Of a stretch of DNA of 64,000 bases, positions 1 to 64,000 are shown one piece after another. Position 1 is the first letter of the stretch. Each line of letters opens with the position of its first letter. This DNA comes from Novosphingobium sp. ZN18A2 (GTDB taxonomy: Bacteria > Pseudomonadota > Alphaproteobacteria > Sphingomonadales > Sphingomonadaceae), in NCBI RefSeq assembly GCF_036784765.1, contig NZ_CP136651.1, forward strand, positions 1 to 64,000, given 5' to 3'. A program made the translations under genes and the position numbers. Below the pieces are notes generated by a model. That model had not been told where the DNA came from and made no database searches. It saw nothing but the letters and a program-made list of their open reading frames with translations.

Positions 1-268
1 CGCTGGCTGCTCCATAAAACACCCGTTGCCGGTCGCGGGGTTCATCTGGACCGGTGTCGCATTGAACATTCGTTTTATCGACCTGCCAACCATGTTCGGC
101 AGGAGTGGGTAAGTATTGTCCGCGCGGGGGCGAGCGCTTGCGGCTGCAAGAAACAGGACGGAAAACGACGTGAAATTCGATGGCGGAGGCGGGGCCGGTT
201 CGGCCCGCGGTGTTTCTAGGTCCGCTGCCGGTGGGGCGGCACAACGAAAAAAGGGTGGCGAAGACAGG
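1..268. other. Leader region upstream of dnaA, no gene seen
   Basis: No convincing coding frame occupies these bases. An in-frame TTG at 116 would extend dnaA by 51 residues, but the extension is low complexity (Gly/Ala/Arg rich) and unlike DnaA domain I. I saw no cluster of TTATNCACA-type DnaA boxes here, so the sequence does not show that this dnaA is beside the replication origin. Confidence 0.5.
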
Positions 269-1669
269 ATGGTAGAGGACCAGGAAGCATTGGATCTTGC
301 TGCTGACTGGGCCGACATAAGCCAGGGACTGAAAAAGGACCTGGGCCCGCAACTGCACAGCCAGTGGATCAAGCCCATTCAGCTTGGCACGTTCTGCAAG
401 GAAACCGGAACGCTCGACCTGTTCCTGCCGACGGAGTTTTCGGCGAACTGGGTTGCGGACCGATTCGCAGACCGGCTTTCGCTCGCATGGAAGATCGCGC
501 GCAGCGAAGTGCGCCAGGTGCGCATCACCGTGCACCCGCGCCGCCGCGCGCTGCCCGAGCTGCGCCTGAATGGCGAAGGCGCGGCGGCGGGGTCCGGCCT
601 GCACCCGGTCGCACCGGCATCGATGACGCCGACCATGGCCGAAGCGCTGGCCAGCGGGCTCGACGCATCGCTGACCTTTGCCGAATTCGTGACCGGCAGC
701 GCCAACGTGCTGGCCTGCAACGCGGCGCAACGCATGGCGGCCACCGATACGCCGCAGTTCTCGCCGCTCTACCTCAAGGCATCGACCGGACAGGGCAAGA
801 CGCACCTGCTCCACGCGATCGGCCACGCCTATGCGGCGAATCGTCCGGGCGCGCGCATCTTCTATTGTTCGGCCGAACGCTTCATGGTCGAATTCGTCCA
901 GGCGATGCGCCAGAACGAGATGCTTGAGTTCAAGCAGCGCCTGCGCGGCTTCGACCTCCTGCTGGTCGATGATATCCAGTTCATTATCGGCAAGGCATCG
1001 ACGCAGGAGGAATTCCTGCACACGATCGATGCGCTGCTGACCGCGGGCAAGCGCCTTGTGGTTGCCGCCGACCGTGCGCCGCAGGCACTGGACGGGGTGG
1101 AACAGCGCCTGCTGTCGCGCCTGTCGATGGGGCTTGTCGCCGATATCCAGCCGGCTGACATCGAACTGCGCCGCAAGATCCTCGAGCACCGGCTGCAGCG
1201 CTTCAGCACGCATGTGCCGGCCGACGTGATCGAGTTCCTGGCGCGGACCATCAACCGCAACGTGCGCGAGCTTGTGGGCGGGCTCAACAAGCTGATCGCC
1301 TATGCCCAGCTTACCGGCCAGCCGGTTTCGCTGCAGCTTGCCGAAGAACAGTTGACCGATATCCTTTCGGCCAACCGCCGCCGCATCACGATCGACGAGA
1401 TCCAGCGCACAGTGTGCCAGTTCTACCGCGTCGACCGCACCGAGATGTCGTCCAAGCGCCGTGCCCGCGCGGTGGTGCGCCCGCGGCAGGTGGCAATGTA
1501 TCTGGCCAAGGTGCTGACCCCGCGTTCCTACCCGGAAATCGGACGCAAGTTCGGCGGACGCGATCACTCCACCGTGATCCATGCGGTGCGCCTGATAGAG
1601 GAACTGCGCAGCCGCGACGCCGAAATGGACGGCGACGTGCGCACGCTGCTGAGACAACTCGAAGACTGA
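269..1669 (+). CDS. dnaA: Chromosomal replication initiator protein DnaA
   Basis: AAA+ initiator that binds DnaA boxes and opens oriC. With the ATG at 269 the product is 466 aa, normal for the family. Domain I is N-terminal (about residues 10-100). The AAA+ core has a P-loop around 171-178 (ASTGQGKT, where Ala replaces the first Gly) and Walker B Asp234-Asp235. Domain IV carries the DnaA signature GRDHSTV near 428-435. The start was chosen because domain I homology begins just after it, whereas the upstream in-frame TTG adds only low-complexity sequence. It is monocistronic, followed by a possible terminator. The altered first P-loop residue is seen directly; its effect is unknown. Confidence 0.96.
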   Translation: MVEDQEALDLAADWADISQGLKKDLGPQLHSQWIKPIQLGTFCKETGTLDLFLPTEFSANWVADRFADRLSLAWKIARSEVRQVRITVHPRRRALPELRLNGEGAAAGSGLHPVAPASMTPTMAEALASGLDASLTFAEFVTGSANVLACNAAQRMAATDTPQFSPLYLKASTGQGKTHLLHAIGHAYAANRPGARIFYCSAERFMVEFVQAMRQNEMLEFKQRLRGFDLLLVDDIQFIIGKASTQEEFLHTIDALLTAGKRLVVAADRAPQALDGVEQRLLSRLSMGLVADIQPADIELRRKILEHRLQRFSTHVPADVIEFLARTINRNVRELVGGLNKLIAYAQLTGQPVSLQLAEEQLTDILSANRRRITIDEIQRTVCQFYRVDRTEMSSKRRARAVVRPRQVAMYLAKVLTPRSYPEIGRKFGGRDHSTVIHAVRLIEELRSRDAEMDGDVRTLLRQLED

Positions 1670-1706
1670 GCCCGAAAAAGGGTCGCAAACAAAGCAAAAG
1701 CACTGG

Positions 1707-1741
1707 GGGGCGCTGGGGCTTTGGCCATTGCGCTCCTTTTT
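1707..1741 (+). terminator. Possible rho-independent terminator after dnaA
   Basis: GGGGCGC (1707-1713) can pair with GCGCTCC (1730-1736, one G:U pair) across a 16-nt loop, and the stem is followed directly by TTTTT (1737-1741). It lies 38 bp past the dnaA stop. The stem is short, so this is moderate evidence only. Confidence 0.45.
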
Positions 1742-1856
1742 ATTGCCTGAGCCTTGGCCGCGCGCCGCTTCCGTTCGCTCCGACATGGCGGAAAGCGGCA
1801 GGCGGCTTGGACAATAGCGCTCGCAAAACCCGCCCCCCTTCCCTAAATCCCCGCGC

Positions 1857-2627
1857 ATGACGCCCGACCGCCTCAACCGCTTTGCCCGCCACATCGTGCT
1901 GCCCGAAGTGGGCGGAATGGGGCAAGACCGGCTGGCGCGCGCGCATGTGGTGCTGGTCGGTATGGGCGGGATCGGCAATCCGGCGCTGCAATACCTGGCC
2001 GGAGCGGGCGTGGGCCGACTGACGCTGGTGGACAGCGACACGATCGAGGCATCGAACCTCCAGCGCCAGACACTGTTCCGCGAAGCGGACGTGGGCCGGG
2101 CCAAGGCGAACGTTGCGGCGCAATGGGTGGGGCGGTTCGATCCCGCGCTGAACGCCGAAGCGCATGTGCTGCGCATAACCGGCGCGAACGCGCGCGAGAT
2201 CGTGCGCGGGGCGGACCTTGTGCTGGACGGGTGCGACAACTTCGCCACGCGGCTTGCGGTGTCGGATGCCTGCGTGGCCGAACAGGTGCCGCTCACCAGC
2301 GCGGCGCTGGGGCGCTTTCAGGGACAGGTGGCGAACTTCGCCGGGCACCGCGAAGGGCAGCCCTGCTATCGCTGCTTCGTGGGCGACGCCTTCGATGCCG
2401 AGGATTGCGACACGTGCGCGGACGACGGCGTGCTGGGCGCGATGGTGGGCATGGTCGGATCGTTCGCGGCGATGCACGGCCTGCGCGCGCTGCTGGAGGG
2501 AGTTACGACGCTGGGCGATCCGCAATGGGGCCAGTTGCACCTGTTCGACGGGTTGAAGCCTTCAATGCGCACGATGCGGATCGCAAAGGACGCGGCGTGT
2601 TCGGGTTGCTCTGGCGGCCAGCAGTAA
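1857..2627 (+). CDS. moeB: HesA/MoeB/ThiF family adenylyltransferase
   Basis: E1-like enzyme that adenylates the C-terminal glycine of a ubiquitin-like sulfur carrier (MoaD or ThiS type), acting in molybdopterin or thiamine synthesis. The 256-aa product has the nucleotide-binding GMGGIG at 35-40, the DSDTIEASNLQRQ segment near 59-71, and four zinc-ligand cysteines as CxxC pairs (C170/C173 and C248/C251). C187, in CADDGVLG, is in the position of the conserved MoeB cysteine. No rhodanese domain is fused. MoeB versus ThiF cannot be settled from context, since no moa or thi genes are near. It is convergent with the sirtuin gene. Confidence 0.88.
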   Translation: MTPDRLNRFARHIVLPEVGGMGQDRLARAHVVLVGMGGIGNPALQYLAGAGVGRLTLVDSDTIEASNLQRQTLFREADVGRAKANVAAQWVGRFDPALNAEAHVLRITGANAREIVRGADLVLDGCDNFATRLAVSDACVAEQVPLTSAALGRFQGQVANFAGHREGQPCYRCFVGDAFDAEDCDTCADDGVLGAMVGMVGSFAAMHGLRALLEGVTTLGDPQWGQLHLFDGLKPSMRTMRIAKDAACSGCSGGQQ

Positions 2628-2660
2628 TCGACGGCCCGGCCCTGCGGGGAGGCGGCCGCT

Positions 2661-3377
2661 TCAGCCCGCCAGCACCTCGTCCACCCAGGCGGGAACAAGT
2701 TCCCCCGCCGGCCCCAGCCGCGTCTCGTGGAACCAGTGCGAACCCTGGCTGCGTTCAAGGTTCAGCTCCAGCGTCTCCACACCCAGGTCGCGCGCGGTCT
2801 GCACAAAACCGGCGGCCGGATAGACCGCACCGGACGTGCCGATCGAAACGAACAGATCCGCCATGCGCAGGGCGGCATGTATCTCGTCCATGCGATAGGG
2901 CATCTCGCCAAACCACACCACGTCGGGCCGCAAGGCGCGCGCGCCGCACCTGGGGCATTCGGGCCTGTCGGCCAGCGGGCCGGACCAGCGGCTGCGCGCG
3001 TCGCAAAAGGTGCACCATGCGTTGAGGTGTTCGCCGTGCATATGGAGCACACGCGGTTCTATTCCATAGGGCGCGCCCGCGCGCTCGTGCAGGTCGTCCA
3101 CGTTCTGGGTGACAATCAGCAACCCGCCTTTCCAGTTCGCGTCCAGCCGGGCAAGCGCGTCGTGCGCGGGGTTGGGCCGCTTTGTCTGGATCGCTTCGCG
3201 CCGCATGTCATAAAAGCGAAGCACAAGGTTCGGATCGCGCGCGAAGGCCTCGGGCGTTGCCACGTCCTCGACCCGGTGCTGTTCCCACAATCCCCCGCCG
3301 CCACGGAACGTATCGATCCCGCTTTCGGCGGAAATCCCCGCGCCGGTAAGGATCACGATGTTGCGCGTCTCGTCCAT
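2661..3377 (-). CDS. cobB: NAD-dependent protein deacylase, Sir2 class III (CobB-like)
   Basis: Sirtuin that removes acyl groups from lysine using NAD+. From the ATG at 3377 the product is 238 aa. It shows GAGISAESGIDTFRG at 12-26, the NAD motif TQNVDDLHERAG at 90-101, the catalytic His114 and a zinc site C122/C125/C141/C144. The Y56-x-x-R59 pair (YDMR) is the class III hallmark that in Sirt5 and E. coli CobB favours succinyl and malonyl lysine; that specificity is inferred here. An alternative ATG lies at 3386. The gene is divergent from dapB with only 35 bp between starts. Confidence 0.93.
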   Translation of the reverse strand: MDETRNIVILTGAGISAESGIDTFRGGGGLWEQHRVEDVATPEAFARDPNLVLRFYDMRREAIQTKRPNPAHDALARLDANWKGGLLIVTQNVDDLHERAGAPYGIEPRVLHMHGEHLNAWCTFCDARSRWSGPLADRPECPRCGARALRPDVVWFGEMPYRMDEIHAALRMADLFVSIGTSGAVYPAAGFVQTARDLGVETLELNLERSQGSHWFHETRLGPAGELVPAWVDEVLAG

Positions 3378-3412
3378 CGCGCCCATGAAGCACGCCGGTA
3401 ATGGGGTGAGCA

Positions 3413-4141
3413 ATGGCCAGAATCGGAATCATCGGAAAGTTGGGGCGCATGGGGCAGACGCTGGAAAGCGCCATCCTTGCAGCGGGGCACGAAGTATCGG
3501 GCGGCATAGACAAGGGTGACGATCCCGCACCGCTGGCGAAGGACAGCGACGTGCTGGTCGATTTTTCCGCCCCCGCCGCGCTGGAAGCGACGCTGGACGC
3601 GGCGGTTGCCGCAGGCACGCCGATTGTGATCGGCACCACCGGGCTTGAGGAACGCCACCACTTCCTGATCGACGATGCGGCGCAAAGCATCCCGGTGCTT
3701 CAGACGGGAAACACCTCGCTGGGTGTCACGCTGCTGGCGCACCTGGTGCGCGAAGCAGCCGGCAGGCTGGGCGAGGACTGGGACATCGAAATCGTCGAAA
3801 CGCACCATCGCATGAAGGTGGACGCGCCATCGGGCACCGCGATTCTGCTGGGCGAAGCGGCGGCGCGCGGGCGCGGCGTGGACCTTGCCGAAGCATCGGT
3901 GCGCGGGCGCGACGGCATAACCGGCGCGCGCGCTTCGGGGACGATCGGCTTTGCGTCCTTGCGCGGCGGAACCGTGGCGGGCGACCACACCGTGCATTTC
4001 CTGGCCGACAACGAACGGCTGAGCCTGTCGCACATGGCCGAGAATCGTGGCATCTTCGCGCGCGGCGCGGTGCGCGCGGCCGAATGGCTGATGGGCCGGG
4101 AACCGGGACGCTATACGATGCCGGAGGTTCTGGGGCTTTGA
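3413..4141 (+). CDS. dapB: 4-hydroxy-tetrahydrodipicolinate reductase
   Basis: NAD(P)H-dependent reductase of the diaminopimelate/lysine pathway. The 242-aa protein has the Rossmann GKLGRMG at 8-14 and the substrate segment ETHHRMKVDAPSGTA at 129-143, containing the catalytic His131/His132 and Lys135. Its stop overlaps the TTG start of nth (TTGA), so the two are translationally coupled. lysC, which acts earlier in the same pathway, lies about 9 kb away in the same window. Confidence 0.97.
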   Translation: MARIGIIGKLGRMGQTLESAILAAGHEVSGGIDKGDDPAPLAKDSDVLVDFSAPAALEATLDAAVAAGTPIVIGTTGLEERHHFLIDDAAQSIPVLQTGNTSLGVTLLAHLVREAAGRLGEDWDIEIVETHHRMKVDAPSGTAILLGEAAARGRGVDLAEASVRGRDGITGARASGTIGFASLRGGTVAGDHTVHFLADNERLSLSHMAENRGIFARGAVRAAEWLMGREPGRYTMPEVLGL

Positions 4142-4818
4142 AGAAGGACCAGATCTTCGAATTCTTCCGCCGCCTGTGCGAACTCAACCCCGATCCGCAG
4201 ACCGAGCTGGAATTCGGCAATACCTATCAGTTGCTCGTCGCGGTCGTGCTGTCGGCACAGGCGACCGACGCGGGCGTGAACAAGGCCACCCGCGCGCTGT
4301 TTGCCGAGGTGAAGACGCCCGCGCAGATGGTCGCGCTGGGCGAAGACGGCCTGAAGCAGCACATCAAGACCATCGGCCTGTTCAATTCCAAGGCGAAGAA
4401 CGTGATCGCCCTGTCCGAAATCCTGGTGCGCGATCACGACGGCGCGGTGCCGATGGACCGCGATGCGCTGGTCGCGCTGCCCGGCGTGGGCCGCAAGACC
4501 GCGAACGTGGTGCTGAACTGCGCGCTGGGGGCGGAAACCTTCCCGGTCGATACGCACGTTTTCCGCGTCTGCAACCGCACCGGCCTTGCCAGGGGCAAGA
4601 CCCCCGAAAAGGTAGAGGCGCTGCTGGAAAAGCGGGTGCCCGAACCGTTCCGTGTCGGCGCGCACCACTGGCTGATCCTGCACGGACGCTATCTGTGCAA
4701 GGCGCGCACGCCCGAATGCTGGCGCTGCCCGGTGGCGGACCTGTGCTCCTTCAAATCGAAGACACCCGCGCCCAAAAAGGGTAAGGTCGCCGCGCAAGGG
4801 AAGACAACAACAGGTTGA
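4138..4818 (+). CDS. nth: Endonuclease III (DNA glycosylase/AP lyase)
   Basis: Base-excision repair enzyme for oxidised pyrimidines. Starting at the TTG at 4138 the product is 226 aa and begins MKKDQIFEFF. The helix-hairpin-helix LPGVGRKTA holds the catalytic Lys120, the conserved Asp138 lies in VDTHVFR, and the C-terminal 4Fe-4S loop is C187-X6-C194-X2-C197-X5-C203. An ATG at 4084 lies inside dapB and would add 18 residues unlike the family, so the TTG overlapping the dapB stop is preferred. Confidence 0.95.
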   Translation: MKKDQIFEFFRRLCELNPDPQTELEFGNTYQLLVAVVLSAQATDAGVNKATRALFAEVKTPAQMVALGEDGLKQHIKTIGLFNSKAKNVIALSEILVRDHDGAVPMDRDALVALPGVGRKTANVVLNCALGAETFPVDTHVFRVCNRTGLARGKTPEKVEALLEKRVPEPFRVGAHHWLILHGRYLCKARTPECWRCPVADLCSFKSKTPAPKKGKVAAQGKTTTG

Positions 4819-4826
4819 GGATCGTC

Positions 4827-5243
4827 ATGAAACGTTCGTTCCTTTTCGCTTCCGTTCTCACCGCCGCCCTCCTCGCCGGGTGCACAGCGCAAGACGGGAT
4901 GGACAAGCAGGCCGCGCGCGCGGACCGCGTTCCGGCGGCCAGATCGGTCGGTGAAGCGGTCAGCTGCATTCCGCTGGCGCAGCTGCGCGAAAGCATCGTG
5001 CGCGACGACCGGACGATAGACTTCCGCATGACCGGCGGCCGCGTCTATCGCAATGTGTTGCCCTATTCGTGCAGCGGCCTGGGGTTCGAGCGGGCCTTTT
5101 CCTACGCCACCTCGCTCTCGCAGCTTTGCAGCACCGACATCATCCATGTGTTGCAGACCGTGGGCGGCCGGGTCCAGCCCGCTGCTGCGTGCGGGCTAGG
5201 CCAGTTCCAGCCGGTGGAACTGGAGAAGAAGCCCCGCGGCTGA
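4827..5243 (+). CDS. Small lipoprotein, probable DUF6491 family
   Basis: A 138-aa secreted lipoprotein. The MKRSFLFASVLTAALLAGC signal ends in a lipobox (LLAG|C). The mature part has conserved-looking blocks (CIPLAQLRESIVRDDRTIDF, GGRVYRNVLPYSC, LCSTDIIHVL) that I match from memory to the DUF6491 family of sphingomonads. Function is unknown. GAGG at 4817-4820 sits 6 nt before the ATG at 4827; an in-frame TTG at 4815 overlaps the nth stop but would add non-signal residues. Probably the third gene of the dapB-nth transcript. Confidence 0.75.
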   Translation: MKRSFLFASVLTAALLAGCTAQDGMDKQAARADRVPAARSVGEAVSCIPLAQLRESIVRDDRTIDFRMTGGRVYRNVLPYSCSGLGFERAFSYATSLSQLCSTDIIHVLQTVGGRVQPAAACGLGQFQPVELEKKPRG

Positions 5244-5264
5244 AGCCGGCCGCGATCCGGACGC

Positions 5265-6584
5265 TTACGTTTCGTAGTTGTCCGGATCGAGGTTCAGATG
5301 CGCGCGCCCGTGCGCCACGGTGCGGGTCGGCGCGTGAACCGGCTCCGCATCCGGGTCCAGCGGCGGCTGGAGCATTCCTTCCCACTTGGTGATGACCGAC
5401 GTCGCCACCGCGTTGCCCACGACGTTGGTCGCGGTGCGGCCCATGTCGAGGAACTGGTCGATGGCAAGGATCAGCGCGATCCCTTCGACCGGCAGGCCGA
5501 ACTGGGTAAGCGTGGCGGCGATCACCACCAGGCTGGCGCGCGGCACACCGGCGATGCCCTTGCTCGTCACCATCAGCGTAAGCAGCATCAGTATCTGCGT
5601 GCCGATATCGATGTGGATGCCATAGGCCTGCGCGATGAAGATCGTCGCAAAGCTCATGTACATCATCGAACCGTCGAGGTTGAAGCTGTAGCCCAGCGGC
5701 AGCACGAAGCCGGAGATGCGGCGCGGAACGCCGAAGCGGTCAAGCTGCTCGAACAGTTTGGGCAGCGCGGCTTCGGAACTCGCGGTCGAAAAACCCAGCA
5801 GCAGCGGTTCGCGGATGTAACGGATCAGCAGCCAGATGCGCCCGCGCAAGAACACCGCGCCGATCGTGAACAGCAGGGTCCACAGCAGCAGCAGCCCGAA
5901 ATAGAACTCGCCCATCAGCACGCCGTAGGCTGCGATGATGCCCAGCCCCTTGGTCGCCACCACCGCGCCGATCGCGCCGAACACCGCGAAGGGCGCAAAG
6001 CGCATCACGTAATCGGTGATCTGCAGCATCAGGTCGGCCAGCGCCTCGCTGCCCTTCACGATGGGTTCGCCCTTCTCGCCGATGGCTGAAAGTGCCACGC
6101 CGACGAAGAGAGAAAATACCAGGATCTGCAGGATATGGTTCTGCGCCATCGCATCGAAGGCGCTGGTCGGGAATATCTCGAGAACGAAGTGGCGCAGGGT
6201 GAATTCGCCCGTCGCAAGCTCTCCCAGCTTTTCGCCGGCGTGCAGCGATAGGCCCACACCCGGCTTGAACAGGTTGACCAGGAACAGGCCGAGAGTAAGC
6301 GAAATCAGGCTGGCGCTGATGAACCAGGCGAGCGCACGCCCGCCGATCCGGCCCAGCGCGGCGGCATCGCCCATGTTGGCGATACCGGTCACGATCGTCG
6401 CGAAGACAAGCGGCGCGATGATCATCTTGATCAGTTTCAGGAATACGTCGGGCAGAAGCTTCAGGTAATCGGCCCACTGCGCCAGCGCGGGATCGCCGGC
6501 CGGATAGACGTTGTTGATCACGGCCCCGGCCACCAGGCCGAGCACCATGCCGATAATGATGTAAAGCGTAAGGCGACGCGCCAA
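5265..6584 (-). CDS. Dicarboxylate/amino acid:cation symporter (DAACS, GltP/DctA-like)
   Basis: Inner-membrane Na+ or H+ symporter for glutamate, aspartate or C4-dicarboxylates. The 439-aa protein has the family pattern: hydrophobic helices throughout, a serine-rich re-entrant loop (GFSTASSEAALP), the SFNLDGSMMYM segment and the DQFLDMGRTATNVVGNA motif. The C-terminal tail is hydrophilic. The exact substrate cannot be read from sequence. It is a single gene facing the lipoprotein gene. Confidence 0.92.
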   Translation of the reverse strand: MARRLTLYIIIGMVLGLVAGAVINNVYPAGDPALAQWADYLKLLPDVFLKLIKMIIAPLVFATIVTGIANMGDAAALGRIGGRALAWFISASLISLTLGLFLVNLFKPGVGLSLHAGEKLGELATGEFTLRHFVLEIFPTSAFDAMAQNHILQILVFSLFVGVALSAIGEKGEPIVKGSEALADLMLQITDYVMRFAPFAVFGAIGAVVATKGLGIIAAYGVLMGEFYFGLLLLWTLLFTIGAVFLRGRIWLLIRYIREPLLLGFSTASSEAALPKLFEQLDRFGVPRRISGFVLPLGYSFNLDGSMMYMSFATIFIAQAYGIHIDIGTQILMLLTLMVTSKGIAGVPRASLVVIAATLTQFGLPVEGIALILAIDQFLDMGRTATNVVGNAVATSVITKWEGMLQPPLDPDAEPVHAPTRTVAHGRAHLNLDPDNYET

Positions 6585-6717
6585 CGAAATTCTCCCCGAC
6601 GACCCGAAAGTTGCCGGGGAGACTAGAGTCGGAAAACGCTATGGGCAATGCGAGGAAATTGCATTCCCGCTCGTTATCCCTGTCTGATGCGCCCGCCCGA
6701 TTCAGGCGCGCGCTGAT

Positions 6718-8301
6718 TCAGGCAGCGGCCATCTCCGCTTCGGCCGGGGCAAGACGGATCAGGTAATCGAACGCCGAAAGCGCGGCCTTCGATCCTTCGC
6801 CCATAGCGATAACGATCTGCTTGTAGGGCACGGTCGTGGCATCGCCCGCCGCGAAAATGCCCGGACGCGAGGTTTCGCAGCGATCGTCGATCTCTATCTC
6901 GCCGCGCTTGGTCAGCGCGATGGTATCGCCCAGCCACTCGGTATTGGGGACAAGGCCGATCTGCACGAAGATGCCTTCCAGTTCGACCTGGTGCACGTCG
7001 TCAGAATTGCGGTCCTTGTAGGTCAGGCCCGTCACCTTCTCGCCATTGCCGTGCACTTCGGTGGTCAGCGCGGAGGTGATGATCTTCACGTTGGGCAGGC
7101 TGGCAAGCTTCCTTTGCAACACCGCGTCGGCGCGAAGCTCGCTGTCGAATTCGATCAGCGTCACATGCGCAACGATGCCGGCAAGGTCGATTGCCGCCTC
7201 TACGCCGGAGTTGCCGCCGCCGATCACCGCCACGCGCTTGCCCTTGAACAGCGGGCCGTCGCAGTGCGGGCAATAGGCGACACCCTTGTTGCGATACTCG
7301 TCTTCGCCCGGAACACCCATCTGGCGCCAGCGCGCGCCGGTGGAAAGGATCAGCGCACGCGTCTTCAGCGAAGCGCCGTTCTCCAGCACCACTTCGTGCA
7401 GGCCGCCTTCCTCGCTGGCGGGAACGAGCCTTTCCGCCCGCTGCAGGTTCATCACGTCCACGTCATAGTCGTGCACGTGCTGCTCAAGCTGCGCGGCGAG
7501 CTTCGGCCCTTCGGTATGCGGCACCGAAATGAAGTTCTCGATCGCCATCGTGTCGAGCACCTGCCCGCCGAAGCGTTCGGCCAGAACGCCGGTGCGAATG
7601 CCCTTGCGCGCGGCATAGATCGCAGAGGCCGCACCCGCCGGGCCGCCACCGATGACGAGCACGTCGAACGCATCCTTCCCCGCGATCTCCTCGGCCTTGC
7701 GTGCCGAAGCACCGGTGTCGATCTTCGCAAGGATCTGTTCCAGTTCCATGCGCCCCTGTGCGAACGGCTCCCCGTTCAGATAGACCGACGGCACGGCCAT
7801 GACCTTGCGCGCATCCACTTCGTCCTGGAACAGCGCGCCGTCTATCGCGGTCGCGCGGATACGCGGGTTGAGCACGCTCATCGTATTGAGCGCCTGCACC
7901 ACGTCGGGGCAGTTCTGGCAGGAAAGCGAGAAATAGACCTCGAAATCATAGTCGCCCGGCAGCGCCTTGATCGCCTCTGCGGTGGCGGGATCGATCTTGG
8001 GCGGGTGGCCGCCGACCTGCAGCAGCGCGAGCACCAGCGACGTGAACTCGTGCCCCATGGGCAAGCCGGCAAAGCGCACGCCGACGTCCGTCCCCTTGCG
8101 GCGGATCAGGAAGCTGGGCTTGCGCGCATCGTCCGCCGGATCGGCCAGCGTAACCATGTCCGACAAACCGGCGATCTGGTTCAGGAGATCGGCCAGCTCG
8201 CGCGACTTCGCATCGTCCCCCAGCGAGGGAACAAGCTCGATCGGCTGCTTCACGTGGCCGAGATAGGTCTTGAGCTGGGTCGAAAGGTTTGCGTCGAGCA
8301 T
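6718..8301 (-). CDS. ahpF: Alkyl hydroperoxide reductase subunit F
   Basis: NADH-dependent flavoprotein disulfide reductase that recycles AhpC. From the ATG at 8301 the product is 527 aa. The N-terminal tandem thioredoxin-fold domain has the redox pair C128-x-x-C131. The FAD site is GGGPAGA (218-224), the second redox pair is C344-x-x-C347 (CPHC), followed by the NADH site GGGNSG (about 363-368) and the C-terminal [15 protein letters not shown]. It lies 130 bp downstream of ahpC with a terminator-like hairpin between them, so it is probably expressed at a lower level from the same promoter. Confidence 0.97.
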
Positions 8302-8334
8302 GGCGGATTCTCTCAAATGAGGATGGCGGGCAGC

Positions 8335-8372
8335 AAAACGGCCCGGGCGGGAGGGGGGAACCGCCCGGGCCG
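8335..8372 (-). terminator. Intercistronic hairpin/attenuator between ahpC and ahpF
   Basis: A perfect 12-bp stem (8339-8350 with 8361-8372) and 10-nt loop are followed on the minus strand by TTTT. It therefore acts in the ahpC-to-ahpF direction and looks like a partial terminator that makes ahpC mRNA exceed ahpF mRNA. The minus-strand loop is C/T-rich (TTCCCCCCTC) and resembles the loop of the hairpin after katG. Confidence 0.7.
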
Positions 8373-8430
8373 CACTGGGGCGCCCATAGCTGTAAAGGGA
8401 TGCGCTACGGGCGCCTGCGGGTTGGCGCGA

Positions 8431-8994
8431 TCAGATCTTGCCGACGAGGTCGAGCGAAGGCGCAAGCGTTTCGGCGCCTTCTTCCCACTTGGCCGGGCAG
8501 ACCTGGCCGGGGTTCTCGCGAACGTACTGGGCGGCCTTGATCTTGCGGACCAGTTCGGCGGCGTTGCGGCCAACGCCTTCGCAGGTGATTTCCATCACCT
8601 GGATCACACCGTCCGGATCGACCACAAAGGTCGCGCGGTCGGCAAGACCCTGGCCTTCGCGCAGAACGCCGAAGTTGTTGCTGATCGTGTGGTTCTGGTC
8701 ACCCAGCATGTGATAGTTGATCTTGCCGATTGCCGGCGAGCTGTCGTGCCAGGCCTTGTGGCTGAAGTGCGTATCGGTCGACACCGAATAGACTTCCACG
8801 CCCATCTGCTGCAGCGTGGCGTACTGGTCGGCCATGTCTTCCAGTTCGGTCGGGCAGACGAACGTGAAGTCGGCCGGATAGAAGAAGAACACGGCCCACT
8901 TGCCGCGAACGTCACCGTCGGTGACTTCCAGGAACTTCCCTTCCTTGAACGACTGCGCGACGAACGGCTTGATCTCGCTACCGATGATTCCCAT
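8431..8994 (-). CDS. ahpC: Peroxiredoxin AhpC
   Basis: Typical 2-Cys peroxiredoxin that reduces H2O2 and alkyl hydroperoxides, recycled by AhpF. The 187-aa protein has the peroxidatic Cys47 in FTFVCPTE and the resolving Cys166 in GQVCPAKW, the usual positions and length for AhpC. It is the first gene of the ahpCF unit, with a 356-bp upstream gap that must hold its promoter. Confidence 0.98.
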
Positions 8995-9350
8995 GACTTT
9001 TTGCTCCGCTTGTTACGGGGTTGAAACTGACGATCCGGAAATAGGTGTGCGTCTGCGAAAACGCCAATGGGGAAATCCGATTTTTGCGATTGAGTAAATC
9101 AATCATCGAAATTTGATCGATATCATGGATTAAAGACTCGACATCGGCAACCGCTTCGGCGATGATGGGGTTTCTGCATCTTTTCAAAGTATAACCGAAA
9201 CGGACCGAGTTGCCCCGGCCCGGCGCGCATCGGGATGCAAACCGGCCATCGTCGCGACAGATCGGATTTCGCTATCGCAGGAAAGCGGATGTTGCGATTG
9301 CGCTGTTGCTATCGTCTCAGCCGCACGCTTTTCTCAGCTGCGCGCTTTTC
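8995..9350. other. Intergenic region with the ahpC promoter
   Basis: A 356-bp stretch with no credible gene. The part nearest ahpC (about 9080-9190) is AT-richer than its surroundings and contains a perfect inverted repeat (9088-9104) and a motif also found upstream of katG (9109-9122). The aroC-proximal end carries a 17-bp tandem repeat. Transcription of aroC, ahpC and ahpF all runs leftward, so this gap separates aroC from the ahpCF unit. Confidence 0.6.
9088..9104. promoter_or_regulatory. Inverted repeat upstream of ahpC, candidate operator
   Basis: GATTGA-GTAAA-TCAATC is a perfect 6-bp inverted repeat with a 5-nt spacer, about 94 bp upstream of the ahpC start. Its size and dyad form fit a LysR-type regulator such as OxyR, but no regulator gene is in the window and the binding protein is inferred. 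Confidence 0.4.
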
Positions 9351-9354
9351 TCAG
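9321..9354. repeat. Two-copy 17-bp tandem repeat at the aroC 3' end
   Basis: CCGCACGCTTTTCTCAG (9321-9337) is followed directly by CTGCGCGCTTTTCTCAG (9338-9354), 15 of 17 bases identical. The second copy includes the aroC stop codon, so slippage here could alter the aroC end. Confidence 0.7.
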
Positions 9355-10433
9355 CCACACTGGGCCTTGTGCATCAGCTTCTGGTCGGCCAGCACCAGCG
9401 CCATCATCGCTTCCACCACCGGCACGCCGCGAATGCCCACGCAAGGATCGTGGCGGCCCTTGGTGAACAGCTCGGTCGCTTCGCCCTCACGCGTAACGGT
9501 GGGAACCGGCTTGAGGATCGAACTGGTCGGCTTGAACGCCACGCGCACCGTCACCGGCTGACCGGTGGATATGCCGCCCGCAACCCCGCCCGCGTGGTTG
9601 GCAAGGAACGCCGGACCTGCATTGCTGCCGCCCGGTTCGGCGGGCCGCATCGGGTCGGCATTGCCTTCGCCGGTATTGCGCGCGGCGGCAAAACCGTCGC
9701 CGATCTCCACGCCCTTGACCGCGTTGATTCCCATCATCGCGTGCGCCAGTTCGGCATCCAGTTTGGCATAGAGCGGCGCGCCCCAGCCAGCCGGAACGCC
9801 GGTTGCCGCGCATTCGACCACCGCACCCAGCGAAGAACCCGCCTTGCGCGCACCGTCCACCAGCTTTTCCCAGCGCGCGGCGGCAGCGGCATCGGGGCAG
9901 AAGAACGGGTTGCGGCCGATCTCTTCCGCGTCGAAATTCGCCATGTCGATCGCATCGCCGCCGATTTCGGATACCCAGCCGAGGATTGCCACTTCGGGAA
10001 TCGCCAGCCGCGCCACCGCACCCGCCGCCACGCGGCTGGCGGTTTCGCGCGCGGATGACCGGCCGCCGCCGCGATAGTCGCGAAAGCCGTACTTCGCGTC
10101 ATAGGCATAGTCGGCATGGCCGGGACGGTACGCCTTCGCGACCTCCGAATAGTCCCTGGATCGCTGGTCGACATTCTCGATCATCAGGCTGATTGGCGTT
10201 CCGGTCGTCCTGCCCTCGAACACGCCGGACAGGATCTTCACCTGGTCGGGTTCCTGCCGCTGCGTGGTGAAGCGCGATTGTCCGGGGCGCCGCGCGTCAA
10301 GGAACGGCTGGATATCGCTTTCGTTCAGCGGCAGGCCCGGCGGGCACCCGTCAACCACCGCGCCGATCGCGGGTCCGTGGCTCTCGCCCCAGGTGGTGAA
10401 GCGGAACATGTGGCCGAAGGTGTTGAAGCTCAT
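9351..10433 (-). CDS. aroC: Chorismate synthase
   Basis: FMN-dependent enzyme converting 5-enolpyruvylshikimate-3-phosphate to chorismate, the last shikimate step. The 360-aa product carries all three family signatures: [18 protein letters not shown] near the start, the [27 protein letters not shown] region, and [18 protein letters not shown] near the end. It stands alone, divergent from the monooxygenase operon with 57 bp between starts. Confidence 0.98.
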
Positions 10434-10490
10434 GATCGGGCCTTGTCGCGGGATTGGCGCTTTGTCCAGACGCGGCTATTGAGCGCGGTC

Positions 10491-10802
10491 ATGTACGTCA
10501 ACGTATTCCGCAGCCACAAACACGAAGGCCATGACGCCGCGCGCTATGCCGCCGATGCCGAAGCGATGCGGGCATTGGCGGAAACGCAGCCGGGGTTCAT
10601 TTCGTTCAAGAGCTTTGCCGCACCGGACGGCGAAACGCTTTCGATGTCCGAATGGGAGAGCGAGGAACACGCCCGGGCATGGCAGCGCCACGCCGCGCAC
10701 ATCGCGGTGCAGGGGCGCGGGCGCGCGGACTATTACGAAAGCTACACCGTCTATTCCTGCGCCGAGCCTGAGGTGCGCCGCTTCAAAAGGAACGAGCCTT
10801 GA
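10491..10802 (+). CDS. Antibiotic biosynthesis monooxygenase (ABM) family protein
   Basis: A 103-aa dimeric alpha+beta barrel protein of the ABM type (MYVNVFRSHKHEG at the start; a GFISFKSF strand; an EWESEEHARAWQRHAAHIAVQ helix). Members include quinol monooxygenases and heme-degrading enzymes, but many are uncharacterised, so no substrate is given. The stop overlaps the TTG start of the next gene (TTGA), making it the first gene of a four-gene operon. Confidence 0.8.
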   Translation: MYVNVFRSHKHEGHDAARYAADAEAMRALAETQPGFISFKSFAAPDGETLSMSEWESEEHARAWQRHAAHIAVQGRGRADYYESYTVYSCAEPEVRRFKRNEP

Positions 10803-11146
10803 CCATCACGCTTTACGGAATCCCCAACTGCGACACCGTGAAGAAAGCGCGCAAGTGGCTTGACGGACAAGGGCTGCCCTACGCATTCCACGACTACAAG
10901 AAACAGGGCGCGGATGCGGGCAAGCTGGCCGCATGGATCGATGCCGCCGGGTGGGAGAAGGTGCTGAACCGCGCGGGCACGACATTCCGCAAGCTGCCAG
11001 ACGGGGACAAGGCGGATATCGACGCGCAAAAGGCCGCGCGGCTGATGCTGGCCAATCCAAGCATGATAAAGCGGCCCATCGTCGAACATCCGGGCGGGCT
11101 TCTTGTCGGTTTCCGGCCGGAAGAATGGGCCGCCGCGCTGGCCTGA
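10799..11146 (+). CDS. ArsC/Spx-family thioredoxin-fold protein (YffB-like)
   Basis: A 115-aa small thioredoxin-fold protein. It has the single-cysteine motif GIPNCDTVKKA (Cys11) and the long ArsC helix-rich insertion, followed by the conserved P of MIKRPIVEH. Single-Cys members of the YffB branch are thought to use glutathione and are not proven arsenate reductases. The TTG start overlaps the previous stop. No arsenic genes are adjacent, so arsenic resistance is not supported. Confidence 0.85.
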   Translation: MTITLYGIPNCDTVKKARKWLDGQGLPYAFHDYKKQGADAGKLAAWIDAAGWEKVLNRAGTTFRKLPDGDKADIDAQKAARLMLANPSMIKRPIVEHPGGLLVGFRPEEWAAALA

Positions 11147-11174
11147 CCGGCGCGAGGGGGGAAGGTATCGCGTC

Positions 11175-11744
11175 ATGAATCCGCTTGAGGCGGCAGCCTT
11201 AGTCCTGGGCTTCGCCAACATCATCCTGCTTGTCCGCCGCTCGATCTGGAACTTCCCGTTCGGCATGGCGATGGTCGCGGTGCTGGCCTTCGTGCTGTTC
11301 CGCGCGAAGCTGTATTCGGAAGCCGGCCTGCAGGTCTTCTTCTTCGTGGTGCAGGGATACGGCTGGTGGTTGTGGCACCGCGCCGGCGGGGAAGAGCACG
11401 CGGTGGCCGTGTCATGGCTTCCCGCCCGCGCGCGCATCGCCTGGGGCGTGGCGACGGCGGTGCTGTCGCTCTCGCTGGGTTCCATCATGCACGCGCTGAC
11501 CGACGCGGCGATGCCCTTCGCCGATTCGGCCGTAACCGGAGCCAGCATCGCCGCGCAGTTCCTGCTCTCGTTCCGCCGGGTGGAAAACTGGGTGCTGTGG
11601 GTCGGGATCGACGTCGTCTCTATCGAACTGTTCGTGATCCGCGGGCTTTACCTCACCGCCGTTCTCTATGCCGGGTTCCTGGTGATATCGGTGATGGGCC
11701 TGATCGAATGGAGCCGCGCCGCGCGAAAGGCCGCGCAGCCGTGA
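11175..11744 (+). CDS. pnuC: Nicotinamide riboside transporter PnuC
   Basis: Inner-membrane facilitator for nicotinamide riboside. The 189-aa product is hydrophobic with about seven helices and the family features WNFPFGMAMVAV, QVFFFVVQGYGWWLW, and a late WxxxDxxSIELFVIRGLYLTA segment. GAAGG at 11161-11165 precedes the ATG by 9 nt. The stop overlaps the GTG start of the NadR-like kinase (GTGA), linking uptake and phosphorylation of the same substrate. Confidence 0.93.
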   Translation: MNPLEAAALVLGFANIILLVRRSIWNFPFGMAMVAVLAFVLFRAKLYSEAGLQVFFFVVQGYGWWLWHRAGGEEHAVAVSWLPARARIAWGVATAVLSLSLGSIMHALTDAAMPFADSAVTGASIAAQFLLSFRRVENWVLWVGIDVVSIELFVIRGLYLTAVLYAGFLVISVMGLIEWSRAARKAAQP

Positions 11745-12274
11745 AGCGCATATGCTTCCACGGCGCTGAAAGCACCGGCAAGTCCGCGCTCGCCCGGCGG
11801 CTGCACGCGCGTTTCGGCTGGCCCTGGGTTCCCGAATACGGACGCGAATACTGCGAAACGTGTGGAACCGACCTTGCGATGGACGACCTGCTGGCTATCG
11901 CCGAAGGGCAGGACGCGGCGATGCGCGCGGCGGCGGCCGGCAACCCCGACGTGTTGATCCTCGACACCGACCCGCTGATGACCGCGGCCTGGGCGCAGAT
12001 GCTGTTCGCCAATGTTCCGCCCGAACTGCTCGAATACGAAAAGGCCGATCTCTACCTGTTGTTCGCACCCGACGTGCCGTGGATCGCGGACGGCACGCGT
12101 TTCTTCGGCAGCGACAAGGCGCGCGCCCGCTTCGCCGCGATTGCCGAAGACATGCTGGTGCGCACCGGCGTTGCCTTCATCCGGATCGAAGGCGACTGGG
12201 CCGCGCGCGAGGCACAGGCGATTTCCGCGATTTTCCAGTGCGGCGGCGATGGCGCGGGACCATGCGCGCCATAA
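11741..12274 (+). CDS. NadR-type ribosylnicotinamide kinase / AAA ATPase
   Basis: A 177-aa P-loop protein matching the kinase half of NadR: Walker A GAESTGKSAL at 7-16, an EYGREYCE segment, and a DTDPLMTAAW motif. It lacks both the NadR DNA-binding domain and the NMN adenylyltransferase domain. Being coupled by GTGA to pnuC, it very probably phosphorylates incoming nicotinamide riboside to NMN, trapping it in the cell. The role is inferred from family and context. Confidence 0.87.
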   Translation: MKRICFHGAESTGKSALARRLHARFGWPWVPEYGREYCETCGTDLAMDDLLAIAEGQDAAMRAAAAGNPDVLILDTDPLMTAAWAQMLFANVPPELLEYEKADLYLLFAPDVPWIADGTRFFGSDKARARFAAIAEDMLVRTGVAFIRIEGDWAAREAQAISAIFQCGGDGAGPCAP

Positions 12275-12344
12275 CCTGAAATTAACCTCTCCGCGCAATA
12301 AGATCGCGCCTGACCGTGCAACAGAACTTCGCGAGGAGCGGCAC

Positions 12345-12545
12345 ATGGCATTCTTCAAGTCGATCAGCCCTGCGCTGATCCTGACGCTGATTCTTTCGGG
12401 GATCATCGGCAGTCAGGGTTCGACCGGCGGCGTCATGGGTATCCAGCACAAGTATATCTACGACTATGGCTATTACTGGTCGTGGTCCACGTTCCTGTGC
12501 TCGCTTGGCGTGGTCTGGGCGCTGATCATCATGCAGGGCGATTAG
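12345..12545 (+). CDS. Small membrane protein of unknown function (66 aa)
   Basis: GAGGAG (12333-12338) lies 6 nt before the ATG, a strong ribosome binding site. The 66-aa product has two hydrophobic segments (about residues 8-22 and 47-62) joined by a Tyr-rich stretch (HKYIYDYGYYW). I do not recognise the family. The gene overlaps the end of convergent ubiG by 4 bp and follows the pnuC operon by 70 bp. Confidence 0.7.
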   Translation: MAFFKSISPALILTLILSGIIGSQGSTGGVMGIQHKYIYDYGYYWSWSTFLCSLGVVWALIIMQGD

Positions 12546-13288
12546 GCCGCCTTCTTCGTCGCGCTGACGATATAGTTCAGCGCCAGATCGTCCGACAGGT
12601 GGAGCCCTTTCGAGGGCGACCACGCGATGCCTTCCGGCGCGCCCGTCTCTAGCCCGGCATCCGCCAGCAGATCGCACAACTCGTCCGGCGTGACGAAATC
12701 GTCCCAGTGATGCGTGCCGCGCGGGATCAGGCCGATACGTTCCGCCCCTTCCACCATCAGCAGGCGCGACCGCGCGGTGCGGTTGGGGGTGGACAGCACC
12801 ATCAGCCCGCCATCGTCCAGCGCCGCGGCCAGTTCGCGGACGAAAGCCCGCTTGTCGGCCACGTGTTCGATCACTTCCATCGCTGTAACCAGATCGAAGC
12901 CCGAGAGGCCGAGTTCGCCGATCTCGCCGTGGCGATAGTCTATCGCCAGCCCGCCGCCCTGAGCGTGCGCCTGCGCCGCCGCCACGTTCTCCGCCGCCGC
13001 ATCGACCCCGGTAACCGCCGCGCCCAGCCGCGCAAGCGGCTCGCACAGCAGGCCCGCCCCGCAGCCCACGTCGAGCGCCCGCCTGCCCGCCAGCGGGCGG
13101 ACCGAACGCGCATCGGCATCCCAGTGCCGGTCAATCGCCGAGCGCACGAAGCCGAGCCGCACCGGGTTCAGCCTGTGCAGCATGGCCGAAGAACCCTTCG
13201 GATCCCACCAGTCGGCGGCGAGGCGGCCGAAATGTTCGGCTTCGTCCGAGCGGATCGTGGCCGGCCGGTTCGTTGTTGCATTACCCAT
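12542..13288 (-). CDS. ubiG: Ubiquinone biosynthesis O-methyltransferase UbiG
   Basis: SAM-dependent enzyme performing both O-methylations of ubiquinone synthesis. The 248-aa product has the conserved FGRLAADWWDPKG start, SAM motif I DVGCGAGLL (near 73-81), motif II (GFDLVTAMEVIEHV) and the GTHHWDDFVTP segment typical of UbiG. It is divergent from lysC with about 86 bp between starts. Confidence 0.96.
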   Translation of the reverse strand: MGNATTNRPATIRSDEAEHFGRLAADWWDPKGSSAMLHRLNPVRLGFVRSAIDRHWDADARSVRPLAGRRALDVGCGAGLLCEPLARLGAAVTGVDAAAENVAAAQAHAQGGGLAIDYRHGEIGELGLSGFDLVTAMEVIEHVADKRAFVRELAAALDDGGLMVLSTPNRTARSRLLMVEGAERIGLIPRGTHHWDDFVTPDELCDLLADAGLETGAPEGIAWSPSKGLHLSDDLALNYIVSATKKAA

Positions 13289-13363
13289 GCCACCTCCCTA
13301 ACAGGACGCCCGCTGCGCCGCGAGGCCCATCGCGCGCAAGAATGTTTCGTTTCATGCGTGGAC

Positions 13364-13377
13364 AGGAGCCCGAATTG
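13364..13377 (+). promoter_or_regulatory. Ribosome binding site fixing a TTG start for lysC
   Basis: AGGAG at 13364-13368 is 6 nt upstream of the TTG at 13375. Upstream in-frame ATG codons at 13342 and 13354 add residues not found in aspartokinases and lack such a site. Confidence 0.8.
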
Positions 13378-14643
13378 GCCCGGATCGTGATGAAATTCGG
13401 CGGCACGTCGATGGCCGGGACCGAGCGCATCCGCCGCGTGGCGCGAATCGTCCAGCGCCAGCAGGCCGCCGGGCACGAAGTCGCGGTTGTCGTTTCCGCC
13501 ATGGCCGGAGAGACCGACCGGCTCGTCAACTTCTGCCGCGAAGCGAACGCGCTTTACGATCCGGCCGAATACGACGTCGTGGTGGCGAGCGGCGAACAGG
13601 TGACGTCCGGCCTGCTGGCGATGCACTTGCAGGCGCTGGGCTGCAAGGCGCGATCGTGGCTGGGCTGGCAGGTTCCGATCCACACCGACGGGGCGCATGC
13701 CAAGGCCCGCATCCAGGAAATCGATTCGGACCGGCTGATCGCTTCGATGCGATCGGGCGAGATCGCGGTGATCCCCGGTTTCCAGGGGCTGACCGAAAAT
13801 AACCGCGTCACCACGCTGGGCCGGGGCGGGTCCGACACGTCGGCCGTTGCGGTGGCGGCGGCGGTGGAAGCGGACCGCTGCGACATCTATACCGACGTGG
13901 ACGGGGTTTACACCACAGACCCGCGCATCGTGGCCAAGGCCCGCAAGCTGAGCCACGTGACATACGAGGAAATGCTCGAACTGGCATCGGTCGGTTCGAA
14001 AGTGCTGCAGACCCGCTCGGTCAGCCTTGCCATGAAGGAAGGCGTGCGCGTGCAGGTGCTGAGCTCGTTCATCGACGATGACGCGCCCGCGGCCGATACG
14101 CTGCCCGGCACGATGATCGTTTCCGACGAGGAACTTGAGGAACTGGAAATGGAACGCCAGCTGATCACCGGCATCGCCGCCGACAAGAACGAAGCCAAGG
14201 TCACGCTGACGCGCGTGCCCGACAAGCCGGGCATCGTGGCGACGATCTTCGGCCCGCTGGCAGCGGCGTCAATCAACGTCGACATGATCATCCAGAACAT
14301 TTCCAAGGACAAGGGCGAGACCGACGTTACCTTCACCCTGCCCCGCGCGGACCTGGCGCGCGGCCTTGCCATGCTGGAAGCGCGCAAGGACGATATCGGC
14401 TTCAACCGCCTGATTTCGGATTCCAAGGTTTCGAAGATCAGCGTTGTCGGTGTGGGCATGCGCAGCCACGCGGGCGTTGCCGCCATGATGTTCAAGGCGC
14501 TGGCCGATCGCGGCATCAACATCCTTGCCATCACCACCAGCGAGATCAAGGTTTCGGTGCTGATCGACGAGGATGAGACCGAACTGGCGGTGCGTATCCT
14601 GCACACCGCCTATGGCCTCGACGCCGCGGACGAAGCGGCCTGA
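13375..14643 (+). CDS. lysC: Aspartate kinase
   Basis: Phosphorylates aspartate, the first step towards lysine, threonine and methionine. From the TTG at 13375 the product is 422 aa and starts MARIVMKFGGTSMAG, the family N-terminus. The kinase domain fills residues 1-250 (GRGGSDTSAVAVAAAVEADRCDIYTDVDGV). Two C-terminal ACT domains (about 265-410) with VPDKPGIVATIFGPL and VGVGMRSHAGVAAMMF indicate feedback control by lysine and/or threonine. Its stop overlaps the CTG of the next frame by three bases (CTGA). Confidence 0.97.
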   Translation: MARIVMKFGGTSMAGTERIRRVARIVQRQQAAGHEVAVVVSAMAGETDRLVNFCREANALYDPAEYDVVVASGEQVTSGLLAMHLQALGCKARSWLGWQVPIHTDGAHAKARIQEIDSDRLIASMRSGEIAVIPGFQGLTENNRVTTLGRGGSDTSAVAVAAAVEADRCDIYTDVDGVYTTDPRIVAKARKLSHVTYEEMLELASVGSKVLQTRSVSLAMKEGVRVQVLSSFIDDDAPAADTLPGTMIVSDEELEELEMERQLITGIAADKNEAKVTLTRVPDKPGIVATIFGPLAAASINVDMIIQNISKDKGETDVTFTLPRADLARGLAMLEARKDDIGFNRLISDSKVSKISVVGVGMRSHAGVAAMMFKALADRGINILAITTSEIKVSVLIDEDETELAVRILHTAYGLDAADEAA

Positions 14644-15089
14644 CCGCCACGCCCGGCCCGCTTCCCTTCGCGCAGGCCCTGTTCGCGCCGGCGCAGACGA
14701 TTACGCCCGACCTTGCAGACCGCGCCCCGCGTGAGGCGGGAGCCTATCTACTGCTTATCCGGCTCGACGCATCGCTGGCGCTTGTCCACGCGCGGCGCGC
14801 GGAAACACTGGCGCCCGGCTGGTATGCCTATGCCGGCAGCGCGAAAGGGCCGGGCGGTATCGGCGCGCGCCTTGCCCGGCATTTCCGCAAGGACAAACGC
14901 ATCCACTGGCACGTGGACCGGCTGACCGTTGCCGCCGCAGACTTCGCCGCGCTGGCGCTGCCGGACGGGACGGAATGCGCGATCGTGCGCGGGCTTGAAG
15001 GCACGGGGCGCTTCGCGCACGCGCTGAAGGGCTTCGGCAGCAGCGATTGTCCGCGCTGCCGATCGCACCTGTTGCGCTGGGTGGATTGA
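14640..15089 (+). CDS. DUF123 / GIY-YIG-like nuclease family protein with a non-canonical start
   Basis: An open frame of about 149 aa with clear family features and no ATG, GTG or TTG before the conserved core. The core contains GAYLLLIRLD, GWYAYAGSAKG, IGARLARHFRKDKRIHWHVDRL and a C-terminal CPRC, matching DUF123 proteins, which have a GIY-YIG-like fold and unknown function. The frame is open from a TGA at 14574. The best start is CTG at 14640, inside a CTGA overlap with the lysC stop. A sequencing error or another rare start is possible. It is easily missed by gene callers. Confidence 0.72.
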   Translation: MTATPGPLPFAQALFAPAQTITPDLADRAPREAGAYLLLIRLDASLALVHARRAETLAPGWYAYAGSAKGPGGIGARLARHFRKDKRIHWHVDRLTVAAADFAALALPDGTECAIVRGLEGTGRFAHALKGFGSSDCPRCRSHLLRWVD

Positions 15090-15091
15090 GC

Positions 15092-15490
15092 CTACTCGGT
15101 CGTCACGCCATCGAAATGCTCGTGCGCGGTGGCAGCCTCTTCGCAGGTCTTGTGAACGGTCCCGTCGATATGTTCGGGCGGTCCATAGATCGTGTACAGC
15201 CGCAGCGGCTCTGTGCCGGTGGCCTTCACGTTGTGGAGCGAGCCTTGCGGAACGACGATTCCGTCGTCGGCCTTCACCGGATTGCAGGCACCATCGATCC
15301 ACACTTCGCCGGTTCCCCCTTCGATGCGGAAGAACTGGTCTCTGTCCTCGTGCACTTCCTCACCGATCTCGTCGCCCGGCTGGATCGCCATGAGCACGAG
15401 CTGGAGATTGTGCCCGGTATAGAGAACGCGGCGGAAGTCGTCGTTTTCTTCCGTCAGCTTGTCGATGTCGTCGACAAATCCCTTCTTCAC
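15092..15490 (-). CDS. Cupin domain-containing protein
   Basis: A 132-aa single-domain cupin beginning MKKGFVDDIDKLTEEN at the GTG at 15490. GGGAG lies 8 nt upstream of that codon; a further GTG at 15514 would add 8 residues. Metal-binding cupin motif 1 is present as EEVHEDRDQFFRIEGG (His-x3-Asp-x-Asp-Gln region) and motif 2 as PQGSLHNV. The substrate is unknown. It is convergent with the DUF123 gene, with 2 bp between the stops. Confidence 0.85.
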   Translation of the reverse strand: MKKGFVDDIDKLTEENDDFRRVLYTGHNLQLVLMAIQPGDEIGEEVHEDRDQFFRIEGGTGEVWIDGACNPVKADDGIVVPQGSLHNVKATGTEPLRLYTIYGPPEHIDGTVHKTCEEAATAHEHFDGVTTE

Positions 15491-15576
15491 CTCGCGCACT
15501 CCCTTGCTCGGCACTTGCGAATTACAGCCGTCATCCTAGGCACGGGCTTATCGCAGCGATAGCCGGAGAAAGCAGT

Positions 15577-15613
15577 AAAAAGCCCCGACCCGGCAACCAC
15601 GCAGGGTCGGGGC
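15577..15613 (-). terminator. Rho-independent terminator downstream of katG
   Basis: A perfect 10-bp stem GCCCCGACCC/GGGTCGGGGC (15582-15591 and 15604-15613) with a 12-nt loop is followed on the minus strand by TTTTT. It lies about 120 bp past the katG stop and ends that transcript before the cupin gene. Confidence 0.85.
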
Positions 15614-15682
15614 AGTTTGCGGACCGGTCATGGGAATCTCCGGCCGGTCCGGGTTTGCGGGGTGAAACCCTGCAAGCTGTCA

Positions 15683-15722
15683 GGGTGCGGCGCCGGCGGG
15701 AGGGAGAACCGGCGCCGCACCC
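15683..15722 (-). promoter_or_regulatory. Long hairpin in the katG 3' untranslated region
   Basis: A perfect 14-bp G/C stem (15683-15696 and 15709-15722) with a 12-nt loop starts 9 bp after the katG stop. It has no T-tract, so it is not a standard terminator. The minus-strand loop reads TTCTCCCTCCCG, C/T-rich and partly complementary to Shine-Dalgarno sequences. The ahpC-ahpF hairpin has nearly the same loop. A further 7-bp stem (GGACCGG/CCGGTCC) lies between it and the terminator. Confidence 0.65.
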
Positions 15723-15731
15723 GTCAGGTCA

Positions 15732-17960
<2,229 letters not shown>

Positions 17961-18033
17961 TCAAAACAACAATCGCACGATACGCCTCGACTCATCATCG
18001 CCAAAGCAATTAAGTTTGGACACAAAAAGAGAT

Positions 18034-18047
18034 AAATTCGATCAATC
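18034..18047. promoter_or_regulatory. AT-rich motif upstream of katG, shared with ahpC
   Basis: AAATTCGATCAATC, about 100 bp upstream of the katG start, matches AAATTTGATCGATA (9109-9122) upstream of ahpC at 11 of 14 bases. Both genes detoxify peroxide, so a shared activator such as OxyR is plausible. This rests on one pair of sites only. Confidence 0.35.
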
Positions 18048-18119
18048 GTCCCGTCGCCGCAAGCACACTGCCGGTCGCGCACTTGCCGTTCGCCGCAGCC
18101 CGTTCTAATCGCGCCAGTG

Positions 18120-19130
18120 ATGACGACATATCCCAAGACCGCCGCCCTGATGCGGCGCGGCGCCGAGTTCCTCGGCAGCGAACATGCAATCCTGTGCGGC
18201 GCGATGAGCTGGGTTTCCGAGCGCAACCTGGTCTCGGCAATCAGCAACGCGGGCGGTTTCGGCGTGATCGCCTGCGGGGCGATGACGCCCGACCTGCTGG
18301 ATGCAGAGATCGCGGCGACCAGGGCGATGACCGGCAAGCCCTTCGGCGTGAACCTTATCACCATGCATCCGCAGCTTTTCGACCTGATCGATGTCTGCGT
18401 GAAGCACGGCGTCAGCCACGTCGTTCTGGCAGGCGGAATCCCGCCCAAGGGCAGCGTGGAAGCGATCAAGGCGGGCGGCGCGAAAGTGATCTGCTTCGCG
18501 CCCACGCTGGCGCTGGGCAAGAAGCTGCTCCGGTCCGGTGCGGATGCGCTCGTGATCGAAGGGATGGAAGCGGGCGGGCACATCGGCCCGGTTTCGACCA
18601 GCGTGCTGGCGCAGGAAATCCTGCCCGCGCTGGCGGAGGAAAACCTTGTGTTCGTGGCCGGCGGCATCGGGCGCGGCGAACTGGTTGCGGGCTATCTGGA
18701 AATGGGCGCTTGCGGCGTGCAGCTGGGCACGCGCTTTGCCTGCGCGACCGAATCGATTGCCCATCCCGACTTCAAGAAAGCCTTCTTCCGCGCTTCGGCA
18801 CGCGACGCGATCGCCAGCGTTCAGGTCGACCCGCGCCTGCCGGTGATTCCGGTGCGCGCGCTGAAGAACAAGGGCACAGAGGCATTTTCCGCCAAGCAGG
18901 TGGAAGTGGCCAAGGCGCTCGATTCGGGCGAGGTCGAGATGGGCGAGGCGCAGCTCCAGATTGAACACTACTGGGCCGGTGCGCTGCGCCGCGCGGTAAT
19001 CGACGGCGACGTGGAAAACGGATCGGTCATGGCCGGGCAGTCTGTCGGCATGGTGACGAAGGAAGAACCCGTCGCCGATATTATCGCGGAGTTGCTGGCG
19101 GAAAGCGAAGCGGCGCTGGGGCGGCGATAG
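18120..19130 (+). CDS. Nitronate monooxygenase / FMN-dependent 2-nitropropane dioxygenase family
   Basis: TIM-barrel flavoprotein that oxidises alkyl nitronates. The 336-aa product shows ILCGAMSWVSERNLVSAISNAGGFGVIACG near the N-terminus, the GVSHVVLAGGIPP strand, the EGMEAGGHIG phosphate-binding region and FVAGGIGRGELVAGYLEMGACGVQLGTRFA. A GTG at 18117 directly precedes the chosen ATG. Enoyl-ACP reductase FabK shares this fold and cannot be fully excluded. Confidence 0.85.
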   Translation: MTTYPKTAALMRRGAEFLGSEHAILCGAMSWVSERNLVSAISNAGGFGVIACGAMTPDLLDAEIAATRAMTGKPFGVNLITMHPQLFDLIDVCVKHGVSHVVLAGGIPPKGSVEAIKAGGAKVICFAPTLALGKKLLRSGADALVIEGMEAGGHIGPVSTSVLAQEILPALAEENLVFVAGGIGRGELVAGYLEMGACGVQLGTRFACATESIAHPDFKKAFFRASARDAIASVQVDPRLPVIPVRALKNKGTEAFSAKQVEVAKALDSGEVEMGEAQLQIEHYWAGALRRAVIDGDVENGSVMAGQSVGMVTKEEPVADIIAELLAESEAALGRR

Positions 19131-19140
19131 AGCAGCAAGC

Positions 19141-19749
19141 TCAGCTTTCCAGCTCTACGTCCCAATAAAGCCAGTCGCGCCAGGTTTCGTGCAGGTAGTT
19201 GGGCGGAAAGCCGCGCCCCCTTTCCTGCAACTGCCAGTTGGTCGGGCGCGTGGGTTCCACCGCCAGTCTCATCCGCGCCTGTTCGGGCGTGCGGCCGCCC
19301 TTGCGCAGGTTGCAGGGGGAACAGGCGGTGGCGACGTTCTCCCAGGTGGTCTTCCCGCCCAGACGACGGGGGACGACGTGATCGAACGTAAGGTTCTGCA
19401 GCGCGCCGCAATACTGGCAGGAAAACCTGTCACGCAAAAACAGGTTGAAGCGGGTGAAGGCGGGATACTCGCTGGGCTTCACGTATTGCCGCAGCGCGAT
19501 CACCGAAGGGATCTGCATGTCGAGCGAGGGCGAATGCACCTTGCGGTCGTAACTCGCCACAATGTCCACCCGCTCAAGGAACACTGCCTTTATCGCGGTC
19601 TGCCAGGGCCAGAGGCTGAGCGGGTAGTAGCTTAACGGAGTGTAGTCTGCATTGAGGACCAGGGCCGGGCAACTCGACAGATGACGCGCGGCGTCGCCGC
19701 TGTGGGGCCGCGCGGCGCGCGCCCGCTCTATCAGCTCCGTATGAAGCAT
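19141..19749 (-). CDS. HNH endonuclease
   Basis: A 202-aa protein with an N-terminal segment typical of stand-alone bacterial HNH proteins (ALVLNADYTPLSYYPLSLWPWQTAIKAVF) and a zinc-stabilised HNH domain: C111-x-x-C114, the catalytic DH at 123-124 in TFDHVVPR, and C143-x-x-C146. The cellular role of this family is unknown. It is a chromosomal single gene with no phage context at this site. It is convergent with the upstream oxidoreductase gene (10 bp between stops). Confidence 0.9.
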   Translation of the reverse strand: MLHTELIERARAARPHSGDAARHLSSCPALVLNADYTPLSYYPLSLWPWQTAIKAVFLERVDIVASYDRKVHSPSLDMQIPSVIALRQYVKPSEYPAFTRFNLFLRDRFSCQYCGALQNLTFDHVVPRRLGGKTTWENVATACSPCNLRKGGRTPEQARMRLAVEPTRPTNWQLQERGRGFPPNYLHETWRDWLYWDVELES

Positions 19750-19915
19750 GCTCCGGTCCGTCCTCCCATCACGTGCATCTTCGGGCTCCTTCGCCGGGCC
19801 TTCTGGAAGACTTGCATGACCGCTTCGTGACGCATCGTGGCAGGGAGAGAATCACGTAGGCGGCTGGAGGTCAAGTGCGGTTGCCGGGTTTCCACATTGC
19901 CGTTGCGCGATGGCT

Positions 19916-20009
19916 GCCCACCCCAACCCCTCCCGCAGGCGGGAGGGGAGCGAGACTTGCCGAGCCGAAGGCAAGGCCAGGGTCAGGCCCTAGTCGCAGC
20001 GGGGTGGGC
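19916..20009. repeat. REP-like compound palindrome (about 94 bp)
   Basis: The element is bounded by the inverted repeat GCCCACCCC (19916-19924) and GGGGTGGGC (20001-20009). Inside are three nested hairpins: CCCCTCCCGC/GCGGGAGGGG with a 2-nt loop (19927-19948), CTTGCC/GGCAAG (19956-19975) and AGGG/CCCT (19979-19991). Such cloverleaf-like palindromes are typical of dispersed REP or small non-autonomous elements in alphaproteobacterial intergenic DNA. No second copy was seen in this window. Confidence 0.65.
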
Positions 20010-20022
20010 AATCGCACCGGAC

Positions 20023-21444
20023 TTACTTCGCCAGAACCTTCACAAGATCGAACAGGTAATCGCGCGCGGTATAGAGCGCCCTGGCCTCTATCCGCTCGTT
20101 AAGGCCGTGAATGCCGTTGCCGTCGGGTTCGACCCACACGCTCGGCACGCCATAGACCGGGATTCCCACCGCTTCGAGATAGACCCCGTCGGTCGCACCG
20201 GTGGACATCGTGGGCAGCACCGGAACGCCGGGGAAATACTTCGCCGCCAGCTTTTCGACCGGCCTCACGATCTGCGGATCGAGCGGCGGCGCCTTGGCGA
20301 TGGGCTTGTCCTTCACGCGCATTTCGATCTTCACGCCCGGATCGCCGATCGCCTGTTCAAGCGCGGCCATCGTCTCTTCACCGGTGCGCCCGGGGAACAT
20401 GCGGCAATTGACGTTCGCCTCCGCCCGTTGCGGCAGCGCGTTCAGCGCGTGCCCGGCATCGACCAGCGTCGCGACGCAAGTCGTGCGCAGCATGGAATGC
20501 AGCATCTTGTCCTTGTCCACCACGGCAAGTGCCGCCTTGTCGGACGGGTCGTTCGCCAGTGCGAGCATCGCCGCGCCGGTCGCATCCTTGCGCATCGCGC
20601 CGGCCTTCAGGAAAAACGCCTTCGTCACTTCGTTGAACTCGATCGGAAATTCGTGATCGCGCACTTTCAGCAACGCTTCCGACAATTCGTAGATCGCGTT
20701 CTTGCGCACCGGCTGGGAAGAATGGCCGCCGGGGTTGGTCGTCGTCAGGGTAAAGTCCTGATAGGCCTTTTCGCCCACCTGCAGCGTTTGCACCAGCAGG
20801 TGGCCCTTGCCGTCGGTGCGGCCGCCACCGCCTTCGTTCAGCGCGAAGGCAGCATCGATCAGGCCGCGCCGGTTGTTGGCGAGCCATTCCGCGCCGTTGA
20901 ACGCGCCGCTCGTTTCCTCGCCGCAGGTCAGCGCCAGCTTGATCGTGCGCTTCGGCTTGTAACCCTGCTGCTTCATGCGGATCATCGCATCGGTCCAGAT
21001 CGAGGCCATCGCCTTGTCGTCGACCGTCCCGCGCGCATAGTAGAAGCCATCCTCCTCGATCAGCGTGAACGGATCGCGCACCCAGTCTTCGCGCTTGGCC
21101 TCAACCACGTCGATGTGCGCAAGCAGCAGCATCGGCTTCTCGGCCTTCGACGTGCCCGGCAGGATGGCGACAAGCCCGCCGTCCTTGGGATGTTCGGGCA
21201 CGGAAAACAGCGTGATATCGGCATCGCTGTAACCCGCCGCCTTCAGCCGCGCGGCCATGCGCTGCGCGGCAAGGGTGCAGCTTCCGTGGGTGACGGTAGT
21301 GTCGGTTTCGACGAGTTCCTTGTAGAGCCCGAAGAAGCTCTGCTGGTCTGGCCGCAACTGCATTGTCTGCGCGCTCGCGGCGCTTGCGGGAAGTGTGACG
21401 GCGGCAAGCGCGGCAATTGCCGCGCAGGCGATGGACTTGCGCAT
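20023..21444 (-). CDS. Secreted M20 family metallopeptidase
   Basis: A 473-aa zinc peptidase with a signal peptide (MRKSIACAAIAALAAVTLPASAASA). Metal and catalytic motifs are visible: LLLAHIDVV (His110, Asp112), GTVDDKA (Asp142) and CGEETSG (Glu176, Glu177), plus the dimerisation lid. The family includes carboxypeptidase, dipeptidase and deacylase members; periplasmic dipeptide cleavage is most likely but not proven. The frame is open far upstream, but the signal peptide fixes the start at 21444. Confidence 0.92.
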   Translation of the reverse strand: MRKSIACAAIAALAAVTLPASAASAQTMQLRPDQQSFFGLYKELVETDTTVTHGSCTLAAQRMAARLKAAGYSDADITLFSVPEHPKDGGLVAILPGTSKAEKPMLLLAHIDVVEAKREDWVRDPFTLIEEDGFYYARGTVDDKAMASIWTDAMIRMKQQGYKPKRTIKLALTCGEETSGAFNGAEWLANNRRGLIDAAFALNEGGGGRTDGKGHLLVQTLQVGEKAYQDFTLTTTNPGGHSSQPVRKNAIYELSEALLKVRDHEFPIEFNEVTKAFFLKAGAMRKDATGAAMLALANDPSDKAALAVVDKDKMLHSMLRTTCVATLVDAGHALNALPQRAEANVNCRMFPGRTGEETMAALEQAIGDPGVKIEMRVKDKPIAKAPPLDPQIVRPVEKLAAKYFPGVPVLPTMSTGATDGVYLEAVGIPVYGVPSVWVEPDGNGIHGLNERIEARALYTARDYLFDLVKVLAK

Positions 21445-21483
21445 GAATGGACCCCGGTTTCGTTTACTCCGCCCGCGAATTGA

Positions 21484-24102
<2,619 letters not shown>

Positions 24103-25611
24103 TTATCGCGTGATTACCGCGCGCGCGGCGGCCAGTGTGTCGCCGGGCGCGCCGGAGGCATCCACGCGGTGCCAGCCAGACAGGTCGCCAAGCGCATAGC
24201 CAAGCTGCCTTTCGACCACCGCCGGGCCGGCATCGGACGCATCGCCGCGCCGGTCGCCCACGCGCGCCAGCAAGGCTTCGCGCGGCGCTTCGAGCCATAG
24301 CCCGATGAACGGCACCCCGGCGTCGCCGGCCACCCGTTCGATCCGTGTTCGCTCATCCTCCCGCGCGAACACACCGTCGACGATCACCGCGCGTCCTGCC
24401 GCAAGCATTGCCGCTGCCTCATCGATCAGGGCCGCGTAAACGGCCGCGTTTTCCTCGGGTGTATAGGCGGAAGCGGGCAGCGCCTGCTCCGGCTTCACGC
24501 CTGCCCGTCGCTTTCGCAGCTCATCGCTGCGCAGCCACCGCGCGCCCGGAGCCGCGCCAAGATCAGGGGCGAGCGCGCCCGCCAGCGTCGATTTTCCCGT
24601 CCCGCTCAACCCGCCGACCGCCACCAGCAGGGGCGGCTGGGGAGAAAGCCAGTCGATCGCCTGCCGCAGATAGGCCCGCGCATCTTCGTTGTCCTCGCCA
24701 TGCTGCAGCGCCGCCTGCGCGGTCACGTGGGCGCGCACCGCCGAACGGACGGACAGGAACAGCGGCAAGGCCGCCATCCCCCCGCCCTCCGCGCGCATAT
24801 CCAGATAGCGGTTGAGCAAGAGCGAGGCTTCGTCGCGAAAGCCCCGGTGGAGCAGGTCCATCACAAGGAAGGCCACGTCATACAGGACGTCGGTCGTCGC
24901 CAGGTCTGCATTGAATTCAAGGCAATCGAACAGTGTCGGATGCCCGTTCCACAGGCAGATATTGCGAAGGTGCAAATCGCCGTGGCAATGCCGCACGTGG
25001 CCCTGCGCAGCGCGCGCATCCAGCAGGTCCGCCACGGTCCGCAGCGCCGCGCGCGCCTTGCGTTCCCATTCGTCGCAGGCAGCAGCGTCCATTTCCGCCG
25101 CCGCCATCGCCGCACGATTTGTGTCGATAACCCGTGCCATGCGCGCCGCCCCATCGCGGCGCACCGGCTTCGCGATTTCGTGGAACGCCGCGATCGCATC
25201 GGCGAGCTCGCGAACCAGCGCAGGTGTCAGTTCGCCGCGTGCCGCGACTTCGGAAAGAAGCGCATCGCCCGGAAAGCGCTGCATCTCCACCACCCAGTCA
25301 ACCGGATCGCCCGCGTCGAAACCAAGCGAGCCGTCCGCACCCCTGCCGATGCTCCGAACGGCCAGATAGAGATCCGGCGCGGTGCGGCGGTTGAGCGCCA
25401 GTTCTGCCTCGCACGCGGCGTGGCGCTTTTCCGGCGTCGAGAAATCGAGATAGCCAAGATCGACGGCGCGCTTCAGCTTGAAGGCCCGGTCACCCGCCAG
25501 GAAAACGATCGCCCCATGCGTTTCGACGCACTCCACGGGGCCATCGAAGCCATGGGATTCCGGCCGGGACAGGAAATCTATCGTCGCCTGCTGATTGCCA
25601 GGATCGTCCAT
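24103..25611 (-). CDS. Fusion of phosphotransferase-like and P-loop kinase domains
   Basis: A 502-aa two-domain protein. Residues about 20-310 resemble aminoglycoside/choline phosphotransferases: a Lys in DRAFKLKRAVDLGYLDF and the catalytic HCHGDLHLRNICLW. Residues about 335-500 are a P-loop kinase domain with Walker A GGLSGTGKSTLAG, as in the COG2187/COG0645 fusions. The substrate is unknown; it should not be called an antibiotic resistance gene. The ATG at 25611 was chosen because homology starts just after it. The gene's end abuts gyrB. Confidence 0.85.
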   Translation of the reverse strand: MDDPGNQQATIDFLSRPESHGFDGPVECVETHGAIVFLAGDRAFKLKRAVDLGYLDFSTPEKRHAACEAELALNRRTAPDLYLAVRSIGRGADGSLGFDAGDPVDWVVEMQRFPGDALLSEVAARGELTPALVRELADAIAAFHEIAKPVRRDGAARMARVIDTNRAAMAAAEMDAAACDEWERKARAALRTVADLLDARAAQGHVRHCHGDLHLRNICLWNGHPTLFDCLEFNADLATTDVLYDVAFLVMDLLHRGFRDEASLLLNRYLDMRAEGGGMAALPLFLSVRSAVRAHVTAQAALQHGEDNEDARAYLRQAIDWLSPQPPLLVAVGGLSGTGKSTLAGALAPDLGAAPGARWLRSDELRKRRAGVKPEQALPASAYTPEENAAVYAALIDEAAAMLAAGRAVIVDGVFAREDERTRIERVAGDAGVPFIGLWLEAPREALLARVGDRRGDASDAGPAVVERQLGYALGDLSGWHRVDASGAPGDTLAAARAVITR

Positions 25612-25695
25612 GACCGCATGTTGCCCGCAGCACCACGCCGGACACAAGCCCGCACGAACAATAACCGCACCCTGCCAAGGCAACGGATCGGGAAA

Positions 25696-25771
25696 TGGTG
25701 AGCCCTGCTGGGTTCGAACCAGCGACCTACTGATTAAAAGTCAGTTGCTCTACCGACTGAGCTAAGGGCCC
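25696..25771 (-). tRNA. tRNA-Lys (anticodon UUU)
   Basis: The minus strand reads GGGCCCTTAGCTCAGTCGG from the 5' end. The acceptor stem GGGCCCT pairs with AGGGCTC (one G:U), the D-arm is normal, the anticodon loop is CTTTTAA inside an ACTGA/TCAGT stem, the T-arm contains GGTTCGAAC, and the 3' end has the discriminator A plus encoded CCA. Total length is 76 nt. No integration footprint is apparent beside it. Confidence 0.97.
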
Positions 25772-25783
25772 TCACCGGATGCG

Positions 25784-26308
25784 TCACCTAGGGGCGCGTT
25801 TCGGGCTGGTCAAGCGCGCTGCGAGGTGGGCAAGCGAAAGGCCCGTCAGGGGATCGCGCCAGTCCCGCGCCACGGCAAGCGCGGGGCGCAGCACAAAGTC
25901 GCGTTCGCGAAAGTGCGGATGCGGGATTACGAGGCCCGGCGAACACCACGCGCCGCCGCCCCACAGCACGATATCGAGGTCCAGAACGCGGGACCGCCAG
26001 CGGCTGCCCCGGCGCTTGCGCCCGAAGGCCTGCTCAATCGACTGGAGGATGGCGAGCAGGGCGGGCGGCTCCATCGCGGCACGCACCACTGCGACGCCGT
26101 TGGCATAACGCCTGAGCGAAGGCCCCACCGGTGCGCTGTCGATCACCGGGGAGGCGCGCAGTACATCGATCCCACAGCGCTCCAACGCGCCAAGCGCGGC
26201 TTCCAGAACGGCGCGCGGCCGACCGAAGCGCGGGTGGCGCATGTTCGCCCCCAACGCGACCAGATAGAGGTCCGCCCCGTATTCCCCGCCGTTCAGATGT
26301 CTTCGCAC
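25784..26308 (-). CDS. folK: 2-amino-4-hydroxy-6-hydroxymethyldihydropteridine diphosphokinase
   Basis: Transfers pyrophosphate from ATP to hydroxymethyl-dihydropterin in folate synthesis. The 174-aa product has YLVALGANMRHPRFGRP near the start, the substrate/ATP signature SRVLDLDIVLWG and IPHPHFRERDFVLRPA. The GTG at 26308 makes the gene overlap the stop of aguB by 16 bp; no other start lies upstream of the conserved strand. Confidence 0.94.
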   Translation of the reverse strand: MRRHLNGGEYGADLYLVALGANMRHPRFGRPRAVLEAALGALERCGIDVLRASPVIDSAPVGPSLRRYANGVAVVRAAMEPPALLAILQSIEQAFGRKRRGSRWRSRVLDLDIVLWGGGAWCSPGLVIPHPHFRERDFVLRPALAVARDWRDPLTGLSLAHLAARLTSPKRAPR

Positions 26309-27147
26309 AGGCGTCCGTAAAGCTGCGGCCGGCGATCGCGGAAAAAGCCCATGCCGGCGCGGTGCCTGCGCGCTTCGGAAAGATCGAGCGTTGCGACCAG
26401 CACGCCGGTTTCATCCGCACCGTATTCGGCCAGGTAATCGCCCCACTGGTCGCAGACGAAGCTGTGGCCATAGAACGCCTGTCCGTTTTCTTCCGAACCG
26501 ATGCGGTTTGCGGCGACCACCGGCATGCAGTTGGAGGCGGCGTGACCGATCATCGCACGGCGCCAGATGCGGCTGGTATCGAAGCTCTCGTCATAAGGCT
26601 CCGATCCGATCGCCGTGGGATAGAACAGCACTTCGGCCCCCATCAGCGCCATGGCCCGCGCGCATTCGGGATACCATTGATCCCAGCACACGCCGACGCC
26701 GATCGTGGCGCCGAACACGGTCCACACCTTGAAGCCGGTGTTGCCGGGCCGGAAATAATACTTTTCCTCATAGCCCGGCCCGTCCGGAATGTGGCTTTTG
26801 CGGTAGGTGCCCATCACCGCCCCATCGGGGCCGACCATTGCCAGCGTGTTGTAATAGTGCTGTCCGTCACGCTCGAAAAAGCTGACCGGGATTGCGATGC
26901 CCAGCCCTTTCGCCAGCTTGCGCATTTCCGCCACCGACGGGCTTTCGTCGAGCGGGCGGGCAAGCGCGAAGCGGGCCTCGTCCTCTGTCACGCAGAAATA
27001 GGGTCCGGCGAAAAGCTCTGGCGGCAGGACGACCTGCGCGCCCCGGCCGGCGGCCTGTTCGACCAGCGCGGCAACGGCGGCGATGTTTTCGGCCTCGTCC
27101 TCAAGGCCGAGCGGCAATTGCAAAGCGGAAACGGTAATTCGGGTCAT
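26293..27147 (-). CDS. aguB: N-carbamoylputrescine amidase
   Basis: Nitrilase-superfamily amidase that hydrolyses N-carbamoylputrescine to putrescine in the agmatine route of polyamine synthesis. The 284-aa product has the Glu-Lys-Cys catalytic set: Glu in LPPELFAGPYFC, Lys in YRKSHIPDGPGYEEKYYF and Cys in GVGVCWDQWYPE. The HIPDGPGY and WDQWYPE motifs are diagnostic of AguB rather than beta-ureidopropionase. The partner aguA is not in the window. The ATG at 27147 matches the family start (MTRITVSALQLP). Confidence 0.93.
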   Translation of the reverse strand: MTRITVSALQLPLGLEDEAENIAAVAALVEQAAGRGAQVVLPPELFAGPYFCVTEDEARFALARPLDESPSVAEMRKLAKGLGIAIPVSFFERDGQHYYNTLAMVGPDGAVMGTYRKSHIPDGPGYEEKYYFRPGNTGFKVWTVFGATIGVGVCWDQWYPECARAMALMGAEVLFYPTAIGSEPYDESFDTSRIWRRAMIGHAASNCMPVVAANRIGSEENGQAFYGHSFVCDQWGDYLAEYGADETGVLVATLDLSEARRHRAGMGFFRDRRPQLYGRLCEDI

Positions 27148-27247
27148 CCGCGCCTCATATCGAAGCACGCGCCGCCGCGCCAGCGGGTGACATCGCGGCT
27201 TGCGCTTCCTATCTGTGCGGCAGAGGCGAAACAGGAACCCAAAAGCT

Positions 27248-27778
27248 ATGGCAACGGCAATCTTCGCGGGCGGATGCTTCTGGTGCACCGAAGCGGTTTT
27301 CCGCATGGTCGAAGGCGTGAACGGCGTGGAAAGCGGCTATATCGGCGGCACGACGGCCAATCCCACCTACAAGCAGGTCTGTTCGGGAACGACCGGCCAT
27401 GCCGAAGCGATCCGCATCACCTTCAACGATGCCGTGGTCAGCTATGCCGACCTGCTCGACGTGTTCATGGGCACGCACGACCCGACGCAGCTGAACCGGC
27501 AAGGCAACGACGTGGGAACACAGTACCGCTCCGCCATATTCCCTCTCGACGAAGGCCAGCGCGCCGAGGCGCAGGAAGCGATCGACCGCGCCAACCTGGT
27601 GCACGGCGGCAAGGTGGTGACAGCGATCGAAACGCCGCACGAATGGTATCCGGCCGAAGACTATCACCAGGAATACTGGGACGGCGAAGGCCAGCGGAAC
27701 CCCTATTGCCTGGCGGTGATCCCGCCAAAGCTGGCCAAGCTGAAAAAGGGATACGGCGACAAGATGAAGCCGGCCTGA
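27248..27778 (+). CDS. msrA: Peptide-methionine (S)-S-oxide reductase MsrA
   Basis: Repairs oxidised methionine. The 176-aa product begins [18 protein letters not shown], with the catalytic Cys10 in the GCFWC motif and a following Cys13. The [14 protein letters not shown] and [11 protein letters not shown] segments are also family hallmarks. Near the C-terminus YHQEYWD and NPYC provide a likely recycling cysteine. It is divergent from aguB with 100 bp between starts. Confidence 0.96.
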
Positions 27779-27791
27779 CGCGGGCCGGCGA

Positions 27792-29057
27792 TCAGGCGGG
27801 TGCGGTCCATCGCGTGGCGAAGAAGCCATCGAGCCCGCCCGCCGCGCCAAGCATTCCCGGATCGGTGCGAAGCCAGCCTTCCGCCGTGGGGACAACGCCC
27901 TGCGGCAGGTCTTCCGGCGTAACGGCCACGGGCGCCAGCGCATCGAAGCGCCGGGCCTGGTCTTCGCCCTCGACAGGTTCAAGCGAGCAGGTCGCGTAAA
28001 CCAGCCGTCCGCCGGGCGAGAGCCAACGCGCCGCGCGCTCCAGCATCGCCGCCTGCAATTCCGCGAGTTCGGCAAGCGCGGGATGCCGGTGCAACACATC
28101 GGGGTGGCGGCGGCACGTGCCGGTTGCGCTGCACGGCGCGTCCAGCAGGATCGCGTCGAAGGTTCGATCTGCTTCCCATGTCAGACAGTCGGCAGCCACG
28201 ACCTCGGCTTCGAAATCCATGCGCGCAAGGTTCTGCGCCAACCGATCGAGCCGCCGCGCCGACTTGTCGAGCGCGGTAACCTGCCAGCCTGCCGCCAGCA
28301 GTTGCATGGTCTTGCCGCCGGGCGCGGCACACAGATCCAGCGCGCGGCGGCCATTGCCCTGACCCAGCAGGCGCGCGGGGAGCGATGCGGCCAGATCCTG
28401 CACCCACCATGCACCATCGGCAAACCCGTCCAGCGTTTCGACCGCGATACCGCGCGGCAGGCGAACGTGACCCGGCATCAGCGACGTGCCGCCAAGTCTT
28501 GCGGTCCATTCACCTGTCGCATCGGGATCGCGCAATGTCAGGTCAAGCGGTGGAGGCGCGCCGATTCCGGCGGCAATAGCATCTATCCGATCCGGCCATG
28601 CTGCCTGCCAGCGTTGCAAAACCGGTGCGGGCAAGGTTGGCGATGCAGGCAAGGCCGGCCGCGCCTTGGTGACGGCGGAGAACACGCCATGCGCCAGTCG
28701 CCGCGGGCCGCCTGCCAGCAGGGGGAGGCCGGTCGCCACGATCGCATGGCCCGGCAGTTCGAGCCGCAGCGCCTGGGCCAGCATAAGCCGCAGCACGTTG
28801 CGCGCCTTCGCATCGGGCGGAAGCGGTTGCCGCGTTGCGCCATCTATCAGCGCGTCAAGATCCTGCATCCAGCGCAGCGATTCCTGCGCGATAGCCATCG
28901 CCAGCGCACGGTCGTCCGCACGCTCGACCGGCCGGAGCGCAGGAGGCGCCGCCTGGTCGAGCGGTTCTCCGCGATTGAGCACGGCGTCCATAAGGCGCAG
29001 CGCGGCGCGGCGGGCGGGGACACCGGGTGCATCGTCAGGGCGGCGGGAACGGCTCAT
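27792..29057 (-). CDS. rsmB: 16S rRNA (cytosine-5-)-methyltransferase RsmB/NOL1/NOP2 family
   Basis: SAM-dependent m5C methyltransferase. The 421-aa product has an N-terminal NusB-like domain (about 10-135: AALRLMDAVLNRGEPLDQA, RNVLRLMLAQALRL) and a C-terminal Rossmann domain with DLCAAPGGKTMQLL, DAPCSATGTCRRHPD and the catalytic cysteine in YATCSLEPVEGE. The NusB-fused layout favours RsmB (C967) over RsmF. The start at 29057 lies after an open but non-homologous upstream stretch. Confidence 0.92.
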   Translation of the reverse strand: MSRSRRPDDAPGVPARRAALRLMDAVLNRGEPLDQAAPPALRPVERADDRALAMAIAQESLRWMQDLDALIDGATRQPLPPDAKARNVLRLMLAQALRLELPGHAIVATGLPLLAGGPRRLAHGVFSAVTKARPALPASPTLPAPVLQRWQAAWPDRIDAIAAGIGAPPPLDLTLRDPDATGEWTARLGGTSLMPGHVRLPRGIAVETLDGFADGAWWVQDLAASLPARLLGQGNGRRALDLCAAPGGKTMQLLAAGWQVTALDKSARRLDRLAQNLARMDFEAEVVAADCLTWEADRTFDAILLDAPCSATGTCRRHPDVLHRHPALAELAELQAAMLERAARWLSPGGRLVYATCSLEPVEGEDQARRFDALAPVAVTPEDLPQGVVPTAEGWLRTDPGMLGAAGGLDGFFATRWTAPA

Positions 29058-29127
29058 CGCCGCGCTATGGGCAAGCGACACGACATTGGCAATTGCGCAG
29101 CGCGCCTTCAGCCCCCATCTTGTGCCC

Positions 29128-29304
29128 ATGAAAAAGCCGACCAAAAGCAGGACGTCGAGCCCATCCGGCTTCAAGCGGCCGGAACACTGGACGAACGAGC
29201 CACCGCCCGAACCGGAAAAGGCCAGGCCGAATGCCGATCCCGACGGTCTTGATCCCACACGTTTCGGCGACTGGGTGAAGAACGGGATAGCCGTCGATTT
29301 CTAG
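29128..29304 (+). CDS. DUF1674 protein, succinate dehydrogenase assembly factor 4-like
   Basis: A 58-aa protein whose C-terminal DPTRFGDWVKNGIAVDF matches the conserved end of the DUF1674/SDHAF4 family. SDHAF4 binds flavinylated SdhA during complex II assembly in mitochondria; the bacterial role is inferred by homology. The N-terminal half is Lys/Pro rich and low complexity. It is divergent from rsmB with about 70 bp between starts, and no sdh genes are nearby. Confidence 0.83.
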   Translation: MKKPTKSRTSSPSGFKRPEHWTNEPPPEPEKARPNADPDGLDPTRFGDWVKNGIAVDF

Positions 29305-29343
29305 GCGCACCGCAGGCCCGCATGGGCTGAATCCCCGAAGTCC

Positions 29344-29775
29344 CTAGCCTTCGATAATCCCGGTTTCGGGATGATGCCTGTCGAGGTGCTTGCGCACGAT
29401 CTTCATGTTTCGGGTATTGGAGCGGAACAGGAAATCCGCCGCGTCGCCGATCACCGGGACCGCGCCGATCGCAAGGTCGAAACCCACGTTTCCGGCCATG
29501 CGCAACAGCTTCCACTTCGGAAGGCCCAGGTTGCGCGCTTCCCATACGATCCACGCGCCCATCGCCGCCGTGATCAGGTCACCCGCCACGGGGATCAGGC
29601 CGACAATCGCGTCAAGGCCCACGCGGCGAGTGGTGCCGGGGATCGCGAACGCATTCTCCAGCAACTGTTCCATGATCTCCAGCCGCTGGCGCACCGATGC
29701 GGGATCATTGCCGAGCGAGGGGATATCCATCTTCATCCGCTCCGGCCGGGCCGAAGACTGTCTTGTCTGCGTCAT
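29344..29775 (-). CDS. DUF4112 membrane-associated protein
   Basis: A 143-aa protein matching DUF4112: RRVGLDAIVGLIPVAGDLITAAMGAWIVWEA followed by a second hydrophobic repeat NVGFDLAIGAVPVIGDAADFLFRSNTRN and a basic tail RKHLDRHH. Two short hydrophobic hairpins suggest membrane association. Function is unknown. The start at 29775 gives MTQTRQSSARPE; an internal MKMDIPSLGND is an alternative. It lies 5 bp beyond the stop of the upstream peptide-binding lipoprotein gene, so the two are probably co-transcribed. Confidence 0.82.
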   Translation of the reverse strand: MTQTRQSSARPERMKMDIPSLGNDPASVRQRLEIMEQLLENAFAIPGTTRRVGLDAIVGLIPVAGDLITAAMGAWIVWEARNLGLPKWKLLRMAGNVGFDLAIGAVPVIGDAADFLFRSNTRNMKIVRKHLDRHHPETGIIEG

Positions 29776-29780
29776 ACACC

Positions 29781-31250
29781 CTATCTGGGGATTACAGAGA
29801 ACGGCGGCAAGGGATGCCATCCCCAAGGCGACTGGGCAAACCCGGTTACGGAACTGCGCACCAGTGACCAGCGCAAGGGCCGTGCAATAGGAATATAGCC
29901 GTTTGTCGCCGTGATTTCGGCTTCCGCTTCTGCCAGAAGGGCGGCGCGCTGGCGCGGATCGGTCGCCGCCCGCGCTTCGGCCAGCCGGGCGTCCGCATCC
30001 AGGCTGCATACCGCGCGTCCCGCCGCGCAACTGAGCTGGTTGAGAAACCAAGAAGCGCGGCCATAGCGTGCCACCATGTCGACAAGTCGCAGGTCCGCCG
30101 ATTCGTTTTCCGCAACCTGCTTCACGTCCACGCCGATCGCCGCGAAATCCGACCGGACCCGGTCGAACACCAGCTTGGAACCGGGACCACCCGGAATCGC
30201 GATCCGCAAGACCGGCGCGGCATGGTCCGTCGCCTTCCACTTGGTCACCAGCGCGGCCGCTGCCCGCCTTCGTTCTTCCATGGACATCCCGGTCCAGCGC
30301 TCGCCGATCGTTCCCAGATCGTCTTCCACATCGGGCGAGACGACGCGCGTGGTGGATTTCCAGCCACCCACGTTGAACGCCGCGATCAGGGCATCGCGGT
30401 CTATCGCCATGGCCAGCGCCTCGCGATTGGCGGGATTTGCCAGAAATCCGCGATCATTGGCCACCACGAAACCGTAAAGCCCGATCACCGGATCGAGGCG
30501 CACGTTCCCGCGCGACAAACCGCCAATTCCGGCAAGCGGCAGGCTGTCGACATCGCCGCCCAGCACAACATCGACAAAGCCATCGTTGAACCGTTCGACC
30601 GCGCGGCTTGCCCCTTCCAGTTCCAGGTTCAGGCTACGGTGCCGCCGGGAAAAGTCTTCCTCGGGCGAAAGGCCGCGCTGCTCTGGCGGAACGGGCGCCA
30701 GCAGCACACCTTCCCCTTTGACCGCCACCGAAAGCGAACCCGATCCCTGTCCCTTGCGCAGCAGCCCCAGTTCGGGTTGCGCCAGAAGCGTCAACAGGTC
30801 CGGCATCGGGCTTTCGAGGTCTATCTCGATAACGCGCCCGGCCATGACGCGGACTTGCTCCACCGGTTCGAAATCGAGGCCCAGCGCCGTTCCCTTTAAC
30901 GCGGAAAGCGCCCTGCGCAGCGCGGCAGCCGCGTTTTCCGACGTGACGGCGGTGCCGTCGGGCCAGTTCCCGTCGCGCAGGCGGAAGATATAGCTCTCGC
31001 CGTCGTCGGTAACCAGCCAGCGGTCCGCCATGGCGGGGATGACGCGCCCTTGCGCATCGAAGCCGACCAGTCCTTCGACCGTGGCGGCGCGCAGCAATTG
31101 TCCGGCGGGGGAAAGCCTTACGCCTTTTTCACTGACCGCCTTTTCACTGCCCACGACGGCAATCGGCAGCGGCCCCTGTGCGCCGCGCGAACATGACGCC
31201 GCCAGGGCGATCCCGACAAGCGGGAGGACGAAGCGAAAAAACCGGACCAT
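29781..31250 (-). CDS. Orphan family 5 extracellular solute-binding lipoprotein
   Basis: A 489-aa lipoprotein (signal ending ALAAS|C) related to peptide/nickel ABC-transporter binding proteins (SBP family 5). It contains EGLVGFDAQGRVIPAMADRWLVTDDGESYIFRLRDGNWPDG, the usual N-terminal family block, and an NREALAMAIDRDALI segment. No permease or ATPase genes are adjacent, and the protein is shorter than many OppA-type proteins. It may work with an unlinked transporter or have another envelope role. Confidence 0.85.
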   Translation of the reverse strand: MVRFFRFVLPLVGIALAASCSRGAQGPLPIAVVGSEKAVSEKGVRLSPAGQLLRAATVEGLVGFDAQGRVIPAMADRWLVTDDGESYIFRLRDGNWPDGTAVTSENAAAALRRALSALKGTALGLDFEPVEQVRVMAGRVIEIDLESPMPDLLTLLAQPELGLLRKGQGSGSLSVAVKGEGVLLAPVPPEQRGLSPEEDFSRRHRSLNLELEGASRAVERFNDGFVDVVLGGDVDSLPLAGIGGLSRGNVRLDPVIGLYGFVVANDRGFLANPANREALAMAIDRDALIAAFNVGGWKSTTRVVSPDVEDDLGTIGERWTGMSMEERRRAAAALVTKWKATDHAAPVLRIAIPGGPGSKLVFDRVRSDFAAIGVDVKQVAENESADLRLVDMVARYGRASWFLNQLSCAAGRAVCSLDADARLAEARAATDPRQRAALLAEAEAEITATNGYIPIARPLRWSLVRSSVTGFAQSPWGWHPLPPFSVIPR

Positions 31251-31406
31251 CGCGCCTTCCTAGCACCATGATCGGGCCGGGTCAGCGCAGGACAGGCGCG
31301 ACATGCGCGTTTTCGCAAATCGCGCGATGCCAGGATCAGATCTTGCGCAGGTGGCCTGCTCCGCGCTGCTTCAGGATGGGTTTAAAAGGTGCCGGTCGGC
31401 CCAGCT

Positions 31407-31739
31407 TCAGGCCGAAGAGACTTGCGACTGTGCAGCCTTGGGATCGATATCCTCGACAAAGGCGATGCCGAAGCGATTGTCCTGAATCCAGGCGACGACG
31501 CCATCCACCCAGCCGACATTGCGCAGGTTCACGTGCACCTGCGAACCGCGCATCACCTTGACAGACCCTTCGGCCATCATGCCGCCGGCCGACAGGTTGC
31601 GAACCTTTACGCGATGATCGTCCTGTCTCTCGCCGACGCGCAGGTCCGCCATCAGAAACAGGCTTTCGCGCCCCAGTTGCCGATGATCGAGACCAGTCAC
31701 CTCAAGAATTCCGCTTTCCCCAAACGTGATACCGCTCAC
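31407..31739 (-). CDS. PilZ domain protein
   Basis: A 110-aa single PilZ domain, a c-di-GMP receptor fold. The HRVKVRNLSAGGMMAEG segment resembles the c-di-GMP-binding motif RxxxR...(D/N)xSxxG, although only part of the first arginine motif is evident (RQDDHRVKVR). The second half has GVVAWIQDNRFGIAFVED, usual for PilZ. The start is a GTG at 31739; an internal GTG is possible. It is monocistronic. Confidence 0.82.
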   Translation of the reverse strand: MSGITFGESGILEVTGLDHRQLGRESLFLMADLRVGERQDDHRVKVRNLSAGGMMAEGSVKVMRGSQVHVNLRNVGWVDGVVAWIQDNRFGIAFVEDIDPKAAQSQVSSA

Positions 31740-31925
31740 AGCCTGTCAGGCTTTCAACCTTCCGGACTGCACCGGGCGCCCGCCACATATCGCAGAGCGC
31801 TCTCCACGCTTGTTATACGCCAGTCGCAAATAACTGGTTAAACGCGGCGCGGCGGCGAACGATTGCCGGTAAGCGCGGGCCCGTCGTCGCGCGGATTCCA
31901 TAGGCCGGGCAGCGCCCGCGCCCGG

Positions 31926-32384
31926 TCAATTGTCGCGCGAAACCTTTTCGCGGCGTTCGTGCGCCTGTTGCGCTTCCACCGTCATGGTCGCGATCGGGCG
32001 GGCGATAAGGCGGCCAAGGCCGATCGGTTCGCCCGTCACTTCGCAAAAGCCGTATTCACCTTCGTCGATGCGGCGCATGGCCGAATCGATCTTGGCGATC
32101 AGCTTGCGCTGGCGGTCGCGCGTGCGCAGTTCGATTCCCCAGTCGGTTTCACTCGATGCCCGGTCGTTCAGATCGGGCTCGCGCAACGGGCCGTCCTGGA
32201 GCGAAGCCAGCGTTCCCGCCGATGCGGAAAGGATCGATTTCTTCCATTCCAGCAGAAGCCGCCGGAAATAATCCTGCTGCGCCTCACACATATAGGTTTC
32301 GTCGTCACTGGGAACATAGTCGCCCGGCATGGCGCGGCGCGCCTTGGCCAGTACGTCAATTTCATCGGCAATCATCGATGCCAC
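31926..32384 (-). CDS. dksA: RNA polymerase-binding protein DksA, zinc-less type
   Basis: Secondary-channel RNA polymerase factor acting with (p)ppGpp. The 152-aa product has the coiled-coil arm (about 25-105) and C-terminal globular part. The classic four-Cys zinc finger is reduced to one cysteine (YGFCEVTGEPIGLGRL, then TMTVEAQQAHERREK), the common alphaproteobacterial zinc-independent form. The GTG at 32384 was chosen because GGAGG lies 5 nt upstream; an ATG at 32375 is the alternative. Confidence 0.93.
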   Translation of the reverse strand: MASMIADEIDVLAKARRAMPGDYVPSDDETYMCEAQQDYFRRLLLEWKKSILSASAGTLASLQDGPLREPDLNDRASSETDWGIELRTRDRQRKLIAKIDSAMRRIDEGEYGFCEVTGEPIGLGRLIARPIATMTVEAQQAHERREKVSRDN

Positions 32385-32676
32385 AAGGCCCTCCAAGGTC
32401 GAAGATCGTCCGCCTGCAAACCCGGCCTGCTTCCGCCCGATCGACGCGGTGCAAGCTCTTGGATTGCGGCGCCTATAGGGATGCACGGCGGGCCGCACAA
32501 GCTCTTCCCCACGGTTGATACACAGTTCCGTATTAAGCGTTGCCGAACGGTTGCATTTGTAACGCTTCCGCCCGCGCGCACCGGCGAAAGGCGCGTTAAC
32601 CATTTGTTGACCTTGTTTGGTGACCTTGTGCTTACGGGCAGCCAAGGGGGACGCCCGAAGACGGGGGGCTCTTTCA

Positions 32677-33024
32677 ATGGAACAAGCCTGGATCAAACTG
32701 GTCGAAACCGAACGGACCGAAATCGACCACGCCGCGCACAGCGATGCGGCCAACCTGATGATCGCCACTTGCCTGGCCGCCGCCGCGCAGGGTGACCACA
32801 ATGCCTATTTCGACCTTGGCGTCGCCTATTCGACGGACGGCCACGGCGTTGCCTGCGATCTTGTGGAAGCGCACAAGTGGTTCAACCTGGCAGCCGTGGG
32901 CGGGCACGAGGAAGCAGCGCTTTGCCGCGCCGACATTTCGGACGAGATGACCGCGCGCGAAATCGCCGAAGCGCAGCGCCGCGCGCGCGAATGGATTGCC
33001 GCCACGCGCAGGGCGGCCGCCTGA
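32677..33024 (+). CDS. Sel1-repeat protein
   Basis: A 115-aa protein with one to two Sel1-like helical repeats (AYFDLGVAYSTDGHGVACDLVEAHKWFNLAAVGGHEEAALCRADI). The C-terminal helix is Arg/Ala rich (EAQRRAREWIAATRRAAA). Sel1 repeats mediate protein contacts; the partner is unknown. There is no signal peptide. The start ATG at 32677 begins MEQAWIKLVE, and upstream in-frame sequence looks non-coding. It is divergent from dksA across about 290 bp. Confidence 0.8.
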   Translation: MEQAWIKLVETERTEIDHAAHSDAANLMIATCLAAAAQGDHNAYFDLGVAYSTDGHGVACDLVEAHKWFNLAAVGGHEEAALCRADISDEMTAREIAEAQRRAREWIAATRRAAA

Positions 33025-33075
33025 CATCCACATTCGCGCCGCCCGCATTGGCGGCGCCTGCAACTGACAGGGGCT

Positions 33076-34206
33076 TCAGCCCTTCCTGAAGGGCATATGC
33101 CCGCCCAGCCAATCGCGATCCTGCGCAACGCCCGCACGCTCGCGCTCAAGAAAGTCGGCAACGGCGGCGCGGAACCCCGGATCGGCAATCCAGTGCGCCG
33201 ACCAGGTCTCTACCGGTTCATAGCCGCGCGCCATCTTGTGCCGGCCCTGCGCGCCTGCTTCCACCCGGTCCAGGCCCAGCGCTATCGCCGCGTCTATCGC
33301 CTGGTAATAGCAAAGCTCGAAATGCAGGAACGGCTTGTCGACAGTCGCGCCCCAATAGCGGCCGAACAGCGTATTCCCGCCGATGAAGTTGAGCGCGCCC
33401 GCCACCGGACGGTCTTCATCGAATGCCAGCACCAGCAGGATGCGGTCCGCCATACGCTCACCGATCAGGTCGAAGGCTTCGCGCGTCAGATAGGGCCGGC
33501 CCCACTTGCGCGCGCCGGTATCCTGATAGAACAGCCAGAACGCATCCCAGTGCTCGGACCGAATCACATCGCCGCGCAACGCCCGGATCTCCACACCGTC
33601 TTGCGCCCTTGCGCGTTCCTTGCGGATGTCCTTGCGCTTCCTTGAAGAGAGCGCGGCAAGGAAATCTTCGAAACTTTCGTATCCGCGGTTTTCCCAATGG
33701 AACTGGATATCGCTGCGCAGAAGCCAGCCCGCATCCTCGAACATCGGGCGCTGTGCCGGCTCAATGAACGTGGCGTGGGCCGAAGACAGATCGTTGCCTT
33801 CGCAAAGCTGCTCTGCCGCCCGCAAAAGCGGAATGCCCAGATCGGGACGGTCCCCCACCAGCAGGCGCGGGCCGGTTGCCGGCGTAAACGGGACGCTGAC
33901 CTGCAACTTGGGGTAATAGCTTCCCCCCGCGCGTTCCCACGCATCGGCCCATGAATGGTCGAACACGTATTCGCCCTGGCTGTGCCCCTTGAGATAGGCC
34001 GGCATGGCCGCGGCGGGCGCACCGTCATCGTCCTCGATCACGATCGGCAGCGGCGTCCATCCGCTTGTGCCGCCGACGCTGCCCGAATCTTCCAGCGCGG
34101 TCAGGAAGGCATGGCTGACGAAAGGATTGTCCGGGCCTGCCAGCCGGTCCCAGTCCGCGGCCGGGATCGCGCCGACCGACTGGCCGATGCGCGCCACCAG
34201 GCTCAC
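33076..34206 (-). CDS. GNAT-type N-acetyltransferase family protein (DUF482)
   Basis: A 376-aa protein of the peptidogalycan-biosynthesis-like/DUF482 family, with a double GNAT-like fold: GEYVFDHSWADAWERAGGSYYPKLQVSVPFTPATGPRLL in the N-half and GRYWGATVDKPFLHFELCYYQAIDAAI plus GAQGRHKMARGYEP in the C-half. The substrate is unknown. The start overlaps the stop of the GDPD gene by 4 bp (ATGA). It is the last gene of a five-gene overlapping operon. Confidence 0.85.
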   Translation of the reverse strand: MSLVARIGQSVGAIPAADWDRLAGPDNPFVSHAFLTALEDSGSVGGTSGWTPLPIVIEDDDGAPAAAMPAYLKGHSQGEYVFDHSWADAWERAGGSYYPKLQVSVPFTPATGPRLLVGDRPDLGIPLLRAAEQLCEGNDLSSAHATFIEPAQRPMFEDAGWLLRSDIQFHWENRGYESFEDFLAALSSRKRKDIRKERARAQDGVEIRALRGDVIRSEHWDAFWLFYQDTGARKWGRPYLTREAFDLIGERMADRILLVLAFDEDRPVAGALNFIGGNTLFGRYWGATVDKPFLHFELCYYQAIDAAIALGLDRVEAGAQGRHKMARGYEPVETWSAHWIADPGFRAAVADFLERERAGVAQDRDWLGGHMPFRKG

Positions 34207-34976
34207 GACAGGACCGCGCCCTCGGCAATGGGCGCATCGGCGTGAAGTGTCGCGCGTTCAAGATGCTCGTCGCTGCGCACCGTCCAGGTGAGGACCGGCA
34301 GGCCGCGTCGGCGCTGCGCGGCGGCAAAGCGGCTCGGCAGGTCGCGAATGTCATAGGCCAGGAATTCGGGCCGCGCGGTCCACAACGCCCAGCGCAGGCG
34401 CAACCGGCGCGCCAGCGTTGGCCTTGCGTCCTCGGTCATCACAAGGCCGCGCACGATGTGGGGCGAATACTTGCCGAACCAGCGCGAGACGCGCGGATCG
34501 AAGCTCATCACCGCAACCGGCCCCTGATACCCTTCCAGCACGCGGCGCACCGCCAGGCACAACGGAACGATGCGCACGTCCGCGCGGGACTTTATCTCGA
34601 TAAGCAGCGGCACCCTTCCGGCAACCTGCCCCAGCACCTTGTGCAGGCCGGGGATCGTGTCGGAACCGCCTGACAGCGCGATCGCGGAAAGCTGCGACAG
34701 GCTGCGGTCGATCACCGGGCCGCTTTCGCCGGTCAGCCGGTCAAGCTCCCAGTCGTGGAACACGACCGCCTGCCCGTCGCTGGTGCGCTGCACGTCGCAC
34801 TCTATCCCGAAGCCGCGCGCAATCGCCGCGCCGAACGCGGCCGGAGAGTTTTCCGGTACGCCCGCGCCGTGCAGCCCGCGATGGGCATAGGTCACCCCCG
34901 CCATCCAGCGCACGCGCGCCGGCCGGGGCGCCGGTGCAAACCAGCCGTCAAGCAGGGCGAACGGCGACAACGGCAT
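34203..34976 (-). CDS. Glycerophosphodiester phosphodiesterase family protein
   Basis: TIM-barrel hydrolase of phospholipid-derived diesters. The 257-aa product has the catalytic pair of the family, AHRGLHG (His followed by Arg) and IECDVQRTSDGQAVVFHDWELDRLTG, plus LLIEIKS. There is no clear signal peptide, so it is probably cytoplasmic. Its start overlaps the end of the RidA gene by 29 bp and its stop overlaps the next gene by 4 bp. Confidence 0.9.
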   Translation of the reverse strand: MPLSPFALLDGWFAPAPRPARVRWMAGVTYAHRGLHGAGVPENSPAAFGAAIARGFGIECDVQRTSDGQAVVFHDWELDRLTGESGPVIDRSLSQLSAIALSGGSDTIPGLHKVLGQVAGRVPLLIEIKSRADVRIVPLCLAVRRVLEGYQGPVAVMSFDPRVSRWFGKYSPHIVRGLVMTEDARPTLARRLRLRWALWTARPEFLAYDIRDLPSRFAAAQRRRGLPVLTWTVRSDEHLERATLHADAPIAEGAVLS

Positions 34977-35418
34977 CGATTTCCACGGCCACGCCCAGCG
35001 GCAGGGCCGGCACACCCACCGCGCTGCGCGCATGTCGGCCGGCATCGCCGAACACCGCCAGCATCAGTTCCGAAGCGCCGTTGGCGACCTTTGGCTGATC
35101 GGTGAAGTCGGGCGTCGAGTTGATGAAGGCCCCCAGTTTCACGATCCGCTCCACCCGGTCGAGCGAACCGCCAAGCGCCGCCTTGACCTGCGCAAGGATC
35201 ATCAATCCGCAGCCCTGCGCGGCAAGGATGCCCTGTTCAAGCGTAACGTCTTCACCCAGCCGTCCGCGAAACAGCTTGCCGTCGACGAAAGAGACCTGTC
35301 CCGAAACGTGAACAAGCCCGTTCGCTTCGACCGTGGGAACATAGGCCGCGACCGGCGCCGCCGGTTCGGGCAGGATCAGGCCGAGTTCGGCGAGGCGGGC
35401 CGAAACCGCATCAGTCAT
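34948..35418 (-). CDS. RidA family protein
   Basis: A 156-aa YjgF/YER057c/UK114-family protein, longer than classical RidA (about 130 aa) and of the branch with the form ARLAELGLILPEP. Conserved blocks are VHVSGQVSF, GCGLMILAQVKAALGGSLDRVERIVKLGAFINSTPDF and ARSAVGVPALPLGVAVEIDAVV. The central Arg of true imine deaminases is at the ARSAVGV segment. Enamine/imine deamination is possible but not certain for this branch. Its start overlaps the HAD gene by 4 bp. Confidence 0.88.
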   Translation of the reverse strand: MTDAVSARLAELGLILPEPAAPVAAYVPTVEANGLVHVSGQVSFVDGKLFRGRLGEDVTLEQGILAAQGCGLMILAQVKAALGGSLDRVERIVKLGAFINSTPDFTDQPKVANGASELMLAVFGDAGRHARSAVGVPALPLGVAVEIDAVVAVRPA

Positions 35419-36044
35419 CGCTTGTCTCCGTTTATGCGTTCGAGCAGCCAGGGCAGCGCGCGCTCCCACTGGTCGATCCGGGCATGGGCATGGCCTGCCT
35501 CATGCGCGCAATCGATATGCGGCGCCAGCATCGGCTCTCCGCACAAGTGCAGCCGCATGACGTGCGGCGTCGCTTCCGCCGCGCTGGCATGATGCTGCGG
35601 CAGATCGTCGATAAACACCGCGCGGCTGGGCGCGTATTCGTCCAGGATCGCCTTCAGCGCCGGGCCTTTCGGCCCCTGGTTGGTGAACACGCGCGCATCG
35701 ACGCCCACATCGCGCAACTGCTGCGCGCGGGTCTGCTGGCGGTGGTCGTTGAGGTTGGTCAGGATCACCACGTCGGCATGATCGGACAAGGCGTTGATGC
35801 CTTCAACCGCGCCCGCAATCGCCTGCTGGCGGTGCATCTCCGTATCGAAAAAGGCGTTCAGCAGCCGCCAGATCTCTTCGGGCTCCACCAGCTTGCCGGT
35901 GTCGCGATGGGTCAGCGCCTTGCCGAAATCGGCTGAATTCATCGTGAAGTCGATGCCGTGCGCTTCGTCCAGCCACGCGCGGAACGGGGCGACCATGTGA
36001 AGGATCACTTCGTCGCAATCGCTGATTACCAACGGGCGGCTCAT
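35415..36044 (-). CDS. HAD family hydrolase
   Basis: A 209-aa haloacid-dehalogenase-fold phosphatase. Motif I is SDCDEVIL (nucleophile Asp9, second Asp11), followed by a helical cap, TNLNDHRQQT as motif II, GPKGPALKAIL (Lys) and FIDDLPQHH as motif IV. The substrate is unknown; the genes around it suggest metabolite repair. It overlaps both neighbours by 4 bp, an arrangement that couples translation. Confidence 0.88.
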   Translation of the reverse strand: MSRPLVISDCDEVILHMVAPFRAWLDEAHGIDFTMNSADFGKALTHRDTGKLVEPEEIWRLLNAFFDTEMHRQQAIAGAVEGINALSDHADVVILTNLNDHRQQTRAQQLRDVGVDARVFTNQGPKGPALKAILDEYAPSRAVFIDDLPQHHASAAEATPHVMRLHLCGEPMLAPHIDCAHEAGHAHARIDQWERALPWLLERINGDKR

Positions 36045-36271
36045 GCCAGTTTCTCCCTTGCGGCGACGATATCACCTGGCTCCACCTGCAACGCTTGCGC
36101 GGCGGCGACAAGATCCGGCTCATGCGCGGCCAGGAAATCGAGCACGGCGCCCAGCACAGACGGATCGTCCAGCCCGCCGCGCAAGGCGTCGGGCGTGAGG
36201 CCCGTCAACGACAGCAGGCGGTCTGCGCGCGGCGCGTCGGCCAGCACCCAGCCGAGCGCCGACAGCGCCAA
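36041..36271 (-). CDS. DUF3572 family protein
   Basis: A 76-aa helical protein (ALSALGWVLADAPRADRLLSLTGLTPDALRGG) matching DUF3572, which is commonly next to divK in alphaproteobacteria. The only standard start is the TTG at 36271. The frame stays open about 20 codons further upstream with family-like sequence (RERSIAPDPQALA), but without ATG, GTG or TTG, so the true start may be a rare codon near 36107-36110, preceded by GGAAGG. Function is unknown. Its stop overlaps the HAD start. Confidence 0.75.
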   Translation of the reverse strand: MALSALGWVLADAPRADRLLSLTGLTPDALRGGLDDPSVLGAVLDFLAAHEPDLVAAAQALQVEPGDIVAAREKLA

Positions 36272-36383
36272 CGCCTGCGGATCAGGAGCGATGGATCGTT
36301 CACGAATGATTGTCAGGGCCTTCCCGGGTCAATAGAGCCAGTAATGACATAGGTGGTGTCGGATCGGGCTTGCGGAAGCGTCA

Positions 36384-36746
36384 GTGGCAAAAAGAATTCT
36401 GGTTGTCGAGGACAACGACCTCAATCGCAAGCTGTTCTGCGACCTGCTGACAGCCAACGGTTTCGCCGTGGAGCCGGTTCCTGACGGGCGCGAGGCGCTG
36501 GATCGCGCGCGGCTGTTCGTGCCGAACCTTGTCATCATGGACATACAGTTGCCCAATATCTCGGGGCTTGAACTGATAGAGGCGCTGAAAGCCGATACGG
36601 ACCTGCGCACGATCCCGGTGCTGGCCGTTACCGCCTATGCCGGAAAGGGAGACGAGGAACGCATCCGCGACGCCGGTGCGGAGGGATACCTTGCCAAGCC
36701 GGTATCGATCGGCCCGTTCATGACGGCGGTGAAGGCCCTGCTCTAA
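36384..36746 (+). CDS. divK: Single-domain response regulator, DivK-like
   Basis: A 120-aa stand-alone receiver domain: acidic pocket Glu9-Asp10, phospho-acceptor Asp53 in LVIMDIQLPNISG, conserved Thr near 83 (AVTAYAG) and Lys105 (LAKPVS). In Caulobacter DivK relays polarity kinase signals to CtrA. The DUF3572 neighbour supports DivK over generic CheY-like proteins. The start is a GTG with GGAAG upstream. No pleD follows here. Confidence 0.88.
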   Translation: MAKRILVVEDNDLNRKLFCDLLTANGFAVEPVPDGREALDRARLFVPNLVIMDIQLPNISGLELIEALKADTDLRTIPVLAVTAYAGKGDEERIRDAGAEGYLAKPVSIGPFMTAVKALL

Positions 36747-37363
36747 CCGGAGAGCCTGCCGAAATCCTCGATCAATTGCTCCCCGCCGAACAGGACGACG
36801 GTAACGCACAGGCCGACCACGAAAATACGGTAGGCATAGCCCAGATACCGGTACTTCTTTTTCTGCATGACCATGCCGTTCTGGTAGATATCGCGCAGGA
36901 TCGTGCGGAAAACGGTTTCGTCCGCGTAGAGCTCTTCCATCACCGAATCGATCCATTCGTCCTCTGGCGACTGGGTGAAAACGCCGAAGAACAGCTTGTT
37001 CGGCTTGGCGCCGGGCGGCAGCCGGGTCTTCTTCATGGTGATGGACGGCAGCACCGAATAGACCGCGCAAAGCGCCGAAAGGAACGCGGACAGCGCCAGG
37101 ACCATCATCGACAGCGTAAGCGGCCCGCTGCGCGCCTGACCGACCACGATCGTGAAAACCAGGAACGTGGCGCCCATCAGCATCGATGCCTTGCGATCCG
37201 CCATTTGCGACAGTTGCATGGTCATCTGTTGCAGCGTGCGCACAAGATGGATGGCGTGGTTGGAAAAGCCCGTTGGCGACATGCTGGAAGGCGTCGCGCG
37301 GGGGCGGTCCGGAGTATCTTCCGAAAGCGGCAGGATTTCCGCAGTTTGCGGCGGCTTTTCCAT
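36743..37363 (-). CDS. Pycsar-effector-like transmembrane protein (DUF5706)
   Basis: A 206-aa protein with a cytosolic N-terminus, a conserved QMADRKASMLMGATFLVFTIVV helix start, two central transmembrane helices, a loop with FTQSPEDEWIDSVMEELYADE, and a final C-terminal helix. This matches the PycTM/DUF5706 family, whose members act as cyclic-nucleotide-activated membrane effectors in Pycsar antiphage systems. No cyclase lies adjacent, so this may be a housekeeping relative. It overlaps the divK end by 4 bp (convergent) and is divergent from the ACP-SPT pair. Confidence 0.78.
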   Translation of the reverse strand: MEKPPQTAEILPLSEDTPDRPRATPSSMSPTGFSNHAIHLVRTLQQMTMQLSQMADRKASMLMGATFLVFTIVVGQARSGPLTLSMMVLALSAFLSALCAVYSVLPSITMKKTRLPPGAKPNKLFFGVFTQSPEDEWIDSVMEELYADETVFRTILRDIYQNGMVMQKKKYRYLGYAYRIFVVGLCVTVVLFGGEQLIEDFGRLSG

Positions 37364-37472
37364 ATCCGTAAGGTGCCATAGAATCGTCTTCCTTGACAAG
37401 CAGGGCGCAAAGCCGCTTTTCCGCCGCAATCATCGTGCAGGGCCAGCGGCTCTTGCCGCAACGGAGACAAAA

Positions 37473-37712
37473 ATGGATCGCGCGCAAACCGCCGAGCGCA
37501 TCGCCGGCATCATCGAACCCTTCAACAAGAAGGGCGTCGCCATAACCGAAACGACCACCTTCGCCGGCGATCTGGAGTGGGACAGCCTCACCGTGATGGA
37601 TTTTGTCGCTGCCATCGAGGACGAGTTCGACATCATCATCAGCATGAACCAGCAGGCCGAGATCGAAACCTACGGCCAGCTGATCGACGCCGTATCGAAG
37701 CTCGCAGCCTGA
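37473..37712 (+). CDS. Acyl carrier protein dedicated to serine palmitoyltransferase
   Basis: A 79-aa acyl carrier protein. The phosphopantetheine serine lies in LEWDSLTVMDFVAAIEDEF (D-S-L motif). It sits 11 bp upstream of the serine palmitoyltransferase gene. In sphingomonads and Caulobacter such a specialised ACP supplies the acyl chain to SPT, so this role is well supported by context. ACGGAG lies just upstream of the ATG. Confidence 0.9.
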   Translation: MDRAQTAERIAGIIEPFNKKGVAITETTTFAGDLEWDSLTVMDFVAAIEDEFDIIISMNQQAEIETYGQLIDAVSKLAA

Positions 37713-37723
37713 GGACGCGCCAG

Positions 37724-38932
37724 ATGACCGAAGGCACCGACCTGTTCAGCAAGTTCGACCCGCTGATCGAACAGCGCCGCGCCCTGCTCGAAACCGGGAT
37801 GGAAGATCCGTTCGGGCTGGTGATGGAGCGCGTGATCAGCCCCACCGTCGCCATGTGCAACGGGCGCGAGACGATCCTGCTGGGCACGTACAACTACATG
37901 GGCATGACCTTCGATCCCGACGTGATCGAAGCGGGCAAGCAGGCGCTCGACGATTTCGGATCGGGCACCACCGGAAGCCGTGTGCTGAACGGGACTTATG
38001 CCGGCCACAAGGCGGTTGAGCAGGCGCTCTGCGATTTTTACGGCATGGACCACGCGATGGTCTTTTCCACCGGCTACCAGGCCAACCTGGGAATCATCTC
38101 CACCATCGCCGGCAAGGGCGATTACATCGTGCTCGACATCGACAGCCACGCCTCCATCTGGGACGGCTGCAAGATGGGCGATGCCGAAGTGGTGCCGTTC
38201 AGGCACAACGACATAGAGGCGATGGAAAAACGCCTGCGCCGCATCCCGGAAGGCGCGGGCAAGCTGGTGGTGCTGGAAGGCGTCTATTCGATGCTGGGCG
38301 ACATCGCGCCGCTGAAAGAGATGATCGCCATCGCCAAGCAGCATGGCGCGATGGTGCTCGTGGACGAAGCGCATTCGATGGGCTTCATCGGCCCCAACGG
38401 GCGCGGCGTGGCCGAAGAGCAGGGCGTGCTGGACGACGTGGACTTCGTGATCGGCACGTTCTCCAAGTCGGTCGGCACCGTGGGGGGCTTCTGCGTTTCG
38501 AACCACCCGAAGTTCGAGATCATGCGCCTTGTCTGCCGCCCCTATGTGTTCACCGCCAGCCTTCCGCCCAGCGTGGTGGCGACGGCGGCGACGTCCATCC
38601 GCAAGCTGATGCACGCGGGGAACAAGCGCGCGCACCTGTGGGAGAACTCCAAGGTTCTGCACAAGGGCCTGCGCGACGCGGGTTTCCAGCTTGGCACCGA
38701 CGAGCCGCAGAGCGCGATCATCTCTGTCATCATGCCCGATCTTGAGCGCGGCGCCGCGATGTGGGAAGCGCTGCTGAAGGAAGGGCTTTACGTGAACCTT
38801 GCCCGTCCGCCGGCGACCCCCGCGAACATGACGCTGCTGCGCTGTTCGCTCTGCGCGGAGCATTCCGCCGCACAGGTGCAGACGATCATCGGGATGTTCA
38901 CGCGCGCAGGAAAGGCGGTGGGGATCATCTGA
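37724..38932 (+). CDS. spt: Serine palmitoyltransferase
   Basis: PLP-dependent alpha-oxoamine synthase condensing serine with a palmitoyl thioester, the committed step of sphingolipid synthesis. The 402-aa product has GSGTTGSRVLNGTY near the substrate site, DEAHSMGFIGPNGRG (PLP-binding Asp and His) and the Schiff-base lysine in GTFSKSVGTVGG. KBL and HemA relatives lack the upstream ACP partner and differ around the substrate loop. It was the main marker used here to place the window in the Sphingomonadales. Confidence 0.95.
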   Translation: MTEGTDLFSKFDPLIEQRRALLETGMEDPFGLVMERVISPTVAMCNGRETILLGTYNYMGMTFDPDVIEAGKQALDDFGSGTTGSRVLNGTYAGHKAVEQALCDFYGMDHAMVFSTGYQANLGIISTIAGKGDYIVLDIDSHASIWDGCKMGDAEVVPFRHNDIEAMEKRLRRIPEGAGKLVVLEGVYSMLGDIAPLKEMIAIAKQHGAMVLVDEAHSMGFIGPNGRGVAEEQGVLDDVDFVIGTFSKSVGTVGGFCVSNHPKFEIMRLVCRPYVFTASLPPSVVATAATSIRKLMHAGNKRAHLWENSKVLHKGLRDAGFQLGTDEPQSAIISVIMPDLERGAAMWEALLKEGLYVNLARPPATPANMTLLRCSLCAEHSAAQVQTIIGMFTRAGKAVGII

Positions 38933-38957
38933 CCCCCGCCGCCTCCGGGTTCGCGGC

Positions 38958-39803
38958 TTACGCCGTCGCAGGCGCTGCCGCAGGCTCCTCTCCGTCCGGG
39001 TATTCCTTGTTTTCGGGCACGATCGGCCAGGCAAGCTGCTGGCCCCAGCCCGAAGGCGGAAGGTTTTCCACGCCGAAGCTTTGCGGATAGGTCCGCGTGA
39101 TCTTTGCCGTGCCGAACAGCACGTCCCAGAAGAACAGCAGGTTGCCGAAGTTGCCCTTGTAGTTCACCGCAGGGTCGTCCGCGTGGCGGCCGTGGTGGGC
39201 ATGGTGCGTGGCGGGCGTGGAGATCGTGCGTTCCACCACCCACATCACCGGCGAGAGCCACTTGATGCGATAGAGCGGCTTGTCCCACGCGACATCGGAA
39301 TGTGCGCCGATGATTACCGCCAGCTTGACCACCAGGTATCCGGCATAGACCCAGCCGAGGCCCAGATAGACCAGCACCGCCGAAATCCAGATCCCCGGCA
39401 TCATCGCGTAATAGAACAGGTTGTTCCGGTAGGTGAGCCGGATGCTCATATACCGTGCATCGTGATGCGCGCGGTGGAGGTTATAAAGCCAGTGCGTGGA
39501 ATGGCTGGCGCGGTGCCACCAGTACTGGGTCAGATCGTCCCCGATCACGAACAGCAGGATCGCCGCGAATACGTTGAGGTTCGAAAGTACGCCCTGCCAT
39601 TCGGGGGCGAGCGCGCCCATGCCCAGGCTGACACCGGCGATGATCGCGGGCTGGGTGAACATCAGCAGCATCACGCCGCCCACGATTTCGACAATCGCGT
39701 CGTCGCGCGTCTGTTCGGGTTTTGAAAGGAGATCCGACCGCAGGAATTCCAGCAGGCCGAAACCGATATAGATGGCGATGATCACCAGCGTGGACGTTGG
39801 CAT
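38958..39803 (-). CDS. Sterol desaturase / fatty acid hydroxylase superfamily protein
   Basis: A 281-aa integral membrane di-iron enzyme. The His boxes are visible: WWHRASHSTHWLYNLHRAHHDARYM (HxxxH and HxxHH) and THHAHHGRHADD (HHxHH). It is convergent with the SPT gene, so a role in hydroxylating the sphingoid base or its fatty acid is likely but inferred. The C-terminal tail is Pro/Glu/Ala rich. It is divergent from the Crp/Fnr regulator with 61 bp between starts. Confidence 0.88.
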   Translation of the reverse strand: MPTSTLVIIAIYIGFGLLEFLRSDLLSKPEQTRDDAIVEIVGGVMLLMFTQPAIIAGVSLGMGALAPEWQGVLSNLNVFAAILLFVIGDDLTQYWWHRASHSTHWLYNLHRAHHDARYMSIRLTYRNNLFYYAMMPGIWISAVLVYLGLGWVYAGYLVVKLAVIIGAHSDVAWDKPLYRIKWLSPVMWVVERTISTPATHHAHHGRHADDPAVNYKGNFGNLLFFWDVLFGTAKITRTYPQSFGVENLPPSGWGQQLAWPIVPENKEYPDGEEPAAAPATA

Positions 39804-39864
39804 GGTCTCTCCGAAAGATTTTTTCTTGCCTTGCCTCTGCCGTAGCGTCAGTTCTTGCAACAGA

Positions 39865-40563
39865 ATGCCAAAAACCTTGCAATTGGATTCCCCCGAAACC
39901 TCCACGCGCCCGTTCAGCGCGCCAACGCTTTTCGCGCAGCTTCCGCCCGATGCGCAGGCGCGACTGCGCGGCCCGGCGCCGCGCCGCCGCTTCGCCGACG
40001 GCGAACTGGTGCAGCAGCGGGGGGACGAAAGCGCGGGCTTCTGGCTGATAGAGCGCGGGCAGGTGCGGCTGGGCCAGTTTTCGCAGCACGGCACGTTCAG
40101 CGCGGTTTCGCAGGTCGGCCCCGGTGACAGCTTCGGCGAACTTGCGCTGCTGGCCGGGCGGCGGCGCATCGTGGACGGCTATGCGGTGGGGCAGGCCGAA
40201 CTCCTGTGGATCGACGGCCCGTCCTACGAAGCGGAGCTTGCCGCCGATCCCGCGGCGATGCGCAAGCAACTGGCCACCCTTTCGATAGAGCTTCAGGAGT
40301 TCATCGATTTCGTCGCCATCCTGCAGCGCGGAGACGCGGGCGCGCGCATCGCGCATTTCCTTGCCAACCTGTCGCGCGACAAGTCGCTGCCGTGCGCGGT
40401 GCGGATGACCCAGCAAGACCTTGCCGAACTTGTCGGCGCAACGCGAATGACGGTGAGCACGGTGCTTGCCCGGCTGGAAGCGAACGGCGCCATCCGGCGC
40501 GGCTACCGCGTGATCGAAGTGACAGACCCCGCGCTTCTGCGCGACCTTGCGGAGCGCGAATGA
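39865..40563 (+). CDS. Crp/Fnr family transcriptional regulator
   Basis: A 232-aa regulator with an N-terminal cyclic-nucleotide-binding beta-barrel (QVRLGQFSQHGTFSAVSQVGPGDSFGELALLAGRRR, about 60-110) and a C-terminal winged helix (MTQQDLAELVGATRMTVSTVLARLEANGAIRR, about 180-215). It lacks the N-terminal Cys cluster of Fnr, so it does not look like an oxygen sensor. Its divergent promoter region with the hydroxylase gene suggests it may control that gene. The ATG at 39865 starts before the conserved fold. Confidence 0.9.
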   Translation: MPKTLQLDSPETSTRPFSAPTLFAQLPPDAQARLRGPAPRRRFADGELVQQRGDESAGFWLIERGQVRLGQFSQHGTFSAVSQVGPGDSFGELALLAGRRRIVDGYAVGQAELLWIDGPSYEAELAADPAAMRKQLATLSIELQEFIDFVAILQRGDAGARIAHFLANLSRDKSLPCAVRMTQQDLAELVGATRMTVSTVLARLEANGAIRRGYRVIEVTDPALLRDLAERE

Positions 40564-40587
40564 CCGGGTGATCCGCGTCGGCGCAAA

Positions 40588-41238
40588 TCAGCCCAGTGGA
40601 TCGGTTTCCGTTCCGGTCGATCCTTGCGCTGCCTTGGCGCGGCGGAATCCCTCACGCCGGGTCAGGCGATCGAAATAGGCAGCCATGCCCGGCGTCACCT
40701 GCTCGGCCAGCCCGATCGACTGCGCCAGCATGACCGCATAGCCAACCGATATATCCGCCATCGTGAAGCGCCCCGCGCAGGCATATTCCGTGCCCATCAT
40801 CGTTTCGGCGTTGCGCAGGCGCGATCCGAACCATTGCGCATAGTCTTCCGCCGCTTGCGCCACGCGCCGATCTGGCGGCTCCATCCGGGTGTAGCGCAAG
40901 TGGATCGTCTGCGGGAAGGTAAGCGTCGCCTCGCCCATGTGCAGAAAGTTGAGATACGGCGCATAATCCGCCTCGTCCGCCGCAACGGCAAGGTCGCTCG
41001 GCCCGAAGCGGGTGGCCAGGAAATGCGGGATCGCCGCGCTTTCGGTCATCAGCTTGCCGTCGACCACCATCGCCGGAACGGTGCCCAGCGGGTTGATGTC
41101 GCGATATCCGTCGACCCGCGCGCGCGGCGGGAAGGGCATCAGTTCCAGGTCATAGGGCAGGCCCATTTCCTCCAGCGCCCAGAGCGCGCGGAACGAGCGC
41201 GCATCGCGGCAATGATAAAGGCGGATCGATCCGTTCAT
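40588..41238 (-). CDS. Glutathione S-transferase family protein
   Basis: A 216-aa GST. The N-terminal thioredoxin-like domain includes IRLYHCRDARSFRALWALEEMGLPYDLELM, the cis-Pro in GTVPAMVVDG and the glutathione-binding LMTESAAIPHFLA (E-S motif). The C-terminal helical domain contains FTMADISVGYAVMLAQ, the N-capping motif. No substrate or pathway is indicated by the neighbours; it lies 24 bp past the convergent Crp/Fnr gene. Confidence 0.9.
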   Translation of the reverse strand: MNGSIRLYHCRDARSFRALWALEEMGLPYDLELMPFPPRARVDGYRDINPLGTVPAMVVDGKLMTESAAIPHFLATRFGPSDLAVAADEADYAPYLNFLHMGEATLTFPQTIHLRYTRMEPPDRRVAQAAEDYAQWFGSRLRNAETMMGTEYACAGRFTMADISVGYAVMLAQSIGLAEQVTPGMAAYFDRLTRREGFRRAKAAQGSTGTETDPLG

Positions 41239-41257
41239 CCCCGTCGCCCCATCCCCG

Positions 41258-41896
41258 TTACCCCAATGTCGCCATCGTCGCGCTTTCGCATTTCGCTTCG
41301 GTCTTGTGCCCGCTTCCGCCCAGCAGCGTGAGCACAAGGAAGCCGCCGACCACCAGGACCACGAAGCCCGCGGTGACGAGCGCGAGATACTTGTCGATGA
41401 AGGCCTTGATCGGCGCGCCAAACAGGCGGAACAGCACGCCCACGATCATGAAACTGATCGAACGGCTGACAAGGCTCGCCAGGATGAACGGCACGATCGG
41501 CATGGCGATGAAGCCGGCGGTGATCGTCAACAGCTTGAACGGGATGGGCGTGGCGCCCTTGATCATGATGATCTCGGCCCCGTATTCGCGCAGATAGCAC
41601 GCCGCCTTGGGAAAGCTGTCGGTCAGGTGCAGCGCGGCGAGCAGCTGGGTGCCCACGCTGTCGTACAGGAAATGCCCGATCGCATAGCCCAGCAGGCCGC
41701 CGGTGACCGAGGCCAGCGTGGCGATCGCGGCAAAGCGGATCGCTTTTTTCGGTTCTGCCAGGCACATCAGGCCCAGCAGCGGGTGCGGCGGGATCGGGAA
41801 GAAGCTGGCTTCCACGAAGGCGAACAGCGCCAGCCACCATTCGGCGTGCGGGTGCGACGCCTTGGCCATGGTCCAATTGTATAGGCGGCGCAGCAT
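41258..41896 (-). CDS. YqaA family membrane protein (SNARE-associated/VTT domain)
   Basis: A 212-aa inner-membrane protein of the YqaA/DedA superfamily: MLRRLYNWTMAKASHPHAEWWLALFAFVEASFFPIPPHPLLG at the start, a GGLLGYAIGHFLYD segment, and KGATPIPFKLLTITAG, the conserved re-entrant loop. DedA relatives are lipid scramblases or undecaprenyl-phosphate translocases; this subgroup is uncharacterised. The ATG at 41896 was preferred over 41908 because the family begins with the basic LRRLYNW segment. Confidence 0.88.
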   Translation of the reverse strand: MLRRLYNWTMAKASHPHAEWWLALFAFVEASFFPIPPHPLLGLMCLAEPKKAIRFAAIATLASVTGGLLGYAIGHFLYDSVGTQLLAALHLTDSFPKAACYLREYGAEIIMIKGATPIPFKLLTITAGFIAMPIVPFILASLVSRSISFMIVGVLFRLFGAPIKAFIDKYLALVTAGFVVLVVGGFLVLTLLGGSGHKTEAKCESATMATLG

Positions 41897-41997
41897 AAGG
41901 CCCGGCAACTCCCCGTAAATCGGTGCGCCGCGCTGCTTAGGCGAACCGGCCGCAAAGCGCCAGCGTCAATCGTATTAACCTATTTGGCACTTTTATC

Positions 41998-42026
41998 TTG
42001 ACATCGTGACACTGTTTGGTTAGGTA
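41998..42026 (+). promoter_or_regulatory. Candidate promoter of the GTA cluster
   Basis: TTGACA (41998-42003) followed after 17 bp by TAGGTA (42021-42026) gives a perfect -35 box with optimal spacing but a weak -10. It lies 78 bp upstream of the first GTA gene in a locally AT-rich stretch. It is the only promoter-like sequence before the long run of plus-strand GTA genes. Confidence 0.45.
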
Positions 42027-42103
42027 AGACGAACATCGCGATAGAGCGAGTCGCCGCCGGGCAACTCGCCTCCAGCGTCATCCCCCAAAGGACTGTCCCC
42101 AGC

Positions 42104-42598
42104 ATGACCCAGCCGAAGCGCACGCCCTCCGGCGTGAAGCGTGCTGCCGCGCGCACAAAGATCACCCCCGCGCAAAAGGAAGCTGGCGGCGAAGGTTCGA
42201 TCAACAAGCACTGGCGAACCTATTTCCTGCAGGAACTGGCGATGACGTCTAACGTGACGGCCAGCGCCGCCGCCGCCGGCGTTTCGCCCAGCCGCGCCTA
42301 CAAAGCCCGGCGCGAACACGCAGACTTCGCCGCGCAATGGCGCGCCGCCCTGTACGAAGGGTACGAACACCTTGAGATGGAGGTGCTTGCCTATCTGCGC
42401 GGCAATGCGCCGGACAAGAAGATCGACGTTGCCAACGCCATCCGCCTTCTGGCCGCGCACCGCGAAACGGTGGCCCGGATGCGTGCGCTGGAAGAGGACG
42501 GAGACGAACAGGCCGTGCTCGATTCGATCGACGCGATGATCGATGCGATGCGCCAGCGCAGCCAGCAGAACGCGGCGGAAAGCGGCGATGACATCTGA
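42104..42598 (+). CDS. GTA small terminase-like protein (gp1)
   Basis: A 164-aa protein with a basic N-terminus and a helix-turn-helix-like segment (NVTASAAAAGVSPSRAYKARREHADFAAQW), typical of phage small terminases that recognise DNA for packaging. The C-terminal half is helical and acidic. As the first gene in the cluster directly before the large terminase, it corresponds to gp1 of alphaproteobacterial GTAs. It overlaps the terminase start by 11 bp. Confidence 0.85.
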   Translation: MTQPKRTPSGVKRAAARTKITPAQKEAGGEGSINKHWRTYFLQELAMTSNVTASAAAAGVSPSRAYKARREHADFAAQWRAALYEGYEHLEMEVLAYLRGNAPDKKIDVANAIRLLAAHRETVARMRALEEDGDEQAVLDSIDAMIDAMRQRSQQNAAESGDDI

Positions 42599-43907
42599 AT
42601 CGCGGCGCGAGTGGCTGGAAAACCTGCCTGTCGCAGATCTCCGCCGCGCGCTTTGGAATATGAGCCCGCGCCAGCGCCGATCCATCCGCCATCACTGGCA
42701 CTTGTGGGCGCACGAAGGTCAGTTACCCCCGCCCGGCGCCTGGCACTGCTGGCTGATCATGGCGGGACGCGGCTTCGGCAAGACGAGGGCCGGGGCCGAA
42801 TGGGTACGCGCCGTGGCGGAACGCGATCCGGCGGCGCGCATCGCGCTGGTCGGCGCGTCGCTTGGCGAAGTGCGCAGCGTGCAGGTGGAAGGCGAAAGCG
42901 GCATCCTTGCCGTCTCTCCGTGGCGGCGGCGGCCGAAGTTCGAACCTTCGCGGCGCCTTCTGGTGTGGCCCAACGGTGCGGAGGCGCGGCTCTATTCGGC
43001 GGGCGAACCCGAATCCCTGCGCGGTCCGCAGCACAGCCATGCGTGGTGCGACGAGATCGCCAAATGGGATAATTCGGGCGGAAGGGCCGGTTCGGCCTGG
43101 GACAACATGCAGTTCGGATTGCGGCTTGGCGCATGGCCGCGCGTTATGGCGACAACCACGCCGCGCGCCGTGCCGCTGCTGCGCCGGATACTGGATGACA
43201 GGCACGCCGTCGTCACGCGCGGCGCGACCGGGGCGAACAGTCGCAACCTTCCGCCCGCCTTCATGCGCGCGGTGCGCCGCCAGTTCGCGGGAACGAAGCT
43301 GGGCCGGCAGGAACTGGACGGCGAATTGATAGAGGACATCGAAGGCGCGCTGTGGAGCCGCGCGCTGATCGAACGGACCCGCGAAAACGGCTCACCGCCG
43401 CTCACCCGCGTGGTGATCGGCGTCGATCCCCCGGCCAGCGCCGATGGCGACGCCTGCGGGATCGTGGCGGTGGGGCTCGGCGAAGACAGGGTGGCGCACG
43501 TGCTTGCGGACCTCTCCGTCGAACGGCCGAGCCCCGAAACCTGGGCCCGCGCCGTGGCGGACGGGGCCGCCCAGTGGCAGGCGGATCGTGTCGTGGCCGA
43601 AGCCAATCAGGGCGGCGCGATGGTGGAAAGCGTGCTGCGCGCCGCCGACGCCGTGCTGCCGCTGCGCCTTGTCCACGCCAGCCGTGGAAAGGCCGCGCGG
43701 GCAGAGCCTGTCGCCGCGCTCTACGAAGCGGGCCGCGTGCGCCATGCCGGTACGTTCCCGGCGCTGGAAGACCAGCTTTGCGGCCTGATGCCGGGCGGCG
43801 AATATCGCGGCCCCACCCGCTCCCCCGACCGCGCCGACGCGGCGGTATGGGCGCTGACCGAACTGATGCTGGGCCGCGCAAACGTGCCGCGCATACGGCC
43901 TGCATGA
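42588..43907 (+). CDS. GTA large terminase (gp2)
   Basis: DNA-packaging motor with ATPase and nuclease domains, 439 aa. Walker A is GRGFGKTRAGAEW (60-72) and Walker B plus catalytic carboxylate is AWCDEIAKWD (Asp155-Glu156). The C-terminal nuclease domain starts at VVIGVDPPASADGD (metal Asp) and later has VVAEANQGGAMVESVL and the final acidic SPDRADAAVWAL. The start at 42588 overlaps the previous gene. The order and motif set match GTA/HK97-type terminases. Confidence 0.95.
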   Translation: MTSESRREWLENLPVADLRRALWNMSPRQRRSIRHHWHLWAHEGQLPPPGAWHCWLIMAGRGFGKTRAGAEWVRAVAERDPAARIALVGASLGEVRSVQVEGESGILAVSPWRRRPKFEPSRRLLVWPNGAEARLYSAGEPESLRGPQHSHAWCDEIAKWDNSGGRAGSAWDNMQFGLRLGAWPRVMATTTPRAVPLLRRILDDRHAVVTRGATGANSRNLPPAFMRAVRRQFAGTKLGRQELDGELIEDIEGALWSRALIERTRENGSPPLTRVVIGVDPPASADGDACGIVAVGLGEDRVAHVLADLSVERPSPETWARAVADGAAQWQADRVVAEANQGGAMVESVLRAADAVLPLRLVHASRGKAARAEPVAALYEAGRVRHAGTFPALEDQLCGLMPGGEYRGPTRSPDRADAAVWALTELMLGRANVPRIRPA

Positions 43908-43967
43908 TGTGGCGCCCCTTTGCCGGAGGCGGGGGGCATATCGAAATTTAACCAGAAAGGATCGTGG

Positions 43968-45140
43968 ATGTCCTTCCTCGAAACCCTGTCGGCCGCCTTC
44001 AAGGGTGTGCCGGCGCCCGAGCGGCCGCCATTGGCGCGCAGCTTCGCATCGCCGTGGTTCGCGCCCGACTGGCGCGGCGGCGATGCGCGGCCGTTCCGAT
44101 ACGAACCCGCCGTGCGCGCCGCCTATCTGCGCAATCCGGTAGCGCAACGCGCGGTGCGCATCGTTGCCGAAGGGATTGGCGGCGTTCCGGTCAACGCATC
44201 GGACACGGCGCTGGGCACGCTCGTCTCTGCCACAAGCGGCGGGCAGGCGCTGCTGGAAACGCTGGCCAGCCACCTGCTGCTGCACGGCAACAGTTATATC
44301 CAGGTGTTGCGCGACGCCGCGGGCCACCCGGCGGAACTGTTCGCGCTGCGCCCCGAACGCGTGACCGTGCTGCCCGATGCCACCGGCTGGCCCAGTGCAT
44401 TCCGCTACAAGGTGGGAGAGCGCGTGCTGACCATCCCCGCGCGTGACGATGCGGACCGCGCGAACCTGATCCACGTGCGCGCCTTCCATCCGGCGGACGA
44501 CCACTATGGCGCGGGCTGCCTCGATGCCGCCGACGAAGCGGTGGCAATCCACAACGCGGCATCCGCCTGGAACCTTTCGTTGCTGGAAAACGCGGCGCGG
44601 CCTTCGGGCGCGCTGGTTTACGATCCCGGCGATCCCGGCGCGGCGCTTTCCGCCGACCAGTTCGAGCGGGTGAAGGCGGAGCTGACCGCCGCCTTCGCCG
44701 GACAGGCCAACGCGGGCCGGCCGATGCTGCTGGAAGGCGGGCTGAAATGGCAATCGATGGCGCTGACGCCCGCGGACATGGACTTTGCCACGCTGAAGGC
44801 CGCCGCCGCGCGCGACATCGCGCTGGCATTCGGCGTGCCGCCGATGCTGCTCGGCATTCCGGGCGACAACACCTATTCGAACTACAAGGAAGCCAACCGC
44901 GCGCTGTGGCGGCTTTCGCTGCTGCCCCTGGCGGGCAAGCTGCTTTCCGCGATTGCAGAGGGGCTGGCGGCCGACTTCACCGATGCCGCGCTGTCGGTCG
45001 ATCTGGACCGGGTGCCCGCGCTTGCCGAAGACCGCGAGAAGCTGTGGGCGCAGGTAAGCGGCGCGGACTTTCTTTCCGACGGCGAAAAGCGCGCGATGCT
45101 GGGCCTGCCGCCCCGACCCGCCGCGCAGGTGCAGCCATGA
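43968..45140 (+). CDS. GTA portal protein (gp3)
   Basis: A 390-aa HK97-family portal forming the dodecameric entry ring of the head. It shows RNPVAQRAVRIVAEGIGGVPV near the start (here AYLRNPVAQRAV), LLLHGNSYIQVLRDAAGHPAELFALRP in the middle and YSNYKEANRALWRLSLLPL, the portal clip/stem region. AAAGGA lies 6 nt before the ATG at 43968, the same ribosome binding site form as the capsid gene. Confidence 0.94.
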   Translation: MSFLETLSAAFKGVPAPERPPLARSFASPWFAPDWRGGDARPFRYEPAVRAAYLRNPVAQRAVRIVAEGIGGVPVNASDTALGTLVSATSGGQALLETLASHLLLHGNSYIQVLRDAAGHPAELFALRPERVTVLPDATGWPSAFRYKVGERVLTIPARDDADRANLIHVRAFHPADDHYGAGCLDAADEAVAIHNAASAWNLSLLENAARPSGALVYDPGDPGAALSADQFERVKAELTAAFAGQANAGRPMLLEGGLKWQSMALTPADMDFATLKAAAARDIALAFGVPPMLLGIPGDNTYSNYKEANRALWRLSLLPLAGKLLSAIAEGLAADFTDAALSVDLDRVPALAEDREKLWAQVSGADFLSDGEKRAMLGLPPRPAAQVQP

Positions 45141-45445
45141 CCCGCGCGGAGATGCTCGCCCGCCTGATCGCCCAGGCGGAGAGCGAGGGCGGCGACATGG
45201 TGACGCTTCGCGCCATCGTGGAGGAAGCGACCGGCCTCGGCGCGGAGCGCGTGTTGACGCGGATGGGCCTGGCAGACCCCGGCGCGCCCGACGACCTGAA
45301 CGAACTGCGCGAACTGCTGCGCGCGTGGCGCGACGCCAAGGCCAGCGCGTGGAAGGCGGCAATCGGCTGGGTCGTGCGCGGCGTGCTGGCGCTTCTGCTG
45401 TTTGCCATCGCCGTCCGGCTCGGTTTCGGAGATCTTGTGCAATGA
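45137..45445 (+). CDS. DUF6127 protein in GTA cluster (gp3.5 position)
   Basis: A 102-aa protein with an amphipathic N-terminus (MTRAEMLARLIAQAESEGGDMVTLRAIVEEA) and one C-terminal transmembrane helix (VVRGVLALLLFAIAVRLGF). I assign DUF6127 from memory of sphingomonad GTA clusters. Position between portal and protease matches the small g3.5 gene of the Rhodobacter GTA. A membrane anchor in a head-gene module is unexpected; function is unknown. The start overlaps the portal stop (ATGA). Confidence 0.75.
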   Translation: MTRAEMLARLIAQAESEGGDMVTLRAIVEEATGLGAERVLTRMGLADPGAPDDLNELRELLRAWRDAKASAWKAAIGWVVRGVLALLLFAIAVRLGFGDLVQ

Positions 45446-45876
45446 CAACGCCCACGCCCCTCGCCTCCACGGAAACGCGGCTGGCCGGCTATGCCGCGAT
45501 CTTCGGGCGCCGCGACAATGGCGGCGACACAATCCTGCCCGGCGCCTTTGCGCGCACGCTGGCCAGCCACGCCGCGCGGCACGCGCCGATCCCGCTGTTC
45601 TGGCAGCACCGGCCCGAACAGCAGGTCGGCTGGATCGACCATGCGCAAGAGGATGCGCGCGGGCTGCGGATCGTCGCCCGCCTGACCAATCCCGATGGCG
45701 CAAAGGCCGCGCTGGTCCGCGACGGAACGGTGCGCGGCCTGTCGTTCGGATACCGCGTAACCGCCGCGCGCCGCACGCGCGCCGGGCGCGACATCGTGGC
45801 GGTCGACCTTGTCGAGGTCAGCCTTGTCACCCGGCCGATGCAGCCCTTCGCGCAAGTCCACCTCGTCACCGCCTGA
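45442..45876 (+). CDS. GTA prohead protease (gp4)
   Basis: HK97-type (family S78) serine protease that trims the capsid protein during maturation. The 144-aa product has the family start AGYAAIFGRRDNGGDTILPGAF, His56 in LFWQH, Ser101 in VRGLSFGYR and the C-terminal DLVEVSLVTRPMQPFA. It is coupled to the preceding gene by an ATGA overlap and is followed by the capsid gene. Confidence 0.95.
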   Translation: MTTPTPLASTETRLAGYAAIFGRRDNGGDTILPGAFARTLASHAARHAPIPLFWQHRPEQQVGWIDHAQEDARGLRIVARLTNPDGAKAALVRDGTVRGLSFGYRVTAARRTRAGRDIVAVDLVEVSLVTRPMQPFAQVHLVTA

Positions 45877-45915
45877 TCCCCCCGTTTTTCCCATTCTTCG
45901 CAGAAAGGACCACCA

Positions 45916-47082
45916 ATGGACGCAATTCCCGATTTCGCAATCGACCAGACCGAAACGAAAGCCGACCCGCTGCCCGCCAGCTTCGACATCGTGGCCCGCC
46001 AGGATGCGCAGGAAGCCGATATCGCGGCGATCCGCGCCGATGTGGACGACGTGAAGGGCAGGCTCGACCGCGTCAGCCGCGCCGCCGCGCGCCCGATGCT
46101 CGATGGTGCGACCCCCGCCGCAAGCGCCGAAGTGAAGGGCTTTGTCGACGGTTACCTGCGCCACGGCCGCGAGACGGAGCTGAAATCGATGAGCGCGTCG
46201 GCCCCGTCCGACGGCGGCTATGCCGTCCCGCACGAGATCGACGCGATGATTGCCCGCCAGCTGGTGGAAATCAGCCCGATCCGCGCGCTGGCCCAGGTGG
46301 TGCAGACCGGCACCAGCGGTTATCGCAAGCTGGTTTCGACCGGCGGAACCGCCAGCGGGTGGGTCAGCGAAGTGGCGGCGCGACCCGAAACCGATACGCC
46401 CCAGTTCGCGGAAATCGCACCGCCTTCGGGCGAACTCTATGCCAATCCGGCGGCAAGCCAGGCGATGCTGGACGATGCGGCTTTCGACCTTGAAAGCTGG
46501 CTGGCCAGCGAAATCGCGGTGGAATTCGCCCGCGCCGAGGGTGCCGCGTTCGTCAACGGATCGGGCGCGAACCAGCCGCGCGGCTTCCTTGCCGCCCCGG
46601 CATCGGCCGCAGTGGACGGCGTCCGCACCTTCGGAACACTGCAATATGTCGGCTCGGGCGACGCCAACGGGTTCGACGCCGCGCCCGAAGCCAAGCTGAT
46701 CGACCTTGTCCACACGATGAAGGCCGGGCACCGCCAGGGTGCATCGTGGGTGATGAACTCGGCAACGCTGGCCATCGTCCGCAAGCTGAAAACCAGCGAC
46801 GGCGCATTCCTGTGGCAGCCGGGACTGGTGGAAGGCCAGCCTGACCGCCTGCTGGGCTATCCGGTGGTGGAAGTGGAAGACATGCCGGACGTTGCCGCCG
46901 GTAACGTGCCGGTGGCCTTCGGCAACTTCCGCGCCGGCTATCTGGTTGCCGAACGCTCCGCCACGTCGATCCTGCGCGATCCGTTCACCAACAAGCCCTT
47001 CGTCCACTTCTATGCGACCAGGCGCATCGGCGGGCAGGTGACGGATAGCGACGCGATCAAGCTGCTGCGGATCGAAGCGTAA
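45916..47082 (+). CDS. GTA major capsid protein (gp5, HK97 fold)
   Basis: A 388-aa HK97-fold capsid precursor. Residues about 1-75 form the acidic/coiled delta domain (IAAIRADVDDVKGRLDRVSRAAARPM) that the prohead protease should remove. The E-loop and P-domain include LAQVVQTGTSGYRKLVSTGG and NGSGANQPRGFL; the A-domain has VMNSATLAIVRKLK and LLGYPVVEVEDMP. AAAGGA lies 6 nt before the ATG. Strong hairpins follow the gene, consistent with raised capsid mRNA. Confidence 0.95.
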   Translation: MDAIPDFAIDQTETKADPLPASFDIVARQDAQEADIAAIRADVDDVKGRLDRVSRAAARPMLDGATPAASAEVKGFVDGYLRHGRETELKSMSASAPSDGGYAVPHEIDAMIARQLVEISPIRALAQVVQTGTSGYRKLVSTGGTASGWVSEVAARPETDTPQFAEIAPPSGELYANPAASQAMLDDAAFDLESWLASEIAVEFARAEGAAFVNGSGANQPRGFLAAPASAAVDGVRTFGTLQYVGSGDANGFDAAPEAKLIDLVHTMKAGHRQGASWVMNSATLAIVRKLKTSDGAFLWQPGLVEGQPDRLLGYPVVEVEDMPDVAAGNVPVAFGNFRAGYLVAERSATSILRDPFTNKPFVHFYATRRIGGQVTDSDAIKLLRIEA

Positions 47083-47122
47083 GGCGGCGGGCAGGCCTCG
47101 CATCCCGTCCAAGACGCCGGAC

Positions 47123-47162
47123 GCGTGCCGGGGGATTTCCCTTCCCCTGTTCCCCGGCACGC
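47123..47162 (+). promoter_or_regulatory. Hairpin 1 downstream of the GTA capsid gene
   Basis: GCGTGCCGGGG (47123-47133) pairs perfectly with CCCCGGCACGC (47152-47162) around an 18-nt pyrimidine-rich loop. There is no T-tract directly after it. It probably stabilises or separates the capsid mRNA from downstream genes. Confidence 0.6.
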
Positions 47163-47172
47163 ACGACGGCGC

Positions 47173-47223
47173 GCGCCCGCGCTGCGGCCATCGTGCCGCG
47201 CGCGGGCGCTTTCCTTTCCCTTT
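47173..47223 (+). terminator. Hairpin 2 and pyrimidine tract: likely partial terminator after capsid gene
   Basis: GCGCCCGCGC (47173-47182) pairs with GCGCGGGCGC (47200-47209), followed by a T/C-rich run (47210-47223). It lies between the capsid gene and gp6. A leaky terminator here would give far more capsid transcript than connector and tail transcript, matching the copy numbers in a particle. Confidence 0.55.
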
Positions 47224-47237
47224 ATCCGGAGATTGCC

Positions 47238-47786
47238 ATGAAGCGGGCAATTGTCGCGCCGCCGGTGCTGTCCCCGGCGGCACTTGGCGAACTGAAGGCG
47301 TGGCTGGGCGTGACCACCGCGCACGACGACGCCGAACTCCTCGCGCTGCTGGGCGCGGCCCTCGACCTGTGCGAGGGTTTTACCGGAACGATGCCGCTGG
47401 AGGCGGGCTGCGAGGACGTTCTGCCCGCCCGCGCCGCGTGGCAGGCGCTGTCCGCGCGGCCGGTGCAGGCGATAACCGCGCTTGCCGCGCTGGCCATCGA
47501 CGGAAGCCGCCGCCCGCTGGACCCGACGGATTACGAGCTTGACCTTGGCGCGGACGGAACCGGCCGCCTGCGCCTGCTCGCCCCGGTCGGCGAAGGCCGG
47601 ATCGTCGCAGGCTATACGGCGGGGCTTTCGCCCGATTGGGCGGGCCTTCCCGAAGCGTTGCGGCAGGGGCTGGTCCGCCTGGCCGCGTTCCAGCATCGCG
47701 AACGCGATAGCGGCGGTGCGTCGCCCCTTCCCCCGGCAGCGGTTTCCGCGCTGTGGCGGCCGTGGCGGCGGGTGCGCGTGGCATGA
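47238..47786 (+). CDS. GTA head-tail connector (gp6-like)
   Basis: A 182-aa protein of the phage gp6/phiE125 gp8 head-tail connector type. It has helical start (LSPAALGELKAWLGVTTAHDDAELLALLGAALDLCEGFTG), a beta region with DYELDLGADGTGRLRLL, and a late ALRQGLVRLAAFQHRERD helix. It forms the adaptor ring under the portal. The ATG at 47238 follows the capsid hairpins; the stop overlaps the next start (ATGA). Confidence 0.88.
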   Translation: MKRAIVAPPVLSPAALGELKAWLGVTTAHDDAELLALLGAALDLCEGFTGTMPLEAGCEDVLPARAAWQALSARPVQAITALAALAIDGSRRPLDPTDYELDLGADGTGRLRLLAPVGEGRIVAGYTAGLSPDWAGLPEALRQGLVRLAAFQHRERDSGGASPLPPAAVSALWRPWRRVRVA

Positions 47787-47938
47787 TCCGGGCTGCTGCA
47801 GACTTTGCCGCCCTGACGCAACGCCTGACCGCGAAAGCCGAAGCGATCGCCCGCGCCCGCGCGGCGTCAATCCGGCTGGGCAGCCAGCGGACATGGCGCG
47901 ATGCCCGCCTGCTCTGGCCGCTTTCCCGCGAGGAGTAA
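47783..47938 (+). CDS. Very short gp7-position protein (51 aa)
   Basis: A 51-aa basic helical protein (AADFAALTQRLTAKAEAIARARAASIRLGSQRTWRDAR) coupled to gp6 by an ATGA overlap. It occupies the place of the head-closure gene gp7, which in the Rhodobacter GTA is roughly twice as long. It may be a reduced version or an unrelated small gene. The final stop precedes the gp8 start by only 6 bp. Confidence 0.7.
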   Translation: MIRAAADFAALTQRLTAKAEAIARARAASIRLGSQRTWRDARLLWPLSREE

Positions 47939-47944
47939 TGCGCA

Positions 47945-48340
47945 ATGGAGATACCCTTCCGCGCGGTCCTGCTGGACTGGCTATCCACCGATGCCGCCCT
48001 GCCGGACGCGCTCAACACCATTTCGGAAGAAGCGCCGTCGCGCAGCGCTCTGCCGTGGCTGGCGATCTCCGCCAGTTCGTCAACCGGCTGGGGCACCAAG
48101 GACGTGGCGGGCCGCGAAGTGCGCATCGCGCTGGAACTTCACACGCGCGGCGACACGTCCCTTGCCGACGCGGCTCTGGTCGCCGCGATAGAGCGGCGCA
48201 TCGAAGGCCTGCCCGCCGACCAGTCGGCAGCCGGGTTCCGCATCGCCAGCCTCGTCTTCACCCGCGCCCGCGCAGAACAGCGCGGCGAGGCATCGCGCGC
48301 GATGCTGCTTGAATACCGTGCGCGCCTGCTCGCCGCATGA
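47945..48340 (+). CDS. GTA tail terminator (gp8, DUF3168)
   Basis: A 131-aa DUF3168 protein: MEIPFRAVLLDWLSTDAALPDAL, then GREVRIALELHTRGDTSLADAALVAAIERRIEGLP and a strand region FRIASLVFTRARAEQRGEASRAMLLEYRARL. Members cap the tail tube at the head-proximal end. Order and length match GTA gp8. Confidence 0.88.
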   Translation: MEIPFRAVLLDWLSTDAALPDALNTISEEAPSRSALPWLAISASSSTGWGTKDVAGREVRIALELHTRGDTSLADAALVAAIERRIEGLPADQSAAGFRIASLVFTRARAEQRGEASRAMLLEYRARLLAA

Positions 48341-48391
48341 GCCTTCCCATTCCCTTCCGATCAAGCGTTCCGTTCAAAAGGAGACTGACCC

Positions 48392-48799
48392 ATGGCTGCC
48401 CAGAAAGGCTCTGCCTTCCTGCTCAAGATTTCAGACGGCGCCGTGCCGCCCGCGTACCAGACCGTGGCGGGCCTTCGCACCACGCAGATGTCGATCAACG
48501 GCGATGCCGTGGTGATTACCAGCAAGGATTCGGGCGGATGGCGCGAATTGCTGTCGGGCGCGGGCACGCGATCGGTTTCGGTCAGCGCGGCGGGTATATT
48601 CCTCGGTTCCGCCGCCGAAGCGCAGATCCGCGCATGCGCGTTGGACGGCTCGATCGCCGGATACCAGCTCGCCTTTGAAGACGGTGAGAAGATGCAGGGC
48701 CGGTTCCTGGTGCAGCGGCTGGACTATGCCGGGGACTTCAATGGCGAGCGCAACTATACCTTGACGCTGGAAAGTTCAGGCGAGGTAGCGGCGGCATGA
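48392..48799 (+). CDS. GTA major tail tube protein (gp9)
   Basis: A 135-aa tail-tube monomer: AAQKGSAFLLKISDG, the QMSINGDAVVITSKDSGGWRELLSGAGTRSVSVSAAGIF core typical of lambda gpV/TP901 tube proteins, and FEDGEKMQGRFLVQRLDYAGDFNGERNYTLTLESSG at the end. A good Shine-Dalgarno AAAAGGAG precedes the start by about 9 nt. It overlaps the next gene by 4 bp. Confidence 0.92.
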   Translation: MAAQKGSAFLLKISDGAVPPAYQTVAGLRTTQMSINGDAVVITSKDSGGWRELLSGAGTRSVSVSAAGIFLGSAAEAQIRACALDGSIAGYQLAFEDGEKMQGRFLVQRLDYAGDFNGERNYTLTLESSGEVAAA

Positions 48800-49128
48800 C
48801 CGCTGGCCAATCCGGGCACGAACGGCCCAACCCGCATCGCGGCGAAGCGGCGCTGGTTCTGGACGGGACCACGTACCGCTTGCGCCCCACGTTCGCCGCG
48901 CTGGTCGATGCCGAACAGGAACTTGGTCCGCTGTTCTCGCTGGTCGAACGGGCAAGCGCGGGCGAATTGCGCCTTTCGGAAATGGTCGCGCTGTTCTGGC
49001 ACTGCCTGGCGGACGGACATGGGCTTTCGCGCGCCGGATTTGCCGACGCGGTGGTGCGCGGGGGACTGGCGGGTGCGACGCCCGCCCTGCGAACGCTGAT
49101 GACGCAAGTGCTGAAGGGCGGCGCGTGA
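48796..49128 (+). CDS. GTA gp10-like protein
   Basis: A 110-aa protein of the GTA gp10 family: RGEAALVLDGTTYRLRPTFAALVDAEQELGPLFSLVERASAGELRLSEMVALFWHCL. It resembles tail assembly chaperone/tube-associated proteins of siphophages and lies between the tube and tape-measure genes, where chaperones are expected. Starts and stops overlap both neighbours by 4 bp. Confidence 0.83.
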   Translation: MTAGQSGHERPNPHRGEAALVLDGTTYRLRPTFAALVDAEQELGPLFSLVERASAGELRLSEMVALFWHCLADGHGLSRAGFADAVVRGGLAGATPALRTLMTQVLKGGA

Positions 49129-49322
49129 CGCTGCCGTTCGGCGCCGCCGCCGCGCGGCTGTGCGGACAGGCGGCGCTGCTGCTTGGCTGGCGGCCCGCCG
49201 AATTCTGGGCCGCAACGCCCGAAGAGCTTGGCTGCATCCTGTCCGCCCACGCCCCGGACCGGGGCGAAAGCATGGACCGGCGGACGCTGGACAAGATGAT
49301 GGAGCGCGAAAGCGATGGATGA
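49125..49322 (+). CDS. Phage tail assembly chaperone (gp10.1-like)
   Basis: A 65-aa protein with MTLPFGAAAARLCGQAALLLGWRPAEFWAATPEEL, the short conserved form of GTA tail assembly chaperones that bind the tape measure protein. The end overlaps the tape-measure start by 8 bp, a translationally coupled arrangement often seen for chaperone and tape measure genes. Confidence 0.83.
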   Translation: MTLPFGAAAARLCGQAALLLGWRPAEFWAATPEELGCILSAHAPDRGESMDRRTLDKMMERESDG

Positions 49323-49890
49323 ACTCGATACCCTGGTGATCGGTGTGCGCGCCGATACGCAGGGCTTCACTTCGGACGTGCAGGCGATGCGCGGCAGTTT
49401 CGATTCGATCCTGGTCGACGGTTTCTCGCGCGCCGGCAACACGCTTGAACGCGGCCTGACGGCGGCAATCCGCAAGGGCAGCCTCGGCTTCGAGGACTTG
49501 CGCCGCGTGGCGCTTGGCGTGCTGGGCGACATTGCATCGCGGGCGGTTTCGGCCGGTCTTGGTTCGTTGGGGTTGGGATCGATGACCGGAGCGGGCGGCG
49601 TCGCCGGCGGCCTTGGCGCGCTGGCCGGCTCTATCCTCGGCCTGCCGGGCCGCGCGACGGGCGGACCGGTTACACCCGGTCGCGGATACGTGGTGGGCGA
49701 ACGCGGGCCGGAACTGTTCGTGCCCACGTCTGCGGGCCGCGTGGAAGCGGGCGCGCCCACCGCCGCCGCGCGCAACGTGAACGTGGCGATCAAGGTGGTG
49801 GCGCCGGCAGGCTCCTCCACGCCCGAAAGCCTTAAGCGGTCCAGCCGCCAGGTCGCGCAGGCGGTTCGCCGCGCGCTCGCCGAGTATTGA
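49315..49890 (+). CDS. Short tail tape measure protein (gp11)
   Basis: A 191-aa tape measure protein, very short because GTA tails are short. It has an N-terminal helical stretch (MDELDTLVIGVRADTQGFTSDVQAMRGSFDSIL), a Gly/Ala/Leu-rich hydrophobic segment (about 85-125), and the GxxYVVGERGPELFVPTSAGRV motif common to lambda-type tape measure C-termini. It is coupled to the preceding chaperone gene. Confidence 0.88.
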   Translation: MDELDTLVIGVRADTQGFTSDVQAMRGSFDSILVDGFSRAGNTLERGLTAAIRKGSLGFEDLRRVALGVLGDIASRAVSAGLGSLGLGSMTGAGGVAGGLGALAGSILGLPGRATGGPVTPGRGYVVGERGPELFVPTSAGRVEAGAPTAAARNVNVAIKVVAPAGSSTPESLKRSSRQVAQAVRRALAEY

Positions 49891-49904
49891 GGGAGGGCAC
49901 CGAC

Positions 49905-52241
49905 ATGGCATTCTGGCTGGCCGATACGCGCACCGTCCAGCAGGCGGACGCGATCCAGCGCTTCGACCCGCGCTTCTGGACGGTCGATTTCCCGCGTCCG
50001 GCCATGGCCGCGCTGACCACGACCGCACCCGACGCGCTGCGCGTCGACGCGATATTCCGCTCGGCCGGAGACATCGTCGGCCTGATCTGGGAAAGCGAGG
50101 ACCGGTGGGACCATCCGCTGCTGTCCTATGAGACCGTGCGCGACTATTCGCGCCTCACGCTTTCGTTTCGCTGGCGTTCGTCGGGCGTGATCGCGCTCGA
50201 CGCGGTGAACGGCCCGACATTGACCATAGAGGGCCGCGATGCGGCGGGCCAGCCGCGCAGCTGGTATGTGCGTTTGTGGAACTATGCGCAGGGATCGGCC
50301 GAAGACGCGCTGGTTTCCCTGCCGTTTTCGGCGCTGGACGGCGGGTTCCTGCTGCCGGGCGAGGCCGATCCCGTCCACCCCGGGGATATCGACCGGATGT
50401 TCATATCGCTTGTCGCGCCGGGGTTCGTTCCAGGGTCGGACAGCGCTTTTCCGGCTGAATGCCAAAGCTGGGCCGAATTGTCGGACATCCGCTGCGAAGG
50501 CCATGCGCCCATGCTGGAAATCGGCGACGTGATGGTGCTGCCGCACGGGCTTGCGATGGCGACCGGGTATGACGACGCCTATAATCAGGCGCCGGCACGC
50601 CTGCTGCGCCAGATCCGCGGCCTCGGCTATCGCGGGACGATCAACCATTACATCGGCATGAGCCACTTCTTCCCGCTGGCACCTGACGGAGCGGGCGGCT
50701 TCGCGGTCGATCCCGCACTTACGCCGGTCAATGCCGCAAGCGAGGCGTGGCACCGCGACTTCCTCGACCGCGCCAAAGCGGCGGGCTTCGACGTTATCCT
50801 CTCGCAGTCTTACGAAGTGCTGGCGCAACATTGCCCCACGACGTGGCAACAGCGCGACAGCGATGGCAACGCGGCACGCACCGGCTGGACCCCGCCATCC
50901 GCATTGCTTTCCCCTGCCAATACCGATGCGACGGGCTGGCTGGCCAGTCTTGCCGGAACGCTTGCGGGGTGGCTTGCCGATGCGGGCCTGCCGGTGCGCT
51001 GGCAGGTTGGCGAACCGTGGTGGTGGATCACGCCCGACCGCAGGATATGCCTATACGACGATGCGGCACGAACCGCGTTTGGCGGAAGCCCGCCCGTCAT
51101 CGCCGACCTTGGTCAGCCGCTGACGCCCGGCCAGCGCGATCTTCTCGATCAGGCAGGCGCGCTTCTTTCCGCATCGACCGCCGCGCTTTGCGCCACCGTG
51201 CGCGAGACGGCGGGAGCAGCGGGGGCGGAAACGCTTCTGCTCGCCTACCTGCCGACCGTGCTCGACCCGGCGATGCCCGACGCGCGGCGCGCCAACCTGC
51301 CAGCCGGATGGGCCTCCCCCGCGTTCGACGTGCTCCAGACAGAGGATTACGGCTGGGTTACCGCAGGTGCCGATGCACTGCGCAAGACGGGGCGCGAGGC
51401 GATAGAGGCGCGGCTGGGCTATCCGCGCGACCGGCAGCACTATCTGTCCGGCTTCGTGCTTTCCGCGGACGATGCCGAAAAGCACTGGCCGCGCATCGAT
51501 GCCGCCGCCAGCGAAGCGCGCCGCCTGGGTGTGGCGCAGACCTTTATCTGGGCCTTGCCGCAAGTCGCACGTGACGGCTTTACCCGCCTGCCATCCTTAA
51601 AGGACAACGCCATGCAAGCCTTCGACGATGTGCTGTTTCCGGTCGCGCTGGGAAGCAGGGCCTCCGTGACGCCCGAATTTTCAACCAGCGTCACAGTGTC
51701 CGCTTCGGGGTTCGAACGGCGCAACAGCCTGTGGACCGATGCCCGTCTGCGTTTCGATGCCGGGCCGGGCATCCGGTCTGAGGTAGAACTGGGTGAACTC
51801 ATCGCCTTCTTCCGCGCGCGGCGCGGCCAGGCGCGCGGATTCCGCCTGCGCGACCCGTCCGATTTCAGCTCCTGTGCGATGACGGGGACGCCCGGCCCGA
51901 TCGACCAGTCAATCGGCATTGGCGACGGCGCGACCGCACGCTTCGAACTGGCCAAGCTCTATGGCGAAGGCGCCGACGCGCAACGCCGCCGCATTACGCG
52001 GCCAAGGGCGGAATCGGTGCAGGTAAGCGTTGACGGCGTCCCGACGGATGGCTTCGTGCTGGAACCGCTGGGCGTGATCGCATTCGATACGCCGCCGCCC
52101 GATGGTGCGGCCATACGGGCGGGCTTCCTGTTCGATGTGCCGGTGCGCTTCGCGGAAGACACGCTGGACATCGCGGGGACGGTTTTCGCGGCGGGCGAAG
52201 CGCCCAGCGTGCCGCTGGTCGAACTGCGCGAGGATGCCTGA
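49905..52241 (+). CDS. Fusion: sheath/TIM-barrel-like domain plus DUF2460 distal tail protein (gp12)
   Basis: A 778-aa protein in the gp12 slot; Rhodobacter GTA gp12 is only about 200 aa. Residues 570-778 are the normal DUF2460 distal-tail domain (MQAFDDVLFPVALGSRASVTPEFSTSV). Residues 1-569 are extra: a beta-rich part (VNGPTLTIEGRDAAGQPRSWYVRLWNYAQG) and a TIM-barrel-like part (about 215-560) with PHGLAMATGYDDAYNQAPARLLRQIRGLGYRG and FLDRAKAAGFDVILSQSYEVL, resembling the non-contractile tail sheath family. GAGGGAGG precedes the ATG. AAAGGA and an in-frame ATG at 51612 sit exactly at the junction. Confidence 0.88.
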   Translation: MAFWLADTRTVQQADAIQRFDPRFWTVDFPRPAMAALTTTAPDALRVDAIFRSAGDIVGLIWESEDRWDHPLLSYETVRDYSRLTLSFRWRSSGVIALDAVNGPTLTIEGRDAAGQPRSWYVRLWNYAQGSAEDALVSLPFSALDGGFLLPGEADPVHPGDIDRMFISLVAPGFVPGSDSAFPAECQSWAELSDIRCEGHAPMLEIGDVMVLPHGLAMATGYDDAYNQAPARLLRQIRGLGYRGTINHYIGMSHFFPLAPDGAGGFAVDPALTPVNAASEAWHRDFLDRAKAAGFDVILSQSYEVLAQHCPTTWQQRDSDGNAARTGWTPPSALLSPANTDATGWLASLAGTLAGWLADAGLPVRWQVGEPWWWITPDRRICLYDDAARTAFGGSPPVIADLGQPLTPGQRDLLDQAGALLSASTAALCATVRETAGAAGAETLLLAYLPTVLDPAMPDARRANLPAGWASPAFDVLQTEDYGWVTAGADALRKTGREAIEARLGYPRDRQHYLSGFVLSADDAEKHWPRIDAAASEARRLGVAQTFIWALPQVARDGFTRLPSLKDNAMQAFDDVLFPVALGSRASVTPEFSTSVTVSASGFERRNSLWTDARLRFDAGPGIRSEVELGELIAFFRARRGQARGFRLRDPSDFSSCAMTGTPGPIDQSIGIGDGATARFELAKLYGEGADAQRRRITRPRAESVQVSVDGVPTDGFVLEPLGVIAFDTPPPDGAAIRAGFLFDVPVRFAEDTLDIAGTVFAAGEAPSVPLVELREDA
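51599..51614 (+). promoter_or_regulatory. Internal Shine-Dalgarno and ATG at the gp12 domain junction
   Basis: AAAGGA (51599-51604), 7-nt spacing and ATG (51612-51614) in frame with the large gp12 gene. The portal and capsid genes use the same AAAGGA with 6-nt spacing. The preceding codon TTA is rare in this GC-rich genome, consistent with selection for the site. It would yield a separate 209-aa DUF2460 protein. Confidence 0.55.
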
Positions 52242-52242
52242 G

Positions 52243-53064
52243 ATGGCGCGGCAGTGGCTTTCCCGGGAGCTTGAAACCGTCGCAACGTGGTGGCGCATCG
52301 AACGGACCGACGGCGTTGCGCTCGGCTTCACCAGCCACGACCGCGACCTGTATGTTTCGGGAATCGTCCTGCGCGCCGCACCGGGCATGGTGCCAAGCGC
52401 GGTGCGCCTGACCGGCGGGCTGGACGCGGACAGCGCCGATATAACCGGCGCGCTGACCCACGATGCGATCTCCAAAGCCGATCTCGATTCGGGCCGATAC
52501 GACGGCGCGCGCATCGCGATGGGGCTGGTGGACTGGGAATCGCTGGAAACCTTGCAGATATATGCAGGAACGATCGGTTCGGTCGGGCGCGAAGGTGCCG
52601 GATTTTCAGCACAGTTGCGTTCGGCCAAGACCGCGCTCGAACGCGAGATCGTGCCCCGGACCGCACCGACCTGCCGGGCCGAGTTCTGCGCAGGCGGCTG
52701 CACGCTTTCGGCCGGGCGCTTCACGCACGAAGGGCGCCTGGCCTCCGTCTCGGACGACAGGTCGGCCGTTACCGTTACAGCGCAGATCGAAGCGAACCTG
52801 CTCGAATTCGGCACGCTGCGTTGGGTGGACGGCCCCGAAGCGGGAATGACCCGCCGGATAGAGGCCGTCTCGGGTGACGTGCTGATGCTCGACAGGCCGG
52901 TTGAAGCAGGCGCCACGCCGGGCGCACGCCTGATCCTGCGGGAAGGTTGCGATCACACGCTGGAAACCTGCGGCGCGCGTTTCGGCAATGCCGCGAATTT
53001 CCAGGGCGAACCGTTCCTGCCCGGCAACGACCTGCTGACCCGCTATCCTTCGCCCGCCGCATGA
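52243..53064 (+). CDS. GTA baseplate hub protein (gp13, DUF2163)
   Basis: A 273-aa hub protein with an N-terminal DUF2163 domain (WWRIERTDGVALGFTSHDRDLYVSGIVLRAAPGM) and the C-terminal phage BR0599 domain. Cysteines C144, C149, C153, C236 and C243 (TCRAEFCAGGC and GCDHTLETCGARF) match the set known to bind an Fe-S cluster in the Rhodobacter GTA hub. The C-terminal NAANFQGEPFLPGND is conserved. The gene starts 1 bp after gp12 and overlaps gp14 by 4 bp. Confidence 0.92.
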   Translation: MARQWLSRELETVATWWRIERTDGVALGFTSHDRDLYVSGIVLRAAPGMVPSAVRLTGGLDADSADITGALTHDAISKADLDSGRYDGARIAMGLVDWESLETLQIYAGTIGSVGREGAGFSAQLRSAKTALEREIVPRTAPTCRAEFCAGGCTLSAGRFTHEGRLASVSDDRSAVTVTAQIEANLLEFGTLRWVDGPEAGMTRRIEAVSGDVLMLDRPVEAGATPGARLILREGCDHTLETCGARFGNAANFQGEPFLPGNDLLTRYPSPAA

Positions 53065-53489
53065 ATCCGGCACTTGCCGAGGCCGCGCTCGGCCTGGTCG
53101 GCACACCGTTCCGGCTGCACGGGCGCGATCCGTCCATCGGTCTCGATTGCGTGGGACTGGTTGGCGAAGCCATGCGACGCGCGGGCTTCGATCCCAGCCT
53201 TCCCGAAGGCTATCGCCTGCGCGTGCAATCGGTGGCGCGATGGCTTCGCCTTGCCGCAACCAGCGGGCTGGTTCCCGTGGCCCGGGACGGCGACGTGATC
53301 CTGCTGCGCACGCATCCGTTGCAGCCCCACCTTGCCGTGATCGTGCCGGGCGGCATCGTCCACGCCCATGCCGGGCTTGGCCGGACGACATTCCTGCCCG
53401 GCCCGATCCCCTGGCCGGTTGAGCGCCGCTGGCGGGCCGCACCGGCCGAAACGATCCAAACGGAGACCCGACGACAATGGCTACGCTGA
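53061..53489 (+). CDS. GTA NlpC/P60 cell-wall peptidase (gp14)
   Basis: A 142-aa NlpC/P60-type cysteine peptidase of the tail tip. The catalytic Cys30 lies in GLDCVGLVGEA and His90 in LQPHLAVIVPGGIVHAHAG. It should cut peptidoglycan of the recipient during DNA delivery. The start overlaps the gp13 stop (ATGA) and its end overlaps gp15 by 13 bp. Confidence 0.92.
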   Translation: MNPALAEAALGLVGTPFRLHGRDPSIGLDCVGLVGEAMRRAGFDPSLPEGYRLRVQSVARWLRLAATSGLVPVARDGDVILLRTHPLQPHLAVIVPGGIVHAHAGLGRTTFLPGPIPWPVERRWRAAPAETIQTETRRQWLR

Positions 53490-55672
53490 TCCTTTCCGCC
53501 GTCGGCACGGCGATCGGTGGCCCGGTTGGCGGCGCGATCGGCGCGCTGATCGGGCGCCAGGTCGACAGTGCAATCATCGGTGCGCCCCATCGCGAAGGAC
53601 CGCGCCTGAAAGACCTTGCCGTGCAGACGTCAAGCTATGGCGCGCCCCTGCCGCTCCATTTCGGCAGGATGCGGGCTGCGGGCACCGTGATCTGGGCAAC
53701 CGAACTGGTGGAGCACAGCGAACGGCAGGGCGGTGGCAAGGGCCGCCCTTCGGTTACGGCCTACAGCTATACCGCATCATTCGCGGTAGCCCTTGCCAGC
53801 CGGCCGATCGCACGGATCGGGCGCGTCTGGGCCGATGGCAACCTGCTGCGCGGCGAAGCGGGCGACCTGAAAGCGGGCGGAACCATGCGGGTTCATACCG
53901 GCCATGGCGACCAGCGCGTGGACCCGCTCATCGTGCAAGCCGAAGGTGCGGCGAACTGTCCTGCCTTCCGTCATACGGCCTATGCCGTGTTCGAAGACCT
54001 GGAACTGGCGGATTTCGGGAACAGGCTTCCGTCCCTGACATTCGAGGTTTTCGCCGACGACGACGATTGTACGCTTGCCCGGATCGTGCGAGCCATCGCA
54101 CCCCAGGTCGATTGCGAGAACATGGACGCGGCAATTGCGGGCTTCACCATCGATTCCGGCCGCGCAGTGGACACGCTTTCAACCCTTTCGAACGCATTTG
54201 CGCTGGCCGTGGCGCTGGATGGCAACCGCATCGCCGTGTCGATGGCAGGCGCGTCCGCGAATACCCTGCCGATGCTGGACATGCCCGTGGCCGGCGGTGC
54301 GCAAGCCGACACCGTGCAGCAGACGGGCTGGAGCAGGCAGCGCAGCCCGCTGCCCGAAGCGCGGCAGGCGGGGCTTCGCTATTACGATCCGGCGCGCGAC
54401 TACCAGCCCGGCCTCCAGCGAAGCCCGGGGCGCGCGGCGCCAGGCGATCTTGCCGTCATCGATCTGCCCGCAGCCATGTCCGCGGCGAAGGCACGCACAC
54501 TTGCCGGCACGGTTGCCCGGCGCGCGGCATACCCGGCAGACCGCATCCGCTATCGCGTCGGCACCATAGACCCGGCAATCCGCCCCGGAGCATGCGTTCG
54601 CCTGCCGGTTGCCGCCGGAACCTGGCAAGTGGATAGCTGGGAATGGCAAGCAGGCGGGGTAATGCTCGATCTGCGGGCCGTGCCGGGCAACGCCGGTTCC
54701 GGCAAATCCATCGCCGATCCGGGTCGCGCCAACCTGCCGTTGGACGAACCCGTCCCGCCCACCGTGCTCGACGCGTTCGAGGTTCCGTGGGACGGAACCG
54801 GCGGAGGCAACGCCCCGTCCCTTTTCGCGGCAGCCAGCGCCGTTTCCGCAGCCTGGCGCGGTGCAGCGTTGTTCGCGCAGCAATCGGCGGACAGCCTGGT
54901 GCCCCTTGGTTCGACCGGAAGGCAACGCGCAATAACGGGCACCGCGCTCGGCGCATTGCCTGCTTCGTCGCCGCTCCTCCTCGACCGGTCGAGCCGTCTT
55001 GTCGTCCGGCTTTCCGCCGTGGATCTCGATCTGGCGCCAACGGATCTGGCCGGGCTGGTGCGGGGCGGCAACCGTGCGATGATCGGCGATGAAATCGTCC
55101 AGTTCGCCCGGTGCGAACCGCTTGGCGACGGTTGCTTCGCGCTTTCGGGCCTGCTGCGCGGCCGGGGCGGAACCGAATGGGCCATCGGCAACCACCAGTC
55201 GGGCGATCCTTTCGTGCTGCTCGACAATGCGCTTGTGCCGCTCGATCCGGCGGCAGTAGGGGAAGCGACCGTCGCTACGATCCTTGCAACCGGGCTGGGT
55301 GACGGAAACCCCGCGCAAAGCGCGATCCGGTCGGCGGGCGCAACGCTCCGCCCGCTGGCCCCGGTCCACGGCAAGGCAGCCAAAGCGCCTGACGGCAGCC
55401 TGCATGCCAGCTGGATACGGCGCGCGCGCGGCGCATGGGGCTGGCCCGACTACGCGGACCTGCCGCTGAACGAAACAAGAGAAATCTGGGATATCGCGTT
55501 CGGCGATCCGGCTGCACCGCTGGCGCGCTGGCGAACGGCCGAAGCGGTTCTGGATCTCTCGCCGGAAACGGCCCAGCCCCTTCTCGGGAGCGAAGCGCCG
55601 CGCCGCCTGACCATCCGCCAGATCGGCAGCGTCAGTGCATCGCACCCGCTGACGATCGAGATTGCAGCCTGA
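53477..55672 (+). CDS. GTA tail tip host-contact protein (gp15, megatron-like)
   Basis: A 731-aa protein beginning with a glycine-rich hydrophobic segment (AVGTAIGGPVGGAIGALIGRQVD) and followed by the conserved phage-tail block KDLAVQTSSYGAPLPLHFGRMRAAGTVIWATEL, TAYSYTASFAVALASRPIARIGRVWADGNLL. Later parts include fibronectin-like or receptor regions. In the Rhodobacter GTA the homologue (1304 aa) is called megatron. Here the protein is shorter, so host-contact domains are probably reduced. Confidence 0.9.
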   Translation: MATLILSAVGTAIGGPVGGAIGALIGRQVDSAIIGAPHREGPRLKDLAVQTSSYGAPLPLHFGRMRAAGTVIWATELVEHSERQGGGKGRPSVTAYSYTASFAVALASRPIARIGRVWADGNLLRGEAGDLKAGGTMRVHTGHGDQRVDPLIVQAEGAANCPAFRHTAYAVFEDLELADFGNRLPSLTFEVFADDDDCTLARIVRAIAPQVDCENMDAAIAGFTIDSGRAVDTLSTLSNAFALAVALDGNRIAVSMAGASANTLPMLDMPVAGGAQADTVQQTGWSRQRSPLPEARQAGLRYYDPARDYQPGLQRSPGRAAPGDLAVIDLPAAMSAAKARTLAGTVARRAAYPADRIRYRVGTIDPAIRPGACVRLPVAAGTWQVDSWEWQAGGVMLDLRAVPGNAGSGKSIADPGRANLPLDEPVPPTVLDAFEVPWDGTGGGNAPSLFAAASAVSAAWRGAALFAQQSADSLVPLGSTGRQRAITGTALGALPASSPLLLDRSSRLVVRLSAVDLDLAPTDLAGLVRGGNRAMIGDEIVQFARCEPLGDGCFALSGLLRGRGGTEWAIGNHQSGDPFVLLDNALVPLDPAAVGEATVATILATGLGDGNPAQSAIRSAGATLRPLAPVHGKAAKAPDGSLHASWIRRARGAWGWPDYADLPLNETREIWDIAFGDPAAPLARWRTAEAVLDLSPETAQPLLGSEAPRRLTIRQIGSVSASHPLTIEIAA

Positions 55673-55711
55673 TCCCGTCCGCGAATCCCGCCAACCCAAC
55701 GGAGCCGAGCC

Positions 55712-56170
55712 ATGTCCGATCCGCTTGCCTTCCCCGAAATCACACCGCGTTACAGCCTGCCGATGCTATTTGCCGGCCAGGCGCAGAAGGAAGTTACCGT
55801 AAACGAAGCGCTTTCCTGCATGGATACCCTGCTCCATGCAGCCATCGCGGGAGAAAGCGCGACCCCGCCGGCAAATCCGTCTCCCGGCGAAACTTGGCTT
55901 GTCGCCAGCGGAGGCACGGGCCTCTGGGCGAGCCACGATGGCGATCTGGCAGCGTGGACCGACGGGGGGTGGCGCTTCACCGCGCCGAAGCCTGGAATGC
56001 GTGTCTTCGACATCACGCTTGGAATGTTCCGGCATTACCATCAGAGCTGGACAGAAACCGCCGCTCCCGCCGGCCCGCAAGGCGGCGACGTAGTGGATTC
56101 ACAAGCTCGCCAGGCGATTGCGGACCTTGTTGCAACCCTGTGCAATGCAGGAATTTTTTCAAGCGGGTAA
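55712..56170 (+). CDS. DUF2793 protein, probable GTA fibre or tail accessory
   Basis: A 152-aa DUF2793 protein: ITPRYSLPMLFAGQAQKEVTVNEALSCMDTLLHAAI followed by PSPGETWLVASGGTGLWASHDGDLAAWTDGGWRFTAPKPGMRVFDI. DUF2793 proteins occur at the 3' end of GTA and phage tail modules. It lies 39 bp after gp15 and is the last recognisable gene of the cluster. Confidence 0.85.
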   Translation: MSDPLAFPEITPRYSLPMLFAGQAQKEVTVNEALSCMDTLLHAAIAGESATPPANPSPGETWLVASGGTGLWASHDGDLAAWTDGGWRFTAPKPGMRVFDITLGMFRHYHQSWTETAAPAGPQGGDVVDSQARQAIADLVATLCNAGIFSSG

Positions 56171-56324
56171 CGGGAACCAAATTGAACTTGCAACATTGCA
56201 GCAAGGCATGAGGGTTACCGACTTGGCTGCTACTTGTTGGCGCAATGTCTTTAGGGCGTTGTAAATCGGCAACACTCTTGGCGTATGCAAGCTTGCAGAA
56301 GAAAACACGAATCTATAGACATTC

Positions 56325-56337
56325 GCCACGACGTGGC
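56325..56337. promoter_or_regulatory. Inverted repeat in the ompA leader
   Basis: GCCACG-A-CGTGGC is a perfect 13-bp dyad ending 26 bp before the ompA ATG. It could be an operator or a 5' UTR hairpin. A weak promoter-like pair (TTGCAG 56293, TATAGA 56314, 15-bp spacing) lies just upstream. The 190-bp leader is AT-richer than the flanks. Confidence 0.35.
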
Positions 56338-56363
56338 AATTTTCGCAAAAAGGGGAATTGAGA

Positions 56364-57464
56364 ATGCGGAAACTGGTCCTAGGCTTAGCTGTGGCTTCTA
56401 CAGCCATGGCAACGCCGGCTTTGGCCCGCGACAAGTCATGGTATGTCGAAGCCGATGGCGGCGGCATGCTGGTCGAGAATATCGATCTCGACATCGGCTC
56501 GCTTCCCAAGGCAGGCACGCTCGATACGAAGGCCGGCTATGACGTTGGCGGCATTGTAGGTTATGACTTCGGAGGTTTCCGCTTGGAAACCGAAGCAAGT
56601 TATCGCCGTGCGCATCTGTCCTCCTACCATTATAATGATCAGTCGGGCGCAAACTATGCGAACGGCAACGGTGCGGACGGCGGGACGAGTGCGCTTAGCT
56701 TCATGGCCAACGGTCTGCTGGACTTCGGTCCAGACGACGGCCTTCAGGGATTTGTTGGCGGTGGCGTCGGCGTTGCCCGCGTGAAGCTCCAGAAAGCCAC
56801 GCCGATCGACGCCAACATCAACGATTCGGATACGGGCTTCGCGTGGCAGGCACTCGCCGGGATTCGCGTCCCCGTGAGCGACCATGTCGACGTCGGGCTG
56901 AAGTATCGCTTCTTCAATGTTCAGGACGTGAACGTCGTTGACGATTACGGCCGCAATGTGGCCGGTACGTTCCGCTCGCACTCGCTGCTGGCGACTGTGG
57001 CGTATAACTTCGGTGGCCCGGCTGCTCCGCCGCCGCCCCCGCCGCCCCCGCCGCCCCCGCCGCCGCCTCCTCCGCCCCCGCCGCCTCCGCCGCCGCCTCC
57101 GCCGGCTCCGGTGTGCAACAAGGGTCCGTACATCGTGTTCTTCGACTGGGATAAGTCGGACATCACGCCTGAGGCTGCAACGATCCTCGACAACGCGGTC
57201 ACGGCCTATGGCAACTGCGACAACGTGCCGATCATGCTCGCTGGCTACACCGACCGTTCGGGTACGGTGAAGTACAACATGGGCCTGTCGGAACGCCGCA
57301 ACGCCTCGGTCCGCGCGTACCTGACCTCGCACGGCGTGCCGGATGGTGCCATCACCAGCCAGGCCTTCGGTGAGAGCAACCCGCGCGTCCCGACTGCGGA
57401 CGGCGTGCGCGAACTGCAGAACCGCCGCGTGGAAATCACGTACGGTCCGGGTTCGGGCATGTAA
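56364..57464 (+). CDS. OmpA family outer membrane protein with a 26-proline linker
   Basis: A 366-aa outer membrane protein. After the signal peptide (MRKLVLGLAVASTAMATPALA) an eight-strand beta-barrel (about 25-220) is followed by 26 consecutive prolines (57027-57104) and the peptidoglycan-binding OmpA domain (YIVFFDWDKSDITPEA, LAGYTDRSGTVKYNMGLSERRNASVRAYL). AGGGGA is 7 nt before the ATG. A strong terminator follows. It is probably an abundant structural porin tethering the outer membrane to peptidoglycan. Confidence 0.94.
   Translation: MRKLVLGLAVASTAMATPALARDKSWYVEADGGGMLVENIDLDIGSLPKAGTLDTKAGYDVGGIVGYDFGGFRLETEASYRRAHLSSYHYNDQSGANYANGNGADGGTSALSFMANGLLDFGPDDGLQGFVGGGVGVARVKLQKATPIDANINDSDTGFAWQALAGIRVPVSDHVDVGLKYRFFNVQDVNVVDDYGRNVAGTFRSHSLLATVAYNFGGPAAPPPPPPPPPPPPPPPPPPPPPPPPPPAPVCNKGPYIVFFDWDKSDITPEAATILDNAVTAYGNCDNVPIMLAGYTDRSGTVKYNMGLSERRNASVRAYLTSHGVPDGAITSQAFGESNPRVPTADGVRELQNRRVEITYGPGSGM
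57027..57104 (+). repeat. Proline codon tract (26 CCN codons)
   Basis: Seventy-eight bases encode 26 prolines using CCG, CCC and CCT, mostly as CCG-CCG-CCC blocks. Such a tract may be length-variable by replication slippage; changes by three bases keep the OmpA frame. It also reads as a poly-Gly frame on the other strand, which is not a gene. Confidence 0.9.
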
Positions 57465-57492
57465 GTTTCGACACAAGTCGAACGAAATCGAA

Positions 57493-57519
57493 GGGGCCGG
57501 AGAAATCCGGCCCCTTTTT
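57493..57519 (+). terminator. Strong rho-independent terminator after ompA
   Basis: A perfect 8-bp stem GGGGCCGG/CCGGCCCC with a 6-nt loop AGAAAT, followed directly by TTTTT. It lies 28 bp past the ompA stop. Confidence 0.92.
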
Positions 57520-57573
57520 CGTTTCCGTTTCGGTTATGCTCCGCCTGCGACCAACCAGACCGGAGATCTATCG

Positions 57574-58107
57574 ATGCGCAAACCGAACGGATTTATCCTC
57601 GCCCTTGCCGCCACGCCCCTGTTTGCCGCCTGTGCGACAATCGGCGGCCCAAGGACAGAGCAGGTTGCCGCTGCGGGCTTGCTGACCGCAAATGGCACCA
57701 GCGTCGGCGAAGCGCGATTCATGCGAACGGGTGACAGGCTGGAAATGCTGGTTTCTGCTTATGGCCTTCCGCCCGGCCCCCATGGGATCCACCTGCACAC
57801 AACCGGCTCCTGTGTTGCGCCAGGATTTACATCGGCGGGCGGGCACCTCAATCCCGGTGGCAGCAGGCACGGCATGAACAATCCGCGGGGCCGCCACCTG
57901 GGCGACCTGCCGAACCTTGAGGTGGGTCATGACGGATCTGGCCGCCTCACTGTTCCATTGCCCGGACCGGCCGACGCAATCGAGGCCGACCTGTTCGATG
58001 CCGATGGAACAGCCGTGGTGATCCACGCTGGCCCCGACGATTATCGCACCGACCCCAGCGGGAACAGCGGCGGCCGCATTGCCTGCAGTGTGGTGTCGCG
58101 CGGCTGA
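57574..58107 (+). CDS. sodC: Lipoprotein Cu/Zn superoxide dismutase family protein
   Basis: A 177-aa secreted lipoprotein (lipobox LFAA|C). The SOD fold has copper and zinc ligands in HGIHLHTTGSC and GGHLNPGG, then H in GRHLGDLPN and HAGPDDYRTDPSGNSGGRIAC. It removes superoxide in the periplasm. All main metal ligand positions look filled. It is convergent with the MFS gene, with 5 bp between stops. Confidence 0.9.
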   Translation: MRKPNGFILALAATPLFAACATIGGPRTEQVAAAGLLTANGTSVGEARFMRTGDRLEMLVSAYGLPPGPHGIHLHTTGSCVAPGFTSAGGHLNPGGSRHGMNNPRGRHLGDLPNLEVGHDGSGRLTVPLPGPADAIEADLFDADGTAVVIHAGPDDYRTDPSGNSGGRIACSVVSRG

Positions 58108-58112
58108 GCTAC

Positions 58113-59705
58113 CTAGGCGGGTTCCCCGGCGGCCTGCGCGTGGACCAGCGCGTTGCGGGCCGCTTCGGGAACAAGCCTGATCGCGGCGACAAGGCACAGG
58201 AAACCGACCGGTGCCGCCCAGAAGACCGACCGCACGCCCAGCGAAATGTCGCCGCCATGGGCCGTTGAAATCCAGCCTGCGGTAAACGGTCCCAGCGCAA
58301 GGCCAACCAGCGTCGTCGCCAGAAAAAACGTGGCCGTGGCAACGCCGCGCATACGCGGCAGGACCAGCGACTGGCTCGTCGCCGCTGCTGCGCCCAATGC
58401 GCTTGCCGCCAGAAACTGGGCAAGGCTTGCGCAGATGAAGAAGACCGTCACGCTGTTGGTGGTATAAATCGTCCACATCACGGGAAGCGGCGCAATCAGA
58501 CCGAACATCACGACGTAAAGCCGGCCCGAAGGATGCCGTGCGAACAAGTAATCGGCAACACGACCACCGATGATGACGCCGACAAACCCCGCCACCGCAG
58601 CCGGGGCGCCCAGAAGCCAGCCGATTTCCGTCTTGGGGATCGAAAAGGTCACTTCACCGTAAGGTGCGGCAAAGAATGCGCTGGCATAGGCCATGAAGGC
58701 GACAAGGCCATACCCCATGATGGTGGTCATGAAGGCGGGCGATCCCCAGGTCAGGCGGAAAGTCGGCTTGTCGCGAGACCGCAAGGCACTTGCCCAGCTG
58801 AACACCGCATAATAGCCGATGGCAAGGAACAGCCACTGGTCGGAGACGGCGGCAACGAACTTGCCCTCACCGGCCGGAACCCACTTTGTCAGCAGGATCG
58901 CCGCGAGCGCAAATCCCACCGCCGCAGCAATGTTGATGGCCAGCGCGCCTATTCCGCGCGCGGCTGCGCCTATGAATGTGAACGGTGGAATGATCTGCAC
59001 CAGTTCGTCACGAAAGCCGCAGAACGGAGCGGGATCTTCTGGTGTGGGCAACCCGTCTATCGCGCCGCGAACGGGTTCGCGCAGGGTCAATACCCACAGT
59101 GCCAAGGCCAGCCCGGGCAAGCCGACAGCGATGAACGCGGCCTGCCACCCTGCAAGCCCCAGAGGGCCGCCGTGAGGATAGGCTCTGTTCCACGCTTCTA
59201 CGATGGACCCGCCGATCAGCAGGGAAATGCCGCCGCCGAAATAGAGGCCGGAGGAATAGATGGCGAGCGCCGTTCCGCGAAGGCGCGCCGGGAACCAATC
59301 GGAAATCAGCGAATAGGCCGCCGGACTGGCCGTCGCTTCACCTACACCGACGCCGATCCGCGCACTCGTGAGCATCAGGCTGTTACGCGCAAGTCCGGAA
59401 AACGCGGTCATCACAGACCACAGCGCCAGCCCGGCGCTCATCAAGCGCACGCGCTTCCAGCTGTCCGCAAGTTTGCCCAGCGGTATGCCGAAAAGGGCAT
59501 AGAAAATTGCGAATGCCGTGCCGTAAAGGAAGCCAAGGTAGGCATCGTCCACGTGCAAGTCGGCCTTGATGTCGTTGGCAAGGATGGAAAGGATCTGCCG
59601 GTCGACGAAGTTGAGAACGTAGATCAGCACCAGCACGCCCAGGGCATACCAACTGTAGGCGGGAACCTTGTCATCCGCGCCGCTTGCCTGACTGTTGCCT
59701 TCCAT
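58113..59705 (-). CDS. Spinster-like MFS transporter
   Basis: A 530-aa major facilitator superfamily protein with 12 predicted helices. The N-terminus YALGVLVLIYVLNFVDRQILSILANDIKADLHVDDAYLGFLYGTAFAIFYALFGIPLGKLADSWKRVR is the Spinster-type start with motif A (GKLADSWKR). Eukaryotic Spinster homologues move sphingolipid-related substrates; the bacterial substrate is unknown. The ATG at 59705 follows GGAGAAGG directly; ATG at 59717 is an alternative start. Confidence 0.85.
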   Translation of the reverse strand: MEGNSQASGADDKVPAYSWYALGVLVLIYVLNFVDRQILSILANDIKADLHVDDAYLGFLYGTAFAIFYALFGIPLGKLADSWKRVRLMSAGLALWSVMTAFSGLARNSLMLTSARIGVGVGEATASPAAYSLISDWFPARLRGTALAIYSSGLYFGGGISLLIGGSIVEAWNRAYPHGGPLGLAGWQAAFIAVGLPGLALALWVLTLREPVRGAIDGLPTPEDPAPFCGFRDELVQIIPPFTFIGAAARGIGALAINIAAAVGFALAAILLTKWVPAGEGKFVAAVSDQWLFLAIGYYAVFSWASALRSRDKPTFRLTWGSPAFMTTIMGYGLVAFMAYASAFFAAPYGEVTFSIPKTEIGWLLGAPAAVAGFVGVIIGGRVADYLFARHPSGRLYVVMFGLIAPLPVMWTIYTTNSVTVFFICASLAQFLAASALGAAAATSQSLVLPRMRGVATATFFLATTLVGLALGPFTAGWISTAHGGDISLGVRSVFWAAPVGFLCLVAAIRLVPEAARNALVHAQAAGEPA

Positions 59706-59728
59706 CCTTCTCCCCATCCCTCTCTTTT

Positions 59729-60439
59729 TTATGGCGTCCGGGCGTAATCCCCGCGATCTTCCAGTCCGGCCTCGGCAAAGCCGGCGCGCCGTAATCGGCA
59801 ACTGTCGCATTCACCGCATGGCCTGCCGTCGGGCAGCGGGTCGTAACAAGACCAGCTATCGCCGGGATCGAGCCCCAGGCGAGCAGCCTCGCGCGCGATA
59901 TCTGCCTTGCTGAGATGCTGCAGCGGCGCATGGACCGTCACCGTCCCGCCTTCACTGCCGACTTTCGTGGCGATCCGCGCCAGATCCTGGAATCCCTGCA
60001 CGAATTCGGGCCGGCAATCGGGATAGCCCGAATAATCGAGTGCATTGACGCCGATGAACAGGTCGTTCGATCCTGCGGCTTCGGCCCAGGCGAGGGCGAG
60101 CGAAAGAAATACAAGGTTGCGCGCCGGAACATAGGTGACGGGAATATCATCCCCGACGCCGCCTTTAGGCACGTCGATCGCGTCGGTCAGCGCAGAGCCA
60201 CCGAACTGGCGCAGGTCGAGCGGCAGGATAACGTGTCGTTCCACGCCAAGCCTGCCGGCGATGCGCCGCGCGGCATCGAGTTCGATGCGATGGCGCTGAT
60301 TGTAGTCGATGGTCAGGGCAAGCACGCGAAAGCCCTGCTCTTTCGCAAGGCCTGCGCAAACCATCGAATCGAGCCCGCCCGAGAGCAGGACGACGGCCAG
60401 CGGATTATGGGAAGATACCGGTGCACCAGGCATCGCCAT
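59729..60439 (-). CDS. queC: 7-cyano-7-deazaguanine synthase QueC
   Basis: ATP-dependent enzyme converting carboxy-deazaguanine to preQ0 in queuosine synthesis. The 236-aa product has the PP-loop VVLLSGGLDSMVCAG, YNQRHRIELDAARRIA, TYVPARNLVFLSLALAWAE and the C-terminal zinc cysteines (CGECDSCRLRR). No other que genes are in the window. It is upstream of the MFS transporter with 23 bp between, possibly co-transcribed. Confidence 0.95.
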   Translation of the reverse strand: MAMPGAPVSSHNPLAVVLLSGGLDSMVCAGLAKEQGFRVLALTIDYNQRHRIELDAARRIAGRLGVERHVILPLDLRQFGGSALTDAIDVPKGGVGDDIPVTYVPARNLVFLSLALAWAEAAGSNDLFIGVNALDYSGYPDCRPEFVQGFQDLARIATKVGSEGGTVTVHAPLQHLSKADIAREAARLGLDPGDSWSCYDPLPDGRPCGECDSCRLRRAGFAEAGLEDRGDYARTP

Positions 60440-60471
60440 TGGCTAGCCGCACCCGCGTAGGCTGGCAATGC

Positions 60472-60516
60472 CTGATCGTATCTCCGGGCCTGATCGTATC
60501 TCCGGGCGTGATCGCA
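60472..60516. repeat. 18-bp tandem repeat upstream of queC
   Basis: Two identical 18-bp units, CTGATCGTATCTCCGGGC (60472-60489 and 60490-60507), are followed by a partial third unit (GTGATCGCA). They lie 33 bp upstream of the queC start, in the gap before the DUF3617 gene, and may be regulatory or slippage-prone. Confidence 0.75.
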
Positions 60517-60545
60517 CCTCTGCCTGTAGCGTCAGTTTCGAACGA

Positions 60546-60980
60546 TCACCCGTTGCACGGACCGACGCGGCGCACTTCGGCCGAAAAGTCGAATGGCCGT
60601 CCCTGCGCAATTCCCTGCGTATCCAGTTGCGCCAGCGTGGGCGATTCCATGCGAACCGACGTGCGGCCATAGCCCGACCCGGGACAGGTGTATTGCACGG
60701 TCACAACCTGTGCGCTGTCTTCAACCACCAGTCGCTTGCACGCCTCGCCCGGATGACGGATCTGGATCAACGCGCGACCGCTCGCGATACAGATCTTGCG
60801 CGATGTCTTCTCGGTCCGGTCGCGCAGTTCCCACAGGCCGGGCTGCAACTGGTCGAGCATTTGCAACGTCGGTTGCTGCGGCCGCGCCTCACCGGACGGA
60901 ACGGCAACGCCTACCGCAATGGCTGCACCCGCGAGTGCGGGCAGGGCAGCGGCAAGGGCAAGGCGACGAAGTGGCGTCAT
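60546..60980 (-). CDS. DUF3617 periplasmic protein
   Basis: A 144-aa exported protein (signal MTPLRRLALAAALPALAGAAIA). DUF3617 features are visible: LQPGLWELRDR, the cysteine at KICIAS, and a final PCNG; three or four cysteines may form disulfides. The family is widespread in sphingomonads and of unknown function. It is encoded 107 bp upstream of queC, on the same strand. Confidence 0.82.
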   Translation of the reverse strand: MTPLRRLALAAALPALAGAAIAVGVAVPSGEARPQQPTLQMLDQLQPGLWELRDRTEKTSRKICIASGRALIQIRHPGEACKRLVVEDSAQVVTVQYTCPGSGYGRTSVRMESPTLAQLDTQGIAQGRPFDFSAEVRRVGPCNG

Positions 60981-61116
60981 GATCGGCGTGATTATTCCTC
61001 TACGCGGCCAGCACGGGTGCCAGCCGCCATCTCCTTAAAGATAGGCATGGAAATGCGGCGATAAAGTGGTTCGCGTGCGCTTCGGACCCAATTGGCTCCA
61101 CCCATGCCGGCCAGGA

Positions 61117-62037
61117 TCAGAGATCAATGGCGAACTCTCGCGAACAGAATGCACAATCGACGACGATCCGGCCTTCGTCGTTGCGCATCGATGCCCGCTC
61201 TTCTTCGGGAAAGCGCGAGAGGATATCCTGGTAATGCTCGACCGTGCAGCGACAGCCACGCTCGAGCGGCGGGCCGAGCAGCGTGCGCACTTCCGATTCC
61301 TCGTGGAACAGGCGCCAGACGAGCGCCTCGAGGCTGAGCGACGTATCCACCAGCTCCGCGCCGCTCGTCGTCCCGGCCAGCGCGGAAACGTGTTCCCAAT
61401 GCGGATGGTCAAGCTGCACGTGAAGGCGCTCGCGCCCTTCCTCGCCTTCGGGAAGGTGCTGCACCAGCAATCCGCCCGCTACGTATCCCTCGTCGCCGGG
61501 TTCCACCGCGACGCGGATCAGCGTGGGCACCTGTTCGGACTGGAGAAAATAGGATTCGCACGCTTCGGCAAGCGACGCGCCCTCCAGCGGCACGATGCCC
61601 TGGTATCGTTGCCCTGTTGCGGCCAGATCGAACGTGATCGCCAGATAGCCCTGGCCGAACAGCGAGAAGAGCGACGGGTTGGGGCCAAGCTCGTCAAGCC
61701 GTGCGCGATCGTGGCGGACATAGCCGCGCAGCTCTCCGCCGCGATAATCGCACACAAGCAGTTCGATCACGCCCTCTTCGGTCTGGGCCTGCATCGTCAG
61801 CTGGCCGCCATCCCCGTCCTTCCCGCCATCCTTCATCAGCGTGCCGATCATCGCGGTCAGCACCAGCGCCTCGGCCAGGAGGTTGCGCACCGGGGTCGGA
61901 TAGTCGTGCGCAGACAGGATACGATCCAGCACCGGGCCCAACCGCACCACACGCCCGCGCGCATCGCGATCGGGTACGGTGAAGATCAGCGTCCGGTCGA
62001 AGCCGGTTTCGTCGTCGGGAGTAAGATCTTTCGTCAC
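61117..62037 (-). CDS. hslO: Redox-regulated chaperone Hsp33
   Basis: A 306-aa holdase chaperone activated by oxidation. The N-terminal domain includes ALVLTAMIGTLMKDGG and the GELRGYVRHDRARL region; the C-terminal zinc switch is CRC (about 269-271) and CAFC (about 297-300), the expected C-x-C and C-x2-C. It is the third gene after argD-argF, 24 bp from argF, a common alphaproteobacterial arrangement. Confidence 0.95.
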   Translation of the reverse strand: MTKDLTPDDETGFDRTLIFTVPDRDARGRVVRLGPVLDRILSAHDYPTPVRNLLAEALVLTAMIGTLMKDGGKDGDGGQLTMQAQTEEGVIELLVCDYRGGELRGYVRHDRARLDELGPNPSLFSLFGQGYLAITFDLAATGQRYQGIVPLEGASLAEACESYFLQSEQVPTLIRVAVEPGDEGYVAGGLLVQHLPEGEEGRERLHVQLDHPHWEHVSALAGTTSGAELVDTSLSLEALVWRLFHEESEVRTLLGPPLERGCRCTVEHYQDILSRFPEEERASMRNDEGRIVVDCAFCSREFAIDL

Positions 62038-62061
62038 GGCGTCACTCTGGCAGATTCGACC

Positions 62062-62984
<923 letters not shown>

Positions 62985-62988
<4 letters not shown>

Positions 62989-64000
62989 GTGGTCGCGTCC
63001 TCCGGCTGGTAGCTTGCGGCGCCGGCCGAAAGCTTGTCCATGAATTCGTCGATATGGCTGTCGTCGATCACCAGCGGCGGCAGGATGCGCACCGTCTGGT
63101 CGCCCGCGGCGACGGTCAGCAAGCCGTGATTGTCGCGCAGGTGCGCCACGAACGGCCGCGGTTCTGTCTTGAGCTTCACGCCCATCATCAGCCCGCGCCC
63201 CTTTACGTGATCGAACAGGTCCGGATAGTTTCCGATGAACTGTTCGAGCCGCCCGCGCAGCCGCTCACCCTTTTCGCGCACGCCGGCAAGGAATTCGTCG
63301 TTCGCGACCACGTCGAGAACCGCCTCGCCCGCCGCCATCGCCAGCGGGTTACCGCCATAGGTCGATCCGTGCGAGCCGAAGCCCATGCCGCGCGCGGCCT
63401 TTTCGGTGGCAAGGCACGCGCCCATCGGAAACCCGCCGCCGATGCCCTTGGCCGTTGCCAGGATATCGGGCTCAATCCCGTATTGTTCATAGGCATAGAG
63501 CGAACCGGTGCGCGCAACGCCGCACTGCACTTCGTCGAACGCCAGCATCAGGTCATGTTCGTCGCACAGCGCGCGCAGGCCCTGCAGGAACGCGTCGGTG
63601 GCCGCGCGGATGCCGCCTTCGCCCTGGATCGGCTCTACAAGGAAACCGGCGGTATGTTCGCCGATCGCCGACTTAGCGCCTTCAAGGTCGTTGAAATCGA
63701 CATACTTGAAGCCTGCCAGCATGGGCATGAAGCCCTTGTGCATCTTTTCCTGGTTCGAGGCGCTGATCGTCGCCATCGTGCGGCCGTGGAACGCGTTCCT
63801 GAAGGTAATCAGTTCATAGCGGTGCTCGTCTCCGGCGTGCTGGTGATAGGCGCGCGCGGTCTTGATCGCGCATTCCACCGCTTCGGCGCCGGAATTGGTG
63901 AAGAACACCGTATCGGCAAACGTCAGGTCCACCAGCCGCTGGGCCAGCTTTTCTCCCTGCGGACTGCCATAGAGGTTCGACACGTGCATAAGCGTGGCCG
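62985..64000 (-). CDS. argD: Acetylornithine aminotransferase, 5' end outside the window
   Basis: PLP enzyme of arginine synthesis (N-acetylornithine to the semialdehyde). About 338 C-terminal residues are inside the window; the frame remains open through the right edge and its N-terminus is missing. Visible motifs are [20 protein letters not shown], the [13 protein letters not shown] loop, [14 protein letters not shown] with the PLP-binding Asp, and [14 protein letters not shown] with the Schiff-base Lys. The family could also include succinyldiaminopimelate aminotransferase activity. Confidence 0.95.

Follow-up and report, generated by a model that had tools for sequence, protein, structure and literature searches.

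Gene content of the gp12 locus

The window analysed here, a stretch of 64,000 nucleotides from Novosphingobium sp. ZN18A2, contains an RcGTA-type head–tail cluster at about 42.1–55.7 kb, in which genes for an HK97-type portal, prohead protease, major capsid, head–tail connector, tail tube protein, Dit, hub and a shortened megatron were identified. Assignment to the RcGTA type requires the conserved cluster including g12, g13 and g15, and this was met (TIGR02217, TIGR02218). The name rests on gene content and order only, as inferred from sequence alone, and does not imply packaging of random host DNA. Within the cluster, the gp12 locus and its neighbours are arranged as follows.

49889–49897, + strand: Shine–Dalgarno sequence GAGGGAGGG of the full-length start (ATG 49905), pairing −12.6 kcal/mol
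49905–52241, + strand: NCTSP–Dit fusion gene of 778 aa at the gp12 locus, a single open frame across 202 homologues
49953–50525, + strand: NCTSP_N domain, residues 17–207 (Pfam PF23844, E = 1.7e-97)
50541–51581, + strand: TIM-barrel_NCTSP domain, residues 213–559 (Pfam PF23845, E = 9e-160; Foldseek match to phage N4 gp64, 30% identity)
51582–51611, + strand: linker of variable length, 9–21 residues among homologues, disordered in the structural model (pLDDT <50 at residues 566–571)
51599–51604, + strand: internal Shine–Dalgarno sequence AAAGGA; the site is Shine–Dalgarno-like in 202/202 homologues and stronger than in synonymous shuffles
51612–51614, + strand: internal start codon ATG at residue 570; ATG, GTG or TTG in 199/202 at this column and in two more one codon later
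51612–52241, + strand: predicted second product, free Dit (gp12) of 209 aa (TIGR02217/DUF2460)
52243–53064, + strand: baseplate hub gp13, the next gene, beginning just past the Dit stop (TGAGATG; TIGR02218, E = 9e-56)
53477–55672, + strand: gp15 megatron of 731 aa without the peripheral/GTA_TIM domain (NF048004 below cut-off, in two stretches)

Both domains that define the N4-type sheath family, NCTSP_N and TIM-barrel_NCTSP, are thus present in the N-terminal part of the fusion, while DUF2460 occupies residues 574–775 by Pfam and TIGR02217 residues 572–775, which places the internal site at the domain junction. The full-length start is itself well supported: 201 homologues have a start there, 94% with a Shine–Dalgarno sequence of its own, at a mean pairing of −7.3 kcal/mol. 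There is no second DUF2460 gene elsewhere in the genome; free Dit could therefore come only from the internal site. One base separates the stop codon of Dit from the start codon of the hub (52238–52245), and internal initiation may also lift translation of the hub.

An AlphaFold2 model of the fusion had a pLDDT of 87.5; confidence was high for the NCTSP domains and for the greater part of Dit, and the disordered segment lay exactly around the internal start. Foldseek matched the N-terminal part to the tail sheath of phage N4 (gp64/gp65) and the C-terminal part to the Dit of phage R4C. In a dual-initiation gene the C-terminal product should be a complete domain; here it would contain the whole of DUF2460/TIGR02217, and the junction falls in a disordered linker, so that this property is met.

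The two halves have separate relatives. The C-terminal 204 residues belong to the same family as Rcc01695, the g12 product of Rhodobacter capsulatus (TIGR02217, DUF2460; phmmer E = 9.5e-44 to 6tba), which occupies the same place in its cluster and has the same beginning to within one position, RcGTA residue 2 aligning with fusion residue 572. Rcc01695, however, is a free protein of 210 aa with its own gene, whereas the Novosphingobium Dit forms the C-terminal end of the 778-aa fusion, whose frame contains an internal start. The N-terminal 560 residues share their Pfam families with N4 gp65/gp64 and their fold with gp64, but N4 is a podophage in which two separate sheath proteins surround the tail tube, while in Novosphingobium Dit carries a short module.

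A preliminary description of the locus, made without database searches, had pointed to the sequence AAAGGA followed after 7 nt (CAACGCC) by an in-frame ATG at 51612, residue 570 of the frame opening at ATG 49905, and had placed this site at the beginning of the DUF2460 domain; both statements held. So did the claim that AAAGGA also precedes the portal and capsid genes (at 43956, ATG 43968, and at 45904, ATG 45916, each with a spacing of 6 nt), and the claim that a rare TTA codon precedes the site. Only two TTA codons occur among the 377 Leu codons of the cluster genes; at the junction, TTA supplies the first A of AAAGGA.

Conservation of the fusion frame and of the internal start site

Conservation was assessed in 202 distinct fusion genes of Sphingomonadales, drawn from the family, the order and named genomes, with 42–77% identity to the gene of the window. 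Two sequences were left out for in-frame stops, at 527 and 656, outside the linker. No homologue has a stop in the linker, at any of its lengths of 9–21 residues, and none has a frameshift between the halves; one point mutation would be enough to split the fusion into two genes. The fusion reading frame is conserved together with the internal start. The fusion and free Dit both appear to be under selection, an inference made without protein data and from sequence alone. Outside Sphingomonadales, Dit is usually encoded by its own gene of ∼210 aa, which begins at the junction point. A few genomes (G150, G134, G738, G778 and G018) have a break of the frame within Dit, at about residues 600–650, through either decay or assembly error; such a break would cost both products.

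At the position of residue 570 the alignment has ATG in 116 homologues, GTG in 77, TTG in 6 and another codon in the remaining 3. Two of these exceptional homologues have ATG or TTG one codon downstream, which brings the number with a start codon to 201/202. A conserved in-frame start inside a longer frame is expected of a dual-initiation gene, and this was met (199/202, or 201/202 with the one-codon shift). The sole copy without a start codon, that of Pontixanthobacter aquaemixtae (L127, 6001–8313), has kept the fusion and has AAG at the junction; it is counter-evidence to dual initiation and a natural experiment on the need for free Dit. Among 70 further genes from IMG/VR, the junction codon was ATG in 63 and GTG in 7.

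The third base of the junction codon is informative because Met, Val and Leu swap freely at this column. Every junction Val is encoded by GTG (77/77), as compared with a background of 53%, and every junction Leu by TTG (6/6), as compared with 13%. When the set was thinned to <70% identity, Val was still always GTG (35/35; naive p = 3e-10), and the junction was the only column without exception among 77 Val-containing columns. On a FastTree protein tree from which the linker had been excluded, parsimony required at least 38 state changes at the junction codon. The codon p-values ignore residual relatedness, a concern that the thinning and the switch count make minor.

The internal start might be a fossil: a once-separate gp12 could have been fused by loss of the upstream stop, its old start not yet having decayed. 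In favour of this, a standalone Dit is usual outside Sphingomonadales. Nevertheless, start codon and Shine–Dalgarno sequence have both persisted in 201/202 homologues despite wide codon divergence at these protein identities, and drift cannot explain 77 GTG Val codons. We consider a fossil start to be practically ruled out.

The strength of Shine–Dalgarno pairing was measured for nucleotides −18 to −5 against the 3′ tail of 16S rRNA. The mean was −8.7 kcal/mol, with 202/202 homologues at or below −4, while synonymous codon shuffles gave −6.5 kcal/mol with a shuffle SD of 0.16, so that the observed pairing is stronger by about 14 shuffle SDs. The core GG spans a codon boundary in 165 homologues and lies in codon phase 0 in 33; since it occurs in two codon phases, it is the DNA that has been kept rather than one amino-acid pair. 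In the thinned set G is found at −9 relative to the start in 95/98 and A at −8 in 91/98, and the spacing from Shine–Dalgarno sequence to start is mostly 4–8 nt among homologues. A scan for a start codon combined with a Shine–Dalgarno sequence over 2,283 codon/frame positions in the 202 homologues found the junction in 98.5%, the runner-up reaching 59%. We reject Shine–Dalgarno strength by itself as evidence, as residues 376–378 score similarly owing to invariant Trp codons.

These data bear on the possibility that the appearance of a ribosome-binding site arises from amino-acid constraints alone, through an acidic, E/D-rich linker followed by Met or Val. GAG and GAA are indeed purine-rich, and the synonymous shuffles still reach the pairing given above. 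Nevertheless, the observed value lies far beyond the shuffles, the core occurs in two codon phases, and only GTG is used for Val and only TTG for Leu, leaving next to no room for this explanation. A dual-initiation gene should have a properly spaced ribosome-binding site that amino acids do not explain, and this too was met.

The mRNA is also weakly structured here. The 60 nt surrounding the junction have a folding energy of −11.2 kcal/mol, as compared with −20.5 kcal/mol elsewhere in the gene and with −13.7 kcal/mol for synonymous shuffles of the same stretch (p = 5e-12). A Shine–Dalgarno-like sequence could instead act as a ribosome pause that aids stepwise folding of the domains without any initiation, a proposal supported by the location of the site between two domains, where the linker is disordered, and by a Shine–Dalgarno strength above synonymous expectation. 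A pause, however, needs no start codon, yet ATG, GTG or TTG has been kept at the correct spacing through the ≥38 codon switches, and the low local mRNA structure is that seen at true starts. Pausing alone is therefore a very improbable account. We conclude that the internal site is not due to chance: start codon, Shine–Dalgarno sequence, spacing and low mRNA structure are all conserved.

The conservation check suggested by the preliminary description was thus run and passed, a start and a Shine–Dalgarno sequence being present at the junction in 201/202 relatives at a divergence of 23–58%. What is conserved is not the letters AAAGGA as such; the site of the window, at −5.7 kcal/mol, is a weak form of an AGGAG-type site that is stronger in most homologues (mean −8.7 kcal/mol).

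The shortened megatron and other partners of the NCTSP module

The gp15 of the window does not meet the test for a full-length megatron, scoring 373 bits against NF048004 in two stretches, as compared with an equivalog cut-off of 800 bits. The GTA_TIM domain (PF13547) was not found in the genome of the window or in any of the sampled Sphingomonadales genomes (0/151), and was found in 19/190 genomes of the class. The NCTSP TIM barrel is therefore present where GTA_TIM is absent, and at most a functional replacement is possible. We do not claim that the GTA_TIM domain moved from the megatron to Dit, as there is no detectable kinship between it and the NCTSP TIM barrel (hhalign probability 0.3%).

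The NCTSP module is joined to differing neighbour proteins in different genomes. In another alphaproteobacterium (L219, 2305–5004) and in the phage contigs L336–L343 it is fused to the hub gp13, as confirmed with Pfam for L219 and L338, and in L219 Dit is a separate gene. Acinetobacter phage IMEAB3 (L233:4001–6712) has a similar gene order and an NCTSP fusion whose C-terminal part has no Pfam match. The hub fusions thus resemble the gp12 fusion in carrying the same module at the N-terminus of a neighbouring tail protein, but their partner is the hub and not Dit (L219, L338). No consistent start with a Shine–Dalgarno sequence was found at the junction of the NCTSP–hub and IMEAB3 fusions, a modest control of ten loci, two of them near-identical. 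We infer that the internal start goes specifically with the Dit fusion.

Proposed dual initiation and the tail-tip ring

The data make it very likely that gp12 of the Sphingomonadales RcGTA-type GTA is a dual-initiation gene, from which both the 778-aa fusion and free Dit are made, both for use in the tail-tip ring. The two products and their use are inferred, there being no ribosome profiling or proteomics data. Initiation at 49905 would yield the 778-aa protein, an N4-type sheath module joined through a flexible linker to the distal tail protein, and initiation at 51612 would yield the 209-aa distal tail protein alone. Production of both the 778-aa fusion and a free gp12 of 209 aa had been proposed in the preliminary description; the proposal is supported, and is by far the best explanation of the data, although no protein data exist.

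One alternative accepts internal initiation but assigns it another purpose: the internal start would chiefly bring ribosomes to the last part of the operon, that is to Dit and, via TGAGATG, to the hub gp13, free Dit being a surplus rather than a partner in the ring. Coupling is plausible, as the gp13 start lies one base past the Dit stop, and g12–g15 have low translational adaptation in published codon-adaptation data (PMC9765227). Against this, the hub could instead acquire a stronger start site of its own, and the conserved start lies exactly where classical Dit begins, giving a complete Dit and not merely any convenient frame. We regard operon supply as an unlikely main role, though less remote than the other alternatives considered above.

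Dual initiation with both products in the ring agrees with what is known of related tail tips. In RcGTA, Dit is a hexamer that touches the baseplate through its N-terminal Ala2; odd Dit subunits contact the hub and even ones the megatron, which resolves the 6:3 mismatch (PMC7296036). In phage R4C, six Dit subunits occur with three of the hub and three of the megatron (PMC10276861). We propose that fused and free Dit would both enter the six-subunit ring, so that the sheath/TIM-barrel module would be carried on only some of the six positions. With 560 residues on every Dit N-terminus all six positions would be loaded, and free Dit would leave some unloaded; fusions to the hub would by nature carry three modules. 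The sheath module may have a role in binding a receptor, by analogy with N4 gp65, which binds the receptor NfrA (PMC12892993). The earlier suggestion that the gene could set the proportion of sheathed and plain subunits at the tail tip is plausible and agrees with the RcGTA geometry, a Dit hexamer and a trimeric baseplate; it remains an inference.

On a bolder reading, sheath-bearing and plain Dit would alternate 3:3, fitting the sixfold tail to the threefold baseplate, with the sheath/TIM module replacing the TIM-containing peripheral domain that the megatron lacks. Taken as a whole we would lean against it. The 3:3 ring is the arrangement we favour, but it is unproven and the least certain step of the mechanism. 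The homologous sheath of phage N4 is sixfold (PMC12633501); six fused Dit per ring could therefore fit, and it is possible that free Dit serves otherwise.

The principle of an internal in-frame start that yields a full-length protein and its C-terminal domain is known from SctQ/Spa33 and Cas8/Cas11. In SctQ (Spa33/YscQ/HrcQ), as inferred for the gp12 fusion, one gene with an internal in-frame start specifies the full-length protein and a free C-terminal domain; both SctQ products are required and assemble with one another, in Spa33 at a ratio of 1:2 (PMC4832279). The proteins are unrelated, however, and SctQ belongs to the cytosolic sorting platform of type III secretion, not to a phage-like tail. 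The small subunit Cas11b is likewise made from an in-frame start that lies within the gene of the large subunit (PMC11899642), its protein and function again being unrelated. Use of this principle at a tail tip, order-wide in GTAs, was found undescribed: no earlier description of an internal start in Dit or a GTA was found in the open-licence literature searched, and the bearing passages of GTA comparative papers do not mention one.

If the inference is correct, a virus-like particle that is conserved across a whole bacterial order has a second product that had escaped description, and this gives a simple, testable route for matching a sixfold tail with a threefold baseplate. It would also support the view that Sphingomonadales GTAs are under selection for correct assembly. 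Current annotation, which records one DUF2460 protein of 770–780 aa, would overlook half of the output of the gene.

Records that match the fusion are numerous outside the cellular genomes. The IMG/VR contigs L236–L315 match it, with at least 598 confirmed stretches, as does MT840053.1 (L235), a GenBank ‘Bacteriophage sp.’ from human faeces. The matching IMG/VR contigs of about 13–15 kb resemble GTA clusters that have been catalogued as viruses.
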